Below are positions 1 to 64,000 of a stretch of DNA of 64,000 bases, in pieces. The notes beneath the pieces are model-generated. The model was not told the origin of the DNA. It saw only the letters and a list, made by a program, of their open reading frames with translations, and ran no database searches. The position numbers were made by a program, and so were the translations under genes. Origin of the DNA: Flavobacterium limnophilum (lineage in GTDB: Bacteria > Bacteroidota > Bacteroidia > Flavobacteriales > Flavobacteriaceae); assembly GCF_027111315.2 (NCBI RefSeq), contig NZ_CP114289.2, positions 682,001 to 746,000 on the forward strand, read 5' to 3'. Position 1 is the stretch's first letter. The number at the start of each line of letters is the position of its first letter.

Positions 1-900
1 AACAAGAGTGTGTGGGCCATTGTCACAAATTGCCGTATTGCCTGCCACGGTCAAGTCTGGACCCAAAACATCTTGACCCACATTGAAACTGTTTGCTCCC
101 AAAAATATGGCAGAATCGGCTTGATTATCCTGCCTGTCGGCAATTACAAGTTTTATGTGATAGGTTGTATTTGGAACTAAAGTAGTTGACGAAGCGCTCA
201 TAGAAACGGTTTGTCCATTAAAATTTGTTGCCGAACCCGCAGCGTTTGAACCTCCATTAAACGTTCCAAAATAAGCCGGGTTTTGTGAAGAACAAGAGGA
301 ATTGTACAATGAATTCCTGATGGTAACGACAGAAATTGGAGTTGTGGTATTGGGTATAACTGCCAAATTGGTTGTAACTCCAGTCGCTGTATTGGTGAGC
401 AAAAACGCAAAAGCATCGGAAAATTGGCATTGAAAATTGCCGTATTCTTCAGAAGCGAATAAAAAATTGAAGTCGAAGTTGGACGAAAAAGGCACAAAGT
501 CAAATTCCAGAACCGTGGCATTGGTCGAATTCATCGTGATTCCGGCAGCCAGAAGCGTGGCTTCCAAATCGGAGTCGCCAGTCCAAGAAGCATTGCCGTC
601 GTTGAGTTGACTGGTGTTTGGCCCAGCCGCGTTTGCCACATTTCCGGTGCTCAAAATAACACCGCTTGACAAAGGGAACGCAGGATTTGTATTGGAAAAA
701 TACCCAATTCCGTTTGACGAACCAAATCCATTTGAGTTTCCTGTTCTCCAAGTAATGTTGCTTACCGGAACACAAGTTTTGTTGACCAAAACATCGGTAA
801 CCAGTTCCGGAACGGTATAAGTATTTGTGTCCACGCTAATAGCCTGAGAAAAACATCCTATCCAAAAGAATGAAATGATGAGAGACAGGCTTTTTTTCAT
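1..900 (-). CDS. Secreted choice-of-anchor L domain protein, C-terminus cut off by window edge
   Basis: The frame is open from an ATG at 900-898 to base 1 (300 codons) and has no stop, so the gene continues beyond the window. The product begins with a signal peptide (MKKSLSLIISFFWIGCFSQA). It then carries the hallmarks of the choice-of-anchor L domain: a NITWRTGNSNGFG-type segment, a G-I-G-Y-F motif, SSGVILSTGN, and DFLFASEEYG followed by DAFAFLLT. In Bacteroidota such proteins are usually large exported adhesin-like or gliding-associated proteins that end in a gliding or T9SS sorting domain; that end would lie outside the window. The role is inferred from domain recognition only. The gene is divergent from argS with a 234-base spacer. 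Confidence 0.8.
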   Translation of the reverse strand, partial: MKKSLSLIISFFWIGCFSQAISVDTNTYTVPELVTDVLVNKTCVPVSNITWRTGNSNGFGSSNGIGYFSNTNPAFPLSSGVILSTGNVANAAGPNTSQLNDGNASWTGDSDLEATLLAAGITMNSTNATVLEFDFVPFSSNFDFNFLFASEEYGNFQCQFSDAFAFLLTNTATGVTTNLAVIPNTTTPISVVTIRNSLYNSSCSSQNPAYFGTFNGGSNAAGSATNFNGQTVSMSASSTTLVPNTTYHIKLVIADRQDNQADSAIFLGANSFNVGQDVLGPDLTVAGNTAICDNGPHTLV

Positions 901-1104
901 AAAGAAACAGATTTGGGGTAAAAATACAAATAAATCGATTGAAAGCTAAATTTCACCGATGTAATGCAAGTTACGATTTTTATAAAAACCTAAAAATAAT
1001 TTTAAAACAGGTTTCGAAATTAGTTGACATGAAGTATCAAACTAAAGTATAAAAACTGCTGATTATTTCATATTATTCTAAAACAATTATCTCTCTTAAA
1101 ACCC

Positions 1105-1112
1105 TATATTTG
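1105..1112 (+). promoter_or_regulatory. Bacteroidota -7 box for argS
   Basis: TATATTTG matches the Bacteroidota -7 consensus TAnnTTTG and lies 22 bases before the argS ATG. No convincing -33 TTTG is seen at the usual spacing. Confidence 0.5.
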
Positions 1113-1134
1113 CACACTTAAAATTAGTACAAAA

Positions 1135-2913
1135 ATGACCTTATCACAGATTCTTACGCCCTCCATAGAAAAAGCGGTACAAACTTTATTTGATGTTACC
1201 ATAGACAAAGTTGAATTTCAAAGCACTCGAAAAGAGTTTGAAGGCGACATCACGATGGTAATTTTTCCATTATTGAAAGTCATCAAAAGCAATCCGGTAG
1301 AATTAGGAAATAAAATAGGAACCTATTTAGTCGAAAATGTAGCCGAAGTGAGCCGTTTCAACGTGGTTTCAGGTTTCTTGAATATCGTTATTTCAGACGA
1401 ATATTATTTGAATTTTTTCAACGAAATCCGGAAAAACGAAAAATTTGGTTTCGTGACTCCAAATCCCGAAGACAAGGCGATTATGGTCGAATATTCTTCG
1501 CCAAACACCAATAAACCTTTGCATTTAGGTCACGTTCGCAACAATCTTCTAGGGTATTCCGTTGCCGAAATCATCAAGGCTTCAGGCAAAAAAGTCTATA
1601 AAACACAAATCATCAACGACCGTGGAATTCATATTTGCAAGTCGATGTTGGCTTGGCAAAAATTCGGAAACGGAGAAACTCCGGAATCAACAGGCTTAAA
1701 AGGAGATAAATTAGTAGGGAATTATTATGTGGCTTTCGACAAAGCCTATAAAGAAGAAATAAACCAATTAATTGCCCAAGGAAAAACAGAAGACGAAGCC
1801 AAAAAGCAAGCTCCAATTATTCTTGAAGCCCAAGAAATGCTTTTGAAATGGGAAGCTGGCGATGAAGAAGTAATCACACTTTGGAAAATGATGAACCAAT
1901 GGGTTTATGATGGTTTTGCCGAAACTTACAAAAATTTGGGAGTCGATTTCGATACATATTATTACGAAAGCAATACCTATTTGCTAGGAAAAGACGTGGT
2001 TCAAATTGGATTGGAAAAAGGCATTTTCGAAAAAGATCCAGATGGTTCGGTTTGGATTGACTTGACCGACGAAGGACTGGACAGAAAAATCGTCTTGCGC
2101 TCCGACGGAACTGCGGTTTACATGACCCAAGACATTGGAACCGCCATTCAGCGCGTGAAAGATTTTCCTGATGTTGGCGGAATGGTTTATACTGTTGGAA
2201 ACGAGCAGGATTACCACTTCAAAGTGTTGTTTTTGATCTTGAAAAAATTAGGTTTCGAATGGTCGAAAAATCTCTATCATTTGTCTTATGGAATGGTCGA
2301 TTTGCCATCCGGAAAAATGAAATCCAGGGAAGGAACCGTTGTCGATGCCGATGATTTGATGCAGGAAATGACCGATACCGCCCAAAAAATTGCCGAAGAT
2401 TTAGGAAAACTAGACGAATATTCAGCCGAAGAAAAATCCAAATTGTACAAAACCATTGGATTGGGTGCCTTGAAATATTATATTTTGAAAGTAGATCCCA
2501 AAAAACGAATTCTTTTCGATCCCGCTGAATCGGTTGATTTTGCTGGAAACACGGGTTCGTTTATTCAATATACGTATGCCAGAATCCAGTCGATTATTCG
2601 CAAAGCCAATTTCGATTTTGTGTCTCCAAGTGGAGTTGAGGTGTTGCACGAAAAGGAAAAAGAATTGGTCAAACAACTCGAATTGTTTCCTGAAGTAATC
2701 CAAAATGCGGCGCAAAATCACAGTCCTGCCTTGATTGCGAATTATACGTATGATTTGGTTCGTGAGTACAACTCGTTTTATCAAGCCGTTTCCATTTTGG
2801 GAGAGGAAGATTTGAATAAAAAAATATTCCGAGTGCAACTTTCGAAAAAGGTGGCCGACACCATTGCATTGGCCTTTCGATTATTGGGAATAGATGTTCC
2901 GGAAAGGATGTAA
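1135..2913 (+). CDS. argS: Arginyl-tRNA synthetase
   Basis: This class I aminoacyl-tRNA synthetase charges tRNA-Arg with arginine in the cytoplasm. The 592-aa length is normal for the bacterial enzyme. An N-terminal Add-1 type tRNA-binding region (about residues 1-95) precedes the catalytic core with VEYSSPNTNKPLHLGH; the HIGH-type motif is HLGH at residues 130-133. A KMSKS-like element reads KMKSREG, and the C-terminal anticodon-binding DALR region ends in LLGIDVPERM, a typical ArgS terminus. It is monocistronic, with its own -7 box and a strong downstream hairpin terminator. Confidence 0.97.
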   Translation: MTLSQILTPSIEKAVQTLFDVTIDKVEFQSTRKEFEGDITMVIFPLLKVIKSNPVELGNKIGTYLVENVAEVSRFNVVSGFLNIVISDEYYLNFFNEIRKNEKFGFVTPNPEDKAIMVEYSSPNTNKPLHLGHVRNNLLGYSVAEIIKASGKKVYKTQIINDRGIHICKSMLAWQKFGNGETPESTGLKGDKLVGNYYVAFDKAYKEEINQLIAQGKTEDEAKKQAPIILEAQEMLLKWEAGDEEVITLWKMMNQWVYDGFAETYKNLGVDFDTYYYESNTYLLGKDVVQIGLEKGIFEKDPDGSVWIDLTDEGLDRKIVLRSDGTAVYMTQDIGTAIQRVKDFPDVGGMVYTVGNEQDYHFKVLFLILKKLGFEWSKNLYHLSYGMVDLPSGKMKSREGTVVDADDLMQEMTDTAQKIAEDLGKLDEYSAEEKSKLYKTIGLGALKYYILKVDPKKRILFDPAESVDFAGNTGSFIQYTYARIQSIIRKANFDFVSPSGVEVLHEKEKELVKQLELFPEVIQNAAQNHSPALIANYTYDLVREYNSFYQAVSILGEEDLNKKIFRVQLSKKVADTIALAFRLLGIDVPERM

Positions 2914-2931
2914 TTTTTTTGAAAATAATTT

Positions 2932-2974
2932 AAAAAAAAGAGGCTGTCTAAAAATTTAGACAGCCTCTTTTTTA
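2932..2974. terminator. Intrinsic terminator between convergent argS and the 3011-3550 gene
   Basis: A near-perfect hairpin (arms GAGGCTGTCTAAA and TTTAGACAGCCTC with a 2-base loop) is flanked by an A-run on the left and a T-run on the right. It can therefore act in both directions. Confidence 0.85.
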
Positions 2975-3010
2975 AATTAATTTTAACCTAAATTAATGGT
3001 GAAGCAATTT

Positions 3011-3550
3011 TTAATTCATTGCCAATGTTTTGGTTATTTTAGTGATTTCACCAATTGAAGTAATCAATATATTTTGAATTTGATTATCTTTTTCAAGTTT
3101 TAAATAGTATGCTTTTTTCAATATTTGCCCTTTTTGTTGGGAATATTCAAATTTGCTTTTTGTAATTTTCCACTCGGGATATGAAATATAAACAGAATTG
3201 ATAATTTCTCTCGGCAATTCTACATTTACATATTTTTCGGAAACAAACTTTAGCATCCCTTTTTCATTGTAAGTTGCTACCAAGGAACCCTTTTTGTTTT
3301 CTAAAGTCACCAAGTATTCGTCGAAATTTTTGCATTCATCATCCACTTTATAGGAAAGGAATTCGTTTTGAATGTTTCTGACAGCTGCATCAGGATTGTT
3401 GTCCGGAGTGTATTTTGACAAATCTTTTTTGGCTGGTGAAATTACTACTTCGGGTAATTTTTCAATTTTTAAAGTTTCTGGTTTTTTGTCTTGTGAATAG
3501 GATGCTGTAAAGAAACAGAAGCATAGAGCGAAGGTGATAATTGTTTTCAT
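3011..3550 (-). CDS. Small secreted protein of unknown function
   Basis: The 179-aa product starts with a clear signal peptide (MKTIITFALCFCFFTASYSQ), so it is exported to the periplasm or beyond. The mature part is charged and has no motif I recognise; after a Lys-rich linker (KLPEVVISPAKKD) it looks like a mixed alpha/beta globular domain. There is no lipobox and no T9SS tail. It is a stand-alone gene that converges on argS and shares its terminator. Family unknown. Confidence 0.75.
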   Translation of the reverse strand: MKTIITFALCFCFFTASYSQDKKPETLKIEKLPEVVISPAKKDLSKYTPDNNPDAAVRNIQNEFLSYKVDDECKNFDEYLVTLENKKGSLVATYNEKGMLKFVSEKYVNVELPREIINSVYISYPEWKITKSKFEYSQQKGQILKKAYYLKLEKDNQIQNILITSIGEITKITKTLAMN

Positions 3551-4174
3551 GATTTTTTTATTTTATAATGTTTTTTATTGAAATTTTTTTTGATTTTTTA
3601 ATAGTGTAAATGTACATCTATTTTTGAAACTACAAAAATATTTTATTATTAATTTCATATTAAACAAAGTGTTTTTTTAAATATAGTTCAAAAACAGTCT
3701 TTTTAATAGGTTTTAAATTGTGATAATGATAATATTTTAACATTTGAACATCGTTTTAAAAACCTCTTTGCACAAACTATAAAGCAAACAAAAACCTTTA
3801 ATTAAAATTAATGCTAATAGCGTAAAAATAGACTGAATTATTAATTTGATGACTTGAAAAACAAGTTTTGAATGGTGTGAATATGAAATCTGATATTAGA
3901 TATGTTTTCGGATGATTTTGTTAGGAGATACAATTTGTTTGATCCAGTTATTTCCATTTTTGGAATATAAGGTTTGGACAAAAAACATAAGTGTCCAACT
4001 TTTCAAAATAGTGGACAATACCATTGTGTGGTTTTTCAATTATTTGAAATAAATGTTTTTGGTGAGAATGTGATTAAAGAGTTGGAAATTTAAAAAACAA
4101 TAATCTCTTGTTTATAGGATATAAAATTGAATTGTTCCTAAAAAGTTAAACTTTGTTAGGGAATTTTTTTGCCA
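3551..4174. other. AT-rich intergenic gap without a supported gene
   Basis: These 624 bases have no plausible ORF. They hold a short inverted motif TGTCCA...TGGACA (about 3990-4015) that resembles degraded insertion-sequence ends, but it is too short to call. Confidence 0.5.
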
Positions 4175-4747
4175 TTAAACTTTAGATTTTAATCGGCTTA
4201 AAGTTTCTTGTGAAATATTAATGTAAGACGCAACAATCTTATTGGGAAGCCTTTTTACAATCTTCGGATTTATTTTAAGTAATAAATTATATCGTTCTAA
4301 AGCATTCAAAGTTGTAAAAGACATCAATCTGTTTGTGTTATTTACGTATGCTTTTTCGAGATACTTGCAATAGAATTCTCGCCATTGCGGAATAATATTT
4401 ATCAAATGATTAAAATCTTTGTGGCTAATACACAAAAGTTCCGATTTTTCAATCACTTGTATGTATTCTGTAGAAGGAAATCCAGTAATACAACTTACTA
4501 ATGCTGTTGCTAGTTGGTTTTCAAAAGCAATATATCTGGTAACATCTTTTCCTTCTTCATTGATAAAATATATTCTCAAACAACCTTTTCCCACATAATA
4601 AGTATATTGACTGGTTTGACCCTGCGAAAGCAATAGATCAGTTTTGTTATGTTTTAAAGGTTTGAAATAAGAAATGATAGTATTTAAATCTTCATCAGAA
4701 ACTTCAATATTTTTCTTTATGTAATGACCAAGTTGTTCGTAAATCAT
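4175..4747 (-). CDS. Crp/Fnr family transcriptional regulator
   Basis: This 190-aa protein has the Crp/Fnr layout. A cyclic-nucleotide-binding-like beta-roll covers about residues 25-115 ([24 protein letters not shown]). A long dimerisation helix follows, and the C-terminal helix-turn-helix ([21 protein letters not shown]) spans about residues 167-188. There are no Fnr-type cysteines for an iron-sulfur cluster. Its start codon overlaps the ribB stop in an ATGA arrangement (4744-4747), so the two are translationally coupled. In many Bacteroidota, small Crp-like regulators of this type sit next to the genes they control. Ligand and regulon are unknown; autoregulation with ribB is inferred. Confidence 0.85.
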
Positions 4748-5409
4748 GATTTATAGTCCCTGATAAATTTTCGGTAGTGAATAAGGTCTCCTATGGATAC
4801 CACCACAAGATTGTTCTGTCCTGCAAAATTAATGATTTCGTCCAGTTTAGCCATACTTCCGTCAATATTCATCAACTCGCACAAAACAGCTTGGGGTTTT
4901 AATCCTGCCAATTTCATCAAATCTACACTGCCTTCGGTATGTCCGTCTCTTTCCAAAACGCCGTTGTCTTTTGCCCGTAACGGAAAAACATGTCCAGGCC
5001 TGGCCAAATCTGAAGAAGATGCGCTTATTGCGCTAGCCGTTTGGATTGTTTTCAAGCGGTCTGTTGCCGAAACTCCCGTTGTGACCCCTTCTTTTGCTTC
5101 GATGGAAATTGTAAAGGGTGTTTGGAAACTGCTTGTGTTTTCCTTGACCATATAAGGAAGATTTAACTCATCAGCTTTGTCATTGGTAAGGCAAAGACAA
5201 ACGATGCCGCTGCATTCCCTAATCATCAAAGCCATGTCTTTGACCGTCATGTTTTGTGCAGCAAAAATTAAATCACCTTCATTTTCCCTGTTTTTATCAT
5301 CAGTCAATATAATTCCTTTGCCGTTTTGCAATTGTTTCAATGCGTTTTCAACTCGATCGTGACTGGTGATTCCAAATTTTTCCAATGGATGTAATGCCGT
5401 AATGATCAT
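4744..5409 (-). CDS. ribB: 3,4-dihydroxy-2-butanone 4-phosphate synthase
   Basis: The enzyme converts ribulose 5-phosphate to 3,4-dihydroxy-2-butanone 4-phosphate plus formate, a precursor step of riboflavin synthesis. The signature [15 protein letters not shown] (about residues 37-51) holds the acidic metal ligands. Further conserved blocks are [17 protein letters not shown] and [15 protein letters not shown]. At 221 aa it is a stand-alone RibB; no GTP cyclohydrolase II (RibA) domain is fused. It is the first gene of a two-gene unit with the Crp-like regulator. Confidence 0.96.
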
Positions 5410-5431
5410 TTTTGTCTTGCTTTTTAATTAT

Positions 5432-5454
5432 TTACAGAAATGTTTTTTCTGTAA
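5432..5454. promoter_or_regulatory. Perfect 9-bp inverted repeat upstream of ribB, candidate operator
   Basis: TTACAGAAA-N5-TTTCTGTAA lies 22 bases before the ribB start and just downstream of its -7 box, so it spans the expected start of transcription. That placement suits a repressor site, plausibly for the Crp-like protein encoded next to ribB. It could also fold as an mRNA hairpin. It does not look like the conserved FMN riboswitch. Confidence 0.5.
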
Positions 5455-5464
5455 TATTGAAAGG

Positions 5465-5472
5465 CAAATCTA
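5465..5472 (-). promoter_or_regulatory. -7 box for ribB
   Basis: TAGATTTG on the minus strand matches TAnnTTTG, 55 bases before the ribB start codon. Confidence 0.5.
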
Positions 5473-5600
5473 AAGCTGTTTAAGTTCCAAAACGTTGATT
5501 TAGGTCAATAAAATCATTTTAATTCGTTGTTTTACACCCAGGTATTTTAAAACAATTGTTTTTTATTTCTAATACTATTTAAACTTCGATATCAAATCAT

Positions 5601-5608
5601 TAAATTTG
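5601..5608 (+). promoter_or_regulatory. -7 box for ffh
   Basis: TAAATTTG matches TAnnTTTG and lies 26 bases before the ffh start codon. Confidence 0.5.
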
Positions 5609-5634
5609 CGCCTTAATTTAAGAGAAACACAATT

Positions 5635-6990
5635 ATGTTCGATAATTTAAGCGATAAATTAGACAAAGCCTTTCATATACTTAAAGGTCACGGAAAAATA
5701 ACCGAAGTTAACGTAGCCGAAACCCTGAAAGAAGTACGTCGTGCTTTATTGGATGCCGACGTCAACTTCAAGATTGCCAAAGATTTTACCACCAAAGTAA
5801 AAGAAAAAGCGATAGGACAAAACGTTTTGACCACGCTGCAACCGGGACAATTATTGGTAAAGTTGGTCAAAGACGAACTAACCGAATTAATGGGTGGCGA
5901 TGTTGCGGGAATCAATCTTTCCGGAAATCCAACCGTTATATTAATGTCAGGTTTACAAGGTTCTGGAAAAACTACTTTTTCCGGAAAATTGGCCAATTAT
6001 CTTCAAACTAAAAAAGGAAAAAAACCACTTTTGGTGGCCTGTGATATTTATCGTCCAGCGGCAATCCAGCAATTATACGTTGTTGGAGATTCCATAGCTG
6101 TTGAAGTATATTCAGAACCTGAAAATAAAAATCCTGTCGAAATTGCCCAAAACGCAATCAAACACGCCAAAGCCAATGGATTTAATGTCGTGATTGTTGA
6201 TACAGCAGGTCGTTTGGCTGTGGATGAAGCGATGATGACCGAAATATCCAATGTTCATAAAGCCATTCAGCCTCACGAAACCTTGTTTGTAGTCGATTCG
6301 ATGACAGGGCAAGATGCCGTGAATACGGCCAAAGCGTTCAACGATAGGTTGAATTTTGATGGTGTAATCTTGACCAAATTAGACGGTGATACTCGTGGTG
6401 GAGCTGCCATTTCTATTAAATCAGTTGTCAACAAACCAATCAAGTTTGTGGGAACTGGCGAGAAAATGGAAGCGATCGACGTGTTCTATCCCGATCGTAT
6501 GGCGGAACGTATCCTCGGGATGGGAGACGTTGTGTCGTTGGTAGAAAGAGCGCAAGAACAATTTGACGAAGAAGAGGCTCGAAAAATCCAAAAGAAAATC
6601 GCCAAAAATGAATTTGGTTTTGATGATTTCTTGTCCCAAATTCAGCAAGTGAAGAAAATGGGTAACATGAAAGACTTGGTAGGAATGATTCCGGGAGCTT
6701 CAAAAGCCATGAAAGACGTGGAGATTGAAGACGATGCTTTCAAACATATCGAGGCCATCATTCATTCGATGACTCCAATCGAAAGAAGCAAACCAGCCTT
6801 AATCGACGTGAAAAGAAAAGCCAGAATTGCCAAAGGTTCCGGTACAAAAATAGAACAGGTGAACCAGTTGATGAAACAGTTTGACCAAATGAGCAAAATG
6901 ATGAAGATGATGCAAGGTCCTGGCGGTAAAAACATGATGAAAATGATGGGGAACATGAAAGGCGGAATGCCACATGGCGGAATGAGATAA
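5635..6990 (+). CDS. ffh: Signal recognition particle GTPase Ffh (SRP54)
   Basis: Ffh binds 4.5S RNA and the signal sequences of nascent membrane proteins and delivers ribosomes to FtsY. The 451-aa protein has the standard order. The N domain covers about residues 1-90. The G domain has P-loop GLQGSGKTT (about 107-115), DTAGR, TKLDGDTRGGAA and GTGEK. The Met-rich M domain (about 300-451) ends in a run of MMKMM and GGM repeats. The start MFDNLSDKL is typical. A repeat-rich spacer of 82 bases separates it from folD in the same direction. Confidence 0.97.
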   Translation: MFDNLSDKLDKAFHILKGHGKITEVNVAETLKEVRRALLDADVNFKIAKDFTTKVKEKAIGQNVLTTLQPGQLLVKLVKDELTELMGGDVAGINLSGNPTVILMSGLQGSGKTTFSGKLANYLQTKKGKKPLLVACDIYRPAAIQQLYVVGDSIAVEVYSEPENKNPVEIAQNAIKHAKANGFNVVIVDTAGRLAVDEAMMTEISNVHKAIQPHETLFVVDSMTGQDAVNTAKAFNDRLNFDGVILTKLDGDTRGGAAISIKSVVNKPIKFVGTGEKMEAIDVFYPDRMAERILGMGDVVSLVERAQEQFDEEEARKIQKKIAKNEFGFDDFLSQIQQVKKMGNMKDLVGMIPGASKAMKDVEIEDDAFKHIEAIIHSMTPIERSKPALIDVKRKARIAKGSGTKIEQVNQLMKQFDQMSKMMKMMQGPGGKNMMKMMGNMKGGMPHGGMR

Positions 6991-6997
6991 AATATTT

Positions 6998-7056
6998 GTT
7001 TAAAGTTTCGGGTTTCAAGTTGTGAAACCTGAAACCTGAAACTTGGAACTTTAAAC
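6998..7056. repeat. Imperfect palindromic intergenic repeat between ffh and folD
   Basis: The outer arms GTTTAAAGTT (6998-7007) and AACTTTAAAC (7047-7056) are exact inverted copies. Between them are short copies of GGTTTCA and TGAAACC, giving a long imperfect hairpin. The text resembles dispersed intergenic repeats of flavobacteria. It has no T-tract, so it is not an ordinary terminator. Confidence 0.6.
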
Positions 7057-7072
7057 TTTTAAACAAGAATAA

Positions 7073-7954
7073 ATGCAACTACTAGACGGAAAAAAAACAT
7101 CAGAAGACATTAAAAACGAGATTGCTGCCGAAGTACAAAGAATGAAAGCAGACGGTCAAAAAGTGCCTCATTTGGCAGCTGTAATCGTTGGTAGCAACGG
7201 AGCCAGTTTGACTTATGTGGGAAGCAAAGTAAAATCATGTCAACAAATTGGTTTTGACTCCACTTTAGTAGCCTTGCCGGAAACGATTACTGAAAACGAA
7301 TTGTTGGAAAAAATCAAGGAATTGAATGAAGACGATGATTTGGACGGCTACATCGTTCAATTGCCTTTGCCAAAACACATCGACGAACAAAAAATCCTGA
7401 TGGCTATTGATCCAGACAAAGACGTGGATGGTTTTCATCCTGCCAATTTTGGAAAAATGGCTTTGGAAATGGAAACATTTTTACCAGCAACTCCTTATGG
7501 AATAATGGAATTGTTGGAACGTTACAAAGTGGAAACATCAGGTAAACATACTGTAGTTATTGGACGCAGCCATATTGTGGGAAGACCAATGAGCATCTTG
7601 ATGAGTCGCAAAGGATATCCTGGAGATTCAACAGTGACACTGACTCACAGTAGAACCAAAAACATTGAAGAATACACCAAAAATGCAGATATTATCATCA
7701 CCGCACTTGGAGTTCCTAATTATTTGAAAGCTGATATGGTAAAAGACGGAGTGGTAGTTATTGACGTGGGTATTACCAGGGTCGAAGACGCTTCGCACCC
7801 AAAAGGATATGTCATTACCGGTGATGTTGATTTTGCAAGTGTAAGTCCAAAGTCTTCTTTCATCACGCCAGTTCCGGGTGGAGTAGGACCAATGACGATC
7901 GCGATGTTGTTGAAAAACACTTTGTTGGCAAGAAAAATTAGAAGCAGGAAATAA
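7073..7954 (+). CDS. folD: Bifunctional methylenetetrahydrofolate dehydrogenase/cyclohydrolase
   Basis: FolD interconverts 5,10-methylene-THF, 5,10-methenyl-THF and 10-formyl-THF in one-carbon metabolism. The 293-aa sequence shows the catalytic region [14 protein letters not shown] with the Tyr-Lys pair near residues 44-48, [31 protein letters not shown], the NADP-binding [14 protein letters not shown], and the C-terminal [16 protein letters not shown]. Length and termini are normal. It is followed by a good terminator. Confidence 0.97.
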
Positions 7955-7977
7955 AAGAGTTTCATTCTTTATATAGA

Positions 7978-8007
7978 AGCCTTAAACGAAAGTTTAGGGC
8001 TTTTTTT
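7978..8007 (+). terminator. Intrinsic terminator after folD
   Basis: The stem AGCCTTAAAC / GTTTAGGGCT closes on a GAAA tetraloop and runs into seven T residues. Confidence 0.85.
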
Positions 8008-8472
8008 GTGTGCTGATTTTATGTAAATGTATTTTGTATTGAATCAGGCTGTTCGTCTGTTGGAGTGTTTTCTTTAAAAATGCTATAGCTTTTTTTGAAG
8101 AAAATGTATCGAGAACGTGGTTGTTATTGACTTCTCGATACAATTTTGAATTGTAAAGCTGTCGCATTACTATTCAAAATCACTCGAAGAGACGGAGCTT
8201 TATATTCCAGTAAAATCAAAAGTAAAAAGGTATATGACCAACAAGTAGTACTCCAATTGTCCCGCTGGAAGCGTCTCAACGCGTGAGAGCAACTTAATAT
8301 AGACGCTTCCAGCGGGATAAATAGCAAGAATAAATACTGTTAACCATTAAAAACAATTGGTGTTAATTTCTTCTGTTTTTCCTTGTATAGCTTGGTTCTG
8401 CATCAGTTAGAGAAATAAATGCAAGAATTTTTCTAAATTTATTTGGTTGTTACATTATAATTTTATTTCTTT
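8008..8472. other. Gap between folD and the ABC operon, holding two dispersed hairpin repeats
   Basis: No gene is supported here. An 11-bp inverted repeat (TGTATCGAGAA at 8105-8115 with TTCTCGATACA at 8132-8142) and the larger element at 8260-8317 are the only visible structures. Both look like dispersed palindromic repeats rather than terminators. Confidence 0.5.
8260..8317. repeat. 17-bp perfect inverted repeat, GC-rich
   Basis: TCCCGCTGGAAGCGTCT at 8260-8276 and its exact complement at 8301-8317 flank a 24-base loop. It is much more GC-rich than its surroundings. Its AGCGGGA end recurs near 38165 and 40661, which suggests a repeat family. Confidence 0.6.
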
Positions 8473-8494
8473 GTGTACTACTAACCTAGTACAC
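8473..8494. promoter_or_regulatory. Palindromic operator for the YtrA-type GntR regulator
   Basis: GTGTACTA-N6-TAGTACAC is a perfect 8+8 inverted repeat, 14 bases before the first gene of the ABC operon, and it overlaps a TTTG of the presumed -7 region. GntR proteins of the YtrA subfamily bind GT-TA-type palindromes like this, and such a regulator is encoded as the third gene of the operon. Negative autoregulation is inferred. Confidence 0.7.
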
Positions 8495-8508
8495 TAATAA
8501 AATATATT

Positions 8509-9345
8509 ATGATAACCATTCAAAACTTAACTTTTCGGTACAAAAAGCAGGAGGCTTTGTTTACCGATTTATCTTTTCAACAGGAAAATGGAAGCATTGT
8601 AGGCTTGCTTGGCAAAAATGGCGCAGGAAAATCCACCTTGCTTCAATTGATTTCGGGTTTGTTGCGACCACAAATGGGCGAATTAGACATTAATGGTTTT
8701 AAACCCTTTGATCGATTGCCCGATTTTTTGGCAGACATTTATATGGTTTCCGAAGAGTTTTCGTTTCCTTCAATAACCATTGGGGTTTACATCAAGGCGA
8801 CTGCTCCTTTGTATCCAAAATTCGATTACGTAAAAATGGGCGATATTTTGCGGGAATTTGAATTGGATCCTAAAAAAAATCTGAATGGACTTTCACACGG
8901 ACAGCGCAAAAAGTTTCTAATCGCTTTTGCCTTGTCCACCAATTGCAGTTTGTTGATTCTGGACGAACCAACGAATGGTTTGGATATTCCTTCCAAAAGT
9001 TTGTTCCGAAAAATATTGGTCAGTTCCGTTTCCGAGGAGCAATTGGTGCTTATTTCGACCCATCAAGTAAAAGACATTGAAACTATAATTGACAAAATTG
9101 TTGTACTCGACCAAGGGAAAATCGTTTATAATGAAACTGTTTTGGACATCAGCCAGCAATGGCAATTCAAGACGGTGGCCAGTTTATCGGGAATAAAAAA
9201 ACCAATTTATCAAGAAAAATGTCTGGGCGGACATCGAATAATAGTACCAGCTGACTCAATTGAAGAAACCGAAATAGATATTGAACTGCTCTTTAACGCC
9301 ATCATCCATAAAGTAACCCTAAAATCCGAAATCCATGCCGTTTAA
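8509..9345 (+). CDS. ABC transporter ATP-binding protein
   Basis: This 278-aa cytoplasmic ATPase energises a membrane exporter. It shows Walker A GKNGAGKST (35-43), signature LSHGQ (128-132), Walker B LLILDEPT (149-156) and a switch His in LISTHQ. It belongs to the short ATPase class found with YtrA-type regulators (multidrug, bacteriocin or lantibiotic immunity, or antibiotic-responsive exporters). It is the first gene of a four-gene operon, overlapping the permease gene by 11 bases. Substrate unknown. Confidence 0.92.
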   Translation: MITIQNLTFRYKKQEALFTDLSFQQENGSIVGLLGKNGAGKSTLLQLISGLLRPQMGELDINGFKPFDRLPDFLADIYMVSEEFSFPSITIGVYIKATAPLYPKFDYVKMGDILREFELDPKKNLNGLSHGQRKKFLIAFALSTNCSLLILDEPTNGLDIPSKSLFRKILVSSVSEEQLVLISTHQVKDIETIIDKIVVLDQGKIVYNETVLDISQQWQFKTVASLSGIKKPIYQEKCLGGHRIIVPADSIEETEIDIELLFNAIIHKVTLKSEIHAV

Positions 9346-10156
9346 CAACTATTTTAATTTGAAACGATTTACTCTTTTATTGCAACAAGATTTGTTAATC
9401 AATAAAACAAAATATCTTCTAGGTATTCTTGGATTAGGACTAATAACGTATCTGTTGACCTATTGGTTTCTTAATGTTTCTAAAGATAATATGATTAGAA
9501 ATGAAAGTAACATATATGGCACTTATGGAATATGTTTTGCTATATATATGATGGCAGTTGGAGTTATTATTGGTACAGCCTTTCCCGATTTGTCCGATAA
9601 AATCAAAACTAGTAATTATTTACTGAATCCTGGTTCGACTTTAGAAAAAGTGATGCTTCAGTTTTTGATACGAATTGGGTTTTTTGTTCCTATTGCTTTA
9701 GTTATATTTTGGATTGTCATTAGATTGGCAAAAGCTTCTTTACTTCCTGGAGAATCAGGATTAGACCCTGCTGTAATTCCTTATTTTGATTATGTTTTAC
9801 TCATAACCAATACGAATCATAAAATTTGGGAAACTTGGCAAATCGTATTCTTGATTTTTGGATTGTTTTCTTATGGGATTTATCTTCTTGCAGGTGCAAC
9901 ATATTTTAAAAGGTATGCTTTAGTCAAAACAGTGATTGCATCGGTAGTTATTCTACTAATTTCAATGTCATTTTCGGTTACATTATCTCATATTTTTTAT
10001 CCTGAAGAAACCCACGGTTTTAATACTAAATTGAATGAATTTGCCGTCACAGAACATTTATCAAGTCTTGAATTATTCTTTTTAGTGCTATCGCTACTTT
10101 CTTGGATGTTCTTTCTGGCTATAGCATATTTCAAATTAAAAGAAAAGGAGGCTTAA
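9335..10156 (+). CDS. ABC transporter permease protein
   Basis: The 273-aa integral membrane protein has about six hydrophobic segments (near residues 22-43, 65-85, 110-132, 168-190, 196-216 and 238-262), the usual ABC-2 half-transporter count. It has no recognisable substrate motif. The ATG lies within the 3' end of the ATPase gene, and the stop is one base before the regulator ATG. This points to a coupled, single-function operon. Confidence 0.85.
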   Translation: MPFNNYFNLKRFTLLLQQDLLINKTKYLLGILGLGLITYLLTYWFLNVSKDNMIRNESNIYGTYGICFAIYMMAVGVIIGTAFPDLSDKIKTSNYLLNPGSTLEKVMLQFLIRIGFFVPIALVIFWIVIRLAKASLLPGESGLDPAVIPYFDYVLLITNTNHKIWETWQIVFLIFGLFSYGIYLLAGATYFKRYALVKTVIASVVILLISMSFSVTLSHIFYPEETHGFNTKLNEFAVTEHLSSLELFFLVLSLLSWMFFLAIAYFKLKEKEA

Positions 10157-10157
10157 T

Positions 10158-10535
10158 ATGGATTTTAAATCAACCAAAGGGATTTATCTGCAAATAGTGG
10201 ATAATCTCTGCCGGCAAATTTTGGAAGGACAATTGCAGACCGGCGATAGGGTAGCATCGGTGCGGGATTTGGCTGCCGAATTTGAGGTGAATCACAACAC
10301 GGTGATGCGCGCCTATACCAATTTGCAGGAATCCGGCATTTTTGACAACAAGCGGGGCATCGGCTTTTTTGTCTCCGAAAAAGCATTGGAGCTGATTCAG
10401 GCAAATGAAAAAGACAATTTTTTCAGTCAGGATTTGCCCGATTTTCTACTTAAAGTAAAATTGCTCCAACTCAACAGCACCGATTTAACCGAATTATTAT
10501 CCGTAATAAAAAATAACGACAATGAAAACCAGTAA
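10158..10535 (+). CDS. GntR family transcriptional regulator, YtrA-like
   Basis: At 125 aa this is a short GntR protein. The winged helix-turn-helix spans about residues 10-75 (QIVDNLCRQILEGQLQTGD, SVRDLAAEFEVNHNTVMRAY, LQESGIFDNKRGIGFFV). It is followed by only about 45 residues for dimerisation, the layout of the YtrA subfamily. Such proteins usually repress the ABC operon they belong to. The palindrome at 8473-8494 is the likely target. It overlaps the next gene by 14 bases. Confidence 0.9.
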   Translation: MDFKSTKGIYLQIVDNLCRQILEGQLQTGDRVASVRDLAAEFEVNHNTVMRAYTNLQESGIFDNKRGIGFFVSEKALELIQANEKDNFFSQDLPDFLLKVKLLQLNSTDLTELLSVIKNNDNENQ

Positions 10536-11223
10536 CAAAATATTTATTTCTTTTTTAATTTTTCTTTTAAGTGGGATTATTGCATTATATCTAGGTTCTA
10601 AATACTATACATCCTATTATGATACCTCTAAATGGGTAAGTCAAGAAAAACCGCTTCCCCCTTTTTCGGTAGTAGTTGCAGAGACAAGTGCACAAATTCA
10701 ATTGCAAAACGGTTCGGAAACAAAAATTCTTCAAAGTGCTTTTAAAGAAGCACAACCTAAATTTGCTCCATTTATAGTTCGAAATGATACTCTTTTTGTT
10801 TTTCCTCCTAAAAATGATCCTAACAAATTCCCCAAATCTCATTTCTTGGTTAGTGTTTTTTGTAACAATGTTAAGCATTTTGTTGCCAAAGATCGTTCTT
10901 ATGCGAATTTTAGTAATTATAAAGTAGATTCCGTTTTTGTTAAGATGAATAATGCCGAGTTGTTTTGCCAAAACAATAATTCAAATTACATTAAAATAAT
11001 AGCTAAAAACTCTCGTGCCAATTTTGATTGCCAAAAACTAAATTCAATGGAGGTTGAACTCGATAAAACTTATCTTGATGTAAAATCAAAAAACAGGGTA
11101 AATAATATATCTGGAACTCTGAAGAACGATTCAGATGTAAAACTTAATTTGAATGCAAAAGTAAATCTCGATGTTGATAGATCAAGTTATCTCAATGTTT
11201 TGGTTTATAATACACAAAATTAA
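10522..11223 (+). CDS. Membrane-anchored protein of unknown function in the ABC/GntR operon
   Basis: The 233-aa product has one N-terminal membrane segment (about residues 7-26) and a periplasmic part rich in Asn, Ser and Lys. This part alternates short beta strands (for example FCQNNNSNYIKIIAKNSRANFDC), suggesting a beta-helix or adhesin-like fold such as the GIN/DUF2807 type. I cannot confirm a family. It is the last gene of the operon and overlaps the regulator, so it probably serves the same exporter response. Confidence 0.7.
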   Translation: MKTSNKIFISFLIFLLSGIIALYLGSKYYTSYYDTSKWVSQEKPLPPFSVVVAETSAQIQLQNGSETKILQSAFKEAQPKFAPFIVRNDTLFVFPPKNDPNKFPKSHFLVSVFCNNVKHFVAKDRSYANFSNYKVDSVFVKMNNAELFCQNNNSNYIKIIAKNSRANFDCQKLNSMEVELDKTYLDVKSKNRVNNISGTLKNDSDVKLNLNAKVNLDVDRSSYLNVLVYNTQN

Positions 11224-11351
11224 TCATAAGTGTAATTTTAACATTTAATTGTAATTTTTTTCTGAACTTATGATTAAGTTTGAAGTAGCTAAAAAACTTA
11301 CAAAGAAAAACCTTTTTTCCGTTATTAACAACCATTGAAAACATTGAAACC

Positions 11352-13904
11352 ATGAAAAAAATCTTCTTTTCGCTTGTCGTACTATTATTTACGATCACTA
11401 CATTTTCACAGAAAACAATAGACAAACCAGACTATGGTTTGAGTAATCTTCCCGGGAGTTTGACTAAAATTGAACTGACAGAATCGGCAACTATAATTCA
11501 TTTTTATATTAAATACCCAACTGGACAATGGATTTCTGTTCCCAAGGAATCTTTTATACAAGATGTAAATGGCGGGGAAAAGTATTTTGCAACAAAAACC
11601 GAAGGTATTCCTTTGGGCGGAAAATATACAATGCCCGAAAGTGGAGAAGTCAACTATAAAATTTATTTTCCTAAACTAAATGCTGCTGTAAACAAAGTAG
11701 ATTTTGGTGAAGCCAATGAAGGCGGTAGTTGGGCGGTTTATGATATTGTAATTAATGGACAAAAGGAACAATCACTGATGCCTAAAGAACTGCATGGCAA
11801 TTGGTTTCAAGCCGATGGAAGCAATCAATGGGATTATGGATTTTATGCCAATCAGGCAGTTGCCGATAAAGCCATTTGGAAATACAAAACAGTCGAAAAG
11901 AAGAAAAATAATTACACAATAGTTCTCGAACGAAACGGAAACCAAAAAACTATCTATGCTCAAATAGATAAAAAAGGAGCGGTAAAGTTAGGAGCGGATA
12001 AAACAAAATTAGCAACTTATGGCACGGAAAAAGTTGAAAATCCAAACTATAGATTAGCTAATGACGAAGTGTATTCTGAAATGGTTTTCAAGTCAGATTC
12101 TGCCACTTATTCGGGGTATATAAAAGGGTACACTGTTAGAGCAGGTACAAAAACAGGAACCATATATGTAAATAATGTTTATACAGGAAATCAGGATTCT
12201 TATTTGGTTAAAATTGCCGATGATGGCAGTTTTTTGGTGAAGTTTCCAATAAACCATCCTCAATCTGTATTTGTGCGTTTGGCGGGAACCAATGCTTTAG
12301 TTTTTGTTGAGCCCGGAAAAGAAACCTTTCAAGTTATAGATAGGGATGCCTCTTTGTTTATGGGCGATTGTGCCAGAATAAATACAGATCTTAGAACTTT
12401 TGAAAAAATCACTTCTTACGAAGAATATAGAAACCTAACAAATACAATTTCAGAAACAAGTCCAGAGGTACATAAAAAAGCTTGTTTGGAAATGAAAGAC
12501 AAACAGATGCAAGCATTAAGTGCTATGGCTGAAAAATATTTCATAAGCCAAAAAGCATTGCAAATAAAAAAGTTGGATATTGAGTTTATGGCTTATCAAC
12601 AAATGCTGAGTTATGAAATGTATAGAGAATCAGCTAAAATGAGCAAATCTCAACCGGAAAATAAAACAGCACAAGATTATAAATTAGAGGCGTCGTATTA
12701 TGATTTTATTACTCCATCAATTTTGAATAATCAATTGGGAGTGATTTCCAGTAACTATAGTTTTTTTATTAACTATTTGATGTATGCGAAAATTTTGAGA
12801 CCGGATGCCGTTAGCTATTCTTATAATTTGACTTCTGAAACAGCTGAAAAGCTCCAGAAATTAGGTGTTGCACTATCTGATGAAGAATTGAAAATGGTTG
12901 AAGCCAGTAGTAGATCTGAAAAAATCAGTATTAAGCAGATCGAATTTTATGTGGCAAATCAGGGTAAAATTCAAAAGTTCAAGCAAAATCATAAAGAGGC
13001 TTACAACATATTACAAAAAGATAAGCCAAAGATTGAAGTGACAGTTGCCGAATTAGCCGCTTCATTAAGTGCTCAAGGAGTGTCTCTTACAGCGGAAGAA
13101 ATGGAATTAGTTGCTGATTTTAAATTAACTCAATTAACCAAAGAGGAAATCGCTGTCCAAAAACAATTTTACGATACCTATGGCGAAAGTTTAAAGGCAT
13201 TCAATGAAAAGTACAAAGAAAATATTCAAGATATTGAAGCTGAAAAAGAATTTAAAAAGTTGAATACTAAACTAAATACTGTATTTGGCATTAAAGAATC
13301 ATTTGTTTTTGATGTAATGACATTGCAACAAAAATCAGGATATTTAGAAAGAAATTTCACTCCTTATACTGACAATCAACTAAAATCAATTCAAGGAAAA
13401 ATCAAGCATCCTTTTTTATCCAATTATATTGTTGTCGAAAACAATAGGACTAAAGCCAAAATTGAAGCCAATAAAACAAAATCAGGTTTTGCAATTAATA
13501 CAGTCAAAAAAACAGAAGGAGACGAACTCTTTGATTCTATGACAGCCAAGTTTAAGGGAAAAGTGATTTATGTCGATTTTTGGGCAACTTGGTGTGGGCC
13601 TTGTATGCAAGGAATTAAAGAAATTGCCTCTTTAAAAGAAGAAATGAAAAATGAAAATGTTGTCTTTTTGTATATTACAAATCCATCTTCACCCGAAAAA
13701 ACTTGGAATAACAGCATTCCAAATATAAAAGGAGAGCATTATAGAGTTACTCAAGACGAATGGAATTATTTATCAGACAAGTTTAAAATTTCTGGAATTC
13801 CACATTATGTTTTGGTGAACAAAAAAGGAGAAGTCGTGAATCCAAAACTAGGACATAATTCAAACGAAGCCTTGAAAAAAATTCTAGCAGAGCAAATGAA
13901 ATAA
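11352..13904 (+). CDS. TlpA-like thioredoxin-fold protein with a long N-terminal region
   Basis: The 850-aa protein is exported (signal MKKIFFSLVVLLFTITTFS) and ends in a TlpA/thioredoxin domain of about 150 residues. Its redox motif is WATWCGPC (about 741-748) and its cis-Pro loop reads SGIPHYVLV. The domain suggests periplasmic disulfide reduction or a redox relay. The preceding 700 residues are unusual. A beta-rich part (about 20-320) is followed by a helical part in which a segment of about 50 residues is repeated (near 503-553 and 575-625, each with a G-V-x-L-(S/T)-x-E-E start). The next gene, 77 bases downstream, encodes a receptor-like barrel, so the two may act together. Confidence 0.85.
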   Translation: MKKIFFSLVVLLFTITTFSQKTIDKPDYGLSNLPGSLTKIELTESATIIHFYIKYPTGQWISVPKESFIQDVNGGEKYFATKTEGIPLGGKYTMPESGEVNYKIYFPKLNAAVNKVDFGEANEGGSWAVYDIVINGQKEQSLMPKELHGNWFQADGSNQWDYGFYANQAVADKAIWKYKTVEKKKNNYTIVLERNGNQKTIYAQIDKKGAVKLGADKTKLATYGTEKVENPNYRLANDEVYSEMVFKSDSATYSGYIKGYTVRAGTKTGTIYVNNVYTGNQDSYLVKIADDGSFLVKFPINHPQSVFVRLAGTNALVFVEPGKETFQVIDRDASLFMGDCARINTDLRTFEKITSYEEYRNLTNTISETSPEVHKKACLEMKDKQMQALSAMAEKYFISQKALQIKKLDIEFMAYQQMLSYEMYRESAKMSKSQPENKTAQDYKLEASYYDFITPSILNNQLGVISSNYSFFINYLMYAKILRPDAVSYSYNLTSETAEKLQKLGVALSDEELKMVEASSRSEKISIKQIEFYVANQGKIQKFKQNHKEAYNILQKDKPKIEVTVAELAASLSAQGVSLTAEEMELVADFKLTQLTKEEIAVQKQFYDTYGESLKAFNEKYKENIQDIEAEKEFKKLNTKLNTVFGIKESFVFDVMTLQQKSGYLERNFTPYTDNQLKSIQGKIKHPFLSNYIVVENNRTKAKIEANKTKSGFAINTVKKTEGDELFDSMTAKFKGKVIYVDFWATWCGPCMQGIKEIASLKEEMKNENVVFLYITNPSSPEKTWNNSIPNIKGEHYRVTQDEWNYLSDKFKISGIPHYVLVNKKGEVVNPKLGHNSNEALKKILAEQMK

Positions 13905-13981
13905 GCGAATGTTCAAAATAGCAGGGATATAAAACAATAATCTATTTTTTTTATAATCAATCAATCATAAGTCAAATTTTC

Positions 13982-16705
13982 ATGAAAACAACTTTCCGTT
14001 TCCTTTTTCTTTTACTATGCTGTTTTTCTTCTTTTGCCCAAACCGGAATAACTTTAAAAGGCAAAATTTTAAAAGAAAAATCTCAATCACCCATAGAATC
14101 GGCAACAATTTATTTGATTCGTTCCAAAGATTCTTCGGTGGTAGATTATACCATTTCCGATAAAGATGGAGTTTTCAAATTGGAAACCAAGAAAATTGCC
14201 GAGAATGTTATCTTGAAAATAGCTGGCGAAGGTTATGAAGAGTTTAGCCAGAAAATCGAAAAAATAAATGCAAGCAAGGATTTCGGTTTGCTCTATTTGT
14301 CGGAAAAAATAAATGCGCTCAACGAAGTGGTGATAAAAGCAATGGCACCGCCCGTTCGTGTCAAGAAAGACACTTTAGAATTTAATGCAGCTTCCTTCAA
14401 GTTGCGTCCCGATGCCAATGTGGAAGCCTTGCTGAAACAATTGCCCGGCGTCGTCATCGATGCCGACAAGAAAATAACGGTCAACGGCAAGGAAGTGAAC
14501 CAGATATTGGTCAACGGGAAATCTTTTTTTGGCGAAGACGGCAAAGTGGCACTCCAAAATTTGCCGGCCGAATTAATCAAAAAAGTACAAGTTTCGGCTA
14601 CCAAAACCGAAGAAGAAAAGTTTACCAAGCAAGCATCAACTTCGAATAATACCAGTATTAATTTGACCATCGAAAAAGATAAAAACAAAGGTTTTTTTGG
14701 AAAATTGTTGGCGGGTTACGGCACTAACGAACGCTACGAAAGCAGTGCTCTGATGAGTTCTTTCAAGGACAAAAGACGCATTAGTTTTTTGGGTTCTTCC
14801 AATAACATCAATGCCACAGGTTTTTCTATGGACGAAGTTTTTGACAATATGGGCGGCGGACGAAATAACGGTTCAGCAGCACCAAGAGTAGGTGGTGGTA
14901 GTGGAATTATAAAGTCGAATTTGATTGGATTGAATTATGCCGATGAATGGTTTGAAAAATCCAAAAGCAACGGGAATTATTATTATACCAATATGGAGTC
15001 TGAAAATAAAAACACGACTAAATCGTTGAATTTATTGCCCAATACTTCCAATCTTTCCGAGTCCAATTCCGATTCGAAAAGAGAAACTACCGATCATAAT
15101 TTTGATTTTAATTTCGAGTATGAAATTTTGCCCCAAACCAAATTGATGGTCAGACCCAAAATAGTGAAAGGATTGAGTAAATCCTACACGGAATACGACA
15201 ATAAAACTTGGAATGAAGCGGAACAATTGATCAATAAAACCGATGGTTGGAACTCGGATGAAACCGATAGAACCAATTTTGTAAACGACATTTCTGTTTT
15301 TAAAACTATGAAGAGAAGAGGAAGGTATTTCACGGGTAATTTTAAGAATGATAATACCAATTCTGATTCCAATTCGTTTGTTAATCAAACCAACTTATTT
15401 GAATTGGAACCAGATAAAAATGTCATTCGAGATCAAAACGCAAAAAAGGTAAATCAAAGAGCCTTATATTCTGGTAATTTTCAATATTCGGAACCCATAA
15501 CCGATTCGTTGAACATCAACATTCAACTGCTTTCGGATTGGGAAAAAACAACCGATGACAAAAAAACTTTCGACCTAGATAACGCTACCAATACATACAG
15601 TGATCTGAATGAATTGTACAGTAATTTTACCACTTCCACAAAATTTCAAATTGCTCCAAAAGCAGGATTTAGCATCAATAAAAAGAAATTCAATCTAAGA
15701 GTTTCAACAGGAACTTATATGATTACCCTCGATAATCATTCCTTATACACAGGCACTTCCACCGATTTGAAAAAGAATTATATTATTCCGGATGCCACCG
15801 TAAATGGTAGTTATCGATTTTCAAATACGTCAAGTCTTTATGTAACCTACGACCGTCGATTTACAATTCCCAAAGATTTTCAACTTTTGCCTGTAGATGT
15901 TATATATAGTCCTTTATATAAAGTTACTGGAAATCCCAATTTAGAAGCAGGAAAATCACATTATTTCAACTTAAATTATTCAAATTATGATTATAAAACT
16001 CTTTCGGGATATTATATGTATTCTAGTGTAACTTACAATGATAATAAAATTGTCAATACTTCTATATATGATACTAATGGAAGTCAAGTCAGTACTTATA
16101 TTAACATTGCAGGAACTTATACCAGTTATTTTGGTGGGAATTTTTATAAAACCTTTAAAAAAGAGGCACATTCTTTCAGACTTGATTTAGGATTGTTTGC
16201 CAATTATAATTTAGACAAAGGTTTTACAAACATTCAATTTTATGAAGCTAAAACAGTTGGTTTATCGCCTACTTTAAGATTGTCTTATGATTATGGCGAA
16301 TTGTTGAGCATCAAACCATCCTATAGTTTTAATTACAACAGTACCACTTATGACAATAGTTTCCTGACTTCAACAGCCAATAGATTTCATAATGCTAAAA
16401 TTGAAATAACCAACAAATGGCCCAAGAATTGGATTTTAGGAAATGATTTTGGGTATTCTTATAATTCTAATATTTCGCCGGGTTTCAAAAAAGATTTTTA
16501 CCTCTGGAATATCAGTTTGTCCTATCAATTTACAAAAGACATGACTTTCAAAGTCAAAGTCTATGACGTTCTCGATCAAAACCAAAGTGCTTCGAGATAC
16601 ATCACCCCAACAGCTGTTATCGATTACGAAAACACGGTACTCAAACGTTATGCAATGTTTTCGTTATTGTATAAATTCCAGAATTTCGAAACGAAGAAGA
16701 AGTAA
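13982..16705 (+). CDS. Outer-membrane beta-barrel receptor-like protein (carboxypeptidase-regulatory plus plug)
   Basis: This 907-aa protein carries a signal peptide (MKTTFRFLFLLLCCFSSFAQ), a CarboxypepD_reg-like domain (about 24-110: ITLKGKILKE...SPIESATIYL), and a TonB plug-like region (about 118-215, with the KKDTLEFNA and LLKQLPGVVID blocks). A long aromatic-rich barrel ends in a Phe-containing C-terminus. This is the outer-membrane beta-barrel family 3 arrangement, related to TonB-dependent receptors, but no TonB box is obvious. Ligand unknown. It follows the TlpA-like gene in the same direction. Confidence 0.88.
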   Translation: MKTTFRFLFLLLCCFSSFAQTGITLKGKILKEKSQSPIESATIYLIRSKDSSVVDYTISDKDGVFKLETKKIAENVILKIAGEGYEEFSQKIEKINASKDFGLLYLSEKINALNEVVIKAMAPPVRVKKDTLEFNAASFKLRPDANVEALLKQLPGVVIDADKKITVNGKEVNQILVNGKSFFGEDGKVALQNLPAELIKKVQVSATKTEEEKFTKQASTSNNTSINLTIEKDKNKGFFGKLLAGYGTNERYESSALMSSFKDKRRISFLGSSNNINATGFSMDEVFDNMGGGRNNGSAAPRVGGGSGIIKSNLIGLNYADEWFEKSKSNGNYYYTNMESENKNTTKSLNLLPNTSNLSESNSDSKRETTDHNFDFNFEYEILPQTKLMVRPKIVKGLSKSYTEYDNKTWNEAEQLINKTDGWNSDETDRTNFVNDISVFKTMKRRGRYFTGNFKNDNTNSDSNSFVNQTNLFELEPDKNVIRDQNAKKVNQRALYSGNFQYSEPITDSLNINIQLLSDWEKTTDDKKTFDLDNATNTYSDLNELYSNFTTSTKFQIAPKAGFSINKKKFNLRVSTGTYMITLDNHSLYTGTSTDLKKNYIIPDATVNGSYRFSNTSSLYVTYDRRFTIPKDFQLLPVDVIYSPLYKVTGNPNLEAGKSHYFNLNYSNYDYKTLSGYYMYSSVTYNDNKIVNTSIYDTNGSQVSTYINIAGTYTSYFGGNFYKTFKKEAHSFRLDLGLFANYNLDKGFTNIQFYEAKTVGLSPTLRLSYDYGELLSIKPSYSFNYNSTTYDNSFLTSTANRFHNAKIEITNKWPKNWILGNDFGYSYNSNISPGFKKDFYLWNISLSYQFTKDMTFKVKVYDVLDQNQSASRYITPTAVIDYENTVLKRYAMFSLLYKFQNFETKKK

Positions 16706-17260
16706 TGATTTTAGGATCAACTATTTTATTTTTAGTACTTATTATACTTGGGATTTCATATCGGTAGAAAAATAAAATTTGTTGTTTTTGTTTTTACTCA
16801 AACGAAAGATGGTTTTAGGGATTTTTGATCTATAATATTCGAGTTGTTTTAATATAGACTACTAGTAGATAGGGCATTCGCTTTTAAAAAAAGTTTTACA
16901 CAAATTCCACAAATTCATAAAATCGGTGAAAATCAGTGACAATCCAATTCTAATAAACGATAAAATCCATGTTAATTTGTGCAATTCGAGTCTGGTAATT
17001 TTAAAAGCGAATGCCCTGTAGTAGATGCTAATATTTTCCTTTTTAAATTATTAGAAAAATGAATTTAAGTATAGTAATAAAAAAAGTTTTTAGTCATGGT
17101 TTATATTCTGATTTCCCAAATAACATAATAAAATATATTCGTTTAAAAAGGAGTTTTAGAAAGATTTTTTTTACTAAAAACCTTGTGTATTAAATTGTAA
17201 TATTGGATATTTGCTACAATAGGTAGCCCAATTAATCTCTTAAAAAAAAACTAAAAAACT
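16706..17260. other. Gap containing a MITE-like insertion, otherwise AT-rich
   Basis: Apart from the element at 16871-17018 no supported feature is seen. A 44-codon ORF at 17059-17193 lacks coding character and is not called. Confidence 0.5.
16863..17026. mobile_element. MITE-like element with 19-bp terminal inverted repeats and 8-bp target duplication
   Basis: The sequence TAGTAGAT occurs at 16863-16870 and again at 17019-17026. Between them the ends are exact inverted copies: AGGGCATTCGCTTTTAAAA at 16871-16889 and its complement at 16999-17017. The 109-base interior has no ORF. It contains the CACAAATT...AATTTGTG text that also occurs in other gaps of this window. Direct repeats outside and inverted repeats inside are the signature of a non-autonomous transposon. 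The parent transposase family cannot be told from this copy. Confidence 0.75.
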
Positions 17261-19159
17261 ATGAAAAAAATTATAATTACGCTTTGTTTAATCTTAGGCT
17301 ATAGTGGTTTTTCCCAAAGAGTTGCTAATGAGGTCTTAAAGATGAATTCAAAAATTGAAGATTTAACGCAAAATGCAATTACAGGGATTATTGTAATTAA
17401 AGAAGGGAATTTTGTTAGAGGAATTAGCCCAGAAACTAAAGCGGAAGTTTGGAGTTTCGATGCGAATAAAACGGCTGGAGATGTTTCTGCTTTGGAAACA
17501 TTGAGTAAAGTAGATACGGATAATTTATTTGCAAGTAAAAGAATATTAAAAAATATTGATGCAAGTGTATATGTAGAGGCTTTAGTAAATTATAAAACAA
17601 TATTAATAAATACTACGGATGGTAAAGTAGTTTATAATTCAGGTAATTATAAATACACAGTTTTTAATAGTCAATTTTTGTATGAACAAAATGAATACTT
17701 GGTAAAAGGAGTAGAGAATGGTAAGGTCATAGCTTCTTTGATTGATTTAAATACAGGAGATGTTAAATGGAAAACAGAACAAGGTGATGCGAAAAGTATG
17801 TTTTCATCAATGTTTACTTTTAAAGCCAATTCATCTAATGAAGCTGAAGTAAGCGGCAGTACTATTTATTCCCTATATTTTGGAAAATTATCAGCTATTG
17901 ATAGAAATAAAGGAACTTTGAAATGGGTAGGAGAAATTGAATATACAAAGGTTTTTCCAACTCAAAACAACAAAAATTTGGTTGTAATTAACAGTAAAGG
18001 ATTATTATCGGCTAAACAGTATTTGAATGTATTAGATTCAGAAACGGGAAAACCAATTTGGGAGGATGCTATCAAAACGAACTATATTGTTTATTTAGAA
18101 GATTGGGGAACTAAAATTTTAGTTGCACATACCAATGGATTCAATTTTTTTAATTTGAATGATGGTAGTAAAGTTTGGAAAAAAGATGCTCGCGGTGATG
18201 GACTTAAAAAAGTAATTCCAATTGATGGAGATTATCTTTATGTTGCTGAAAATGAGATGATGTTAATCGATAAAGATGGGCAAAAAAAGTGGAAAAGTTT
18301 TATTGAAATCTCTGATGATAAAGAAGATGCTATTAATTTTTTAGGTAAGGTAGATGATAAAGTTTTGTATCTAACAGCGACCTATGGTAATATGGTGGAT
18401 TATAAATCGGGTAAAAAATTGTGGAGAGGTAATTTAAAATTCAATCCAAAACGTCCTTTGTTGAATGTTTATGATGAAGTAAATGATTCTTTTTTAGTGT
18501 ATAATGATGAAGAACTTTTTAAGTTTAATACCAAAGTTACAGACAAACCAGACTCCTTCGCAAAAGTAAATATTAAGAAAGAAAAAGAACTAAATTCTAT
18601 CGAATTGTTTTCTTGGGGTGTTGCTCTTTCTGGTCCTACAGAGGTTTTAGGAGTTAGCAATGATGGTAAAGTTTTGTATCAAAAAATTTACACACAGCCT
18701 GGTGATGGAGGTAGAGCTTGGGGACAAGCACTTTCTACTGCGGGATCTATAGGTTTAGGTATTTCTTCAGTAGTAAATAGTGTTATGGGTGCAGAATGGA
18801 CAATGACAACCATAGATCCTGCAACAGGAAAAGAATCTACAAGTGTTGTTAAAGCGAAAGACGAGAAACAGTTGAGAGCCGCCGCTAACCAAATGGCTGG
18901 TGCGGCAGTTTTAGGAGATATCTCTAAAAGGTTTGGACAACGTTATCAAGCTATGAAACAAAATCGTGATTTCTCTTATATTTTTGCTAAAGATGAAGCT
19001 ACCGATAAAAAAGTTTTAGTCAAATTAAAAAAAGAAAATGGTTCTGAATTAGACAAAATTATTTTTGAGAATATACGTCCAATTTACGAAATTGATCCAG
19101 CAACTCAAACAATCTATTATATATTTGAAAAGGAACTTAGAATATTCAATAAGGTATAA
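17261..19159 (+). CDS. Secreted PQQ-like beta-propeller repeat protein
   Basis: The 632-aa protein has a signal peptide (MKKIIITLCLILGYSGFSQ). Repeated blades have the pattern DxxTGKxxW (for example LIDLNTGDVKWKTEQG, AIDRNKGTLKWVGEIE, VLDSETGKPIWEDAIK), typical of PQQ-binding-like propellers. A Gly/Ala-rich hydrophobic stretch (about residues 490-510) interrupts the propeller near its end. No catalytic residues or c-heme motif are visible, so a structural or binding role is more likely than a quinoprotein dehydrogenase. It is monocistronic. Confidence 0.8.
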   Translation: MKKIIITLCLILGYSGFSQRVANEVLKMNSKIEDLTQNAITGIIVIKEGNFVRGISPETKAEVWSFDANKTAGDVSALETLSKVDTDNLFASKRILKNIDASVYVEALVNYKTILINTTDGKVVYNSGNYKYTVFNSQFLYEQNEYLVKGVENGKVIASLIDLNTGDVKWKTEQGDAKSMFSSMFTFKANSSNEAEVSGSTIYSLYFGKLSAIDRNKGTLKWVGEIEYTKVFPTQNNKNLVVINSKGLLSAKQYLNVLDSETGKPIWEDAIKTNYIVYLEDWGTKILVAHTNGFNFFNLNDGSKVWKKDARGDGLKKVIPIDGDYLYVAENEMMLIDKDGQKKWKSFIEISDDKEDAINFLGKVDDKVLYLTATYGNMVDYKSGKKLWRGNLKFNPKRPLLNVYDEVNDSFLVYNDEELFKFNTKVTDKPDSFAKVNIKKEKELNSIELFSWGVALSGPTEVLGVSNDGKVLYQKIYTQPGDGGRAWGQALSTAGSIGLGISSVVNSVMGAEWTMTTIDPATGKESTSVVKAKDEKQLRAAANQMAGAAVLGDISKRFGQRYQAMKQNRDFSYIFAKDEATDKKVLVKLKKENGSELDKIIFENIRPIYEIDPATQTIYYIFEKELRIFNKV

Positions 19160-19184
19160 CTATATATAAAACAGACACTATCCT

Positions 19185-19222
19185 AAAAAGGAGTAGAAAA
19201 CTAGTTTTTCTACTCCTTTTTT
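19185..19222. terminator. Terminator between convergent propeller gene and rluF
   Basis: The stem GGAGTAGAAAA / TTTTCTACTCC, with a short CTAGT loop, has A-rich left and T-rich right flanks. It can serve both strands. Confidence 0.8.
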
Positions 19223-19299
19223 ATTATCAATTAAGTCCTAAAAGATTTTTAGTGTTTAATTGAGTATAATGATTATCTTGGTTTTTTATAATGGATATT

Positions 19300-20121
19300 T
19301 TAATAATCCCCTCTTTTCTTGAACCTTGGATCATCTCTTTTGATGAATTCGGTTCTTTTTCTTGGAGTTTCAATTTTTTCGGGCTTTGGTAAACTCGCTT
19401 CTTCGGTTTTGCTCGAAGGTTCGATTAAAGCATTCAATTCTTTGATTTCTGCATCCGTTAAGTCACGAAATCTTCCCACGGGAACATCTAGCGAAATATT
19501 GATGATTCGAATGCGTTTCAAAGCCGTGACTTCATAACCCAGGTATTCACACATTCTACGAATTTGGCGGTTCAATCCTTGGGTCAATATAATTTTAAAA
19601 GTGGTAGAACTGATTTTTTCCACCTTGCATTTTCGGGTAACAGTGTCCAAAATTGGAACGCCATTGCTCATTTTTTCGATAAAACGATCGGTTATGAGTT
19701 TGTTGACCGTTACGGTATATTCTTTTTCGTGGTTGTTTCGGGCACGAAGAATCTTGTTGACAATATCGCCGTCATTGGTCATAAAGATCAAGCCTTCACT
19801 GGCTTTGTCCAATCGTCCAATCGGAAAAATACGTTTAGGATAATTGATGTAATCCACGATATTGTTGCGAACTTCCAAGTTGGTGGTGCATTCAATGCCC
19901 ACGGGTTTGTTGAAAGCCAAATAAACTGGTTTCTCCCTTTTCTCCCGAATCAATTTGCCGTCAATGCGCACTTCGTCGTCAGGCGAAACTTTGGTTCCCA
20001 ATTCAGGAACAACTCCGTTGATGGTGACACGACCTTCTTCGATGATTTTGTCGGCTTCACGGCGAGAGCAAAAGCCTGTTTCTCCTATGAATTTATTGAG
20101 ACGTTTTAGATTTTCTTCCAT
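19300..20121 (-). CDS. rluF: 23S rRNA pseudouridine synthase, RluF-type
   Basis: The 273-aa protein has an N-terminal S4 RNA-binding domain (about 5-55, [22 protein letters not shown]). The RsuA/RluB/E/F catalytic domain has nucleophile Asp105 in GRLDKASEG. The NKPVGIECT segment and the [17 protein letters not shown] block match RluF, which modifies U2604 of 23S rRNA. The Lys/Arg-rich C-terminal tail is common in Bacteroidota homologues. A -7 box lies only four bases before the ATG, so the mRNA may be leaderless. Confidence 0.9.
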
Positions 20122-20125
20122 AAGG

Positions 20126-20133
20126 CAAAAGTA
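20126..20133 (-). promoter_or_regulatory. -7 box for rluF, very close to the start codon
   Basis: TACTTTTG on the minus strand matches TAnnTTTG with only four bases before the ATG. The start of transcription would fall at or next to the start codon. Confidence 0.4.
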
Positions 20134-20210
20134 ATCAATTTTTTTTGTCGGTTGGTTGTGCTTGTTTTGAAAAGTAAGGTTTGTTATAAAATGGGATAAG
20201 GATGAAAGGA

Positions 20211-21098
20211 CTATTTACTTTCGGCTCCCTCTCCTTTGGAGAGGGTTGGGGTAAGGTTTTCAAACAAAAACACATACACTTTATTATACAATTCATCATC
20301 GTGTAGTTTGTGTCCCAAACCTTTCGTCTCCATAAATTGGACATTTTTCCAGGAGCCTGCTATTTTTTTGCCTTCCTTGAATAATACCACGATGTCGTCA
20401 ATGTCGTGTGCCAGAAAACCTTTTACATCAATTTTGGAAGCGAATTCTTTTGCGGTGAATAGATCAAGATTGTGATTTAACATAACCGTATATTTGTTTT
20501 TCAATGCTTTTGCAACTTTGTTGTTTAGACTCAAAAGTCTAACGAAATTGTTGAGAATAATATTGAAATCACTTGGAGCACCCAAAATCACCATCTTCTG
20601 GATGCCGGGATTTTGGTATTTATATTGGTAATACAAACTCGCTTTTCCTCCTAAAGAATGGCCAATAATGTAATTAGGCTGGTATTTTTTGACCACGATG
20701 TCCATAAACTCGGCATATTTGGTAACAGTAAACTCTTTGCCGCTGGACAATCCTTGGGCTGGACCATCAATGGCAATGATGGTGCTGCCAGATTTTTTCA
20801 AATAAGGCAGCATTTTTTTCCATCTGGATGAATTGCTTTCCCAGCCGTGAATCAACAAAACAATGGTTTCGTTTCCTTTCCAGATGTAGGTTTGAATAGT
20901 GTCTTCATTATGCAATATTGTTTCTGGATGGGCACCTTTCAGTGTTTTTGGAAGTTTGTCTTTGGTGAGTTTTCCTTTTCTTGGTTCACTAAAATAACCG
21001 TGGGCCAATTGAGTTGCTTTTTCTGGAAATGCAAAGCTCATCAGGTTGATATAAAACCCAATCGTTTTGGTTAACAAAAAATAAAACGCTTTTTTCAT
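20211..21098 (-). CDS. Alpha/beta hydrolase
   Basis: The 295-aa protein has the serine-hydrolase fold: an oxyanion HGW at 84-86, nucleophile Ser148 in GHSLGG, and a late His in [10 protein letters not shown]. It has a hydrophobic N-terminus (about 4-24) that could be a membrane anchor. Substrate unknown; lysophospholipase- or esterase-like. The last 14 or so residues ([14 protein letters not shown]) are encoded by a REP-like repeat (20219-20257), so the natural C-terminus was altered by repeat insertion. Confidence 0.85.
20219..20257. repeat. REP-like palindrome inside the 3' end of the hydrolase gene (copy A)
   Basis: CCCTCTCC-TTT-GGAGAGGG with a GGTTGGGGTAAGG shoulder. It is the same family as the copies at 47101, 51108 and 51199. 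Confidence 0.75.
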
Positions 21099-21165
21099 AA
21101 GATATAGGGGGCTTCGCAGTTATGTCAAAAAATAAAAGCCTGCATAGCAGACTTAAATATAATAT

Positions 21166-21194
21166 AAAAAAAAGTCCCGATCTGTGTCGGGACT
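21166..21194 (-). terminator. Terminator after the coiled-coil DUF164-like gene
   Basis: GTCCCGA / TCGGGAC stem with a run of T residues on the minus strand. Confidence 0.8.
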
Positions 21195-21203
21195 CAAATA
21201 TTT

Positions 21204-21983
21204 TTAGAACTTGGCAAAAAGCTGTTCCATTTTTTCTTTCTCTTCTTCAGCCAATACACTGTCAACCAAGATTCTTCCAGAGTGCTCATCGGTGATGATT
21301 TTTTTTCTGGCAGCAATCTCCACTTGAGTTTGTGGTGGAATCGTAAAGAATGATCCTGCAGATGCTCCTCTTTCGATGGAAACAACGGCCAATCCGTTAC
21401 GAACGCTAGATCTGATTCTGTTATAAGCAGCCAATAATCTTTCTTCGATCAATGCTTGATATTCTGCAGATTTCTCAGATAAAAAGGCTTCTTCTTTGGC
21501 AGTTTCAGACATGATGGCGTCCAATTCTGATTTTTTATGTTTCAAGTGATTCGATTTAGTCTCTAATCGCTCTTTTGATTGTGAAATGATTTCTTTCTTG
21601 TGTTCGATGGAAGCTTTCATTTCCTTGATTTGCTTCTCGGCCAATTGAATTTCCAATTCTTGAAATTCCACCTCTTTAGTCAATGAGTTGAATTCTCTAT
21701 TGTTGCGAACCGTTTCTTGTTGTTTGGTGTATCTTTTGATAGCCTCTTTGTGCTCATCAATAGAATTTTTTCTGGTCTTGATCAGTTCTTCGATAGTTTC
21801 GAGTTCGCTTTTCAATTTTTCTGAACGTGTGCTTAATCCTGCAACTTCATCTTCTAAATCTTCTACTTCAAGAGGAAGTTCACCTCTCACGTTTCTAATT
21901 TCGTCAATTCTAGAGTCAATCAATTGTAAATCGTAAATTGCTCTTAATTTGTCTTCAACACTCAATTCTTTTGTAGTCGTCAT
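21204..21983 (-). CDS. Coiled-coil protein of the DUF164 (zinc-ribbon) family with the cysteines lost
   Basis: The 259-aa protein is a long coiled coil (about residues 30-175), followed by the place where this family carries a C4 zinc ribbon. Here the ribbon reads ERGASAGSFFTIPPQTQVEI ... TDEHSGRILVD: the shape of the family motif (Cys-x-Gly-Cys ... Cys-x-x-Cys-Gly-Arg-Ile-Leu) remains, but every Cys is replaced. It sits 10 bases downstream of the NIF3-like gene, a pairing seen in many genomes. Function unknown; a nucleic-acid or partner-protein role is likely. Confidence 0.85.
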   Translation of the reverse strand: MTTTKELSVEDKLRAIYDLQLIDSRIDEIRNVRGELPLEVEDLEDEVAGLSTRSEKLKSELETIEELIKTRKNSIDEHKEAIKRYTKQQETVRNNREFNSLTKEVEFQELEIQLAEKQIKEMKASIEHKKEIISQSKERLETKSNHLKHKKSELDAIMSETAKEEAFLSEKSAEYQALIEERLLAAYNRIRSSVRNGLAVVSIERGASAGSFFTIPPQTQVEIAARKKIITDEHSGRILVDSVLAEEEKEKMEQLFAKF

Positions 21984-21993
21984 ATTCTATTGT

Positions 21994-23088
21994 CTATAAG
22001 TACTTAACTGGATTTGTATTTTCTTCTGATAAAATGATTGCAAAATTAAGGATTTTTTTCCGAAGAAAATCAACAATATAATTTTTTGTATAGCGTTCGC
22101 TTTCAAAATGACCAATATCGGCTAAAATTATCTGATTTTCGGCTTCATAAAACTGATGGTACTTTAAATCGGCCGTCAAAAAAGCATCGGCTCCAGCCTG
22201 AATGGCGTTTTTTATGGCAAAACTTCCAGAACCGCCAAGAACGGCCACCTTTTTTATCGACTTGCCCAGCAATGAGCTGTGTCGAATTCCGTCTGCCTGC
22301 ATTTTGTCTTTTACTAAATCCAGGAAATCTTTTTCATCCATTGGAACAGGCATTTCGCCAATCATTCCCAATCCAATATTTTGATTTTTGTTCTGTAAAT
22401 CATAAATTTCATAAGCCACTTCTTCGTAAACGTGATTTTTGAACAGTGCTTTCAGGATTTTGTTTTCCAAATGTTTTTCGAATGTCACCTCGATTTTGAT
22501 TTCCTCGTTTTCCACGAATTCAAAGCGTTCGCCAATTTCGGGATTGCTGTGTTCGTTGCCCATATATGTTCCAATACCTTTCGAATTGAAACTGCAGTTT
22601 TCATAGTTGCCAATGTTGCCGGAACCGGCATCAAACAAGGCATTTCTCAGTTTTTCCGCATTTTCCGGGATGGTATAAGTGACTAGTTTTCGAATAAAAT
22701 TGGATTTTGGAATCAGAATTTTGGTATTGGTCAACCCCAAAGCATCACAGAAAATTTTATTCACGCCCTCTTGATGGTTGTCCAAGGCGGTGTGAACGGC
22801 ATAAATGGCAATGTCGTTTTTTATGGCTTTGATGATGGAGCGTTCCACATAGTTTTTGCCCGTGATTTTCTTCAATCCTGAAAATAAAATAGGATGAAAA
22901 CAAACTACCAAATTGCATTTTTTGGAAATAGCTTCGTCAATCACGCTTTCTAAGGCATCGTGGCAAACTAAAACTCCCGTGGCTTCCAAATTCTTGTCTC
23001 CAACCAACAAACCGACATTGTCAAAATCTTCGGCGTAGGCGAGTGGTGCCATTTCTTCGAGTACGGAAATTATTTCTTTAATTAACAT
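21994..23088 (-). CDS. NIF3-like dinuclear metal-centre protein (DUF34)
   Basis: The 364-aa protein has the NIF3 N- and C-terminal halves (MLIKEIISVLEEMAPLAYAEDFDNVGLLVGD; HTALDNHQEGVN; LGGSGSFAIKNAIQAGADAFLTADLKYHQFYEA ... DIGHFESE). His and Asp/Glu residues in these halves bind two metal ions. A PII-like insert domain lies between them (about 130-240), as in YqfO and related long forms. The family is often annotated as GTP cyclohydrolase I type 2, but its true role is unsettled. It probably forms an operon with the downstream DUF164-like gene. Confidence 0.92.
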   Translation of the reverse strand: MLIKEIISVLEEMAPLAYAEDFDNVGLLVGDKNLEATGVLVCHDALESVIDEAISKKCNLVVCFHPILFSGLKKITGKNYVERSIIKAIKNDIAIYAVHTALDNHQEGVNKIFCDALGLTNTKILIPKSNFIRKLVTYTIPENAEKLRNALFDAGSGNIGNYENCSFNSKGIGTYMGNEHSNPEIGERFEFVENEEIKIEVTFEKHLENKILKALFKNHVYEEVAYEIYDLQNKNQNIGLGMIGEMPVPMDEKDFLDLVKDKMQADGIRHSSLLGKSIKKVAVLGGSGSFAIKNAIQAGADAFLTADLKYHQFYEAENQIILADIGHFESERYTKNYIVDFLRKKILNFAIILSEENTNPVKYL

Positions 23089-23240
23089 TTTTACTTTTTT
23101 GAATAAACAAAGTTAAGGAATTAATAACGCAACTTTTTTATAATAGCAAATTATAGTGGAGTCTTTTTTCTGCATTTACTTCGAAAATTCCTGTTTAAAA
23201 GTGGTTCGGTTTTAAACAAATAAAAATAGCACGAATTTTG

Positions 23241-23248
23241 TATATTTG
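23241..23248 (+). promoter_or_regulatory. -7 box for the toxin-antitoxin/lpxK operon
   Basis: TATATTTG lies 21 bases before the antitoxin ATG. It is enclosed by ATTTTG (23235-23240) and CAAAAT (23255-23260), a possible weak operator. Confidence 0.5.
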
Positions 23249-23269
23249 TAATTCAAAATAGCAATAATT

Positions 23270-23527
23270 ATGACAACGCTAACTATAAAAATTAACGAGA
23301 GTTCAAAAAAGGGCAAAGCTTTTCTTGAGTTTGCAAAAACTTTTTTTGATGATGAAAAGGATGTAGAAATTATTGAGTCGGAGTCTGAAAAAACAAAAGC
23401 TGAGACGGAAGGTATTTATAGCAAAGCGTTTATTGCTAAAATAAAAAAAGCAGAAGAAAATATTAAAAATGGCGAAACTACAACACTTAATCCAGATGAT
23501 ATATGGGGAAGTTTAGGGTTGAAGTAA
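23270..23527 (+). CDS. Antitoxin of a YoeB-type toxin-antitoxin module
   Basis: The 85-aa acidic protein begins with a beta-strand TLTIKINESSKKGKAFLEFAKTF, typical of small Bacteroidota antitoxins, and ends in a Glu/Lys-rich helix. Its stop overlaps the toxin start by 25 bases, the usual antitoxin-first order. The identification rests mainly on size, charge and the neighbouring toxin. Confidence 0.8.
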   Translation: MTTLTIKINESSKKGKAFLEFAKTFFDDEKDVEIIESESEKTKAETEGIYSKAFIAKIKKAEENIKNGETTTLNPDDIWGSLGLK

Positions 23528-23784
23528 CTAAGATCGCAAATCAAGATATTGAAAAACATAAAAAATCAGGAAATAAGATTTCAATTAAAAATATTGCTAA
23601 AATTTTAGTTGATCTTTCTGAAAATCCATACGAAGTTTTTGGAAATCCTGAACCGCTAAAGTATGAATATTCAGGATTATGGTCAAGAAGAATTAATCAA
23701 AAAGACAGAATAATTTATCGGGTCGAAGAAGATATTGTAACCGTTTATGTAGTCTCAGCGTTGGGGCATTATTCTGATAAATAA
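23503..23784 (+). CDS. YoeB/Txe family mRNA endonuclease toxin
   Basis: The 93-aa RelE-fold protein has the YoeB pattern: IEKHKKSGNK ... NPEPLKYEYSGLWSRRINQKDRIIYRVEEDIVTVYVVSALGHYSDK. The conserved WSRRI, the DR-IY pair and the terminal A-x-GHY carry the catalytic Arg, His and Tyr of the family. It cleaves mRNA at the ribosome when not bound by the antitoxin. Its TAA shares one base with the lpxK ATG (TAATG), so the toxin pair is translationally tied to an essential lipid A gene. Confidence 0.9.
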   Translation: MGKFRVEVTKIANQDIEKHKKSGNKISIKNIAKILVDLSENPYEVFGNPEPLKYEYSGLWSRRINQKDRIIYRVEEDIVTVYVVSALGHYSDK

Positions 23785-24824
23785 TGATAAATCTACTTCG
23801 AAAAATACTCTTTCCCTTTGCCATTTTGTATGGATTCATTACCAATATTCGGAATTTTCTTTTTGATAAAGGAATTCTGAAATCCTATTCTTTTGACGTT
23901 CCCATTATTGCCGTCGGAAACCTCAGTGTTGGCGGCACTGGAAAAACGCCTCAAATAGAATATTTAATTCGGTTGCTTTCGTCAAATTACAAAGTTGCCA
24001 CTTTGAGTCGCGGTTATAAACGTCAGTCCAAAGGTTTTGTTTTGGCCGATTCCACATCGAATGCCGAAATTCTAGGTGACGAACCTTTCCAGTTTTATTC
24101 AAAATTCAAAAACATTCAAGTAGCGGTCGATGCCGACAGGAAAAACGGCATTGAACAATTGCTTTTCCAAACGAATAAACCAGACATAATTTTACTGGAC
24201 GATGCTTTTCAACACCGGAAAGTAAAGGCTGGTTTTTATATTTTGCTGACTTCCTATGGCGATTTGTATTCGGATGATTTTATGTTGCCTACGGGAAATT
24301 TGCGCGAAAGCAGGATTGGGGCAAAACGAGCCAACATAATTGTTGTTACCAAATGTCCAGCCAATCTTTCGGTTGACGAACAAAATAAAATCAAGAGATT
24401 CCTTCTTCGTCGGAATGACAAAGTGAAAAATCAGGAGTTGTATTTTTCTTACATCGATTATGATGATTCTGTTTATTCGGAAGACAAGATTTTGAAAGTC
24501 AGCGAAATCAAGAATGTTAATAAATTACTTTTGGCAGGAATCGCAAAACCCGAATCATTTTTCGGATATTTACAACACGGAAATGAGGAATGTTTGACCT
24601 ATCCAGACCATCATCATTTTACGGAAAAAGACCTATTGGAAATAAAAAATAAATCACAAAACAAGATTATCATCACCACCGAAAAAGATTTCGTGAGACT
24701 GAAAGGAAGCCTTCCAAAAGAACAGCTTTTCTATTTGCCTATACGAAGTTCTTTTCTTTACGCGAGTGAAAATTTTGATAAAACCATTACAAATTATGTG
24801 GGAACAAGTACAAGAAACCGTTAG
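23784..24824 (+). CDS. lpxK: Tetraacyldisaccharide 4'-kinase
   Basis: LpxK phosphorylates the 4' position of the lipid A disaccharide at the inner membrane. The 346-aa protein starts with a membrane-associated helix (about 5-25), followed by the modified P-loop GNLSVGGTGKTP (45-56). Other conserved blocks are LSRGYKR, GDEPFQ, LLDDAFQHR, the P-x-GNLRE motif near residue 170 and TTEKDFVRL near the end. Length is normal. The gene overlaps the toxin gene by one base and punA by 29 bases. Confidence 0.95.
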   Translation: MINLLRKILFPFAILYGFITNIRNFLFDKGILKSYSFDVPIIAVGNLSVGGTGKTPQIEYLIRLLSSNYKVATLSRGYKRQSKGFVLADSTSNAEILGDEPFQFYSKFKNIQVAVDADRKNGIEQLLFQTNKPDIILLDDAFQHRKVKAGFYILLTSYGDLYSDDFMLPTGNLRESRIGAKRANIIVVTKCPANLSVDEQNKIKRFLLRRNDKVKNQELYFSYIDYDDSVYSEDKILKVSEIKNVNKLLLAGIAKPESFFGYLQHGNEECLTYPDHHHFTEKDLLEIKNKSQNKIIITTEKDFVRLKGSLPKEQLFYLPIRSSFLYASENFDKTITNYVGTSTRNR

Positions 24825-25608
24825 TTACATAAAAGCTAAAACCAATTTCACTCCAGAATATGGCGTGATTTTAGGTTCAGGATTAGGTAGTTTTACAGAT
24901 GATATTCAAATTGAATTCACCTTGCCTTACACTGAAATACCCAATTTTCCGGTTTCAACGGTTCAAGGCCATAAAGGTGCCCTGGTTTTTGGAACCATTG
25001 GAACCAAAAAAGTGGTAGCCATGCAAGGTCGTTTTCATTTCTATGAAGGTTATTCCATGAAGGAAGTTACTTTTCCGGTTCGCGTGATGAAATTTTTGGG
25101 TGTCGAAAAATTGATTGTTTCCAATGCTTCCGGTGGAGTAAACCCGAATTATAATGTGGGTGACGTCGTATTGATTAAAGACCATGTCAACATGATGCCG
25201 GAACATCCTTTGAGAGGAAAAAATGACGAGCGTTTTGGTCCAAGATTCGTTAATATGAGCGAGGCTTATTCGAAAAATATGATTATAAAAGCAAAGCAAT
25301 TGGCCCAAAAATTAAACATCGATGTGAAAGACGGCGTTTATCTGGGATTACAGGGTCCAACATTTGAAACGCTTGCCGAATACAAGATGGTGAAAAACAT
25401 CGGTGCTGATTGCGTGGGAATGTCAACCGTTCCCGAAGTAATCGTGGCACGCCATATGGAAATGGAGACTTTTGGATTGTCCGTGATTACCGATATGGGA
25501 GATGAAGACAGCATCGAAACCATTTCGCATGACGAAGTATTGGAAGCGGCAAAAAGTGCCGAACCCAAAGTGCGAATTCTGATCAAGGAATTAATACTGG
25601 AATATTAG
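24796..25608 (+). CDS. punA: Purine-nucleoside phosphorylase
   Basis: This enzyme splits inosine and guanosine with phosphate for purine salvage. The ATG at 24796 gives MWEQVQETVSYIKAKT and 270 aa, the usual length; an upstream in-frame ATG at 24766 lies deeper inside lpxK and would add an atypical extension. Motifs are GSGLGSF (27-33), FPVSTVQGHKGALVFG, the phosphate/purine site MQGRFHFYEGY, SNASGGVNPNY and GMSTVPEVIVARH. It is the last gene of the chain of overlapping genes. Confidence 0.93.
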   Translation: MWEQVQETVSYIKAKTNFTPEYGVILGSGLGSFTDDIQIEFTLPYTEIPNFPVSTVQGHKGALVFGTIGTKKVVAMQGRFHFYEGYSMKEVTFPVRVMKFLGVEKLIVSNASGGVNPNYNVGDVVLIKDHVNMMPEHPLRGKNDERFGPRFVNMSEAYSKNMIIKAKQLAQKLNIDVKDGVYLGLQGPTFETLAEYKMVKNIGADCVGMSTVPEVIVARHMEMETFGLSVITDMGDEDSIETISHDEVLEAAKSAEPKVRILIKELILEY

Positions 25609-25611
25609 ATT

Positions 25612-27786
25612 CTAGATGTGTTTGGAAATGGTGGCGTAAAAATCTTCTGGAATAAAAGGTTTTGTGACGACATCATTCATACCGTAGGACAGAAGCATTT
25701 TTCGGTTTTCGTTTAACGAAATGGCCGTAAGTGCTATAATTGGGGTTGTTTTGTCAAATTCCCTGATTTTTTTCGTGGCAACGGTTCCATTTATGCCCGG
25801 TAGATGAACGTCCATCAAGATCATGTCGAATTTATGGTTTTTGACAACTTCTATGGCATCTTCTCCATTGTCGATTATCTCGCAATGAATGCCTTTGTTT
25901 TCCAACATTTTTTTGGAAATCATTTGGTTGATTTTATTGTCCTCAACCACCAATATTTTTTTGTCTATCAAGTTTGTGTCGTTGATTTTTTTGGGTTTTC
26001 TATCCGCTTTTGATGGTTTTTCGGATACTTTAAAAGGCAATTCAAATGTGAATGTAGATCCTTCTTTTACAATACTTTCGAGTTGTATTTCCCCGCCTAA
26101 AATAGATACTAATTTTTTTACGATTGTCAATCCCAAACCGGTTCCCCCATATTTTCGATTGATGTCAACTGAACCTTGCGAGAAGCTGTCGAACACGGTT
26201 TCGAGTTTGTCTTCCGGAATTCCGATACCGTTATCTTTTACTTCAAAGAATATGCGTGCTTTTTTGTCTTCCAATGAAACTAGATTTGCAGTCACCATTA
26301 CGTACCCGTCATGGGTAAATTTTAAGGCGTTATTAATCAAATTCATTAAGATTTGAGATAATTTTGTGGGGTCGCCAATCAAGTAATCAGGTATTCCAGA
26401 ATCAATTTTGAAACTAAAATTGTTGTTGTTTTCCAAAGCCAATTCCTTCAAGGAACTTTGTGTTTTCTCCAGTAATACTTTGAGATTAAAAGTGGTGTTT
26501 TCTATCTGGGCCTTATTGGAATCTATTTTGTTGATTTCCAGGATGTCGTTGATGAAGTTGGTGAGGTAATTGCCCGAAAATTGAAGCGATTCCAAATAAT
26601 GCATTTGCGATTTTTTTGGTCTTTCTTCCAACAATAGATGGGCAATTCCGTTGATTGCATTTAGTGGTGTTCGTAGCTCGTGGCTCACCGTCGAAAGGAA
26701 TTCTGATCTGGCATTTGATGCTTTTTCCGCTTTTTCCTTGGCCAAGATTAATTCCTTGTTTTTTCCTTTCAACAATAGGTTTGATCGAGTTCTGATAATG
26801 TTGTTTTTGTATAGGGACAAACTCAATAAGGACAAAATCGAAATCAAGGCTATGGCAAGAATGCTGATTAGTTTAGAAAATTTATTGGTCTTTTCTTTTT
26901 GGATATTCTCTTTGTTTGTTCTTGCAACTTCTGCCAATCGTTCCGATTCCTTGAATTTTTCATAATCATCTATACCCAGTTTTTCATTGTCCAAAAGCGA
27001 TATACTCTCCTTTAAATTGGTATATTGTTTCAAATAAGTATAAGCATTGTTTTTATCCAGCATTTTTTCATAAACGGTACTTAAAGCAAGCAAAATAGTC
27101 GCTTTTTGTTCCAGGTTTTTATTTTTGGCATTCAAGTCCAAAGCTTTTTCGAAATAATTCAATGCCAAATTATTTCTGTTTTGAGCCATTTCTATAGTTC
27201 CCACTTGGTATAAAGCGGATGCTTTGGTATCTAAAATAGCCGGACTGTCAGGTTTGGCCACGATTGTGTTAAAAATGGAAGCCGCCAAATCAAGATTCCC
27301 TGTTGATTTGTTGATAATTCCTCTTTGCAGATTTATTAAATCGACAGTATTGGTGATTTTTAAGTTGTCAAATAATAATTGCGCTTTGTCAAAACTAATT
27401 TTTGCTTTTGAAAAATCCTTTTTTTTCAGGTAACACAAACCAAGATGATAATAGGAATAAGCACTTTCGGAAGAGGGCTGCAAGACATTGGACAAGGATA
27501 TGCTCTTATTGAACGCTTTTATGGCGTCATCATATTTTTTGACTTCAAAATACAGTTTCCCCAAGCGGAAGTTTTGGTTAGAATGGGCTTCCGTTTTTTG
27601 GTTTGCCTTAGAATAATTAATGGCTTTTTGGGTGTAATAAAGCGCATTCCGGTATTTGTTTTCGCTTACATTGGAATTGGCTAGATTACTATAATAAGAA
27701 ACACTGTCCACTTCCTCGATTGTATTGTTTTTTTGAGAAAATGTAAGACAACTAACTAAAATAAAAAATAGTATATAGAATTTCAT
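25612..27786 (-). CDS. Hybrid sensor histidine kinase with N-terminal TPR repeats
   Basis: The chosen ATG (27786) gives a signal peptide MKFYILFFILVSCLTFS; the longer frame needs a TTG at 27804. The order is periplasmic TPR repeats (about 25-275), one membrane helix (about 310-330) and HisKA with phospho-acceptor His369 in SHELRTP. HATPase_c follows (NLINNALKFTHDG, DNGIGIP, GGTGLGL), then a C-terminal receiver with Asp659 in MDVHLPG. This is the flavobacterial type of one-component-like hybrid kinase. No cognate DNA-binding regulator is next to it, so its targets are unknown. It converges on punA with a gap of only 3 bases. Confidence 0.92.
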   Translation of the reverse strand: MKFYILFFILVSCLTFSQKNNTIEEVDSVSYYSNLANSNVSENKYRNALYYTQKAINYSKANQKTEAHSNQNFRLGKLYFEVKKYDDAIKAFNKSISLSNVLQPSSESAYSYYHLGLCYLKKKDFSKAKISFDKAQLLFDNLKITNTVDLINLQRGIINKSTGNLDLAASIFNTIVAKPDSPAILDTKASALYQVGTIEMAQNRNNLALNYFEKALDLNAKNKNLEQKATILLALSTVYEKMLDKNNAYTYLKQYTNLKESISLLDNEKLGIDDYEKFKESERLAEVARTNKENIQKEKTNKFSKLISILAIALISILSLLSLSLYKNNIIRTRSNLLLKGKNKELILAKEKAEKASNARSEFLSTVSHELRTPLNAINGIAHLLLEERPKKSQMHYLESLQFSGNYLTNFINDILEINKIDSNKAQIENTTFNLKVLLEKTQSSLKELALENNNNFSFKIDSGIPDYLIGDPTKLSQILMNLINNALKFTHDGYVMVTANLVSLEDKKARIFFEVKDNGIGIPEDKLETVFDSFSQGSVDINRKYGGTGLGLTIVKKLVSILGGEIQLESIVKEGSTFTFELPFKVSEKPSKADRKPKKINDTNLIDKKILVVEDNKINQMISKKMLENKGIHCEIIDNGEDAIEVVKNHKFDMILMDVHLPGINGTVATKKIREFDKTTPIIALTAISLNENRKMLLSYGMNDVVTKPFIPEDFYATISKHI

Positions 27787-27828
27787 TGATGGTCTTGTTG
27801 ACAAAAAATAAAGATAATTAATTATTTG

Positions 27829-28821
27829 TTAAGTTGACAAAATAATTAAATCAATAATTCTGGAAGAATAACCAATCTCGTTATCGTACCAGCCCACTAC
27901 TTTCACCATTTTATCAATCACTGAGGTTAGTTGTGCGTCAAACAAGCAAGAATTTCTGTTGCCAATAATATCCACGGAAACGATAGGATCTTCGGTATAG
28001 GCCAAAATTCCTTTCAAATTAGTTAGGGAAGCTGTCTTGAAAGCAGCGTTAATTTCATCAATTGTCACGGCACGTTTTACATTAAAAGTAATGTCCGTCA
28101 AAGAGCCATCAGGAACGGGAACACGAATGCCGCAACCTCCAATTTTACCTTCGAACTCCGGGAAAATCTTGGTCAATGCCTTGGCCGCACCAGTTGTTGT
28201 TGGAACGATGGATTGACTGGCTCCACGAGCGCGACGCAAATCTTTGTGCGGCTGGTCGTGCAGGCTTTGGTCTGTGGTATAGGAGTGAATTGTGGTAATA
28301 TACGCTTGTTCGATTCCGCAAAGTTCGTTGATGACTTTCATCATCGGAGCGGCGTTGTTTGTGGTGCAACTGGCGTTCGAAATAATGGTTTCGGTTCCGT
28401 CCAAAATATGTTCGTTGACACCCAATACTACCGTTTTTATCGAATCCACTTCGGAAGGAGCGGAGAGAATCACTTTTTTGGCTCCAGCCAATATATGGGC
28501 GTTGATTTCGTCGAAAGTTTTGTATTTTCCGGTCGATTCCACCACCACGTCAATGTTTACTGATTTCCAATCGAGGTTGGAAATGCTTTTCTCGTGGAAA
28601 AACAGGAAAGGTTTTCCATCAACGACAATTCCTTTTTCGTCAGACGAAACTTCGAATGGCAAAACACCGTGAATGCTGTCGTATTTTATCAAATGCGCCA
28701 TTGTTTTGGTGTCGGCAATGTCGTTGATGGCCACAACTTCAATGGTGGGATGGTTCAAAAGCAGGCGAAATAAATTTCGTCCAATTCTTCCAAAACCGTT
28801 TATGGCAATTCTTGTTTTCAA
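27829..28821 (-). CDS. gap: Glyceraldehyde-3-phosphate dehydrogenase (TTG start)
   Basis: This phosphorylating GAPDH has 330 aa. NAD-binding INGFGRIGRN is at the N-terminus and Asp34 suits NAD+. The catalytic Cys152 is in NASCTTN, with its His179 partner in IHSYT; WYDNEIGYS is near the C-terminus. The family N-terminus aligns only if translation starts at the TTG at 28821. The codons upstream run into a TAA four codons earlier, and there is no ATG before the NAD-binding motif. A second, non-phosphorylating type (GapN-like) is encoded at 55470. Confidence 0.95.
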   Translation of the reverse strand: MKTRIAINGFGRIGRNLFRLLLNHPTIEVVAINDIADTKTMAHLIKYDSIHGVLPFEVSSDEKGIVVDGKPFLFFHEKSISNLDWKSVNIDVVVESTGKYKTFDEINAHILAGAKKVILSAPSEVDSIKTVVLGVNEHILDGTETIISNASCTTNNAAPMMKVINELCGIEQAYITTIHSYTTDQSLHDQPHKDLRRARGASQSIVPTTTGAAKALTKIFPEFEGKIGGCGIRVPVPDGSLTDITFNVKRAVTIDEINAAFKTASLTNLKGILAYTEDPIVSVDIIGNRNSCLFDAQLTSVIDKMVKVVGWYDNEIGYSSRIIDLIILST

Positions 28822-28828
28822 GGGGATT

Positions 28829-28891
28829 GTTTATTTGGTTATTCGGTTATTTGGTTAATCGTTAAACAAATAACCGAATAACCAAATAAAC
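28829..28891. repeat. 25-bp perfect inverted repeat between gap and lipA
   Basis: Two exact 25-base arms (28829-28853 and 28867-28891) flank a 13-base loop. Each arm is built from GGTTATT-like heptamers. It may terminate lipA transcription, but it lacks a T-tract in either direction and also resembles dispersed flavobacterial repeats. Confidence 0.65.
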
Positions 28892-28895
28892 TTTA

Positions 28896-29795
28896 TTACA
28901 ATATATGTTTTTGGGCTTTATAAGAAGAACGCACCAATGGGCCGCTTTCCACGTGACGGAAGCCTAATTCCAGACCAAATTTTTCATATTTGGCGAATTG
29001 TTCCGGTGTTATGAATTCTTTTACCGGCAAATGTTTTTTGCTTGGTTGCAAGTATTGTCCAATGGTCACGATATCTACTTTGGCAGCGAATAATTCGCGC
29101 ATGGTGTCAAAAACTTCTTCTTCGGTTTCGCCAAGCCCCAGCATAATTCCGGATTTGGTCCTGTTGATTCCTTGTTCTTTCAAGTATTTCAATACTTCCA
29201 AGCTTCGGTCGTATTTGGCTTGAATGCGGACTTCACGAGTCAATCTTCGAACGGTTTCCATATTGTGTGACACCACTTCTGGATTGGCTTCCACGATTCG
29301 GTCGATGTTTCTTTCGATGCCTTGAAAATCGGGGATTAGTGTTTCCAAAGTCGTGTTGGGGTTCATTCGGCGAATGGCTCTCACGGTTTCCATCCAAATA
29401 ATGGAACCGCCATCTTTCAAATCGTCCCTGTCCACGCTTGTGATTACGGCATGTTTGATGTTCATCAATTTGATGGAACGTGCCACTTTTTCCGGTTCAT
29501 CCCAATCCACGGTTTCGGGTCTTCCGGTTTTTACGCCGCAAAAGCCACAAGAACGCGTGCAGATATTTCCCAAAATCATGAAGGTTGCCGTTCCTTCGCC
29601 CCAGCATTCGCCCATGTTCGGGCAACTTCCCGAGGTGCAAATGGTGTTGAGTTTGTAATTATCGACTAATCCGCGAAGTTCTGTATATTTCTGTCCGATT
29701 GGAAGTTTTACTCTCAACCATTTTGGTTTGGCGATGCCCTGTTCGGCCGCGGCTTGAGTTCCAACCGGTAATTCGTTTTCTAAAACAGTTCCCAT
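28896..29795 (-). CDS. lipA: Lipoyl synthase
   Basis: This radical-SAM enzyme inserts two sulfur atoms into octanoyl chains on lipoyl domains. The auxiliary cluster ligands are Cys53, Cys58 and Cys64 (C-x4-C-x5-C), the SAM-binding CxxxCxxC is Cys79/83/86, and the C-terminal RSSY (289-292) supplies the serine ligand. At 299 aa the length is normal. A -7 box TATCTTTG lies 19 bases upstream. Confidence 0.97.
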
Positions 29796-29814
29796 AAATT
29801 ATTTTTTGAAGCTG

Positions 29815-29822
29815 CAAAGATA
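29815..29822 (-). promoter_or_regulatory. -7 box for lipA
   Basis: TATCTTTG on the minus strand matches TAnnTTTG. Confidence 0.5.
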
Positions 29823-30002
29823 AGCAAAGAGATTTTAGGAATTGGAATTTGTGTATTGGGATTTTCTATACAGGAATTGGGATTTTGTTAAAAATTAAGG
29901 ACATTCATTTTGCAATTGTTTGAGTGTGACCATTTCTATAAATTCCCGCCAAAATTGTGAATATCTATTTTTGAGATGATGCTTTTTTTCTTCCCTAAAA
30001 TC

Positions 30003-30010
30003 TATCTTTG
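30003..30010 (+). promoter_or_regulatory. -7 box for the DUF4494 gene
   Basis: TATCTTTG lies 22 bases before the ATG. Confidence 0.5.
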
Positions 30011-30032
30011 ACACCCTTAAAAAAAAAATAGT

Positions 30033-30587
30033 ATGAGCGGAATGTGGTACGAATGCAAAGTAAAATATAGAAAAACAGACGAGATTGGAAACCAAAAAGT
30101 TACTACCGAGCCCTACTTGGTAGATGCGTTATCTTATACGGAAGCGGAGTCCAGAATCAACGAGGAAATGAAGGCTTATATCAGTGAAGAATTCAAGATC
30201 ACGAATATAAAAGTGGCCAATTACGCCGAGATTCATCCTTTCGAAAATGCCGATCGTTGGTTTAAATCCAAAATTTCGTTATTGGCTTATGACGAAGAAA
30301 GTGGCAAGGAACGCAAGACAAACATGTATGTGTTGTTGCAGGCGAACGACGTGAAAGAAGCTTTTGACAACACCATCCAAGTGATGAAAGGCACGATGGG
30401 CGATTATACCATTCCTGCCATTTCGGAATCCCCGATTATGGATGTTTTTCCTTATTTCAGTGGTGAAGAAGATGAATTGGAACAAATGGAAAAGTTCAAT
30501 GCGCTCAAAGCTTCTAAACCTGAAAATACTGCTGAAGTAGAGGACACAATGGAATTTGATGCCGAGGTTGTGGCTGAGAGTTATTAA
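30033..30587 (+). CDS. DUF4494 domain protein
   Basis: The 184-aa cytoplasmic protein starts MSGMWYECKVKYRKTDE and carries the DUF4494 pattern (VDALSYTEAESRINEEM, YAEIHPFENADRWFKSKISL, MYVLLQANDVKEAF). The family is common in Bacteroidota and of unknown function. The acidic C-terminal tail (about residues 145-184) is the part that is duplicated as a broken copy at 33973-34167, on the far side of the P-type ATPase gene. Confidence 0.88.
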   Translation: MSGMWYECKVKYRKTDEIGNQKVTTEPYLVDALSYTEAESRINEEMKAYISEEFKITNIKVANYAEIHPFENADRWFKSKISLLAYDEESGKERKTNMYVLLQANDVKEAFDNTIQVMKGTMGDYTIPAISESPIMDVFPYFSGEEDELEQMEKFNALKASKPENTAEVEDTMEFDAEVVAESY

Positions 30588-30972
30588 TATTCCTTGTTGG
30601 TAAAAAAGTCTCAATTTGTCATTGTGAGGAACGAAGCAATCCCATTTGTTACTCTTGTTTTTAGGATTGCTTCCGTTTCTTCTAATGACTTTTTATTTTC
30701 TTCGCACGAATTATTGATGAAGATTATTGATGATTTTGGGGTATCACAACCATACATTATGTCTCGTCCATTGTCCCAACCTAAAATAATCAGAGTAAAT
30801 TTTGGACAACAAATATAGCATAAGTATTGTGTGCAAAAAGTGTTTACCATTTGAAAATGAGATATTCGGGTCGTATGCGAAATTTATAGCTGTTAACCTT
30901 TGTTGGTATTCACTAGCTAGGAGGGGTCGTTATGCATTTCCAGTAGAACCAATAGTTTATAGCAAGCCTATT
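30588..30972. other. Gap after DUF4494, with a degenerate hairpin repeat
   Basis: No gene is supported. An imperfect inverted repeat at 30618-30689 (GTCATTGTGAGGAACGAAGC against GGATTGCTTCCGTTTCTTCT plus AATGAC) resembles the dispersed Bacteroidota GTCATT-type palindrome. A related, better preserved copy is at 40713-40790. Confidence 0.5.
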
Positions 30973-33633
30973 TTATTTTGCAATATTTAAATTAAAAAAT
31001 CTGATAAATAGTTTGATTAACTCATTTAAAAACAAAGGAGTAAGTCCTAATGCAAAAATAATTCCCCAAGCACTAGTGTCAGGCATTTGTAAATGAAAGG
31101 CACTTCTTATTGCTGGTATTCCAACTACAACTAATTGAAGGGCCAAGCCTATAAGAATTGCTCCTATGAGATATTTATTTGAAAATATTCCAATGCTGAA
31201 AATGGATTTTCGTTCATTTCTTAGAGCCAGTGAGTAAAATAATTGGCAAACTACCAGAACCATAAATGCCATAGTACGGGCATATTCAATTGTGGATTGT
31301 GGTACCTGATTATCAAAAGGGGTATATCCATGTTCATAATACCCAAAAAAATAAGCGAAGATTGTTAATGCCCCGATTAAAAGTCCCCCAAACAAAACTT
31401 GCAAGCCGGCACCATTTGCAAAGAAGCTCTCTTTTGCGGGACGTGGCTTTTCTTTCATTACATCAGGATTTCCAGGATCCATTCCCAGCGCTATTGCTGG
31501 GAGTGAATCAGTGAGCAGATTTATCCACAGGAGTTGAATAGCAAGCAATGGGGATTTCCATCCTATAATCAGTGCCACGAATATGGTAATTACTTCACCC
31601 AGATTACAGGTAATAAGAAAAATTACGGACTTTTTGATGTTATTAAAAATATTTCTTCCCTGCTCGATGGCCGAAACAATAGTTGAAAAATTATCATCAA
31701 TTAGGATCAAATCCGAAGCGCCTTTGGCAACATCGGTCCCTGAAATGCCCATGGCAACTCCAATATCGGCGGTGTTTAAAGAAGGAGCATCGTTGACCCC
31801 GTCACCCGTCATTGAAACGATGTTGCCTTGGGATTTCAGGGCTCGCACAATTTTTACTTTATGTTCGGGGGATACGCGGGCAAAAACGCAGTAATTGTCG
31901 ATTTGCTCTGCGAATTCCAAGTCGGTCAACTCATCGATTTCCTGACCAGTAATAGTTTGCTCTATTTTTTCTGCAATACCCAGCTGAAAGGCAATGGCGA
32001 AAGCGGTGTTTTTATGGTCACCGGTAATCATGAGCGTTGTGATCCCGGCAATTTTTGCTTTAAAAATGGAGTCCTTAACTTCGGCCCTTGGTGGGTCAAT
32101 CATTCCTACCAGCCCAACAAGAATCAAGTTTTTCTCCATTTCAGAAGAATCAATTTTTTCGTTTACTGGTTTATAAGCAACGCCGAGGGTTCGAAGGGCT
32201 TGGTCAGACATAAGAATGGCGGCATCAAGGTATTTCTTTTTGTGAGCCTCAGTAAGGGGGATTGTTTTTCCTTCCTCTGAAATCTGGGTGCAGATATTGA
32301 TAAGGTTTCCGATAGCTCCTTTTGTGTAAACCATAAATTTCCCGTTTTCTTCAATTAACGTTGACATTAACTTTCGGTCAGAATCAAATGCCGATTCATC
32401 GATACGCTTGCTGCTTTGCTGTACTGATTTTCTGTCTATCCCTAGCTTGTCGGCCATTATGAGCAAAGCAATCTCGGTTGGGTCCCCGGTTCCTTTGCCA
32501 TTGTCATAGCTTGCATCCGAGGCAAGAATCATCGCTTTTGCAAGGAATTTTAATTCCTCAGAAGTAGTATTGTTATCCAATTCAATCAGAAAAAGACCTT
32601 CAAGTGTGAAGCATTGGGTAACCGTCATCTTATTTTGTGTCAAGGTTCCTGTTTTGTCAGAGCAAATAATATTCAGGGAACCTAGCGTTTCAACAGCGGA
32701 TAATTTTTTAATAATGGCATTTTTTTTCGACAGGTTGGTTACGCCTATAGCCAGCACTACTGCCACTATAGCGGCTAGACCTTCGGGTATGGCTGCTACA
32801 GCCAGGGAAACCGATAATAGAAACATTTCGGATATATTTCTTCCCTGAAGCATTGCGATGATGAAAATTAGTGCACAAATTACAATTGCAATGATACCCA
32901 AGGTTTTTCCCAGTTTATCCAAACGGATTTCCAATGGAGTTCTTGACTTGACCTCTGTGTTAATGATGGAAGCGATTTTACCAATTTCGGTATTCATACC
33001 TGTTCCCACGACCACCCCGAATCCTCTTCCGCTGGTAACAATGGTTGACATAAAACCTAAGTTTAGGCGGTCTCCTAGGGCTGTTTTCTGGTCATCATAA
33101 ATAAGGGAAGCATCTTTTTCTGATGGAACTGATTCGCCTGTTAATGATGATTCATCAACTTGTAAATTAATAGATTCAATCAGACGAATATCTGCAGAGA
33201 TGATTCTTCCTGCATCAAGGACAAGGATGTCCCCAGGAACGATTTTTTCAGAATCAATCTCTTTAACAACTCCGTCTCTGCGAACCAATGCCTTTGGGAA
33301 TGTTAGTTTCTGCAGTGCTTCAATGGCTTTTCCGGCTTTTACTTCCTGTACAACACCAAGAATGGCATTAATACATATTACAAGCAATATAATTACGGCA
33401 TCAACGTACTCGCCCATAAAAATGGTTATGATTACTGCTCCCAGCAGGATATAAATCAACCAGTTTTTTAATTGGGCTATAAATATCAGGAATAGGCTTT
33501 TCTTTTTTTCAGACAGCAATTTATTCATGCCGTATTTCTCTATCCTGGTTAAGGAATCTTTGTCAGAAAGACCATAATTAGAATCGACATTTAGTTCATT
33601 TAAAACTGCTTCTGCTGATTTGGAAAACCACAT
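30973..33633 (-). CDS. Cation-transporting P-type ATPase, Ca2+ (type IIA) class
   Basis: The 886-aa inner-membrane pump has the full P-type order. The N-terminal cation ATPase domain is followed by actuator motif LTGESVP, and transmembrane segment 4 has PEGL (in IPEGLAAIV). The phosphorylated Asp326 is in SDKTGTLTQ, with nucleotide-domain motifs, TGDGVNDAP and a C-terminal set of six helices. The PEGL and the NLLTDSLPA segment in helix 6 are those of SERCA/PMR1-like Ca2+ pumps that export Ca2+ from the cytoplasm. No regulator is near. The gene lies between a DUF4494 gene and a broken repeat of its 3' end, suggesting it arrived as an insertion. Confidence 0.92.
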   Translation of the reverse strand: MWFSKSAEAVLNELNVDSNYGLSDKDSLTRIEKYGMNKLLSEKKKSLFLIFIAQLKNWLIYILLGAVIITIFMGEYVDAVIILLVICINAILGVVQEVKAGKAIEALQKLTFPKALVRRDGVVKEIDSEKIVPGDILVLDAGRIISADIRLIESINLQVDESSLTGESVPSEKDASLIYDDQKTALGDRLNLGFMSTIVTSGRGFGVVVGTGMNTEIGKIASIINTEVKSRTPLEIRLDKLGKTLGIIAIVICALIFIIAMLQGRNISEMFLLSVSLAVAAIPEGLAAIVAVVLAIGVTNLSKKNAIIKKLSAVETLGSLNIICSDKTGTLTQNKMTVTQCFTLEGLFLIELDNNTTSEELKFLAKAMILASDASYDNGKGTGDPTEIALLIMADKLGIDRKSVQQSSKRIDESAFDSDRKLMSTLIEENGKFMVYTKGAIGNLINICTQISEEGKTIPLTEAHKKKYLDAAILMSDQALRTLGVAYKPVNEKIDSSEMEKNLILVGLVGMIDPPRAEVKDSIFKAKIAGITTLMITGDHKNTAFAIAFQLGIAEKIEQTITGQEIDELTDLEFAEQIDNYCVFARVSPEHKVKIVRALKSQGNIVSMTGDGVNDAPSLNTADIGVAMGISGTDVAKGASDLILIDDNFSTIVSAIEQGRNIFNNIKKSVIFLITCNLGEVITIFVALIIGWKSPLLAIQLLWINLLTDSLPAIALGMDPGNPDVMKEKPRPAKESFFANGAGLQVLFGGLLIGALTIFAYFFGYYEHGYTPFDNQVPQSTIEYARTMAFMVLVVCQLFYSLALRNERKSIFSIGIFSNKYLIGAILIGLALQLVVVGIPAIRSAFHLQMPDTSAWGIIFALGLTPLFLNELIKLFIRFFNLNIAK

Positions 33634-33972
33634 ATTTTGTTTCGGATTAGGTTAGATTGTTTATGTCTTTTTTTCCAGAAAACCATCAAAAAGAACAATG
33701 CAATTTAGTAGTTTCCTGAACTAATACTTTACATAATAATTATAAAGACTTTCATAATTTAATTCTTTTTTGCTTTACCTCTTTAACGCAATTATTACTA
33801 AACATTAAAAGAAAATTAATTTTTCGGTCAGCCTGATTGGTATCTTGGCGGTAGCCAAAGTTTTTTCGAAAGCTGGATGGAAACTTAAAATTGAGCAGGT
33901 ACGAAGTTAGGAGGCTTCACGGTAATCCCTGTTTTTAGGTACGTTTATTTTTCAGGGAACTTTTTGTTGAGT

Positions 33973-34167
33973 ATGGATTACACTATTCCGGCCATTTCGG
34001 AATCCCCGATTATGGATGTTTTTCCTTATTTCTCTGGCGAAGAAGACGAATTGGAGCAAATTGAAAAGTTCAATGCACTGAAAGCTTCCAAACCTGAAAA
34101 TGCCGTGGAAGCATAAGACACCATGGAATTTGATGCCGAGGTTGTGGCGGAGAGTTATAGATTGTAA
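33973..34167 (+). pseudogene. Broken copy of the DUF4494 3' end
   Basis: Read from 33973 the frame gives MDYTIPAISESPIMDVFPYF and on through the same acidic tail as the gene at 30033. It is interrupted by TAA at 34114-34116, then continues in frame through DTMEFDAEVVAESY to a stop at 34165. Differences from the intact copy are mostly synonymous, so the two ends come from diverged but related sequences. It has no start region, so it is a remnant. Confidence 0.85.
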
Positions 34168-34181
34168 AACATATTGGAATT

Positions 34182-34210
34182 GTGAAGAGGCTTTTTAGGC
34201 CTCTTTTTTG
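34182..34210 (+). terminator. Terminator behind the DUF4494 fragment
   Basis: AAGAGGC / GCCTCTT stem with a T-run. It is probably the original terminator of the DUF4494 gene. Confidence 0.7.
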
Positions 34211-34295
34211 TTAAATAAACTTTCGCGCAATCCTGTTTATTAGTCATTTAATTATTTAAAAAAGATGTTATTTTAAAATAAACAACATTGTTACA

Positions 34296-34323
34296 TTGTA
34301 ATTCAACTATTTAATTAACTTTG
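34296..34323 (+). promoter_or_regulatory. Promoter of the XrtN operon
   Basis: TTG (34296-34298), 17 bases, then TAACTTTG (34316-34323) fits the Bacteroidota -33/-7 pattern, 33 bases before the ATG. Confidence 0.5.
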
Positions 34324-34356
34324 TAATTCAAAGTACTTTCAATTTAAAAACAAATA

Positions 34357-36858
34357 ATGATGAAAATTAAAACAGAAATTAATGACTTTACCAACAAAAT
34401 TGGTGTGATAAGTAGTATTGTAGTTACGTTGTTGAGCACCTTAATGCTCGTGAGTTCACTAGTAGGAAGTGAATTTGATTATGATAAATTCGAATTTTTA
34501 TGTTTTTTCAATATTATAATTGAATTCCTTTTTGGAGTGATTGTTGCTTTTAATGTGCTAAAAAACAAAGAAAAATACCAACATCTTATTCCATTTTTAT
34601 TTCTTAATTGGTTTATTGGTTGCTTCTCCACTAATGTTTTTATTAATGTTTTTGAAAATTTACCGATTTGGGTCTATGTGGTTACTTTTTTGTTTTGCTT
34701 ATCAAATTTTGCAATTTACAGTAACTTCAAACATAAGTATTTAAATACAGCGTTGTATTTTACAAACGGATGTTCTTATTTACTCATTTTATATTACGCA
34801 ATTTATCTCATTCCATTTGCACCAATTTCTTGCATAGGTATTTTGGCTTTAGGGCTAGGTTTTTATGGACTCGTACCAATGATCGTTCTTATAAGTCATA
34901 CAGTAATTTTGATTCAGAACTTTATTGAAAACAGAGAAAATGGATTTGCTTTTGGAACAGGAATTGGAATAGTTTGTGTTGGTTTTGCAATTTTCGCAGT
35001 ATTATTAAATATAGAAAGTCAGAAGATTTCAAAAAATACCATTACTAATTCTTTTGAGAAAGTAAATACAGATTTACCTCAATATATTACCATTTCACAG
35101 AATCTAAAACCTAATTTTTTTAACGAAATTCTCCTCAAAAAGAATATTGTTTTCATTGCTTCTGATGATTTTTTTCAGTTTATAAATTTTGATTCTTTTG
35201 GAAATATCAAGCAGTACAATGAACGAAAAACACATAACCCAATTATAAATTTGGCTTATTTATTTACGTCAAGATTAGATTTAAGTGCAGACGACAGAAT
35301 AAACATTCTAAAATCTAATTTTGACAAGCGATTGGAGACCGAAGAACAATTGTGGGATGGCAAAGATTTGTTTACCAAAAACATCAAAGAAGACGTGAAA
35401 ATTTATGCTAAAGACCGTTTGGCATATACTGAAATTACTATGGATATTGCCTGTGCAGAAAAAACATGGGGAGATAAAGAGGCTATATATTTGTTTCAGC
35501 TTCCCGAAGGTGCTGTAGCAACTTCCTTGTCATTATGGGTAAATGGAATGGAACGGAAAGGAGTTTTGACTACGAAAGAAAAAGCAAAAAAAGCCTACAA
35601 TCAAATTGTGGGAGTCGAATCACGAGATCCTTCATTGATGCAATGGAGAGAGGGAAATAAAGTAGTTGTTCGTGTTTTTCCGATACGTTATGATTTGCCA
35701 AGAACTTTTAAATGTGGTTTTACAACACCATTAAAAGTGGAGAACAACACGATGAAATATTTAAGTTTAGATATCAAAGGACCTAATATAAATGGTGCCA
35801 AAACTATTTCAAGGATTCAAATGGCAGGTAACGAAAAGTTTGAAACCAGTAAGGATTTTGAATTTGAAAAAGGTTTTTATACAAATGAATCAACAGGATT
35901 AGATGCTTGGGAAGCAGAAGTGCCTATGACCAACAACGTATTTTCAACTGCTTTTATCTGGAAAAATAAAGCCTATAAAATCAACGAAATTCAGAAACAA
36001 AAGATAACTTTCAAACCAAGTGAAATTATTTTAGATTTGAATAGCAGCTGGACAAAAAACGAAATTGAAAGAATAGTTAATCAAACCAATAAAAACTTTT
36101 TTGTATGGAATAACAATCAAAAGCAATCCATAAATAGCACCAACTATGAAACTGTTTTTGCTCAATTTGAAAACTTGACTTATTCGTTATTGCCTCTTTA
36201 TAGACTGAAAGAAAATAGTTTGGTCATCACTAAATGTGGTACTATTTCTGCAAATTTTGAAGAATTAGAAACATCCGATTATCTAAAAAAATTAAAAGAA
36301 AGAACCCAGCAAAAAAATATAAAAGTGATTAATATTTCAGAAAATTTGAATCCGTTTTGGCAAACCGTAAAAGAGCAAAAAATAGTTTCTTATTTAAAAA
36401 TCGATTTGAATAAATGTCTAAAGTTAATTCAAGAAAATCAATTTTTGGAATTCAAAACACTAGAAAACACCATTAATGTTGAGCCTGCAAATATGGCAAT
36501 TCAGGAAACGGAAATAGATTCAAAAAATCAAAATAATGGTTCCAATCATATTTATAGAATGTATGCTTTTGGAAAAGTTTTACAAGAACAAGTTGCGATG
36601 CAAAATGATTCTTTGAAAGAAAATAAATTTGTGCATTTAGCAAAAGATGCCAATATTGTAACTCCAATTTCGTCCCTGATTGTTCTGGAAACGGATGAAG
36701 ATTACAAGAATAATGGAATCGAAAAAAATGTAAATACACTTGGGAATGCCTCTATAAATAATGACGGAGCAGTTCCGGAACCACACGAATGGCTGCTAAT
36801 TATCATTGGGCTAACAACTGTTTTCCTTTATTATAGAAAACAAAAAATGGTAAATTAA
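34357..36858 (+). CDS. XrtN system VIT domain protein, probable dedicated exosortase substrate
   Basis: The 833-aa protein has an N-terminal membrane block of about six or seven helices (residues 15-225). A VIT (inter-alpha-trypsin-like) domain follows at about 346-480 (YTEITMDIACAEKTWGD, YLFQLPEGAVATSLSLWVNG, AKKAYNQIVG). The C-terminal tripartite sorting signal is a PEP motif at 807-809, a hydrophobic helix, then RKQK at 827-830. PEP plus helix plus basic end is what exosortases recognise. The next gene, sharing one base with this one (TAATG), encodes the exosortase. The two-gene arrangement matches the XrtN system I know from Bacteroidota protein-family definitions; its physiological role is unknown. 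Confidence 0.88.
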   Translation: MMKIKTEINDFTNKIGVISSIVVTLLSTLMLVSSLVGSEFDYDKFEFLCFFNIIIEFLFGVIVAFNVLKNKEKYQHLIPFLFLNWFIGCFSTNVFINVFENLPIWVYVVTFLFCLSNFAIYSNFKHKYLNTALYFTNGCSYLLILYYAIYLIPFAPISCIGILALGLGFYGLVPMIVLISHTVILIQNFIENRENGFAFGTGIGIVCVGFAIFAVLLNIESQKISKNTITNSFEKVNTDLPQYITISQNLKPNFFNEILLKKNIVFIASDDFFQFINFDSFGNIKQYNERKTHNPIINLAYLFTSRLDLSADDRINILKSNFDKRLETEEQLWDGKDLFTKNIKEDVKIYAKDRLAYTEITMDIACAEKTWGDKEAIYLFQLPEGAVATSLSLWVNGMERKGVLTTKEKAKKAYNQIVGVESRDPSLMQWREGNKVVVRVFPIRYDLPRTFKCGFTTPLKVENNTMKYLSLDIKGPNINGAKTISRIQMAGNEKFETSKDFEFEKGFYTNESTGLDAWEAEVPMTNNVFSTAFIWKNKAYKINEIQKQKITFKPSEIILDLNSSWTKNEIERIVNQTNKNFFVWNNNQKQSINSTNYETVFAQFENLTYSLLPLYRLKENSLVITKCGTISANFEELETSDYLKKLKERTQQKNIKVINISENLNPFWQTVKEQKIVSYLKIDLNKCLKLIQENQFLEFKTLENTINVEPANMAIQETEIDSKNQNNGSNHIYRMYAFGKVLQEQVAMQNDSLKENKFVHLAKDANIVTPISSLIVLETDEDYKNNGIEKNVNTLGNASINNDGAVPEPHEWLLIIIGLTTVFLYYRKQKMVN

Positions 36859-38090
36859 TGAATAATTTATTTTCTGAATATAAAATAGGAATAGGGATTC
36901 TTGCAATTTGTTGCCTTTTTGCAATAAATTATAATGTTATCCTTTTTGGTTTAGACAATGACTTTTTTGGAATCGTTTTTTCTGCTTTACTATTTGTTTT
37001 TGGAAGCAGAAAAACGAATTTCAAAATCAATTATTTGTTGATTGCATTGATTTTTATTTTTGAATTTGTGAGTTATAGGTTGCATACTCAATCATTGCAT
37101 TTCCTATCCTTAATTCTATTTTTATGTTTGATTTTTTACAGTTTTACTGGTAAATTTTCGTTTGTAGCCTTTATTTGTATTTTGTTGTTTTCAACCATCT
37201 TCAATAAATTTTTTGAGCATCTGACTTCCGAAATTAAACAAGGATTGTGTTATGCGGTTTTTTTAACTTTAAAAAATTTTATGGCTCTGGATAGGATAGA
37301 AGGAGTCAATTTTTATAGCAACAATGCCAAAATTACAATTGATACGGCTTGTATGGGATTATCAATGTTCAAAACAGGTTTGTTGACAGGGGCAATTTTA
37401 TTGACATTAGAAGAAAAGAAACAACAAAAATATTTCGGCATAATTCCGATTGTTGCATTTTGTTTTATTGTGATTGTATTGAATGTCATTTCTAATTATT
37501 TTAGGATTGTGACTTTGGTCATTTTAGGTTGCACGCAAGAAAACACATTACACCATTTGGTTGGTTTGTTATGTTTCGGAATGTATCAAATTCTTCCAAT
37601 GGTATTCATTATACGCTATTTTAAGCCGAAAATTAATGAAATTGAAGTCACCAATTTTCAATTCAAAAGAATTCCAATTATTTTGACTTTTGGAGTTCTA
37701 TTTCTAACTAGTATGGAAGTAAAAAGTTTGCAAAAGAATGATTTATTGAAAAATCTGAATCCAAAATATAATGTCAAAAATGGTATGTGGGTTAACGATG
37801 AAGTATTTAAAATCTCAACACCAAATAAACTTATTTACATCAAAACTCCATCACACAAACCCCTAATTTGTTGGACTGGAAATGGCTACACCATCACTGA
37901 ATCGAAAGAGATTTTAATAGGAAATGAAAAAATTTGGTATAATAAAATGGAAAAAAATAATATTCAATACCAATCAATCTGGTGGTATGAATGCAGAGAG
38001 AAAAAATATACATCATTCCTGGAAGTGATGTGCATGAAATTGATTTACAACAAGCCTATTCGATTGGTAAATGAAACAAATAAAATTTAA
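36858..38090 (+). CDS. xrtN: Exosortase N (XrtN) with EpsI-like C-terminal part
   Basis: This 410-aa polytopic inner-membrane protein is a cysteine transpeptidase-like enzyme of the exosortase/archaeosortase superfamily. Candidate catalytic residues are Cys165 (IDTACMGL), Arg216 (NYFRIV) and His232 or His233 (LHHLVGLL), in the expected order and in loops between hydrophobic segments. About eight helices occupy residues 10-270. The remaining 140 residues resemble EpsI (ICWTGNGYTI ... SIWWYECREKKYTSF), so the gene looks like an exosortase-EpsI fusion. It is predicted to process the PEP signal of the upstream VIT protein. Confidence 0.88.
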   Translation: MNNLFSEYKIGIGILAICCLFAINYNVILFGLDNDFFGIVFSALLFVFGSRKTNFKINYLLIALIFIFEFVSYRLHTQSLHFLSLILFLCLIFYSFTGKFSFVAFICILLFSTIFNKFFEHLTSEIKQGLCYAVFLTLKNFMALDRIEGVNFYSNNAKITIDTACMGLSMFKTGLLTGAILLTLEEKKQQKYFGIIPIVAFCFIVIVLNVISNYFRIVTLVILGCTQENTLHHLVGLLCFGMYQILPMVFIIRYFKPKINEIEVTNFQFKRIPIILTFGVLFLTSMEVKSLQKNDLLKNLNPKYNVKNGMWVNDEVFKISTPNKLIYIKTPSHKPLICWTGNGYTITESKEILIGNEKIWYNKMEKNNIQYQSIWWYECREKKYTSFLEVMCMKLIYNKPIRLVNETNKI

Positions 38091-38292
38091 AAATGATTTT
38101 ATAAGTATTTCTTAAACAGTTGTTGTCTAAATAAAGCGCTTTACTTTTGTTGGTGTTCAAGCGGGATGTGCTCGTTAGCAGGGAGAAAGCATCTTGTTTA
38201 TTGGTGATTTGTTTGAAAATATCGCCAGTTCTATATATTGTACTCTAGAAGAAGAAATGTATTTGAGTAAATAACAACTCAGATTTAAAATA

Positions 38293-38334
38293 TAAAAAAA
38301 GCCTCAAAATCTATTGATTTGAGGCTTTTTTTGT
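38293..38334. terminator. Terminator between xrtN and the T9SS protein
   Basis: AAAAAAGCCTCAAAATC / GATTTGAGGCTTTTTT hairpin between convergent genes. It is active in both directions by its A and T flanks. Confidence 0.85.
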
Positions 38335-38348
38335 TAAAAACGAATCTC

Positions 38349-39395
38349 TTATTTTATAATTACCTTTTTAGATACATCATCCACTTTTAAAACATAAGTT
38401 CCTGAAGTTAAATTTGGTAAAACAATTTGATTGTCTTTAATTTCAGAGGACTTGAAACTTTTAACCAGTCTGCCTGTAATATCAAACAATTGTATTATTT
38501 CAGGATTTACCGCATTTTCGATATGTAAAAAATTGGTTGCAGGATTAGGGTAAATTACAAGTTTATTATTTGCAGGATTATTTATATCTTCTAATCCTAA
38601 AAATGGATCTGTTATTTTAACTATTTTATGAGTACTGGAACCTGTGCTTACATATAAAGCTCCATTATAAATCGCCATTTGGGAAGGAGTATCATAATCA
38701 ACATTAAATCTAAAGAATAGTGTTTGATCACCGTCTACACCTCCAGCTGGGAAGCGAAAAATTCTATTTTGTGAACCAGTTGAAATATACAAATCTCCAT
38801 TTGAAGCATAAACAAGATTAGCAGGACTATTCATTCCGGAAATCATTATACTAACAACTCCTGAAGGAGTTATTTTTTTAATTGCACCATCAATTTTGTC
38901 TGCTACAATTAAATTACCTGCTTTGTCGAAAGCCAATCCGTTTGGTGTTGTAAAGCCAGTAGCAAAGGTTGAGGTTGTTCCGGCTACCGTTCTTTTTTTT
39001 ATATCACCAGAATTAGCTTCTGAATAATATACATTTCCAGCTGCGTCAATAGCAATTCCATAAGGACTACCTGTTGCAGGATAAGAGGTTACAATTCCCG
39101 CTGGGGTTACTTTTGCAATTTCGTTACCAAAATTGCCGGATCCTGCTATCCAAAGATTTCCACTGGCATCAAAAGTAATCTGTTGTGGGGAAGCATTTAC
39201 TGCAGCAAAGTTGCTTTGCGTAAGGGATGGAGTGATTTTAGTTACTTTATAGGCGTTATAATCTGCAACATATAAGTTTCCTGAGCCATCAAATGCAATT
39301 CCTGTAGGAACCCCTTGTCCAGTTACGTAGTCGGTAATAGTTTGTGCATTGATGCTAAATGTAGTCAAGAAAGCTAAGAGTAATGTTTTTTTCAT
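38349..39395 (-). CDS. NHL/Vgb-type beta-propeller protein secreted by the type IX system
   Basis: The ATG at 39395 gives a signal peptide MKKTLLLAFLTTFSINAQ; the longer frame adds 46 atypical residues. Six or so propeller blades follow (GIAFDGSGNLYVADYNAYKV, GLAFDKAGNLIVADKIDGAI and so on), as in NHL and virginiamycin-lyase-like proteins. The last 75 residues (KLVIYPNPATNFLHIEN ... GTYVLKV ... KKVIIK) are a type A C-terminal domain recognised by the type IX secretion system, so the protein is exported across the outer membrane and probably surface-attached. Ligand unknown. 348 aa. Confidence 0.9.
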   Translation of the reverse strand: MKKTLLLAFLTTFSINAQTITDYVTGQGVPTGIAFDGSGNLYVADYNAYKVTKITPSLTQSNFAAVNASPQQITFDASGNLWIAGSGNFGNEIAKVTPAGIVTSYPATGSPYGIAIDAAGNVYYSEANSGDIKKRTVAGTTSTFATGFTTPNGLAFDKAGNLIVADKIDGAIKKITPSGVVSIMISGMNSPANLVYASNGDLYISTGSQNRIFRFPAGGVDGDQTLFFRFNVDYDTPSQMAIYNGALYVSTGSSTHKIVKITDPFLGLEDINNPANNKLVIYPNPATNFLHIENAVNPEIIQLFDITGRLVKSFKSSEIKDNQIVLPNLTSGTYVLKVDDVSKKVIIK

Positions 39396-39611
39396 TTTAT
39401 GATTTTTAAATTTCTGTAAAAATAAGTATTTTATTATAAAAAAAATATTCTTTTTATAAGAAATTTTTTTATAATGCTTGATAAAGCCTAGTTCTATTTC
39501 AGCAGAAAATGTATTTGTATAAATGATTATCAAAATTCAGAAAATGTCCTGTCGTGAAATAACTATACAGGTTATTAAATAAATCCTGTTGACAAAATAG
39601 GATGATTATTC

Positions 39612-40226
39612 TTAAATCGGAGAGAAGAGTATTTCTTCTTTATGGTTTGTTTTAGTCGAAATTCTAGTCTCTTTTAGACAACTGCCTTTTTCGTCTTTGG
39701 TTTCGCAGTTTACCAAAACCTCGTCAACAAGGTTGCCATTTTTGTCCTTGGTGACAATTTTGGTGAGTTCCTTGTTCTTATAATAAAAATACTGCGTATG
39801 GAAAGTGGTGAAATTATCCACTATTTTATTGATGGTTCCATCCGAGTTATAATGGTAAATGGCTTCGTTTCGTTTGTATTGTTTTTGGGTGTAGCAGCTG
39901 ATGCGTTCGCGTTGATCGGGTTTCCAGCGTGTTTTGCAGTAATACCGTTCCTTGTCGGGATAGGATTCCAGCACAAACCATAATTTCTTTTTGGTTTCTT
40001 GCAATAGATTGCCCAGTGAATCAACCGTTTTGGAGTATTTGATGCGGCCATTTCCGGTAAAGACCATTTGCTTTTTCTGCAAAAGCTTTTTCTGGTTATT
40101 CACCACCACATAGGTTTCTTCCGTAGCCGATTTTATTCCTTCCGGCAGCATTCGCGTCTTGGTGTACTTTTTTGTGGCACAGGATTGTAGGGTCAAGAGC
40201 AGGATGAAAAACAATAAAACTCTCAT
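39612..40226 (-). CDS. Lipoprotein of unknown function
   Basis: The 204-aa product has a lipoprotein signal peptide (MRVLLFFILLLTLQSC) with the lipobox Cys at residue 16. The rest contains YNSDGTINKIVDN-like short repeats reminiscent of MORN/YD-type beta strands (KKLLQKKQMVFTGNGRIKY, AIYHYNSDGTINKIV, YYKNKELTKIV). It is probably an outer-membrane or periplasmic lipoprotein. No family is recognised with confidence. Confidence 0.75.
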   Translation of the reverse strand: MRVLLFFILLLTLQSCATKKYTKTRMLPEGIKSATEETYVVVNNQKKLLQKKQMVFTGNGRIKYSKTVDSLGNLLQETKKKLWFVLESYPDKERYYCKTRWKPDQRERISCYTQKQYKRNEAIYHYNSDGTINKIVDNFTTFHTQYFYYKNKELTKIVTKDKNGNLVDEVLVNCETKDEKGSCLKETRISTKTNHKEEILFSPI

Positions 40227-40388
40227 AATCAGGATTATTTTATTATGGAATGGTTAAAAGAACTCACCAGACTCAAGTTTTATCTTTTATTGAACAAGAA
40301 ATTTAATTTCTGGTCAGTGTATTTTTCAAATTTTCGGTCGGAAGAAATCAAAATCAATTGTTGGTATTCAATAAATAACGACTCATTT

Positions 40389-40529
40389 TTATTTTAAAAC
40401 GGCTAGCATATCCAATATTTTACCTTCTCCTTTATTGTTCAGCATAGCCAACCAAGTTTTGGACATCTTTGGCGTTTGCTTTTTTTCGGCTGCTTGTTTT
40501 GGTTCGGTGTTTTTTTCTTTCGTTTTCAT
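40389..40529 (-). CDS. Possible 46-aa basic protein
   Basis: An ATG at 40529 opens a 46-codon frame encoding a Lys-rich start (MKTKEKNTEPKQAAEKKQ), then SKTWLAMLNNKGEGKILDML. The composition is protein-like, unlike the AT-rich surroundings. It is below the usual ORF cutoff, and no family is recognised. Confidence 0.45.
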   Translation of the reverse strand: MKTKEKNTEPKQAAEKKQTPKMSKTWLAMLNNKGEGKILDMLAVLK

Positions 40530-40667
40530 AAAAAAAAGAGTTTGATTTATAAAGGTACAAAATGTTTTTAGTTGCCATAAAAAAAATAGTGGTTCAAATG
40601 GAGGCTAACTGTTTGAATATGATTTTTTTTGGTTTGTTGTTTTGCATTTGTGGCGTTCACGAGCGGG

Positions 40668-40823
40668 ACGTTCGCGTACAATGTCATTAAGTTAAAGGAT
40701 TTTATCGATGATTTTGTCATTCTGACGAAGGAAGAATCCCAACAAACGTGAGCAACTCACACGAGATTCCTCCTTCGTCAGAATGACAAATAAAACTTAA
40801 CTTAATGACATTACGTTCGCGTA
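40668..40823. mobile_element. MITE-like palindromic element flanked by 11-bp direct repeats
   Basis: ACGTTCGCGTA occurs at 40668-40678 and 40813-40823. The enclosed DNA begins AATGTCATTAAGTTAA (40680-40695) and ends with its exact complement (40797-40812). A second, inner inverted repeat of 26 bases with one mismatch lies at 40713-40738 and 40765-40790. Removing the insert restores a continuous GAGCGGGACGTTCGCG plus TAAGCGGGG text, so the element seems to have inserted into an older repeat. Confidence 0.7.
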
Positions 40824-40981
40824 AGCGGGGAAGAGGCTTTTTATGCCTCTTTTTTTGTCTGTAGGTTGCAAGTTATAGGTAGCTTTGAGAAGTGTTTTGT
40901 TATAGCTTCATTTGAAGCCATATATTTACAATACAAGTCTAAAAAATATTGATTTTTAATATGTTAACTCAAAATTTTATT

Positions 40982-40989
40982 TATATTTG
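40982..40989 (+). promoter_or_regulatory. -7 box for the 41018 gene
   Basis: TATATTTG lies 28 bases before the ATG. Confidence 0.5.
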
Positions 40990-41017
40990 ATGTGCTATTA
41001 ATCTTAAAAAAAAACTT

Positions 41018-41500
41018 ATGGCAATTACAAATCTAAACAATCAGCATCTATCGGCAGCAGAAATTACGACTGCAAAAGAGGCTTTGTCAGCGTTAGAGAC
41101 TGCGCTGTTACCCATTAATTTAACCCTGACGTCAGAAGACCGTCAGAAATATGGTAGTATCAATGAGCAAAACAAGCTTTTTGTAAACAAAGTCAATGAT
41201 TATCATCAGAACCAATCTCAGCTTGGAACAACACAAGTGGACTGGTCAGAGTTTGAAAAAGACTATTCCAGTCGTCTCGTGATGGAGAATATTATCTCTA
41301 GGCTAGAAAGCATTGTGACCAAGCTGAATAATGCCAAAATCCTACACGATTACGACAATTATCAGGCCGCACTTACGGATTATGCTTACGCTAATTTTAT
41401 GGCAGGTACGGGTGCCGATGGCTATGAAACCAAGATGAACGACCTAAAACAGTTCTTTATGAAAACCGCTGCCAAGGTCAATTCTACTGATCCGAAGTAG
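41018..41500 (+). CDS. Unknown 160-aa helical protein next to a tandem array
   Basis: The product (MAITNLNNQHLSAAEITTAK...) has no signal peptide or membrane segment and is predicted from its pattern to be almost all alpha-helical (long amphipathic stretches, for example residues 12-32, 60-75, 80-105). I recognise no family. It has its own promoter and is followed after 48 bases by a 423-bp array of degenerate 21-bp repeats. Whether protein and array are functionally linked is unknown. Confidence 0.8.
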   Translation: MAITNLNNQHLSAAEITTAKEALSALETALLPINLTLTSEDRQKYGSINEQNKLFVNKVNDYHQNQSQLGTTQVDWSEFEKDYSSRLVMENIISRLESIVTKLNNAKILHDYDNYQAALTDYAYANFMAGTGADGYETKMNDLKQFFMKTAAKVNSTDPK

Positions 41501-41548
41501 TAAATTAACCCTTTCTCGGGGTTCCAGAATGGTCGGTTGTGGTTTCCT

Positions 41549-41971
41549 AACCCCAACTTTGAGGTCTGTAACCCCAACTTTGGGGTTTCCAACCGCAATT
41601 TTGGGGTTAACCAACCGTAACGATGGGGTTCAGAACCCCAAAATTTGAGTCCAGAACCCCAACGGACTAGTAAAACACTCCAACAGATTATTCCGCAACC
41701 CCAACCTAGGATTCTCGAACCCCAACTGATCTATAAAAGACCCCAACAGACCAGTTCAAGACCCCAAATTTGAGGTTCTCCAATCCCAATGGACTAGTAA
41801 AAGACCTCAACAGATTATTCCGCAACCCCAAGTTTAGATTCTCGAACCCCAACGGAGGAGTAAAAGACCTCAACAGATTATTCCGCAACCTCAAATTTGA
41901 GGTTCTACAACCGCAACGGATTAGTAAAAGACCTCAAGGGATTATTCCGCAACCTCAAATTTAGATTCTCG
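41549..41971. repeat. Degenerate tandem array of about twenty 20-23 bp units with a 63-bp higher-order period
   Basis: About twenty units begin AACCCCAAC, AGACCTCAAC or close variants, with an average step of 21 bases. In the second half three unit types alternate (GGACTAGTAAA end, AGATTATTCCGC end, TTTAGATTCTCG end), giving a 63-64 bp period: GGA-TAGTAAA-like blocks occur at 41664, 41791, 41854 and 41918. Units are diverged at the left and more alike at the right. The complementary strand carries GGGG runs. ORFs that cross it (in both directions) are periodic by-products of the 63-bp unit. Confidence 0.85.
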
Positions 41972-42140
41972 AAGGAGGAAACGTTTTTCTTAGGATGCTT
42001 CGTATAGCACACTCGATAGTTAAGAATATTTATTTTTTAAGGAATACTTCGGGGAGGGGGGGATAAACTTGTGAAAATAATGTTTCTATTTACCTTAACA
42101 CCAGCAATAACAAGCAGCCGCTGCTAGTTTCTATTACTTA
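41972..42140. other. Short spacer between the array and the ATPase gene
   Basis: Together with the array this makes 640 bases without a supported gene. It includes a G-rich run near 42051-42062; no hairpin terminator is clear. Confidence 0.4.
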
Positions 42141-43742
42141 TTAATGAAAGATTTCTAATTCTAACTCCTTAAAAGTTTTGGTTTTTTCTGTTATGAGTGG
42201 ACACATTGTATCTCTTAAAAAACTGTTTGTGTTATTACCTCCGTCTTTAATATCTAAAATTCTCTTTAGAGCTACAACAATGTCTCCGCTAGCAGATTTA
42301 ATGTCGTCACTTGGGTTTTTACGTTTTACACTTGCTTTGATTGCTGTTTGCTTCGCTAGCAAACATTCGTCAAGCTTTTCATTTACCCAGTTTGAATCAC
42401 AAAGCAATTCAATAATTTCATCATCTAGTAAATAGCTCTCAATGTGTCTTCGCTTAAGGGTTTTGATGTCCATAGTTGCTAGCTCTTCAATTTCTCTTTT
42501 ACTTTTGCCATCTCGATCAACAACTTTAATAATTTTTGATGACTTTAAAATTGATGAAACAATATTGATAGACTGGTTTTCAATATTTTCAATCTCATTA
42601 CATGAACCAACTGACACAAATCTTGTTAAAGGATATTTGTCTTCAAAAATATTTGAGAAGACTTGTGCATCAAAGTCTTTAATTTTTCTTCCTTGAGAGG
42701 AACCCTCACAAAAAACTAAAGTCTCAGGCGCAATAAGTTTTGAAAAATCAGCTAATGCCAACTCAAAAAATTTATCCCAGATTGACTTATTTATTTTTGA
42801 GGGCTTAATGATTTGTGAAACATCAAAGTCGAGATTGTCAAAGTTTAAAAATACAACGCTTCCTGGGTTTTCTTTTTCAATTTCTTCCGCTTGATTTAGC
42901 ATGCCGATCGAATGAGTACTTATCCACAATTGAGATTTTTCGGGAAGAAGCCTAACTAATTCTTTAAGCAATTTTGCTTGTAATCTTGTGTGCATATGTG
43001 CCTCTGGTTCATCAATACAAAAAATTGCCTCAGGAAAATATTTAGTTTTTATAATTAAATCAAGTACTAAGTCGAAAACCGATTTTTCTCCAGCGGACAA
43101 GTTTTTATAGTGAAAATCTTTTGCATTGCCTTTTTCAAAATAAAAACTACCGTCTGACAAAGGATCGCCAATAGAGCTAAGATTCAAATCCTCAAAAATA
43201 CGCTGTAAAGAGTTTCTAATATTGCCTATTATCTCATCTCGGAATTGTTGAACGGATTTGGAATCATTTTTATAATTAAAAACTCCTTCAAGTGTTTGAG
43301 AAATTAATCTATGGTAATTTTCTGATACAGTAACGTCGTTAATATTTAATTTGGCAAGTTTTGGATTTTCAGTTGGATTGTTTTGATTTTTAAGCTCACT
43401 AATCTTAAAATCTGGTTCGTTCCTATATGCTGTCCTAAAGTAAAACTTTCCTTTAATTTCGTCTTTCGTAATTTCTTCGACATCGTGAAATTCAATTTGC
43501 ACTTTGTTATCATACCAGTAATTTCCTTCAGAGATGGCTCCCTTCTTTTCCAGATAATCTTTTTCGCCAGTTTGTGTAAATCCTTTATAACGATACCAAT
43601 GATTAAAAGCCTCTAGTAGAGACGATTTTCCAGATCCATTTGGACCTACAAGCAAAATTAATCTAGTTTGCTCTGGAATGTCTTTGATTTCAAGATCAGT
43701 GAATCTCTTGAAATTATGAATTATTATGTTGTTTATTTTCAT
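42141..43742 (-). CDS. AAA (ABC-type) ATPase with C-terminal TOPRIM/DUF4435-like part, possible defence protein
   Basis: The 533-aa protein has an SMC/RecF-like ATPase: Walker A GPNGSGKSS (33-41), ABC signature LSAGEKS, Walker B FCIDEPEAHMH and H-loop STHS. From about residue 340 there is a TOPRIM-like or DUF4435-like tail (ETLVFCEGSSQGRKIKDFDA, VVDRDGKS, RRHIESYLLDDEII). The same pairing is used by OLD-family nucleases and by PARIS-type (AriA/AriB) phage-defence proteins, either fused or split. It is a lone gene with its own -7 box, in a repeat-rich accessory stretch. The exact family is not certain. Confidence 0.85.
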   Translation of the reverse strand: MKINNIIIHNFKRFTDLEIKDIPEQTRLILLVGPNGSGKSSLLEAFNHWYRYKGFTQTGEKDYLEKKGAISEGNYWYDNKVQIEFHDVEEITKDEIKGKFYFRTAYRNEPDFKISELKNQNNPTENPKLAKLNINDVTVSENYHRLISQTLEGVFNYKNDSKSVQQFRDEIIGNIRNSLQRIFEDLNLSSIGDPLSDGSFYFEKGNAKDFHYKNLSAGEKSVFDLVLDLIIKTKYFPEAIFCIDEPEAHMHTRLQAKLLKELVRLLPEKSQLWISTHSIGMLNQAEEIEKENPGSVVFLNFDNLDFDVSQIIKPSKINKSIWDKFFELALADFSKLIAPETLVFCEGSSQGRKIKDFDAQVFSNIFEDKYPLTRFVSVGSCNEIENIENQSINIVSSILKSSKIIKVVDRDGKSKREIEELATMDIKTLKRRHIESYLLDDEIIELLCDSNWVNEKLDECLLAKQTAIKASVKRKNPSDDIKSASGDIVVALKRILDIKDGGNNTNSFLRDTMCPLITEKTKTFKELELEIFH

Positions 43743-43851
43743 ATTGTTATTCTGTAATAGCCACTAACTTATAAATAAGACTGACGATGTCCAACTTATC
43801 ACCCCTAAATTGGGTTACTTTGTCTGACAAACATCATTATTTATCTTCTTC

Positions 43852-43859
43852 CAAATATA
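43852..43859 (-). promoter_or_regulatory. -7 box for the AAA ATPase gene
   Basis: TATATTTG on the minus strand, 110 bases upstream of the ATG, implies a leader of about 100 bases. Confidence 0.4.
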
Positions 43860-43879
43860 TAAAAATAATCTTAAAAAAT

Positions 43880-43942
43880 AAACCGCAAATTCGCAAATTA
43901 TACCAAGCCTTCAATGCTTAATAATTTGCGAATTTGCGGTTT
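43880..43942. repeat. 22-bp perfect inverted repeat after trpA
   Basis: Exact 22-base arms at 43880-43901 and 43921-43942 (core CCGCAAATTCGCAAATT) with a 19-base loop. It lies directly after trpA on the minus strand and may end the operon. Its text also resembles dispersed repeats. Confidence 0.65.
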
Positions 43943-43960
43943 AAAAATTTATGAAACTAC

Positions 43961-44722
43961 TTATCGAATCCCTTTTACAAACTCCCCGATTTTTCCAGAA
44001 CCATTTTCTTTTAAGTGCGTGATAAAAGCACTTCCTATAATCGCGCCTTTGGCAAATTGCGTGGCTTGATTGAAAGTTTCCTGATTACTAATTCCAAAAC
44101 CGATGATTTGTGGATTTTTCAGGTTCATGTCGGCGATGCGTTTGAAATAAGCTTCCTGTGTGCTTCCAAAACCGGATTGTGAACCCGTAACACTTGCCGA
44201 ACTTACCATGTAAATAAAGCCATCCGAAACGCTGTCGATAAAACGAATGCGCTCGTCCGAGGTTTGTGGCGTAATCAGGAAGATGTTTTTGAGTCCGTAT
44301 TTGTCGAAAGTGGCTTTGTATTCGTCGGCATATACATCAACGGGAAGGTCTGGAATGATTAGGCCGTCGATGCCGATTTCGGCACATTTCTGGCAAAAAG
44401 CTTCAACACCATATTGCAACATCGGGTTGAAATAACCCATAATTACCAACGGAATTGATACCGTTTTTCGAATAGCTGCCAGTTGGTCAAACAAAACCTG
44501 AGTGGTCATACCGTTGTGCAAAGCTTGGGTCGAACTCGCTTGAATTGTTGGGCCATCGGCCAAGGGATCGCTGAACGGCAGTCCGATTTCGATCATGTCG
44601 ACACCGTTTTTTTCCAAGTCTTGGATGATTTGTACAGTATCATTCAAACTGGGATAACCCGCCGAAAAATAGATGGAAAGTATTTTTTTGTCTTCTTGTA
44701 ATTTTTGGTTTATTCTGTTCAT
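43961..44722 (-). CDS. trpA: Tryptophan synthase alpha subunit
   Basis: TrpA cleaves indole-3-glycerol phosphate to indole and glyceraldehyde 3-phosphate inside the TrpA2B2 complex. The 253-aa TIM barrel carries the catalytic Glu45 (MIEIGLPFSD) and Asp56 (DPLADGPTI), PDLPVDVYADEY and the phosphate-binding GFGISN near the end. It is the last gene of the trp operon, separated from trpB by an unrelated small gene. Confidence 0.97.
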   Translation of the reverse strand: MNRINQKLQEDKKILSIYFSAGYPSLNDTVQIIQDLEKNGVDMIEIGLPFSDPLADGPTIQASSTQALHNGMTTQVLFDQLAAIRKTVSIPLVIMGYFNPMLQYGVEAFCQKCAEIGIDGLIIPDLPVDVYADEYKATFDKYGLKNIFLITPQTSDERIRFIDSVSDGFIYMVSSASVTGSQSGFGSTQEAYFKRIADMNLKNPQIIGFGISNQETFNQATQFAKGAIIGSAFITHLKENGSGKIGEFVKGIR

Positions 44723-44797
44723 TTTTTTATTTTTTCAGATTCTGAATCTGCTCTTATTTCTTATAGTTTATTTTTTCGAACCTAAGCGTCGGTTTTT

Positions 44798-44856
44798 TTT
44801 GCCACGGATTTCAAAGATTTTCACAGATTTTTGTTTGTTTAAATTTGTGCTTTTAT
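44798..44856. repeat. Dispersed repeat text between the GGCT-like gene and trpA
   Basis: The text GCCACGGATTTCAAAGATTT, then TCACAGATTTTT, matches the TTTCACAGATT-type phrase spread through Bacteroidota gaps. Related text is at 16890-16998 and 47170-47225. Confidence 0.45.
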
Positions 44857-44860
44857 TTCA

Positions 44861-45181
44861 TTATAGCGCAGCACTATAAACCCAAACCGTTTCGCTGGAA
44901 TGCAATTGCACTTGGATGCGTTTGTAATGCATTCCTTCGTATTTGTCGGCCAGTTCCAGGTCTCGTTCGCTGAGTTGGTAGCAGATTCCGTCGATGCTGT
45001 CCTCCGGGTTTTGGGTTTCGGCGATGATGGGATATTGGATGATTCCAAATTCTTCTTCGATAGGGATTCCCTTTACGGCATAGCCTATCAATTTGTCGGG
45101 AGTTCCTTTCAGCACGCGTCCAAAAACTCTTTCTTGAATCTCTTTGTCTTTTAATGTTCCGTAAGCAAATAAATTTTCCAT
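44861..45181 (-). CDS. Gamma-glutamylcyclotransferase-like (AIG2 family) protein inside the trp operon
   Basis: This 106-aa protein starts with the family motif FAYGTL (5-10) and has the conserved acidic residue Glu82 in KYEGMHYKRI. The family converts gamma-glutamyl-amino acids or related adducts to 5-oxoproline, but many members have other small substrates. It lies between trpB and trpA in the same direction, with repeat-filled gaps on both sides (107 bases to trpB, 138 to trpA). It may be co-transcribed with tryptophan genes by chance of insertion. Confidence 0.85.
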   Translation of the reverse strand: MENLFAYGTLKDKEIQERVFGRVLKGTPDKLIGYAVKGIPIEEEFGIIQYPIIAETQNPEDSIDGICYQLSERDLELADKYEGMHYKRIQVQLHSSETVWVYSAAL

Positions 45182-45230
45182 TTTTTACTGGTATTAATAA
45201 TGACTCCTGTTGTGTTTTGCTTTAGTGGAC

Positions 45231-45274
45231 TTTTTTCAATTGCCACGGGTTTAAACCCGTGGCAATTGAAAAAA
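45231..45274. repeat. 44-bp perfect palindrome after trpB
   Basis: Two exact 22-base arms meet without a loop at 45252/45253; the core GCCACGGGTTT / AAACCCGTGGC is flanked by A and T runs. It could act as a terminator-like hairpin or be a repeat. It partly separates trpB from the downstream genes. Confidence 0.75.
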
Positions 45275-45288
45275 GCGAAAACGCCCAA

Positions 45289-46470
45289 TTATAATTTAAA
45301 ATAATCTATATAAGTACTCAAATCTTTGTCGCCACGACCCGAAAGGCTGATGACCACGACATCGGTTGGTTTAAATTTTCTTTCTTTTAGGACTGACAAA
45401 GCGTGCGAGGATTCGATGGCGGGAATGATGCCCTCGAGCTTGCTTAATTCAAGACCGGATTGCATCGCATCATCATCGGTTACGGAGAAAAACTCCGCAC
45501 GTCCGGTTTGAGCCAAGTGTGCGTGCATTGGTCCAACACCTGGGTAATCGAGTCCAGCCGAAATCGAATAAGGCTCGGTAATTTGACCATCGGGAGTTTG
45601 CATCAAAAGGGTTTTGCAACCGTGAATCACACCTACTTTTCCGAGTTTGCTCGTGGCGGCACTGTGTCCAGAATTCACTCCTTTTCCAGCTGCTTCGACG
45701 GCGATGATACCTACTTTTTCTTCGTCTAGGAAATGGTAAAAAGTTCCTGCGGCATTACTTCCTCCACCGATGCAAGCTACAACATAATCAGGGTTTTCAC
45801 GTCCTTCTTTTTCCTGTAATTGCCATTTTATTTCTTCGGAAATGATGCTCTGGAAACGAGTCACCATATCAGGATAAGGATGTGGGCCAATGGCAGAGCC
45901 AATGATATAATGCGTATCAACCGGATTATTAATCCAGTCGCGGATGGCTTCGTTGGTGGCGTCTTTCAAGGTACGTGAACCCGAAAGTGCAGGTCGAACT
46001 TCGGCTCCCAACATTTTCATACGCGCCACGTTGGGTGCTTGGCGTTCGATGTCGATTTCGCCCATATAAACAATACATTCCAATCCCATCAAGGCACAAA
46101 CCGTAGCTGTTGCCACTCCGTGTTGTCCTGCTCCAGTTTCGGCAATGATACGTTTTTTACCTAGTTTTTGAGCAACCAATATTTGTCCAACAGTGTTGTT
46201 GATTTTGTGTGCTCCTGTATGGTTTAAATCTTCTCTTTTGAGATAGACTTTGGTGTTGTATTTTTCTGAAAGTCTTTTGGCAAAATACAAAGGACTCGGA
46301 CGACCCACATAATCTTTTAGCAGCTGGTCGAATTCTTTTTTGAAATCGGGTTGGGCTGTGATTTCAAGATATTTTTGGCGTAATTCCTCTACATTTGGAT
46401 ATAACATTTCGGGGATGTAAGCTCCTCCAAATTCTCCGTAATAGCCTTTTTCGTTAACGTTGTATGACAT
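45289..46470 (-). CDS. trpB: Tryptophan synthase beta subunit
   Basis: TrpB joins indole and L-serine to make tryptophan with pyridoxal phosphate. The 393-aa protein has the PLP lysine Lys89 in HTGAHKINN, the phosphate-binding [16 protein letters not shown] and the C-terminal SGRGDKDL. It lies two bases after trpF, a tight coupling. Confidence 0.98.
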
Positions 46471-46472
46471 TT

Positions 46473-47165
46473 TTATTTATTTATGTTTTGTGACAATTCG
46501 AAAATTGTCTTTACAAGATTTATATTTTTTAATCCAGGTTCTATTTCAAATTTACTGTTTACGTCAATGGCATAAACGGGTAAATTGGTTTTCAAAATTT
46601 CATTAACAGCCTCCATTTCTTCTAATCCGATTCCTCCACTTAGGAAAAAAGGTTTGGTTGATGGATAATTTTCCAATACTTTCCAATCGAAAGTGGTACC
46701 GTTTCCGCCGGGCAATTTTCCTTTGGTATCAAAAAGAAAATAATCACACATCTTTTCGAATGGTTTTAATGCTGCGAAGTCAAAGGTATCTAAAATTGAA
46801 AATACTTTTATGACTTCTATCGCTTTTGGTGCATTTTTTTTTAAATTTTCGCAAAACGCTACCGATTCATCTCCGTGAAGTTGAACGGCTTGTAAATCGT
46901 GTTTTGTAATTTTATCCAGAATTTCCTCCAAAGAGGCGTTGACAAAAACTCCCACTTTCTTGATTGATTTCGGCAACTCGGGAATGATGCCGTCAAAATA
47001 CCGTGCCGATTTTTCCCAGAATATAAAGCCCATATAATCGGGTAGGAGTGCGCCTACTTCGAGCATGTTTTCGGGGTATTTCATTCCGCAGATTTTAATC
47101 CCCACCCCAGCCCTCCCCGAAGGGGAGGGAGCCGAAGTATCTTGATGGTCTATTTGTTTTTTCAT
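46473..47165 (-). CDS. trpF: Phosphoribosylanthranilate isomerase with a repeat-derived N-terminus
   Basis: TrpF catalyses the Amadori rearrangement before indole-glycerol phosphate formation. The ATG at 47165 gives 230 aa; a longer frame starts at a TTG (47189). The family normally begins close to KICGM. Here an extra segment of about 22 residues precedes it ([20 protein letters not shown]), most of it encoded by a REP-like repeat (47101-47137). The enzyme body looks intact: [11 protein letters not shown] with the catalytic Cys, [26 protein letters not shown] with its Asp, FLSGGIG and AIDVNSKFE. Confidence 0.93.
47101..47137. repeat. REP-like palindrome inside the 5' end of trpF (copy B)
   Basis: CCCTCCCC-GAA-GGGGAGGG with a CCCACCCCAG shoulder. 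It is translated in the trpF frame as part of the N-terminal extension. Confidence 0.75.
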
Positions 47166-47169
47166 TTTA

Positions 47170-47228
47170 AGTTTGAACACAGATTTCAAAAAATTAATTC
47201 GTGTTAATTTGTGAAATTCGTGTCTTTA
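47170..47228. repeat. Dispersed repeat text between trpC and trpF
   Basis: A phrase of the AACACAGATTTCAAA ... GTTAATTTGTGAAATTCGTG kind, shared with the texts at 16890 and 44798. It also overlaps the last codons of trpC. Confidence 0.4.
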
Positions 47229-48007
47229 TTTAATTGCTTAATAAATTCCGTTGCTGCTTTTCCAGCATTGTCTGTTTTCATGAAGTTTTCTCCAATCAAG
47301 AATCCTTTGTAACCATAAGGTTTTAGTTCGTTGATGGCTTCGATGGATGAAATCCCGCTTTCGGAGACTTTCACGAAATCATTCGGGATTTGGTTGGCCA
47401 ATTGCTTGCTGAAATCCAGACTCACTTCGAAAGTTTTCAGGTTTCGGTTGTTCACGCCAATCATGTTCAAAGTCGGCATTATGGATTTTTCCAATTCTTC
47501 CAAATTGTGTACTTCCAACAACACTTCCAATCCCAAACCTTTGGCAAATTCTGATAATGATTTTATTTCTTCTCTTGTCAAAACCGCTGCAATTAGCAAA
47601 ATCAAATCGGCTCCGTGGGCTTTGGCTTCCAATATTTGGTATTCGTCCACGATGAATTCTTTTCGCAATAACGGAATGTTTACCGAAGCTCTGGCCAAAA
47701 GTAAATCGTCCAATGAACCGCCAAAATACTTGCCATCCGTTAAAACCGAAATTCCGCAAGCGCCGGCACTTTCATATCCTTTTACCACTTCTTCGACCGT
47801 GAAACTGTAATTGATTTCGGCTTTGGAAGGCGAACGGCGTTTGTGTTCGGCGATGATTCCAGAGTTGCTGTTTTTTAAATTTTGGCTTAAAGAAATGGTC
47901 TTTTTTCCAAAGAAAACCGAAGCTTCCAATTGGGAAACTGGAATGATGGATTTCTTGAGAATGACTTCTCTTTTTTTGTCAACTATGATTCTATCTAAAA
48001 TATTCAT
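47204..48007 (-). CDS. trpC: Indole-3-glycerol phosphate synthase
   Basis: TrpC closes the indole ring by decarboxylation. The 267-aa barrel shows EHKRRSPSKAEIN, the YESAGACGISVLTD block, LLRKEFIVDEYQI and the catalytic GVNNRNLKTFEV, with SESGISS near the end. It is not fused to TrpF, unlike in E. coli. It is followed by trpF and lies 5 bases after trpD. Confidence 0.97.
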   Translation of the reverse strand: MNILDRIIVDKKREVILKKSIIPVSQLEASVFFGKKTISLSQNLKNSNSGIIAEHKRRSPSKAEINYSFTVEEVVKGYESAGACGISVLTDGKYFGGSLDDLLLARASVNIPLLRKEFIVDEYQILEAKAHGADLILLIAAVLTREEIKSLSEFAKGLGLEVLLEVHNLEELEKSIMPTLNMIGVNNRNLKTFEVSLDFSKQLANQIPNDFVKVSESGISSIEAINELKPYGYKGFLIGENFMKTDNAGKAATEFIKQLNKDTNFTN

Positions 48008-48012
48008 GTGTT

Positions 48013-49005
48013 TTATCTACTTAATTCTTGTAATTTATTCAAAGCCAAAAGTGCTTTTCCAGAAAGCAGGCTTTCTTTTGCCAATTGAAAACTTTCCAAA
48101 GGCGAAGTTCCATTCACCGTTGCAATGGCCATTGCGGCATTGGCACAAACCACGTTGTTTTGGGCTTCGTTTCCTTGACCAGAAATGATGTTCATGAACA
48201 TTTCGGCCGATTCCTCGATGGTTTTTCCGCCTTCGATTTCGCTTTGCAACAATTGTCGAACGCCAAAATCAGCAGGATTTAGAACACCTTCTTTGGTATT
48301 GGAAATAAATTTGGTTGGACAAGTTAGCGAAACTTCGTCATATCCTTCCAATGAATGCAAAATAGTGAAATTTATATCCGTGTTTTGGTATAAATATCCG
48401 TACATTCTAGCCAGTTCCAAGTTGAAAACACCCACTGATTGATTTTTAGGAAATGATGGGTTTATCATTGGTCCCAACATATTAAAAAAGGTTCTGGCTC
48501 CTAATTCTTTTCGAATTGGTCCCACGTTTTTCATTGCTGGATGAAATAATGGTGCGTGCAAAATACAAATACCGGCTTGGTCGATGCACTTTTCCAGAAA
48601 AGCATTATCGTTACTGAATTTTACGCCCAATTTTTCCATTACATTACTCGAACCCGAAATGGATGAAACACCGTAATTACCGTGTTTCGCCACTTTGATT
48701 CCTGCTCCAGCAGCCACAAATGATGCCAAAGTCGAGATATTGAAAGTATCTTTGCCATCGCCACCGGTTCCGCATAAATCGATGGTGTTGTAGGCGGATA
48801 AATCTACCCGAACACACAAATCCAACAAGGCTTCGCGAAAGCCCGAAAGTTCATCAATACTGATGCTTCTCATCATATAAACGGTAAGAAAGGAAGCAAT
48901 TTGGCTTGGATTGTAACTTCCGTTGGAAATGTTTACCAATACATTTTTGGCCTCTTCCTTGGAAAGTATTTCGTGATTGATCAGTCTGTTTAATATGGTT
49001 TTCAT
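48013..49005 (-). CDS. trpD: Anthranilate phosphoribosyltransferase
   Basis: TrpD transfers phosphoribose from PRPP to anthranilate. The 330-aa protein has the PRPP-binding LCGTGGDGKDTFNISTL, KHGNYGVSSISGSSNVMEKLG, FFNMLGPMINP and the C-terminal AAMAIATVNGTSPLESF. It is stand-alone, not fused to TrpG. A repeat-derived 64-base gap separates it from trpG. Confidence 0.97.
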   Translation of the reverse strand: MKTILNRLINHEILSKEEAKNVLVNISNGSYNPSQIASFLTVYMMRSISIDELSGFREALLDLCVRVDLSAYNTIDLCGTGGDGKDTFNISTLASFVAAGAGIKVAKHGNYGVSSISGSSNVMEKLGVKFSNDNAFLEKCIDQAGICILHAPLFHPAMKNVGPIRKELGARTFFNMLGPMINPSFPKNQSVGVFNLELARMYGYLYQNTDINFTILHSLEGYDEVSLTCPTKFISNTKEGVLNPADFGVRQLLQSEIEGGKTIEESAEMFMNIISGQGNEAQNNVVCANAAMAIATVNGTSPLESFQLAKESLLSGKALLALNKLQELSR

Positions 49006-49029
49006 ATTGTTTTTGTTTTTTATTATCAG

Positions 49030-49074
49030 CGTAGAGACGTTGCAGTAGAGACGTTGCAGTGGAACGTCTCTACG
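49030..49074. repeat. GTAGAGACG hairpin repeat between trpG and trpD
   Basis: CGTAGAGACGTT at 49030-49041 is complementary to AACGTCTCTACG at 49063-49074, with a tandem copy GTAGAGACGTTGCA in between. The right end provides the TAG stop of trpG (49070-49072). This is the dispersed GTAGAGACG palindrome of Bacteroidota. Confidence 0.65.
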
Positions 49075-49636
49075 ATTTTAACCAATTCTCCAAAATCTTC
49101 TTTCCGTTTGGTGTCAACACACTTTCAGGATGAAATTGTACACCACGAACATCAAACGTTTTATGACGCAAAGACATTACTTGCCCGTTTTCGTCGAAAG
49201 AAGTAGCTTCCAGAACATCAGGTAAATCGGCATCGACAACCCAAGAATGGTAGCGTCCCACTTCGAATTCATTTCCCAAGCCTTCGAATAAAAGTTCATC
49301 GTTAACCGATGTTTTTACCATTGAAGAAACGCCGTGATATACTTTATCTAAATTCGAAAGTGTTCCTCCAAAAACTTCTCCGATGGCTTGTTGACCCAAG
49401 CAAACTCCTAGAATACTTTTCGTTGGAGCGTATTTGGCAATCACCGTTTTTAATAAACCAGCTTCATCTGGAATTCCAGGTCCCGGAGAAAGTAATATTT
49501 TGTCGAAATGCGAGATTTCGTCGATATCAAATTCATCGTTTCTGTAAACGGTAACTTCGCAATCTAAATCTTCCAGATAATGCACCAAGTTGTACGTGAA
49601 GCTATCGTAATTGTCTATGACTAGTATTTTTTTCAT
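49070..49636 (-). CDS. trpG: Anthranilate synthase component II (glutamine amidotransferase)
   Basis: TrpG hydrolyses glutamine and passes ammonia to TrpE. The 188-aa class I amidotransferase has Cys79 in LGVCLGQQ, the oxyanion PGPG and His169/Glu171 in FHPES. It starts MKKILVIDNYDSFTYNLVHY, the usual start. It may also serve p-aminobenzoate synthesis, as in some bacteria, but the operon position supports tryptophan. Its stop codon lies in a dispersed repeat. Confidence 0.96.
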   Translation of the reverse strand: MKKILVIDNYDSFTYNLVHYLEDLDCEVTVYRNDEFDIDEISHFDKILLSPGPGIPDEAGLLKTVIAKYAPTKSILGVCLGQQAIGEVFGGTLSNLDKVYHGVSSMVKTSVNDELLFEGLGNEFEVGRYHSWVVDADLPDVLEATSFDENGQVMSLRHKTFDVRGVQFHPESVLTPNGKKILENWLKS

Positions 49637-49702
49637 TTTGTTTTTTATTTAAAACTTCAGGTTCTTGCTGTTGTGACTGAACACTGAACACTGATTACTT
49701 TT

Positions 49703-51103
49703 TTATATTGTCTCTGCCAAATCCAACGCTTTGTTCAGCGCCAATAATTTATTGTAAACCTCTTGCATTTCGCTCTCTTCATTTGAATCTGCCACAATTC
49801 CAGCACCGGCTTGTGAATGCAATTGGTGGTTTTTGCTCAGGAACGTTCGAATCATGATGGCGTGATTGAAGTTGCCTTCAAAATCCATAAAACCAATAGC
49901 ACCTCCGTAAAAATTACGATTTGTTTTTTCGTAATCTTCTATCAATTGCATTGCTCTGTGTTTTGGTGCTCCGCTTAAAGTTCCTGCCGGGAATGTGTCG
50001 GCAACGACTTGCATCGTGGTGGCTTTTTCGTGTAAATGTCCCGTCACTTTGGAAACTAAATGAATTACGTGGGAGAAAAACTGAACTTCTCTGTATTTCT
50101 CCACTTGCACACCGTGTCCGTGACGGCTTAAATCGTTTCGAGCTAAATCGACCAACATCACGTGTTCGCTGTTTTCTTTTTTGTCTTCGGATAGATTTTT
50201 GGCTAAAACTGCATCTTTTTCATCGTCTCCAGTTCGTCTGAAAGTTCCAGCTATTGGATGAATTTCGGCTTTGCGGTTTTTGACAATGATTTGGGCTTCG
50301 GGTGAAGAGCCGAATATCTTGAAATCGCCATAATCAAAAAAGAATAGGTAAGGGGAAGGGTTGATGCTTCTCAAGGCTCTGTACACATTGAATTCATCGC
50401 CTTTGAAACCTTGGGTAAATCTTCTAGACAACACCAATTGGAACACATCGCCTCTATGACAATGTTTTTTGGCTAAAGCAACGTTGTGTTTGAATTCTTC
50501 GTCTGTTAAGTTGGATTTTCCTTCGCCTTCACGGGTAAATTTATAAGAGGCAATATTTCGGGATTGCAACAATTGTTCGATTTCCGAAATGTTGTTTTTT
50601 CCGTCCACGCTGTGACAGAAAATATAAGCTTCGTTTTTGAAATGATTGATGGCAATGATGTTTTGGTACACCGCATAATATACATCTGGAATGGTGGTTT
50701 CCTCGTCTTTTTTGGCGATGGTCACTTTTTCGAAATAACGTACGGCATCATAAGATATGTAACCAAACAATCCGTTGTTGATGAATTTGAAATCGTTTTT
50801 CTCGGATTGGAACTGTCCTGAAAATTCCTGGATTACTTGCGGAATATCAATGTTTTTGTCTATTGAAATAGTTTCAGAACTTCCGTCGGGAAAGGTTTTG
50901 AAAATGGTTTCGTTTTCGATTTTTATGGAAGCAATCGGGTTGCAACAGATATAGGAAAAACTGTTGTCGTTGCCGTGATAATCGCTACTTTCCAAAAGCA
51001 GACTGTTTGGATATTTGTCGCGAATTTTGAAATACACGCTTACGGGAGTAATCGTGTCGGCAAGGATTTGCTTGTAATTTGTATTTAAAATAAATGTTTT
51101 CAT
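49703..51103 (-). CDS. trpE: Anthranilate synthase component I
   Basis: TrpE converts chorismate and ammonia to anthranilate. The 466-aa protein has the N-terminal tryptophan-binding LLES motif (about 35-38), the chorismate-binding core (FGSSPEAQIIVKNRKAEIHPIAGTFRRT, ENSEHVMLVDLARND), and the DTFPAGTLSGAPK and GGAIGFMDFEGNFNHAI blocks. Tryptophan feedback is expected from the LLES site. It is the first structural gene of the operon, with an attenuator and two REP-like repeats upstream. Confidence 0.97.
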   Translation of the reverse strand: MKTFILNTNYKQILADTITPVSVYFKIRDKYPNSLLLESSDYHGNDNSFSYICCNPIASIKIENETIFKTFPDGSSETISIDKNIDIPQVIQEFSGQFQSEKNDFKFINNGLFGYISYDAVRYFEKVTIAKKDEETTIPDVYYAVYQNIIAINHFKNEAYIFCHSVDGKNNISEIEQLLQSRNIASYKFTREGEGKSNLTDEEFKHNVALAKKHCHRGDVFQLVLSRRFTQGFKGDEFNVYRALRSINPSPYLFFFDYGDFKIFGSSPEAQIIVKNRKAEIHPIAGTFRRTGDDEKDAVLAKNLSEDKKENSEHVMLVDLARNDLSRHGHGVQVEKYREVQFFSHVIHLVSKVTGHLHEKATTMQVVADTFPAGTLSGAPKHRAMQLIEDYEKTNRNFYGGAIGFMDFEGNFNHAIMIRTFLSKNHQLHSQAGAGIVADSNEESEMQEVYNKLLALNKALDLAETI

Positions 51104-51107
51104 ATTT

Positions 51108-51140
51108 CCTCCCCCAGCCCCTCCGAAGGAGGGGAGTGCC
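51108..51140. repeat. REP-like palindrome upstream of trpE (copy C)
   Basis: CCCCTCC-GAA-GGAGGGG with a CCTCCCCCAG shoulder, in the same orientation as the trpF copy. Confidence 0.75.
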
Positions 51141-51198
51141 TATTGGGGTAAATAGGGTTTTAATTAATATTTTTTTTAGTTACTAATTTTTGATCTCG

Positions 51199-51232
51199 TC
51201 TCCCTCCCCTTCGGGAAGGGTTGGGGTGGGGA
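51199..51232. repeat. REP-like element upstream of trpE (copy D, inverted relative to C)
   Basis: CTCCCTCCCCTTCGGGAAGG with a GTTGGGGTGGGG shoulder. C and D face each other across about 58 bases, as paired REP (REPIN) units do. Confidence 0.7.
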
Positions 51233-51233
51233 A

Positions 51234-51268
51234 CAAAAAAAAGGCTTGTCGTGATGACAAGCCTTTTA
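51234..51268 (-). terminator. Attenuator terminator of the trp operon
   Basis: Minus-strand AAAAGGCTTGTC / GACAAGCCTTTT with a 5-base loop and a T-tract of eight. It lies 30 bases after the trpL stop codon and 130 bases before trpE. A 7-base segment at its loop and 3' arm (51248-51254) is complementary to 51299-51305 at the end of trpL, which forms the antiterminator. Confidence 0.9.
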
Positions 51269-51298
51269 TATTTATAGTTTATACTACAGGTGCTTTGT

Positions 51299-51355
51299 TC
51301 ACGACGATTGACGTAAATTGTTCCACCACCAAGTATTTTTTAAAATCGTTTTCAT
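51299..51355 (-). CDS. trpL: trp operon leader peptide with three consecutive Trp codons
   Basis: The 18-codon frame reads MKTILKNTWWWNNLRQSS and stops with TGA. Three TGG codons in a row (codons 9-11) are the hallmark of a leader peptide that senses charged tRNA-Trp. The stop codon lies within GTCGTGA (51299-51305, minus strand), the antiterminator half. A ribosome stalled at the Trp codons would leave that segment free to pair with the terminator; a ribosome that reaches the stop would cover it and let the terminator form. The gene was found by reading the leader; it is too short for standard gene finding. Confidence 0.9.
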   Translation of the reverse strand: MKTILKNTWWWNNLRQSS

Positions 51356-51359
51356 TCCA

Positions 51360-51390
51360 CAAATATATAAATCAAATTTGATTATCCAAA
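51360..51390 (-). promoter_or_regulatory. Consensus promoter of the trp operon
   Basis: TTTG (51390-51387) and TATATTTG (51367-51360) are separated by 19 bases, an exact Bacteroidota -33/-7 pair. The -7 box ends four bases before the trpL ATG, so the transcript probably starts at or next to the start codon. The spacer contains a perfect 12-base palindrome ATCAAATTTGAT (51371-51382), a possible operator. Confidence 0.8.
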
Positions 51391-51431
51391 CAGTTTAAAT
51401 AAAAAATACTATTTTTTCTAATTTTGTTAAA

Positions 51432-52709
51432 TTAATTGTTGCTTGCCAGCACGCCGTTGTTTCGGGCTCTAAAGTCGGGTGTTTTCTTGAAGTCGGGACG
51501 CATGAATAATTCGACATTCTTCAATTTTGAAAATTCCAATGAAAAGGTGTCGCTGTTGTACCAGTTTACCAATTCGGGGTTGTTTGTGTCGGTTTCGCTT
51601 TGAACAACTCCATTGCATTGGTTGATTTGCAAATTCTGGATGTTTATTTTGGCAAGATTTGTTGGTATGCTCCCTATTTTATTCTCCAGCAAAATACAAG
51701 TGGTAAAGCCGTCAATAATGCTGTTGCTTAAACTGAAACAGCTTTTTTCCTTGATGTAAACGGCTTCCCTGACCAATCCTTGATTGTTGTCTTCCGTATT
51801 TAGCAGCGTGATGTTATTGGCCATTATTTTGGTTGATTTTTTATTTGGATCTGCATTCTCTATTTTGTCATAAGAGTCAATTTCGAAACATCTTGAGCCT
51901 GAAATATCCGAAGAATAGGGATTTCGAATGGCTAAACTGTTTGATATAGCACATTGGGCACCTTGGGTAAAATCAAAATCGTCGTCGGTTGCGCGAAAGG
52001 ATATTAGATTATTGAAGTTGACCTCGCCGCCATAACATTCAAAGGAATCGTCGTTTGAAAAACTAATTTGGATGTAGTCCAGTTTAGTGCTTTTTCCAAC
52101 ACCGGCAAGCGATAATCCATTGAGTTCTTTGAGGGCATTAATTTTTCTGCCGGAATATTCAATCCGCACGTATTTCAATATGCCCGAATTGCTGTTTGGA
52201 TTTTGACCACCATAATGACCAAGAGTTGAATCAAAATTGAAATCGAGGTAGCTGATTCCCCCGATTTTGTTTATGGGAGCTTCTCCGAGAACAACAATTC
52301 CTCCCCAGTCACCAGGTCTTCTTTCTGAAACATTATTATTGGAAGTAAAAACAATGGGATCCGTCGCCAAGCCCTCGGCCATGATTTTTGAACCTCTGGT
52401 AATCACGAGCGTACCGCAAGTTTCTTTATCTCCGCGTATGACGGTTCCTGGTTCTATTGTCAAAACGGCATTATTGGTTACGTAGACCGTCCCAATTAAT
52501 TGATAGGTGTTGTTTTTTGTGAGTTTAATATCAGATTCTATGTTTCCAGTCAATATTTGATTGGCTTCGTCGTATTCTGTCGTGGCAGGTTTGAAATTTG
52601 TCCAGGAGTTGAGCCAATTGTTTTCGCCCGTAATTCCTTTAGTTTGTTGGGCATTTATGGGTGTAATTGTTATTAAAAAAATTATTGGGGCAAAAAATAT
52701 TTTTTTCAT
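51432..52709 (-). CDS. Secreted beta-helix-like protein of unknown function
   Basis: The 425-aa protein has a signal peptide (MKKIFFAPIIFLITITPINAQ). The pattern LTKNNTYQLIGTVYVTNNAVLTIEPGTVIRGDK, GDWGGIVVLGEAPIN, then DYIQISFSNDDSFECYGGEV and FRATDDDFDF is shared by a widespread Bacteroidota family that folds as a right-handed parallel beta-helix. Such proteins are sometimes wrongly named multidrug transporter. No T9SS tail and no lipobox are visible. Function unknown. Confidence 0.8.
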   Translation of the reverse strand: MKKIFFAPIIFLITITPINAQQTKGITGENNWLNSWTNFKPATTEYDEANQILTGNIESDIKLTKNNTYQLIGTVYVTNNAVLTIEPGTVIRGDKETCGTLVITRGSKIMAEGLATDPIVFTSNNNVSERRPGDWGGIVVLGEAPINKIGGISYLDFNFDSTLGHYGGQNPNSNSGILKYVRIEYSGRKINALKELNGLSLAGVGKSTKLDYIQISFSNDDSFECYGGEVNFNNLISFRATDDDFDFTQGAQCAISNSLAIRNPYSSDISGSRCFEIDSYDKIENADPNKKSTKIMANNITLLNTEDNNQGLVREAVYIKEKSCFSLSNSIIDGFTTCILLENKIGSIPTNLAKINIQNLQINQCNGVVQSETDTNNPELVNWYNSDTFSLEFSKLKNVELFMRPDFKKTPDFRARNNGVLASNN

Positions 52710-52895
52710 AATGATGATTTAGTTTTTTCAAAATTACCATTAGAAAGAGGAAAATGTATTTGCTGTATGTTATCTGTTTGTGACCATTGGGTTATGAATA
52801 AAGCCAAAAGTTTTTAAAGAGTATCAATCATTTGCTGGTGGTTCATTATAAAAGACCTTGTTTGTACAAGGGATTTTAACTGGGTGTTTTGTGCC

Positions 52896-52929
52896 AAAAA
52901 GAAACCCCGACAATTTCTTGTCAGGGTTT
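52896..52929 (-). terminator. Terminator after yceI
   Basis: Stem AAACCC(T/C)GACAA on the minus strand with one G-T pair, a short loop and a TTTTT end. Confidence 0.75.
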
Positions 52930-52954
52930 GCAGTTATTATTTAGGTGCTTTCAA

Positions 52955-53521
52955 TTAGAATTTCAAGGCTACTTTCAATTCGAATTCGTCATAGATGGCT
53001 TTGTCTCCAATGCTTTCGAAGAAAGATTTAGAGTTGTATTTGATGTCGTATTTCGTACGATCCACATTGAAAGCCGTAGTGGCAGTATTTCCGTTTACAG
53101 TCAAGACAAAAGTAACTGGTTTAGTGATTCCTTTGATGGTTAAATCAGCAGTTACGTTGTACACATTGGCTGATTTTGTTCCAATTTTTTTGAAAACTAA
53201 TTTGGCAGTCGGGAATTTATCGGTTCCAAAAAAGTCGTCTGCTTTCAAGTGACCGTTTAATTTTCCTTGGTATTCGCCAGAAAGGTCAGTAGCCGTCAAT
53301 GAAGACATGTCAACCGTGAAAACTCCTCCTTTTAATTTTTTTGCTTTAAAAACTAAAGCTCCGTCTTTGAAGTTAACCGTTCCATTGTGCTGTCCAGTCA
53401 CTTTTTTTCCTACCCATTCGATAGTACTTGCCGTGGTGTTGATGTTTTTTGTTTGCGCAGATACTGCTGCTGTAGATAAAACTACTACTAATGCTAATGC
53501 AATTGATTTTAAATTTTTCAT
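52955..53521 (-). CDS. YceI family periplasmic lipid-binding protein
   Basis: The 188-aa protein is exported (MKNLKSIALALVVVLSTAAVSAQ) and has the YceI lipocalin-like barrel (STIEWVGKKVTGQHNGTVNF, GGVFTVDMSSLTATDL, LNGHLKADDFFGTDKFPTAKLV, LTIKGITKPVTF). The family binds isoprenoid or fatty amide ligands. It is the third gene of a marR-nitroreductase-yceI unit, 28 bases after the nitroreductase, so it is probably induced under the same conditions. Confidence 0.92.
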   Translation of the reverse strand: MKNLKSIALALVVVLSTAAVSAQTKNINTTASTIEWVGKKVTGQHNGTVNFKDGALVFKAKKLKGGVFTVDMSSLTATDLSGEYQGKLNGHLKADDFFGTDKFPTAKLVFKKIGTKSANVYNVTADLTIKGITKPVTFVLTVNGNTATTAFNVDRTKYDIKYNSKSFFESIGDKAIYDEFELKVALKF

Positions 53522-53549
53522 AATGTTAAATTTGTTTTTGGTTTAATAA

Positions 53550-54182
53550 TTAAAGTGTGATAAATAATTCTTCGTTTGATTTTCTAACTTTTTTCTGGTG
53601 TTGTGTTGCGTCTTCTTCGCTTCTGTATCCGATAGGAGCTATCAATGAGGCATTCAATCCCAATTCGTTGAAACCTAATATTTCGTTTACTTGAGCAGGA
53701 ACAAAACCTTCCATTGGAGTGACGTCAATTTTTAATTCAGCAGCAGCATTCAATAAATTAGCGAGAGCCAAATAGGTTTGTTTTGAAGTCCAATTTGCTT
53801 TTTCATCATCCGATTTAGCGCCAATTCCACCTTTCATAAAATCGCCATATCCTGATAATGCTGTTTCTGGTATGTTCCTGGTTGTTGCCACATTTTTCAA
53901 ATAACCGTCGATGTCTTCGTCAGTTACGGTAGTTTGATTTGCAAAAACAAGAAGGTGCGATGCGTCCACGATTTGGGATTGACCCCAGGCTGCCGGTTGA
54001 ATTTTGGCTCGTAATTCAGGATTTTCAACGATAAAAACTTTGTAAAGTTGCAATCCATAAGAAGAAGAACTCAAGCGGATGGCTTCTTTCAAGGTATTTA
54101 AATCTTCAGTCGAGATTTTTTTTGTGGAGTCGAATTTTTTGGTGGCGTATCTCCAGTTTTGATGGTCTAAAAAAGTACTCAT
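53550..54182 (-). CDS. NAD(P)H-dependent FMN nitroreductase family oxidoreductase
   Basis: The 210-aa flavoprotein has the NfsB-like pattern (WRYATKKFD near the N-terminus, IRLSSSSYGLQLYKVFIV, LANLLNAAAELKIDVTPMEGF, LIAPIGYRSEEDATQHQKKVR). It reduces quinones, nitroaromatics or similar electrophiles with FMN. Located 14 bases after the MarR regulator gene, it is its likely target. Confidence 0.9.
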   Translation of the reverse strand: MSTFLDHQNWRYATKKFDSTKKISTEDLNTLKEAIRLSSSSYGLQLYKVFIVENPELRAKIQPAAWGQSQIVDASHLLVFANQTTVTDEDIDGYLKNVATTRNIPETALSGYGDFMKGGIGAKSDDEKANWTSKQTYLALANLLNAAAELKIDVTPMEGFVPAQVNEILGFNELGLNASLIAPIGYRSEEDATQHQKKVRKSNEELFITL

Positions 54183-54196
54183 AGTATGTTTTGTGT

Positions 54197-54655
54197 TTAA
54201 TTTTGATTTCTATATTTTTCCAACAATTCGATTAGTGTAATTATTTCGTCTTCATTCAAGTTTTTCGAAAAAGACTCTTCGTGTTGCGTTACTTTTGGAT
54301 CGAGCTCTTTCAAAATTTCTAATCCTTTTTGAGTAATCGAAACCTCTATTTTACGCCTGTTTTCTGGGCAAACTTCCCGGGTTACCAGTTCTTTCAACAA
54401 TAATTTATCCACTAATCTGGTGGTATTGCTTGTTTTGGCCAACATTCGTTCTTGAATCACGCACATGTTTGCGGGATTGCCTTTTTGTCCTCTCAATATT
54501 CTGAGCACATTATATTGTTCTCCCGATATGTCGTAAGGCTTCAAAATTTCATTAAACTTCTCCGCAAGAATATTTTGCGTGTACATGATATTCAGAATAA
54601 TTTTTTTGGAATCTTCCATCAGTACGGTTGATTTTATAACATCTTCAATTTTCAT
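54197..54655 (-). CDS. MarR family transcriptional regulator
   Basis: The 152-aa protein has the MarR winged helix-turn-helix (about 40-105: ISGEQYNVLRILRGQKGNPANMCVIQERMLAKTSNTTRLVDKLLLKELVTREVCPENRRKIEVSITQKG) and flanking dimerisation helices. The wing DxR-like segment (ENRRKIEV) is present. MarR proteins usually repress adjacent detoxification genes, here nitroreductase and YceI, and bind palindromes at their own promoter. Two such palindromes are found upstream. Ligand unknown. Confidence 0.92.
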   Translation of the reverse strand: MKIEDVIKSTVLMEDSKKIILNIMYTQNILAEKFNEILKPYDISGEQYNVLRILRGQKGNPANMCVIQERMLAKTSNTTRLVDKLLLKELVTREVCPENRRKIEVSITQKGLEILKELDPKVTQHEESFSKNLNEDEIITLIELLEKYRNQN

Positions 54656-55094
54656 ATTTGTATGTATGTTATTTGTTTGTACAAATGTATCATATTTTTT
54701 AATTGTATATACAAATGTTGCGTTATTTTTTTGTTAAAAAAATGTTTTGGGTTTAATCTTGGGATAACTATTGAATGCTCTTTTTATAAAGAATACTCAT
54801 TAATGTTCAAGGAAAAAGAGCTGATTTGAATTAATTTGGGGGTGATTCACACATATAAAGGATATTTTTGTATGAAATTATGGGTGTGTGAAATTGGAAT
54901 AATTATCAATATAAGTCGTTTAATTGTATTTAGAATCTGTTTAAAAGTGTTTTTTTTACAGTTTGTTTGATAAATTCGTAATCAGGCTTGTTTTACGCTT
55001 ATTCGAAAACGTTTTCTTTGAAATTTTATCTAATTAACAATTGAGTTTATTCATTTTACTCAAAAACATCGTAATTTTACAAAAAACAATACTT
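54656..55094. other. Promoter region between marR and the rhodanese gene
   Basis: Apart from the marR promoter and two palindromes (see 54676 and 54703) nothing is supported. It is AT-rich with no ORF. Confidence 0.5.
54676..54714 (-). promoter_or_regulatory. marR promoter with two palindromes, candidate MarR operators
   Basis: The -7 box TACATTTG (54689-54682, minus strand) overlaps palindrome TTTGTACAAA (54676-54685). A second palindrome TTGTATATACAA lies upstream at 54703-54714. Two palindromes around one promoter are typical of MarR autoregulation. Confidence 0.55.
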
Positions 55095-55400
55095 ATGAAT
55101 TTAACACAAGAAGATTGGGTTTCTCAATTTGAAGCCGACGATAATGCCGTAATACTGGATGTAAGAACGGAAGCCGAGTGCGATGAAGGCATGATTCCGA
55201 ATGCCATAAACATTGATATTTATGAAGGTCAGGCTTTTATGGACAAGTTGGAAGACTTGGACAAATCAAAAAATTATTATGTGTATTGTCGTTCTGGAGC
55301 CCGAAGTGCCAAAGCTTGCGAGGTTATGAACGAGCTCGGTTTTGAAAACACCTATAATTTACTAGGCGGTTTTTTAGAATGGGATGGAGAAGTAGTCTAG
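55095..55400 (+). CDS. Rhodanese-like domain protein
   Basis: The ATG at 55095 gives a 101-aa single rhodanese domain; an in-frame upstream ATG adds 18 atypical residues. The active-site loop CRSGAR starts with Cys65, the usual persulfide-carrying residue. LDVRTEAECDEGMIPNAINI is the CH2A motif. It is cytoplasmic, has no signal peptide and probably handles sulfane sulfur. It has no obvious operon partner. Confidence 0.9.
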   Translation: MNLTQEDWVSQFEADDNAVILDVRTEAECDEGMIPNAINIDIYEGQAFMDKLEDLDKSKNYYVYCRSGARSAKACEVMNELGFENTYNLLGGFLEWDGEVV

Positions 55401-55469
55401 CCCAATTTATATGAAGTAAAATCTTCATTTTTTATTCACGCTTTAAAAGGAAAGCACAACATATATATA

Positions 55470-57050
55470 ATGAATACAATACCACAAGAATTTCAAATTA
55501 ACAACTTACTTAATCAAGACACTTATTTGGTTAATGGTGAATTAAAAAAATGGACAGGCGAAACAACACCAGTTTATTCCACTATTTCTTCGACTGAAAA
55601 ATACGAGCCAACTTTGCTGGGAACTATTCCTTTTATGGGCGAAAAAGAAGCATTGGAAGTACTAGAATCAGCTTCAGCGGCTTATAATAATGGACAAGGA
55701 TTGTGGCCTACCATGAAAGTGGCCGATCGCATCAAGTGCATGGATGAATTTGTTGTGCAAATGAAAACTACTCGAACTGAAGTAGTCAAGCTTTTGATGT
55801 GGGAAATTGGGAAATCATTGGGTGATTCTGAAAAAGAATTTGACAGAACGGTAGAATATATATATGATACCATCGAACATTACAAACAATTGGATCGAAA
55901 TAGTGCTCATTTCACCAAAAGTCAAGGAGTCAATGCAATGATTCGTCGTGGCCCACTTGGAGTTGTTTTGTGTTTGGGACCTTATAATTATCCTTTGAAT
56001 GAAACTTTTTCGTTGCTGATTCCTGCATTGATAATGGGGAATCCCGTGATTTTTAAACCTGCAAAACACGGTGTTTTATTGATTTCTCCTTTGTTGGAAG
56101 CCTTTAAAAACAGTTTCCCAAAAGGTGCAATCAATGTAATATATGGTCGTGGTCGTGAAGTGGCTTCGCCAATAATGAAATCTGGAAAAGTTGATATATT
56201 GGCTTTGATTGGCAACAGTAAATCGGCTATTGCCTTGCAAGACCAGCATCCAAACAAGAATAGATTGCGTTTGGTTTTAGGATTGGAAGCCAAAAATCCA
56301 GCGATTATTTTACCAGATGCCGATTTGGATTTGGCTATCCAGGAATGTATTGCGGGAACATTGTCATTTAATGGTCAACGTTGTACGGCCTTGAAGATTT
56401 TATATGTCCACGAATCGATTGCAGCGGAATTCAACAAACGATTTGCTGCCAAAGTGGATCAACTTGTTTTTGGAAATCCTTGGGATAAATCAGTAATGCT
56501 AACTCCCTTGCCGGAGAAAGAAAAACCAGCTTACATACAGGAATTAATTGATGATGCGACCGGCAAAGGAGCAAAAGTCATCAATGCAAAAGGGGGAGAG
56601 CTTTCTGATAATTATATCTTTCCGGCAGTTTTGTTTCCAATAAACAAGGAGATGAGAGTGTATCACGAAGAGCAATTTGGTCCAGTTGTGCCAATCTTGA
56701 CTTTCAAGGACATACAAGAGCCGTTGAATGATATGGCCGAGTCCAATTACGGACAACAAGTGAGTTTGTTTGGAAAAGATATCAAGACTATCGCACCGCT
56801 TATTGATACTTTGGTGAACTTGGTTTGCAGGGTAAACTTGAATAGTTCTTGTCAAAGAGGTCCGGATTTGTATCCTTTCACGGGTCGAAAAGATTCGGCT
56901 GTGGGAACATTGAGTATTTTTGATGCCTTGCGTTCTTTCTCGATTAGAACTTTTGTGGCATCCAAAGACAACGAATACAACAATGCCATTTTGCAGGAAT
57001 TGTTGAATAGCAAAGAATCGAATTTCATCAACACGGATTATATTTTGTAA
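55470..57050 (+). CDS. gapN: NADP-dependent glyceraldehyde-3-phosphate dehydrogenase (GapN-like)
   Basis: The 526-aa aldehyde dehydrogenase has catalytic Cys305 ([10 protein letters not shown]), general-base Glu273 (LGLEAKNP) and the Rossmann-fold part ([13 protein letters not shown]). The C-terminal [24 protein letters not shown] matches the non-phosphorylating GAPDH group, which oxidises glyceraldehyde 3-phosphate to 3-phosphoglycerate and gives NADPH. Substrate assignment is by family. It complements the phosphorylating gap gene at 27829. Confidence 0.85.
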
Positions 57051-57102
57051 CTGGAGTTCGGCATAAGTTTAGATTTTGTGAAATTTTATTTCAAACTATC
57101 AA

Positions 57103-57140
57103 GGAAGAGGATGACCAAATTGGGATTCCTCTTCTTTTTT
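57103..57140 (+). terminator. Terminator after gapN
   Basis: GAAGAGGA / TCCTCTTC stem with a T-run. Confidence 0.75.
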
Positions 57141-57258
57141 GGCTTATTCGGAATAAAATGTTTGATTACTGCTTTTTTGAGGAAATAATGTTGTGAAAAT
57201 TGTTATTTTATCAAAAAACAATGGTAACTTTACTACACTTAATCCAAACTTTAATAAG

Positions 57259-57672
57259 ATGAAAAACAATTACTCGTTATTAGTGGTTTTAGTATTTATA
57301 CTCATTGGGGGTAATAAAATTATTGCCCAAGACAAAAATAATTGGATGGCTCCCGACTATTCAACAAGTGTGAAAAATCCATTTGTAGGAAACAAAGCAG
57401 CAACTGATGAAGGAAAAGAAATCTATAACCAAATGTGTGTTTTGTGCCATGGCATAGGAGGAAAAGGAAATGGAGAAGCCAGATTGACTTTGGAGCGAAA
57501 ACCATCAAATTTTCTGGCCTTAAAAGTGGTGAATCAAACGGATGGCAATATTTTTTGGAAGATAACCAACGGTAAAGCACCAATGGCATCATACGAAGAG
57601 CTTTTGACTGACGACCAACGTTGGAAATTGGTAAATTATATTAGGAAACTTGAAGTAAACAAGTTGAAATAG
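57259..57672 (+). CDS. Periplasmic c-type cytochrome
   Basis: The ATG at 57259 gives a signal peptide MKNNYSLLVVLVFILIGGNK and 137 aa. The longer frame begins at a GTG (57193) and would hide the signal. A single c-heme motif Cys60-x2-Cys63-His64 (CVLCH) is followed by a class I cytochrome fold, with a candidate axial Met in KAPMASYEEL. It likely carries electrons in the periplasm. The partner is unknown. Confidence 0.88.
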   Translation: MKNNYSLLVVLVFILIGGNKIIAQDKNNWMAPDYSTSVKNPFVGNKAATDEGKEIYNQMCVLCHGIGGKGNGEARLTLERKPSNFLALKVVNQTDGNIFWKITNGKAPMASYEELLTDDQRWKLVNYIRKLEVNKLK

Positions 57673-57955
57673 ACAAGAAAAATTTTTTCAAACAAAATAG
57701 GCTATTGTGCCAATAGCATCATGAAAATCATCAAAAGTTAATTTTGGTGATTTTTTTATTGGATAATCCTGTTGTTTTACTTGCATTCATTTGGGGCGTT
57801 TTTTTCATAAACCAGTCCAAGTTCGGAATGGTTTTAAAGGAAATGAATAATCGTTATTAGAAAAATAATTAGTCTTGCTATTATTTCTCGGAATTAGTCA
57901 TTTTGTTTTACTGTAATTGTTATTTTTACGCTTAAATTTTTTACTCAATAAAATT

Positions 57956-58720
57956 ATGTTTTCATTACAAAATAAAAAAGCGGTGGTTACCGGTGGCGGT
58001 AGCGGAATAGGAAAAGCAATTGCAGTGTTGTTTGCCAAACAGGGAGCCGAAGTGCATATCGTTGAATTGACCGAAGAAAGTGCCAAAGAGGCCGTGACTG
58101 AAATTAGTGCTGCCGGAGGGAAAGTTTTTTCGCACGCCTGCAATGTGGCCAATCAACAAGAAGTTTTGGCGACATTCGAAAAAATTGGAAACATCAATAT
58201 TTTGATCAATAATGCTGGAATTGCACACGTCGGGAAAGTGGAAACCACTCCCGAAGCCGATTTTGACCGAGTGATGAGCGTGAACGTGAAAGGAGTTTAC
58301 AATTGTTTGTATGCTGCGATACCTCAATTACGACTTTCAGGAGGCGGAGTTATCGTGAATATGGCTTCCATTGCCGTTTGGGTTGGATTGTCGGATCGAT
58401 TTGCTTATTCTACTGCCAAAGGTGCCGTAATGTCAATGACTTTGTCCGTTGCCAAAGATTATATCGGCGAGAACATTCGTTGCAATTCGATGTCGCCTGC
58501 CAGGGTGCACACGCCTTTTGTGGATGGATTTATTTCAAAAAACTATCCAGACAATCAAGAGGAAATGTTTGATAAATTATCAAAATCACAACCAATTGGT
58601 CGTATGGGGAAACCGGAAGAAGTAGCTGCTTTGGCGTTGTTTTTATGCAGTGATGAAGCCGGTTTTATCACGGGTTGCGATTATCCTATCGACGGAGGAT
58701 TTATTAAATTGAATAGTTAA
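57956..58720 (+). CDS. SDR family dehydrogenase, probably of deoxy-sugar acid catabolism
   Basis: The ATG at 57956 gives the classical start MFSLQNKKAVVTGGGSGIGKA. Cofactor motif TGGGSGIG is at 12-19, NNAG at 85-88, catalytic Ser138, Tyr151 and Lys155. 254 aa. Glu37 after the second strand (HIVELTEE) suggests NAD+. Followed after 28 bases by an FAH-family hydrolase, it fits the 2-keto-3-deoxy-L-rhamnonate (or fuconate) 4-dehydrogenase role (LRA5 type). The exact substrate is inferred from context. Confidence 0.85.
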   Translation: MFSLQNKKAVVTGGGSGIGKAIAVLFAKQGAEVHIVELTEESAKEAVTEISAAGGKVFSHACNVANQQEVLATFEKIGNINILINNAGIAHVGKVETTPEADFDRVMSVNVKGVYNCLYAAIPQLRLSGGGVIVNMASIAVWVGLSDRFAYSTAKGAVMSMTLSVAKDYIGENIRCNSMSPARVHTPFVDGFISKNYPDNQEEMFDKLSKSQPIGRMGKPEEVAALALFLCSDEAGFITGCDYPIDGGFIKLNS

Positions 58721-58748
58721 AGAATAAAAATAAAATAAAAATAGAAAT

Positions 58749-59603
58749 ATGAAACTGATACGTTTTGGAGAAGCCGGAAAAGAGAAGCCGGGCATTTTAA
58801 TTGGAGATAAAAGATTTGATGTTTCTTCCATTGTTGCCGATTACAACGAAGCCTTTTTTGAGGAAAATGGATTGGAAAAATTAAAAAAAGCGATAGAAAA
58901 TAATGCTTTATTTCCCGAAGTGGATGCTACAGTTCGTTTGGGTTCTCCAGTGGCAAGACCATCAAAAATTATCTGTATTGGATTGAATTATGTGGATCAT
59001 TGTGTGGAAACTGGTGCTCCAATTCCAACGGAACCGATTATTTTCTTCAAATCGACAACGGCTTTGTGTGGGCCAAACGATGATTTGGTGATTCCAAAAA
59101 ACAGCGACAAAACCGACTGGGAAATAGAATTGGCATTTGTTGTTGGCAAGAAAGCCAGTTATGTGGACGAAGCCGACGCAATGGATTATGTGGCAGGATA
59201 TTGCTTGCACAACGATTACAGCGAAAGAGGTTTTCAATTGGAACGTGGTGGGCAATGGGCAAAAGGTAAAGGTTGCGATACTTTCGCGCCATTGGGACCC
59301 TTCATGGCCACAACGGACGAGATTGCAGATGTAGATAATTTGTCGATGTGGTTGACCGTGAATGGCAAAACCTATCAAAACAGCAACACCTTGAATTTGG
59401 TGTTCAAAATTCCTTATTTGGTGCATTATTTGAGCCAGTTCATGACTTTGCTTCCAGGCGATGTTATCAGTACGGGAACGCCTCCGGGAGTTGGTTTGGG
59501 AATCAAGCCAAATCCAGTATATATCAAAGCGGGAGACGTAATTGAATTGGGAATGGAAGGATTGGGATCCAGCAAGCAAGTGGCCGTGGCTTACAAGAAA
59601 TAA
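58749..59603 (+). CDS. FAH family hydrolase, 2,4-didehydro-3-deoxy-L-rhamnonate hydrolase type
   Basis: The 284-aa protein has the fumarylacetoacetase-like fold (KIICIGLNYVDHCVETGAPIPTEPIIFFK, EIELAFVVGKKASYVDEADA, GYCLHNDYSERGFQLERGGQW, GDVISTGTPPGVGLG, VIELGMEGLG). The acidic metal ligands are in the EIELA and ND-Y segments. Next to an SDR it is likely LRA6, which splits 2,4-diketo-3-deoxyrhamnonate into pyruvate and lactate. Not proven; other acylpyruvate substrates are possible. Confidence 0.85.
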   Translation: MKLIRFGEAGKEKPGILIGDKRFDVSSIVADYNEAFFEENGLEKLKKAIENNALFPEVDATVRLGSPVARPSKIICIGLNYVDHCVETGAPIPTEPIIFFKSTTALCGPNDDLVIPKNSDKTDWEIELAFVVGKKASYVDEADAMDYVAGYCLHNDYSERGFQLERGGQWAKGKGCDTFAPLGPFMATTDEIADVDNLSMWLTVNGKTYQNSNTLNLVFKIPYLVHYLSQFMTLLPGDVISTGTPPGVGLGIKPNPVYIKAGDVIELGMEGLGSSKQVAVAYKK

Positions 59604-59623
59604 TATTTAAAAAGTTTATATAT

Positions 59624-59668
59624 AAAAGAAGCCATCTCAAAACATAATTTGTGAGATGGCTTCTTTTT
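59624..59668. terminator. Bidirectional terminator between the FAH gene and the GntR/LacI-type regulator
   Basis: Stem AAAAGAAGCCATCTCA / TGAGATGGCTTCTTTT with about 12 bases between the arms, A and T flanks, between convergent genes. Confidence 0.85.
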
Positions 59669-59692
59669 ATTTATGGAAATACCCTTTCTTTA

Positions 59693-60739
59693 TTAAATCG
59701 AATTCCTGTCGATAAAATTAAAAGGAACTTTTACTTTTCCTTTTTCGCCGTTCATAATCATTCGGGCCGCAGTTTCTCCCATTACCTTGAAATCGGTCGA
59801 AATTACCGTGATGCCAAGTAATTCTTTTAGCGGAGTGTCATTATAGGATATTACTCCAATGTCTTTTCCCAAAACCAATTCATCATCCCTCATTTGTTTT
59901 ACCAAGTTAACCAAATCCGATTCTTCAATTGTAATAAACAAGTCTCCTTTTTTAAGAATCATGTCGGCATATACATGATTGTGAATTTCAAAATTCAAGG
60001 AATTTTCGATGCAAAACTTTTTGAATCCAATCAAAATTCTTCTTGGATAAGGATACACCGCATTTTCGGGATAAATTAAAATTAATTTATTGTATTTTGC
60101 TATTTTGTCAAGTCCTTCGTTTAGAGCGTTGTAGATGTCGTTTTCAAAATCTTGATACACTTCCACTATTTCGCCATCCATCCCAAGCTTTATATTGTCC
60201 ATGATGACAAGTTTTTCTTTGGGTATATTTTTAATGGCTTTTACCACTTCATCGGTATAACTTATGTGTTTTAAGCTGTCGGTTTTGAAGTGGGGCATGA
60301 TGACATAATAATCGTATGCTCCTTTGTATTTGTCCAGCAAGTTCAAAAACAAGGTTTCGTCACAATGATAAATATGCAAATCGGTATGTGAATTTGTTCC
60401 AATGCCATTGACGAAAGCATTATAGGTGACCATTTTATAGGAACTCAATTTATTGAATAAAAATAAGATGTTTATTTTGGAAATTAGTTTTGTTCTCGTG
60501 ATATAATAACCTTTGCCTTTTATGGATGAAATGACTTTTCTTTCCTTCAAGATATTGTAGGCCTTTTCCACGGTATCCCTCGACATGTAAAATTCTTCGC
60601 TAAGGATGTTGATCGACGGGATTTTTTGGTCAATTTTCAAGTTGCCATTGGATACATTAAAAATAATGGAGTCCACGATTTGCTGGTATTTCGGCACTCG
60701 CGATTCTTCGTCAATCTTAATAAATTTGATCATGTTCAT
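59693..60739 (-). CDS. GntR-type regulator with LacI-like sugar-binding domain, likely regulator of rhamnose genes
   Basis: The 348-aa protein from the ATG at 60739 (the longer frame starts with TTG) has an N-terminal GntR winged helix (about 10-75: VPKYQQIVDSIIFNVSNGNL, SEEFYMSRDTVEKAYNILKE, SIKGKGYYI). A periplasmic-binding-protein-like LacI domain follows (about 90-345: INILFLFNKL, YYVIMPHF, KLVIMDNI, DIGVISYNDTPLKELL). This combination is common for Bacteroidota sugar regulators such as the rhamnose regulator. It is next to, and divergent from, rhaT. The effector is inferred to be L-rhamnose or a derivative. Confidence 0.87.
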   Translation of the reverse strand: MNMIKFIKIDEESRVPKYQQIVDSIIFNVSNGNLKIDQKIPSINILSEEFYMSRDTVEKAYNILKERKVISSIKGKGYYITRTKLISKINILFLFNKLSSYKMVTYNAFVNGIGTNSHTDLHIYHCDETLFLNLLDKYKGAYDYYVIMPHFKTDSLKHISYTDEVVKAIKNIPKEKLVIMDNIKLGMDGEIVEVYQDFENDIYNALNEGLDKIAKYNKLILIYPENAVYPYPRRILIGFKKFCIENSLNFEIHNHVYADMILKKGDLFITIEESDLVNLVKQMRDDELVLGKDIGVISYNDTPLKELLGITVISTDFKVMGETAARMIMNGEKGKVKVPFNFIDRNSI

Positions 60740-60950
60740 GTTTAATAAATTATACCCATTTACAGGTAATTTATATTTCAAACCGTTGCTATTTCATTTA
60801 AGTGTGGTTCAGAAACGATAAGAAATATTCTTGTTTCCGATTCCTTGTTGTCTCCAGATTTTAGTTTTAATTAGAAAGGTTAGAACTAAAGTCGATTGAT
60901 GAGATTTAGAGGGGTTTCGCTTTTTTTTGATTGAATGGCATTCATTTAAT

Positions 60951-60971
60951 GAAATCGATTTCGCAAATATA
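60951..60971 (-). promoter_or_regulatory. Promoter and palindromic site upstream of the sugar regulator
   Basis: TATATTTG on the minus strand (60971-60964) is followed directly by GAAATCGATTTC (60962-60951), a perfect 12-bp palindrome that would overlap the transcription start. This is a candidate autoregulatory operator. Confidence 0.5.
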
Positions 60972-61311
60972 AATATTAAAAATAAAAAGGGTACTATTAA
61001 AAATGATATTATAACATTGTTTTCTGATGAAAAGTGTAAAAAACGCTCAAAAAACGCTTTGTTATTTTAGTTTTCGGAATGAAGGTTTTTTTTCGGGTTT
61101 TGTTTTGGAAATTTTATTTTTTTAAATGAAAACCATTCCGAAATTTAAAATCGTTTTAAAATCGCACAATGTTTGAAAAAATAAATGAATTGAGTTTTTG
61201 ACCGTTAATTTTTCGGGACACTAAAAATCGATGTTTATGAAGATGAAAATATCTAACATTAAGAAAAAATATTGTTAAAACGTGCTGTTAGTTAAACGGT
61301 TATATTTTCGG

Positions 61312-61319
61312 TAAATTTG
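61312..61319 (+). promoter_or_regulatory. -7 box for rhaT
   Basis: TAAATTTG matches TAnnTTTG. It lies 294 bases before the ATG, giving a long leader. Confidence 0.4.
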
Positions 61320-61613
61320 GGAAGGAAATCAAAAAACAGCTTTCTTGTTTTAACAATGTTTTGCCTAAAATCTTAATTTTTAGGGATATGGCAGGGCTTG
61401 AATTAAAATTATTTTCCAGTTTTTTTAATTCTTCAAGATGGAAAAAGGAAGAGAAACAGAGCGTTTTTAGTTTACGTGATTTATTTCTCCAAAAATAGCT
61501 GTTCTGGTAAAGGATAGTACAGGATAGTTTAGTCTTTCTTATTCTCTTATTTTACGTCACTATAACGATTGAACTAAACTAAATTTAAAAATAACCAATT
61601 AATAAATTATCAA

Positions 61614-62663
61614 ATGCAGGTATTACTCGGAATTATTTTTCACTCCATAGGAGGGTTTTCATCAGGAAGTTTTTACATGCCTTTCAAAAAAGTCAAAGGT
61701 TGGGCTTGGGAAAGCTATTGGATCGTGGGGGGATTTTTCTCTTGGTTGATTGTTCCGCCACTTGCTGCTTATTTGACCGTTCCTGGTTTTTTTGAGATTA
61801 TCGGTAATACGGCTCCAGCGATAAAAGCAGTTACTTATTCCATGGGCTTGATTTGGGGAATCGGGGGACTTACTTACGGTTTGGGCGTTCGTTATTTGGG
61901 AATGTCGTTGGGGAATTCGATAACCTTGGGTTTTTGTTCGGCTTTCGGAGCGTTGGTTCCTTCAATTTATTATAATTTTTATCCAACGGAAGGAAAGACT
62001 TCCTTCACTGACATGTTGCACAGCACGGGTGGACAAATGGTTTTGTTGGGAGTTGTGGTATGCTTGGTCGGTATTGCTTTTTCCGGTAAAGCCGGAATGC
62101 TTAAAGAAAAAGATTTTGCTACTGGTCACGAAGATAAAGATAAAGAATTTAGTCTTGTAAAAGGGTTGGTAATTGCCATAGTATCAGGTATTTTGAGTTC
62201 GTTTTTCAATTTTGGTATTGAAGTTGGAAAACCAATGGCCGACGAAGCGGTTGCCCAAGGTTTTAATCCCTTGTTTCAAAACAATGTTACTTATATCGTG
62301 ATACTTTGGGGTGGTTTGACTGTCAACTTTATCTGGTGTATGTATCTTAATTTTAAAAACAAAACTTTCGGGGATTATACGAACGCCCAAACACCAATAA
62401 CCAAAAATATCATGTTTTCGGCTTTGGCAGGTACTATGTGGTTTTTGCAATTCTTCTTTTATGGAATGGGCGAAAGCAAATTAGGAAACGGGGCAAGCTC
62501 TTGGATTCTGCACATGGCCACGATTATTTTAACGGCCAACTTTTGGGGATTTTACCTGAAAGAATGGACTGGAGTTTCGAAAAAGACTTTCAACACCTTC
62601 CTTTTGGGAATCGGACTTATCCTTGCCTCGATTGTGATAGTGGGAATCGGAAATTCACTTTAA
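61614..62663 (+). CDS. rhaT: L-rhamnose-proton symporter
   Basis: The 349-aa inner-membrane protein has about ten hydrophobic segments and the RhaT family signature: an N-terminal GIIFHSIGGFSSGSFYMPFKKVKGWAWESYW, GLIWGIGGLTYGLGVRYLGMSLGNSITLG, and a central loop before SGILSSFFNFGIEVGKP. It imports L-rhamnose with protons. The next gene encodes rhamnulose-phosphate aldolase, which confirms the pathway. Confidence 0.93.
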   Translation: MQVLLGIIFHSIGGFSSGSFYMPFKKVKGWAWESYWIVGGFFSWLIVPPLAAYLTVPGFFEIIGNTAPAIKAVTYSMGLIWGIGGLTYGLGVRYLGMSLGNSITLGFCSAFGALVPSIYYNFYPTEGKTSFTDMLHSTGGQMVLLGVVVCLVGIAFSGKAGMLKEKDFATGHEDKDKEFSLVKGLVIAIVSGILSSFFNFGIEVGKPMADEAVAQGFNPLFQNNVTYIVILWGGLTVNFIWCMYLNFKNKTFGDYTNAQTPITKNIMFSALAGTMWFLQFFFYGMGESKLGNGASSWILHMATIILTANFWGFYLKEWTGVSKKTFNTFLLGIGLILASIVIVGIGNSL

Positions 62664-62696
62664 ACTATAAATAGTAACAATATTAAATCAAAAACA

Positions 62697-64000
62697 ATGT
62701 CAAATATTAACACAAACAACATGACTTTTAAGCACGTAAGCTACCTTTGGGATGAAGCTAAAGCCGCATCAATGGCTGGGGATGAAGTAGCACTTTTTAT
62801 TTACCGTTCCAATTTATTGGGAGCGGATTTAAGATTAACCAACTATGGAGGTGGAAACACTTCTGTTAAAATCACGGACAAAGACCCTTTGACAGGAGCT
62901 GATTCTGAAGTAATGTGGATTAAAGGTTCTGGTGGAGACATTGGAACATTGACAAAATCAGGTTGTGCTGCTCTTTACTTGGAAAGACTTCGCAATTTGG
63001 AAAACGTATATAGAGGAATTGAACATGAAGACGAAATGGTGGAATTATTCAACCACTGTATTTTTGACTTGGCTTCAAAAGCACCTTCCATTGATACGCC
63101 ATTGCACGGTTTCTTGCCATTTGCCCACATCGATCACTTGCATCCAGATGCTGCTATCGCTATTGCTGCCGCAAAAGACGGAGCCAAAATCACCGAAGAA
63201 TTATTCAACGGAGAGATTGGATGGGTTGGATGGCAACGTCCAGGTTTTGATTTAGGTTTGCAAATGCGCGCTTGCCTTGAAGAAGCTGCAGCAAAAGGAA
63301 AAAAATTAAAAGGGGTAATGTTGGGATCTCACGGTTTGTTTACTTGGGGAGATACTTCATACGAAAGTTATATCAACACATTGGAAGTAATTGAAAAATG
63401 TGCCGAATACTTAGAGTCTAACTACGGTAAAACGCGTCCAGTTTTCGGAGGTCAAAAAATAGAAAGTCTTCCAGAAGATGCCCGTAAATTACAAGCTGCA
63501 AAACTGGCTCCAATCTTGAGAGGTTTCTGTTCTTCAGAACGTAAAATGATTGGTCACTATACTGATGATGCTAGAGTATTGGAATTCATCAACTCTAATG
63601 ATTTAGATAAACTAGCGCCTCTTGGAACTTCTTGTCCAGACCACTTCTTGAGAACTAAAATCAGTCCGTTGGTAATCGAATTGGCTCCAAACGAAGATTT
63701 ATCTGATGTCAATGCCATTAAAACTAAATTGGCTCCAGCATTTGAGGCTTATCGCCAAATGTATTCCGAGTACTATAACACTTGCAAAAAATCGAACTCA
63801 CCAGCCATGCGTGATCCAAATCCGGTTGTAATTTTATACCCAGGAGTTGGTATGTTTACTTTTGCAAAAGACAAAACAATGGCTCGTTTGGCCTCAGAAT
63901 ATTATACCAATGCCGTAAACGTAATGAAAGGTGCCGAGGCAGTTTCGGAATATACTTCATTGCCTCGTCAAGAAGCTTTTGATATTGAATATTGGTTGTT
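62697..64000 (+). CDS. Bifunctional rhamnulose-1-phosphate aldolase/lactaldehyde dehydrogenase, 3' end outside window
   Basis: The frame from the ATG at 62697 is open to the window end (434 codons). The N-terminal part is a class II aldolase (RLTNYGGGNTSVKI, WIKGSGGDIGTL, PLHGFLPFAHIDHLHPDA with metal-binding His residues, GVMLGSHGLFTWGD). It cleaves L-rhamnulose 1-phosphate into dihydroxyacetone phosphate and L-lactaldehyde. An SDR domain that oxidises lactaldehyde is expected after the cut; the segment PVVILYPGVGMFTFAKDK marks the approach to it. It lies 33 bases after rhaT. Confidence 0.92.
   Translation, partial: MSNINTNNMTFKHVSYLWDEAKAASMAGDEVALFIYRSNLLGADLRLTNYGGGNTSVKITDKDPLTGADSEVMWIKGSGGDIGTLTKSGCAALYLERLRNLENVYRGIEHEDEMVELFNHCIFDLASKAPSIDTPLHGFLPFAHIDHLHPDAAIAIAAAKDGAKITEELFNGEIGWVGWQRPGFDLGLQMRACLEEAAAKGKKLKGVMLGSHGLFTWGDTSYESYINTLEVIEKCAEYLESNYGKTRPVFGGQKIESLPEDARKLQAAKLAPILRGFCSSERKMIGHYTDDARVLEFINSNDLDKLAPLGTSCPDHFLRTKISPLVIELAPNEDLSDVNAIKTKLAPAFEAYRQMYSEYYNTCKKSNSPAMRDPNPVVILYPGVGMFTFAKDKTMARLASEYYTNAVNVMKGAEAVSEYTSLPRQEAFDIEYWL

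Follow-up and report, generated by a model that had tools for sequence, protein, structure and literature searches.

A tryptophan attenuator of the Bacteroid-trp family in Flavobacterium limnophilum and the two-state spacing of its promoter, predicted to yield a leaderless transcript

The trp operon of Flavobacterium limnophilum is very probably controlled by a ribosome-mediated transcription attenuator belonging to the Rfam family RF01692 (Bacteroid-trp), whose transcription would start at or beside the AUG of the leader peptide gene trpL; this reading draws on sequence comparison and structure models of the 64,000-nucleotide stretch of DNA analysed here (the window) and of its relatives. The attenuator is an ordinary member of a known and named family and the kind itself is not new: Bacteroid-trp was named in 2010 (Weinberg et al., PMC2864571) and is already noted upstream of the trp operon in F. 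psychrophilum (PMC6414381). What matters more than an attenuator that is mostly known, and is worth a second look, is the two-state spacing between the promoter and the leader. The promoter–AUG spacing, unremarked in the preliminary description of the locus, predicts a leaderless transcript and constitutes a new, testable architectural point. With less assurance, we favour the view that the Bacteroidota trp attenuator has two promoter states, one leadered (predicted 5′ UTR of about 12–15 nt in Flavobacterium) and one exactly leaderless, as in this genome, and that Flavobacterium lineages have switched several times. The features of the locus are collected in Table 1.

Table 1. Features of the trp leader and operon, in window positions
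Feature	Position	Strand	Basis or remark
TTTG, −33-like element (19-nt spacing to the −7 box)	51390–51387	minus	sequence; published Bacteroidota consensus motif
−7 box TATATTTG (consensus TAnnTTTG)	51367–51360	minus	sequence; position from published data
Predicted +1 (A of the trpL AUG), 4 nt downstream of the −7 box	51355	minus	inference from box spacing
trpL leader peptide MKTILKNTWWWNNLRQSS, 18 codons	51355–51299	minus	sequence; frame kept in relatives
trpL start ATG	51355–51353	minus	sequence
trpL stop TGA	51301–51299	minus	sequence
Three tandem TGG (Trp) codons, part of segment 1	51331–51323	minus	sequence; WWW in 137/141 relatives
Segment 1:2 helix, ATACT 51336–51332:AGTAT 51285–51281 and GGTG 51327–51324:CACC 51292–51289	51336–51281	minus	RNAfold of whole leader; Rfam consensus helix
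Segment 2a GTCGTGA, pairs with 51254–51248	51305–51299	minus	sequence, RNAfold, relatives, covariation counts
Segment 2b AAGC, pairs with GCTT 51262–51259 of the terminator 5′ arm	51295–51292	minus	RNAfold
Intrinsic terminator, 12-bp stem, loop ATCAC and T run	51267–51235	minus	sequence, RNAfold, two-sided changes in relatives
Terminator 5′ arm AAAAGGCTTGTC	51267–51256	minus	sequence
Terminator loop ATCAC	51255–51251	minus	sequence
Terminator 3′ arm GACAAGCCTTTT	51250–51239	minus	sequence
Terminator T run	51242–51235	minus	sequence
trpE, first structural gene	49703–51103	minus	
trpG	49070–49636	minus	downstream of trpE
trpD	48013–49005	minus	downstream of trpE
trpC	47204–48007	minus	downstream of trpE
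trpF	46473–47189	minus	downstream of trpC
trpB	45289–46470	minus	downstream of trpC
GGACT (gamma-glutamyl cyclotransferase-like) gene	44861–45181	minus	Pfam PF06094; between trpB and trpA
trpA	43961–44722	minus	downstream of trpC

The Rfam scan of the 64-kb window matched RF01692 at 51375–51256 over the whole model (positions 1–131) with 68.9 bits against a gathering score of 49, and the 4.5-Mb genome holds a single copy above that score (E 3.1e-8). RF01692 is the only family exceeding its gathering score in the window: nine other matches (Phe_leader, GibS, BTnc231 and others) fell below theirs and were treated as chance, and a T-box leader was rejected, no T-box match over threshold being found in the window. 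A match (E ≤ 0.001) occurs in 141 of 199 sampled genomes of the same family, this one included, and 123 pass the cut-off; the 58 genomes yielding no match have to be read in the light of search filters that lose weak matches. A wider sample of the phylum gave matches in 42 of 395 genomes, seven of them outside the family. The preliminary description had recognized an 18-codon frame with three consecutive TGG codons at 51331–51323, coordinates that proved right on re-reading, and had proposed conservation of this WWW frame in relatives as a test. The answer is positive, WWW being kept in 137 of the 141 same-family loci. In 132 of them the first Trp codon comes eight codons after the start (nine in L135, whose leader has 22 aa); the start codon is ATG in 135, TTG in four and GTG in two. 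In 140 loci trpE lies downstream in the same orientation, the exception (L131) being cut by the end of its contig.

Downstream of the leader the genes succeed one another on the same strand in the order trpE-G-D-C-F-B-A, and the element thus lies upstream of tryptophan genes, the position described for RF01692. The NCBIfam cut-off is passed by trpD, trpC, trpB and trpA, and the subfamily model TIGR00566 is the sole NCBIfam model passed by trpG. For trpE, Pfam PF04715 and PF00425 are passed and no NCBIfam cut-off is passed among the matches listed, while trpF passes no model, all 13 models that match it being phosphoribosylanthranilate isomerase or fusions with it.

A GC-rich inverted-repeat insertion (51104–51238, minus strand), with 13 matches in the genome, itself counted, separates the trp terminator from the trpE ATG. 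Folding of 51240–51080 gives −55.5 kcal/mol (z −4.5) with pairing that extends to the trpE start, and the insertion could act as a damper of trpE translation. When the 200 nt before trpE were searched for an inverted repeat in the best 80 Flavobacterium relatives listed, a loose pattern hit two loci and inspection by eye retained L236 only. A second copy (88% complementary) is located at 47093–47135, in frame near the N-terminus of trpF, where it is apparently translated (11 residues).

The strong terminator initially placed at 51234–51268 is present at 51267–51235, with an energy of −17.0 kcal/mol (RNAfold, 51270–51230). It is found in 140 of the 141 family loci, L131 again being truncated by its contig end, and RNAalifold on the 140-locus alignment reveals two-sided changes at seven of the ten consensus pairs of its stem in relatives.

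The pairing of GTCGTGA with 51254–51248, also proposed initially, is borne out, since the segment at 51305–51299 is the perfect 7-bp complement of TCACGAC at 51254–51248. The gap from the last Trp codon, first put at about 18 bases, is of that size and counts exactly 17 nt. The seven base pairs exist, but the antiterminator is larger than they are and engages, according to RNAfold, the loop and part of both terminator arms: for a transcript ended at 51248 with a ribosome on the Trp codons, GUCGUGA:UCACGAC is accompanied by AAGC:GCUU (51295–51292:51262–51259), for a total of −14.5 kcal/mol, so that part of the terminator 5′ arm is included as well. The AAGC:GCUU columns pair less regularly in relatives. 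As for the competing helix between segments 1 and 2, the RF01692 consensus hairpin aligns here with several non-standard pairs and is recovered in part in the RNAfold structure. Once the whole terminator is present, RNAfold favours it even with segment 2 free, and antitermination would therefore have to be kinetic, governed by timing and not by final stability.

Among 140 relatives, 134 pair segment 2 with the loop region over 6 bp or more and 109 over 7 bp or more, as compared with 15.6% and 3.5%, respectively, of 7000 base-composition shuffles of the leaders; six relatives stop at 5 bp, and L077 and L135 match in an unusual manner. Covariation was counted over the seven antiterminator pairs in a MAFFT alignment of 140 loci. 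In this alignment 88.9% of cells are paired and four of the seven pairs display two-sided changes (ten such cells), and none of 500 shuffles reached any of the five antiterminator measures. Among the pairings replaced in relatives are TCGTAAAC with GTTTACGA and TTGTCGCAAT with ATTGCGACAA. Conservation of the 7-base pairing, the second test put forward in the preliminary description, is thereby answered in the affirmative. The outermost pair (columns 31–108) is unpaired in 86 of the 140 loci, and with the partner strand shifted by +3 columns the covariation score rises from 0.051 to 0.069, but only 50.2% of cells are paired. RNAalifold, applied to the 140-locus alignment, predicted the terminator and not the antiterminator. 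Closer to F. limnophilum, 79 of 81 Flavobacterium loci (the best 80 relatives listed and the window) could be parsed by script, terminators being visible in the two that it missed (L241 and L242); the pairing measures 6 bp in one, 7 bp in 76 and 9 bp in two of the 79. The loop reads ATGAC instead of ATCAC in four of them, and in the three inspected (L246, L247 and L248) segment 2 carries no matching change, the pairing measuring 9 and 7 bp in a shifted register or being reduced to 6 bp. Taken at the level of sequence, the antiterminator is predicted to be exclusive with the terminator, and its two strands evolve as a pair.

The comparison of relatives also indicates what is held constant in this architecture. 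Of 140 loci, 136 have segment 2 beginning 17–19 nt downstream of the last Trp codon, while the leader peptide ranges from 13 to 22 aa and its stop codon falls anywhere from 6 to about 30 nt past the last Trp codon. By eye, the UGA of CGUGA doubles as the stop codon in the 18-aa form encountered here; in the usual 15-aa form the stop precedes CGUGA, and in the usual 20-aa form this UGA is read out of frame. The preliminary description had located the pairing segment at the leader stop codon, which is true of this locus, but the coincidence is not conserved and the distance from the Trp codons is. The proposition that the end of the leader is tied to the pairing segment was rejected, as the stop moves and the segment does not. 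Because segment 2 keeps its distance from the Trp codons while the stop shifts, the constraint acts on the RNA and on its distance from the stall codons, as the mechanism needs. The C-terminal half of the peptide is variable in length and sequence; the RNA element keeps its position.

The locus and its relatives thus display the parts, their conservation, the two-sided changes and the predicted folds of an attenuator, with a short frame carrying tandem codons of the regulated amino acid and an intrinsic terminator before the first structural gene. By analogy with the trp system of Escherichia coli, stalling, timing and read-through may be pictured as follows. Transcription would start at or beside the trpL AUG, promoter spacing pointing to a leaderless start. 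When charged tRNA-Trp is scarce, the ribosome would stall on the Trp codons (51331–51323) and break the helix with 51292–51281; the freed segment 2 (51305–51292) would then pair with 51262–51248 before the terminator stem is complete, allowing read-through into trpE. When Trp is plentiful, a ribosome at the stop codon would cover segment 2 and the terminator would form, and if no ribosome is loaded both the 1:2 helix and the terminator would be expected. Conservation of WWW and of the pairing, together with the two-sided changes, supports at sequence level the classical attenuation originally read from the locus.

The consensus promoter claimed from the outset is there as well, with the −7 box TATATTTG and TTTG 19 nt upstream. 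This motif corresponds to the published Bacteroidota consensus (PMC7366714). The F. johnsoniae data show the −33-like TTTG element weakly and have the −7 element spanning −12 to −5, that is, 4 or 5 nt before the start (PMC6847099); the position given for F. psychrophilum agrees (PMC9723704). With 4 nt separating the last base of the box (51360) from the first base of the AUG (51355), the predicted +1 is the A of the AUG, and the promoter spacing predicts a leaderless trpL transcript with a 5′ UTR of 0 nt. Bacteroidota are described as devoid of Shine-Dalgarno sequences, with leaderless mRNAs uncommon (PMC7366714, PMC9723704, PMC6847099). Inside the window, 11 of 48 frames have a box and one of these is at distance 4, too small a sample, and published data supplied the base rate for short distances: 5′ UTRs below 10 nt amount to about 3.7% in B. 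thetaiotaomicron (PMC7366714). Among the matches listed in a search of the open-licence literature, we found no report of leaderless leader peptides in Bacteroidota.

The distance separating box and AUG was followed across relatives. A −7 box is found in 136 of the 141 family loci, at distance 4–5 in 27, at most 9 in 47 and at least 10 in 89 (71 of these at 14–22), so that family-wide the values are spread with two peaks and in-between values occur. A partial TrpE tree requires 19 changes between distances of at most 9 and longer ones, compared with a mean of 39 for shuffled labels; the distance state is therefore inherited yet often changing. All 20 same-genus loci from the genome search, window excluded, stand at 16–20, and three further same-genus genomes gave no RF01692 match in that search. 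A set confined to near relatives was assembled from the best 80 TrpE relatives listed among named genomes and the window. These 81 Flavobacterium loci fall into a short class at exactly 4 (14 loci) and a long class at 16–19 (67 loci), with none between. Named members of the two classes include Flavobacterium frigoris DSM 15719 (L175) at distance 4 and F. saccharophilum DSM 1811 (L196) at distance 18. The trpE nucleotide tree of the same loci requires five changes between classes, against a mean of 13 and a least value of 10 in 300 shuffles, although several key nodes are weakly supported and neither the direction nor the exact number of changes is settled. In this tree the window is joined first by L172 (support 0.98) and next by L173 (0.93), both at distance 4. 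In the aligned trpE starts, TTG is present in 11 of the 14 short-class loci (a class that includes L173, L175, L187 and L188) whereas the window and L172 have ATG; the L192 match starts one codon later.

These distances bear on the best-surviving alternative, in which the attenuator works as described but has an ordinary 5′ UTR from another upstream promoter, trpL being then not leaderless. We regard it as unlikely, though it has points in its favour: leaderless mRNAs are uncommon, at 5.5% in F. psychrophilum (PMC9723704), in F. johnsoniae 87% of predicted leaders exceed 10 nt (PMC6847099), within the present genome the box stands 34 nt before the ATG of the his leader and 29 nt before that of the phe leader, and the share of A at −3 is equal in the short and long classes (36% and 37%). 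Against it, there is only one TAHHTTTG box within 160 nt upstream of the trpL ATG, the distance among the 81 loci is either 4 or 16–19, and positions −4 and −2, rich in A in the long class (72% and 81%), carry A far less often in the short class (21% and 36%), positions −5 and −6 being not comparable because they lie inside the box in the short class. If the two-state spacing with an exactly leaderless form is true, the first ribosome must load on a bare 5′ AUG, and the output of the operon would depend on 70S/leaderless initiation as well as on tRNA-Trp. A regulatory peptide needing efficient initiation would seem to have reached the exactly leaderless state on more than one occasion within a group of close relatives, and the two spacings would offer natural matched pairs for studying leaderless initiation in Bacteroidota.

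A further proposal, which we consider improbable, adds a second role to the one in cis: once terminated, the leader RNA (about 120 nt, AUG-first) would be a stable small RNA, or give a peptide, acting on other transcripts like rnTrpL/peTrpL of Sinorhizobium meliloti. The layout is the same in that organism, with a leaderless AUG start and a termination product (PMC7298713), but the conservation seen here suits a function in cis, since the peptide varies in its C-terminal half while the RNA element stays put. Least credible is a plain intergenic terminator preceded by an accidental, untranslated WWW frame, for although the trpL frame is known here from its sequence, WWW is present in 137 of 141 loci at a near-fixed distance from both the start and the pairing segment and trpE comes next in 140 of 141, and a terminator without leader translation was rejected.

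Other leader peptides are encoded in the same genome. Upstream of hisG (L168) lies a His leader MLSIQLHHHHFHYCSQAMC with its box 34 nt upstream, and upstream of the prephenate dehydratase gene (L171) a Phe leader MSHNRFYFSNTYYFFFRK with its box 29 nt upstream; each is followed by a hairpin that looks terminator-like by eye. Given these two boxes, leaderlessness as a general property of the leader peptides in this genome was rejected. No leader was seen at the two ilvD-family loci themselves. In F. psychrophilum, structured 5′ elements are reported before pheA and hisG (PMC9723704).

The ribosome-mediated attenuator of F. limnophilum can finally be set beside known systems. It shares with the RF01692 model the Trp-rich leader before trp genes, and it aligns with the consensus hairpin, several pairs of which are non-standard here, and with the terminator 5′ arm. 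The model ends at that 5′ arm (model position 131), omits the loop and 3′ arm used by the antiterminator and holds no promoter spacing; the present attenuator is one more well-conserved case that highlights the antiterminator half omitted by the model. The trp attenuator of E. coli combines two tandem Trp codons, a terminator and a mutually exclusive antiterminator. The F. limnophilum leader resembles it in all three respects and differs by its three Trp codons rather than two in a peptide of 18 aa, by a segment 2 that pairs mainly with the terminator loop and the first part of the 3′ arm, and by a predicted 5′ UTR of 0 nt, which leaves no Shine-Dalgarno. Within the genus, the likeness to the leader attenuators of F. 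psychrophilum consists in Bacteroid-trp before the trp operon (PMC6414381) and in the elements before pheA and hisG, where the F. limnophilum genome has leader frames. Beyond the phylum, Trp leader peptides on transcripts starting at the AUG are described for trpL of S. meliloti (PMC7298713) and for trpL1 MFAHSTRNWWWTAHPAAH, located before trpE in Streptomyces lividans (PMC8079986); the transcript start is given as known in these sources and is predicted from promoter spacing here. The S. lividans peptide is likewise 18 aa long and carries WWW.
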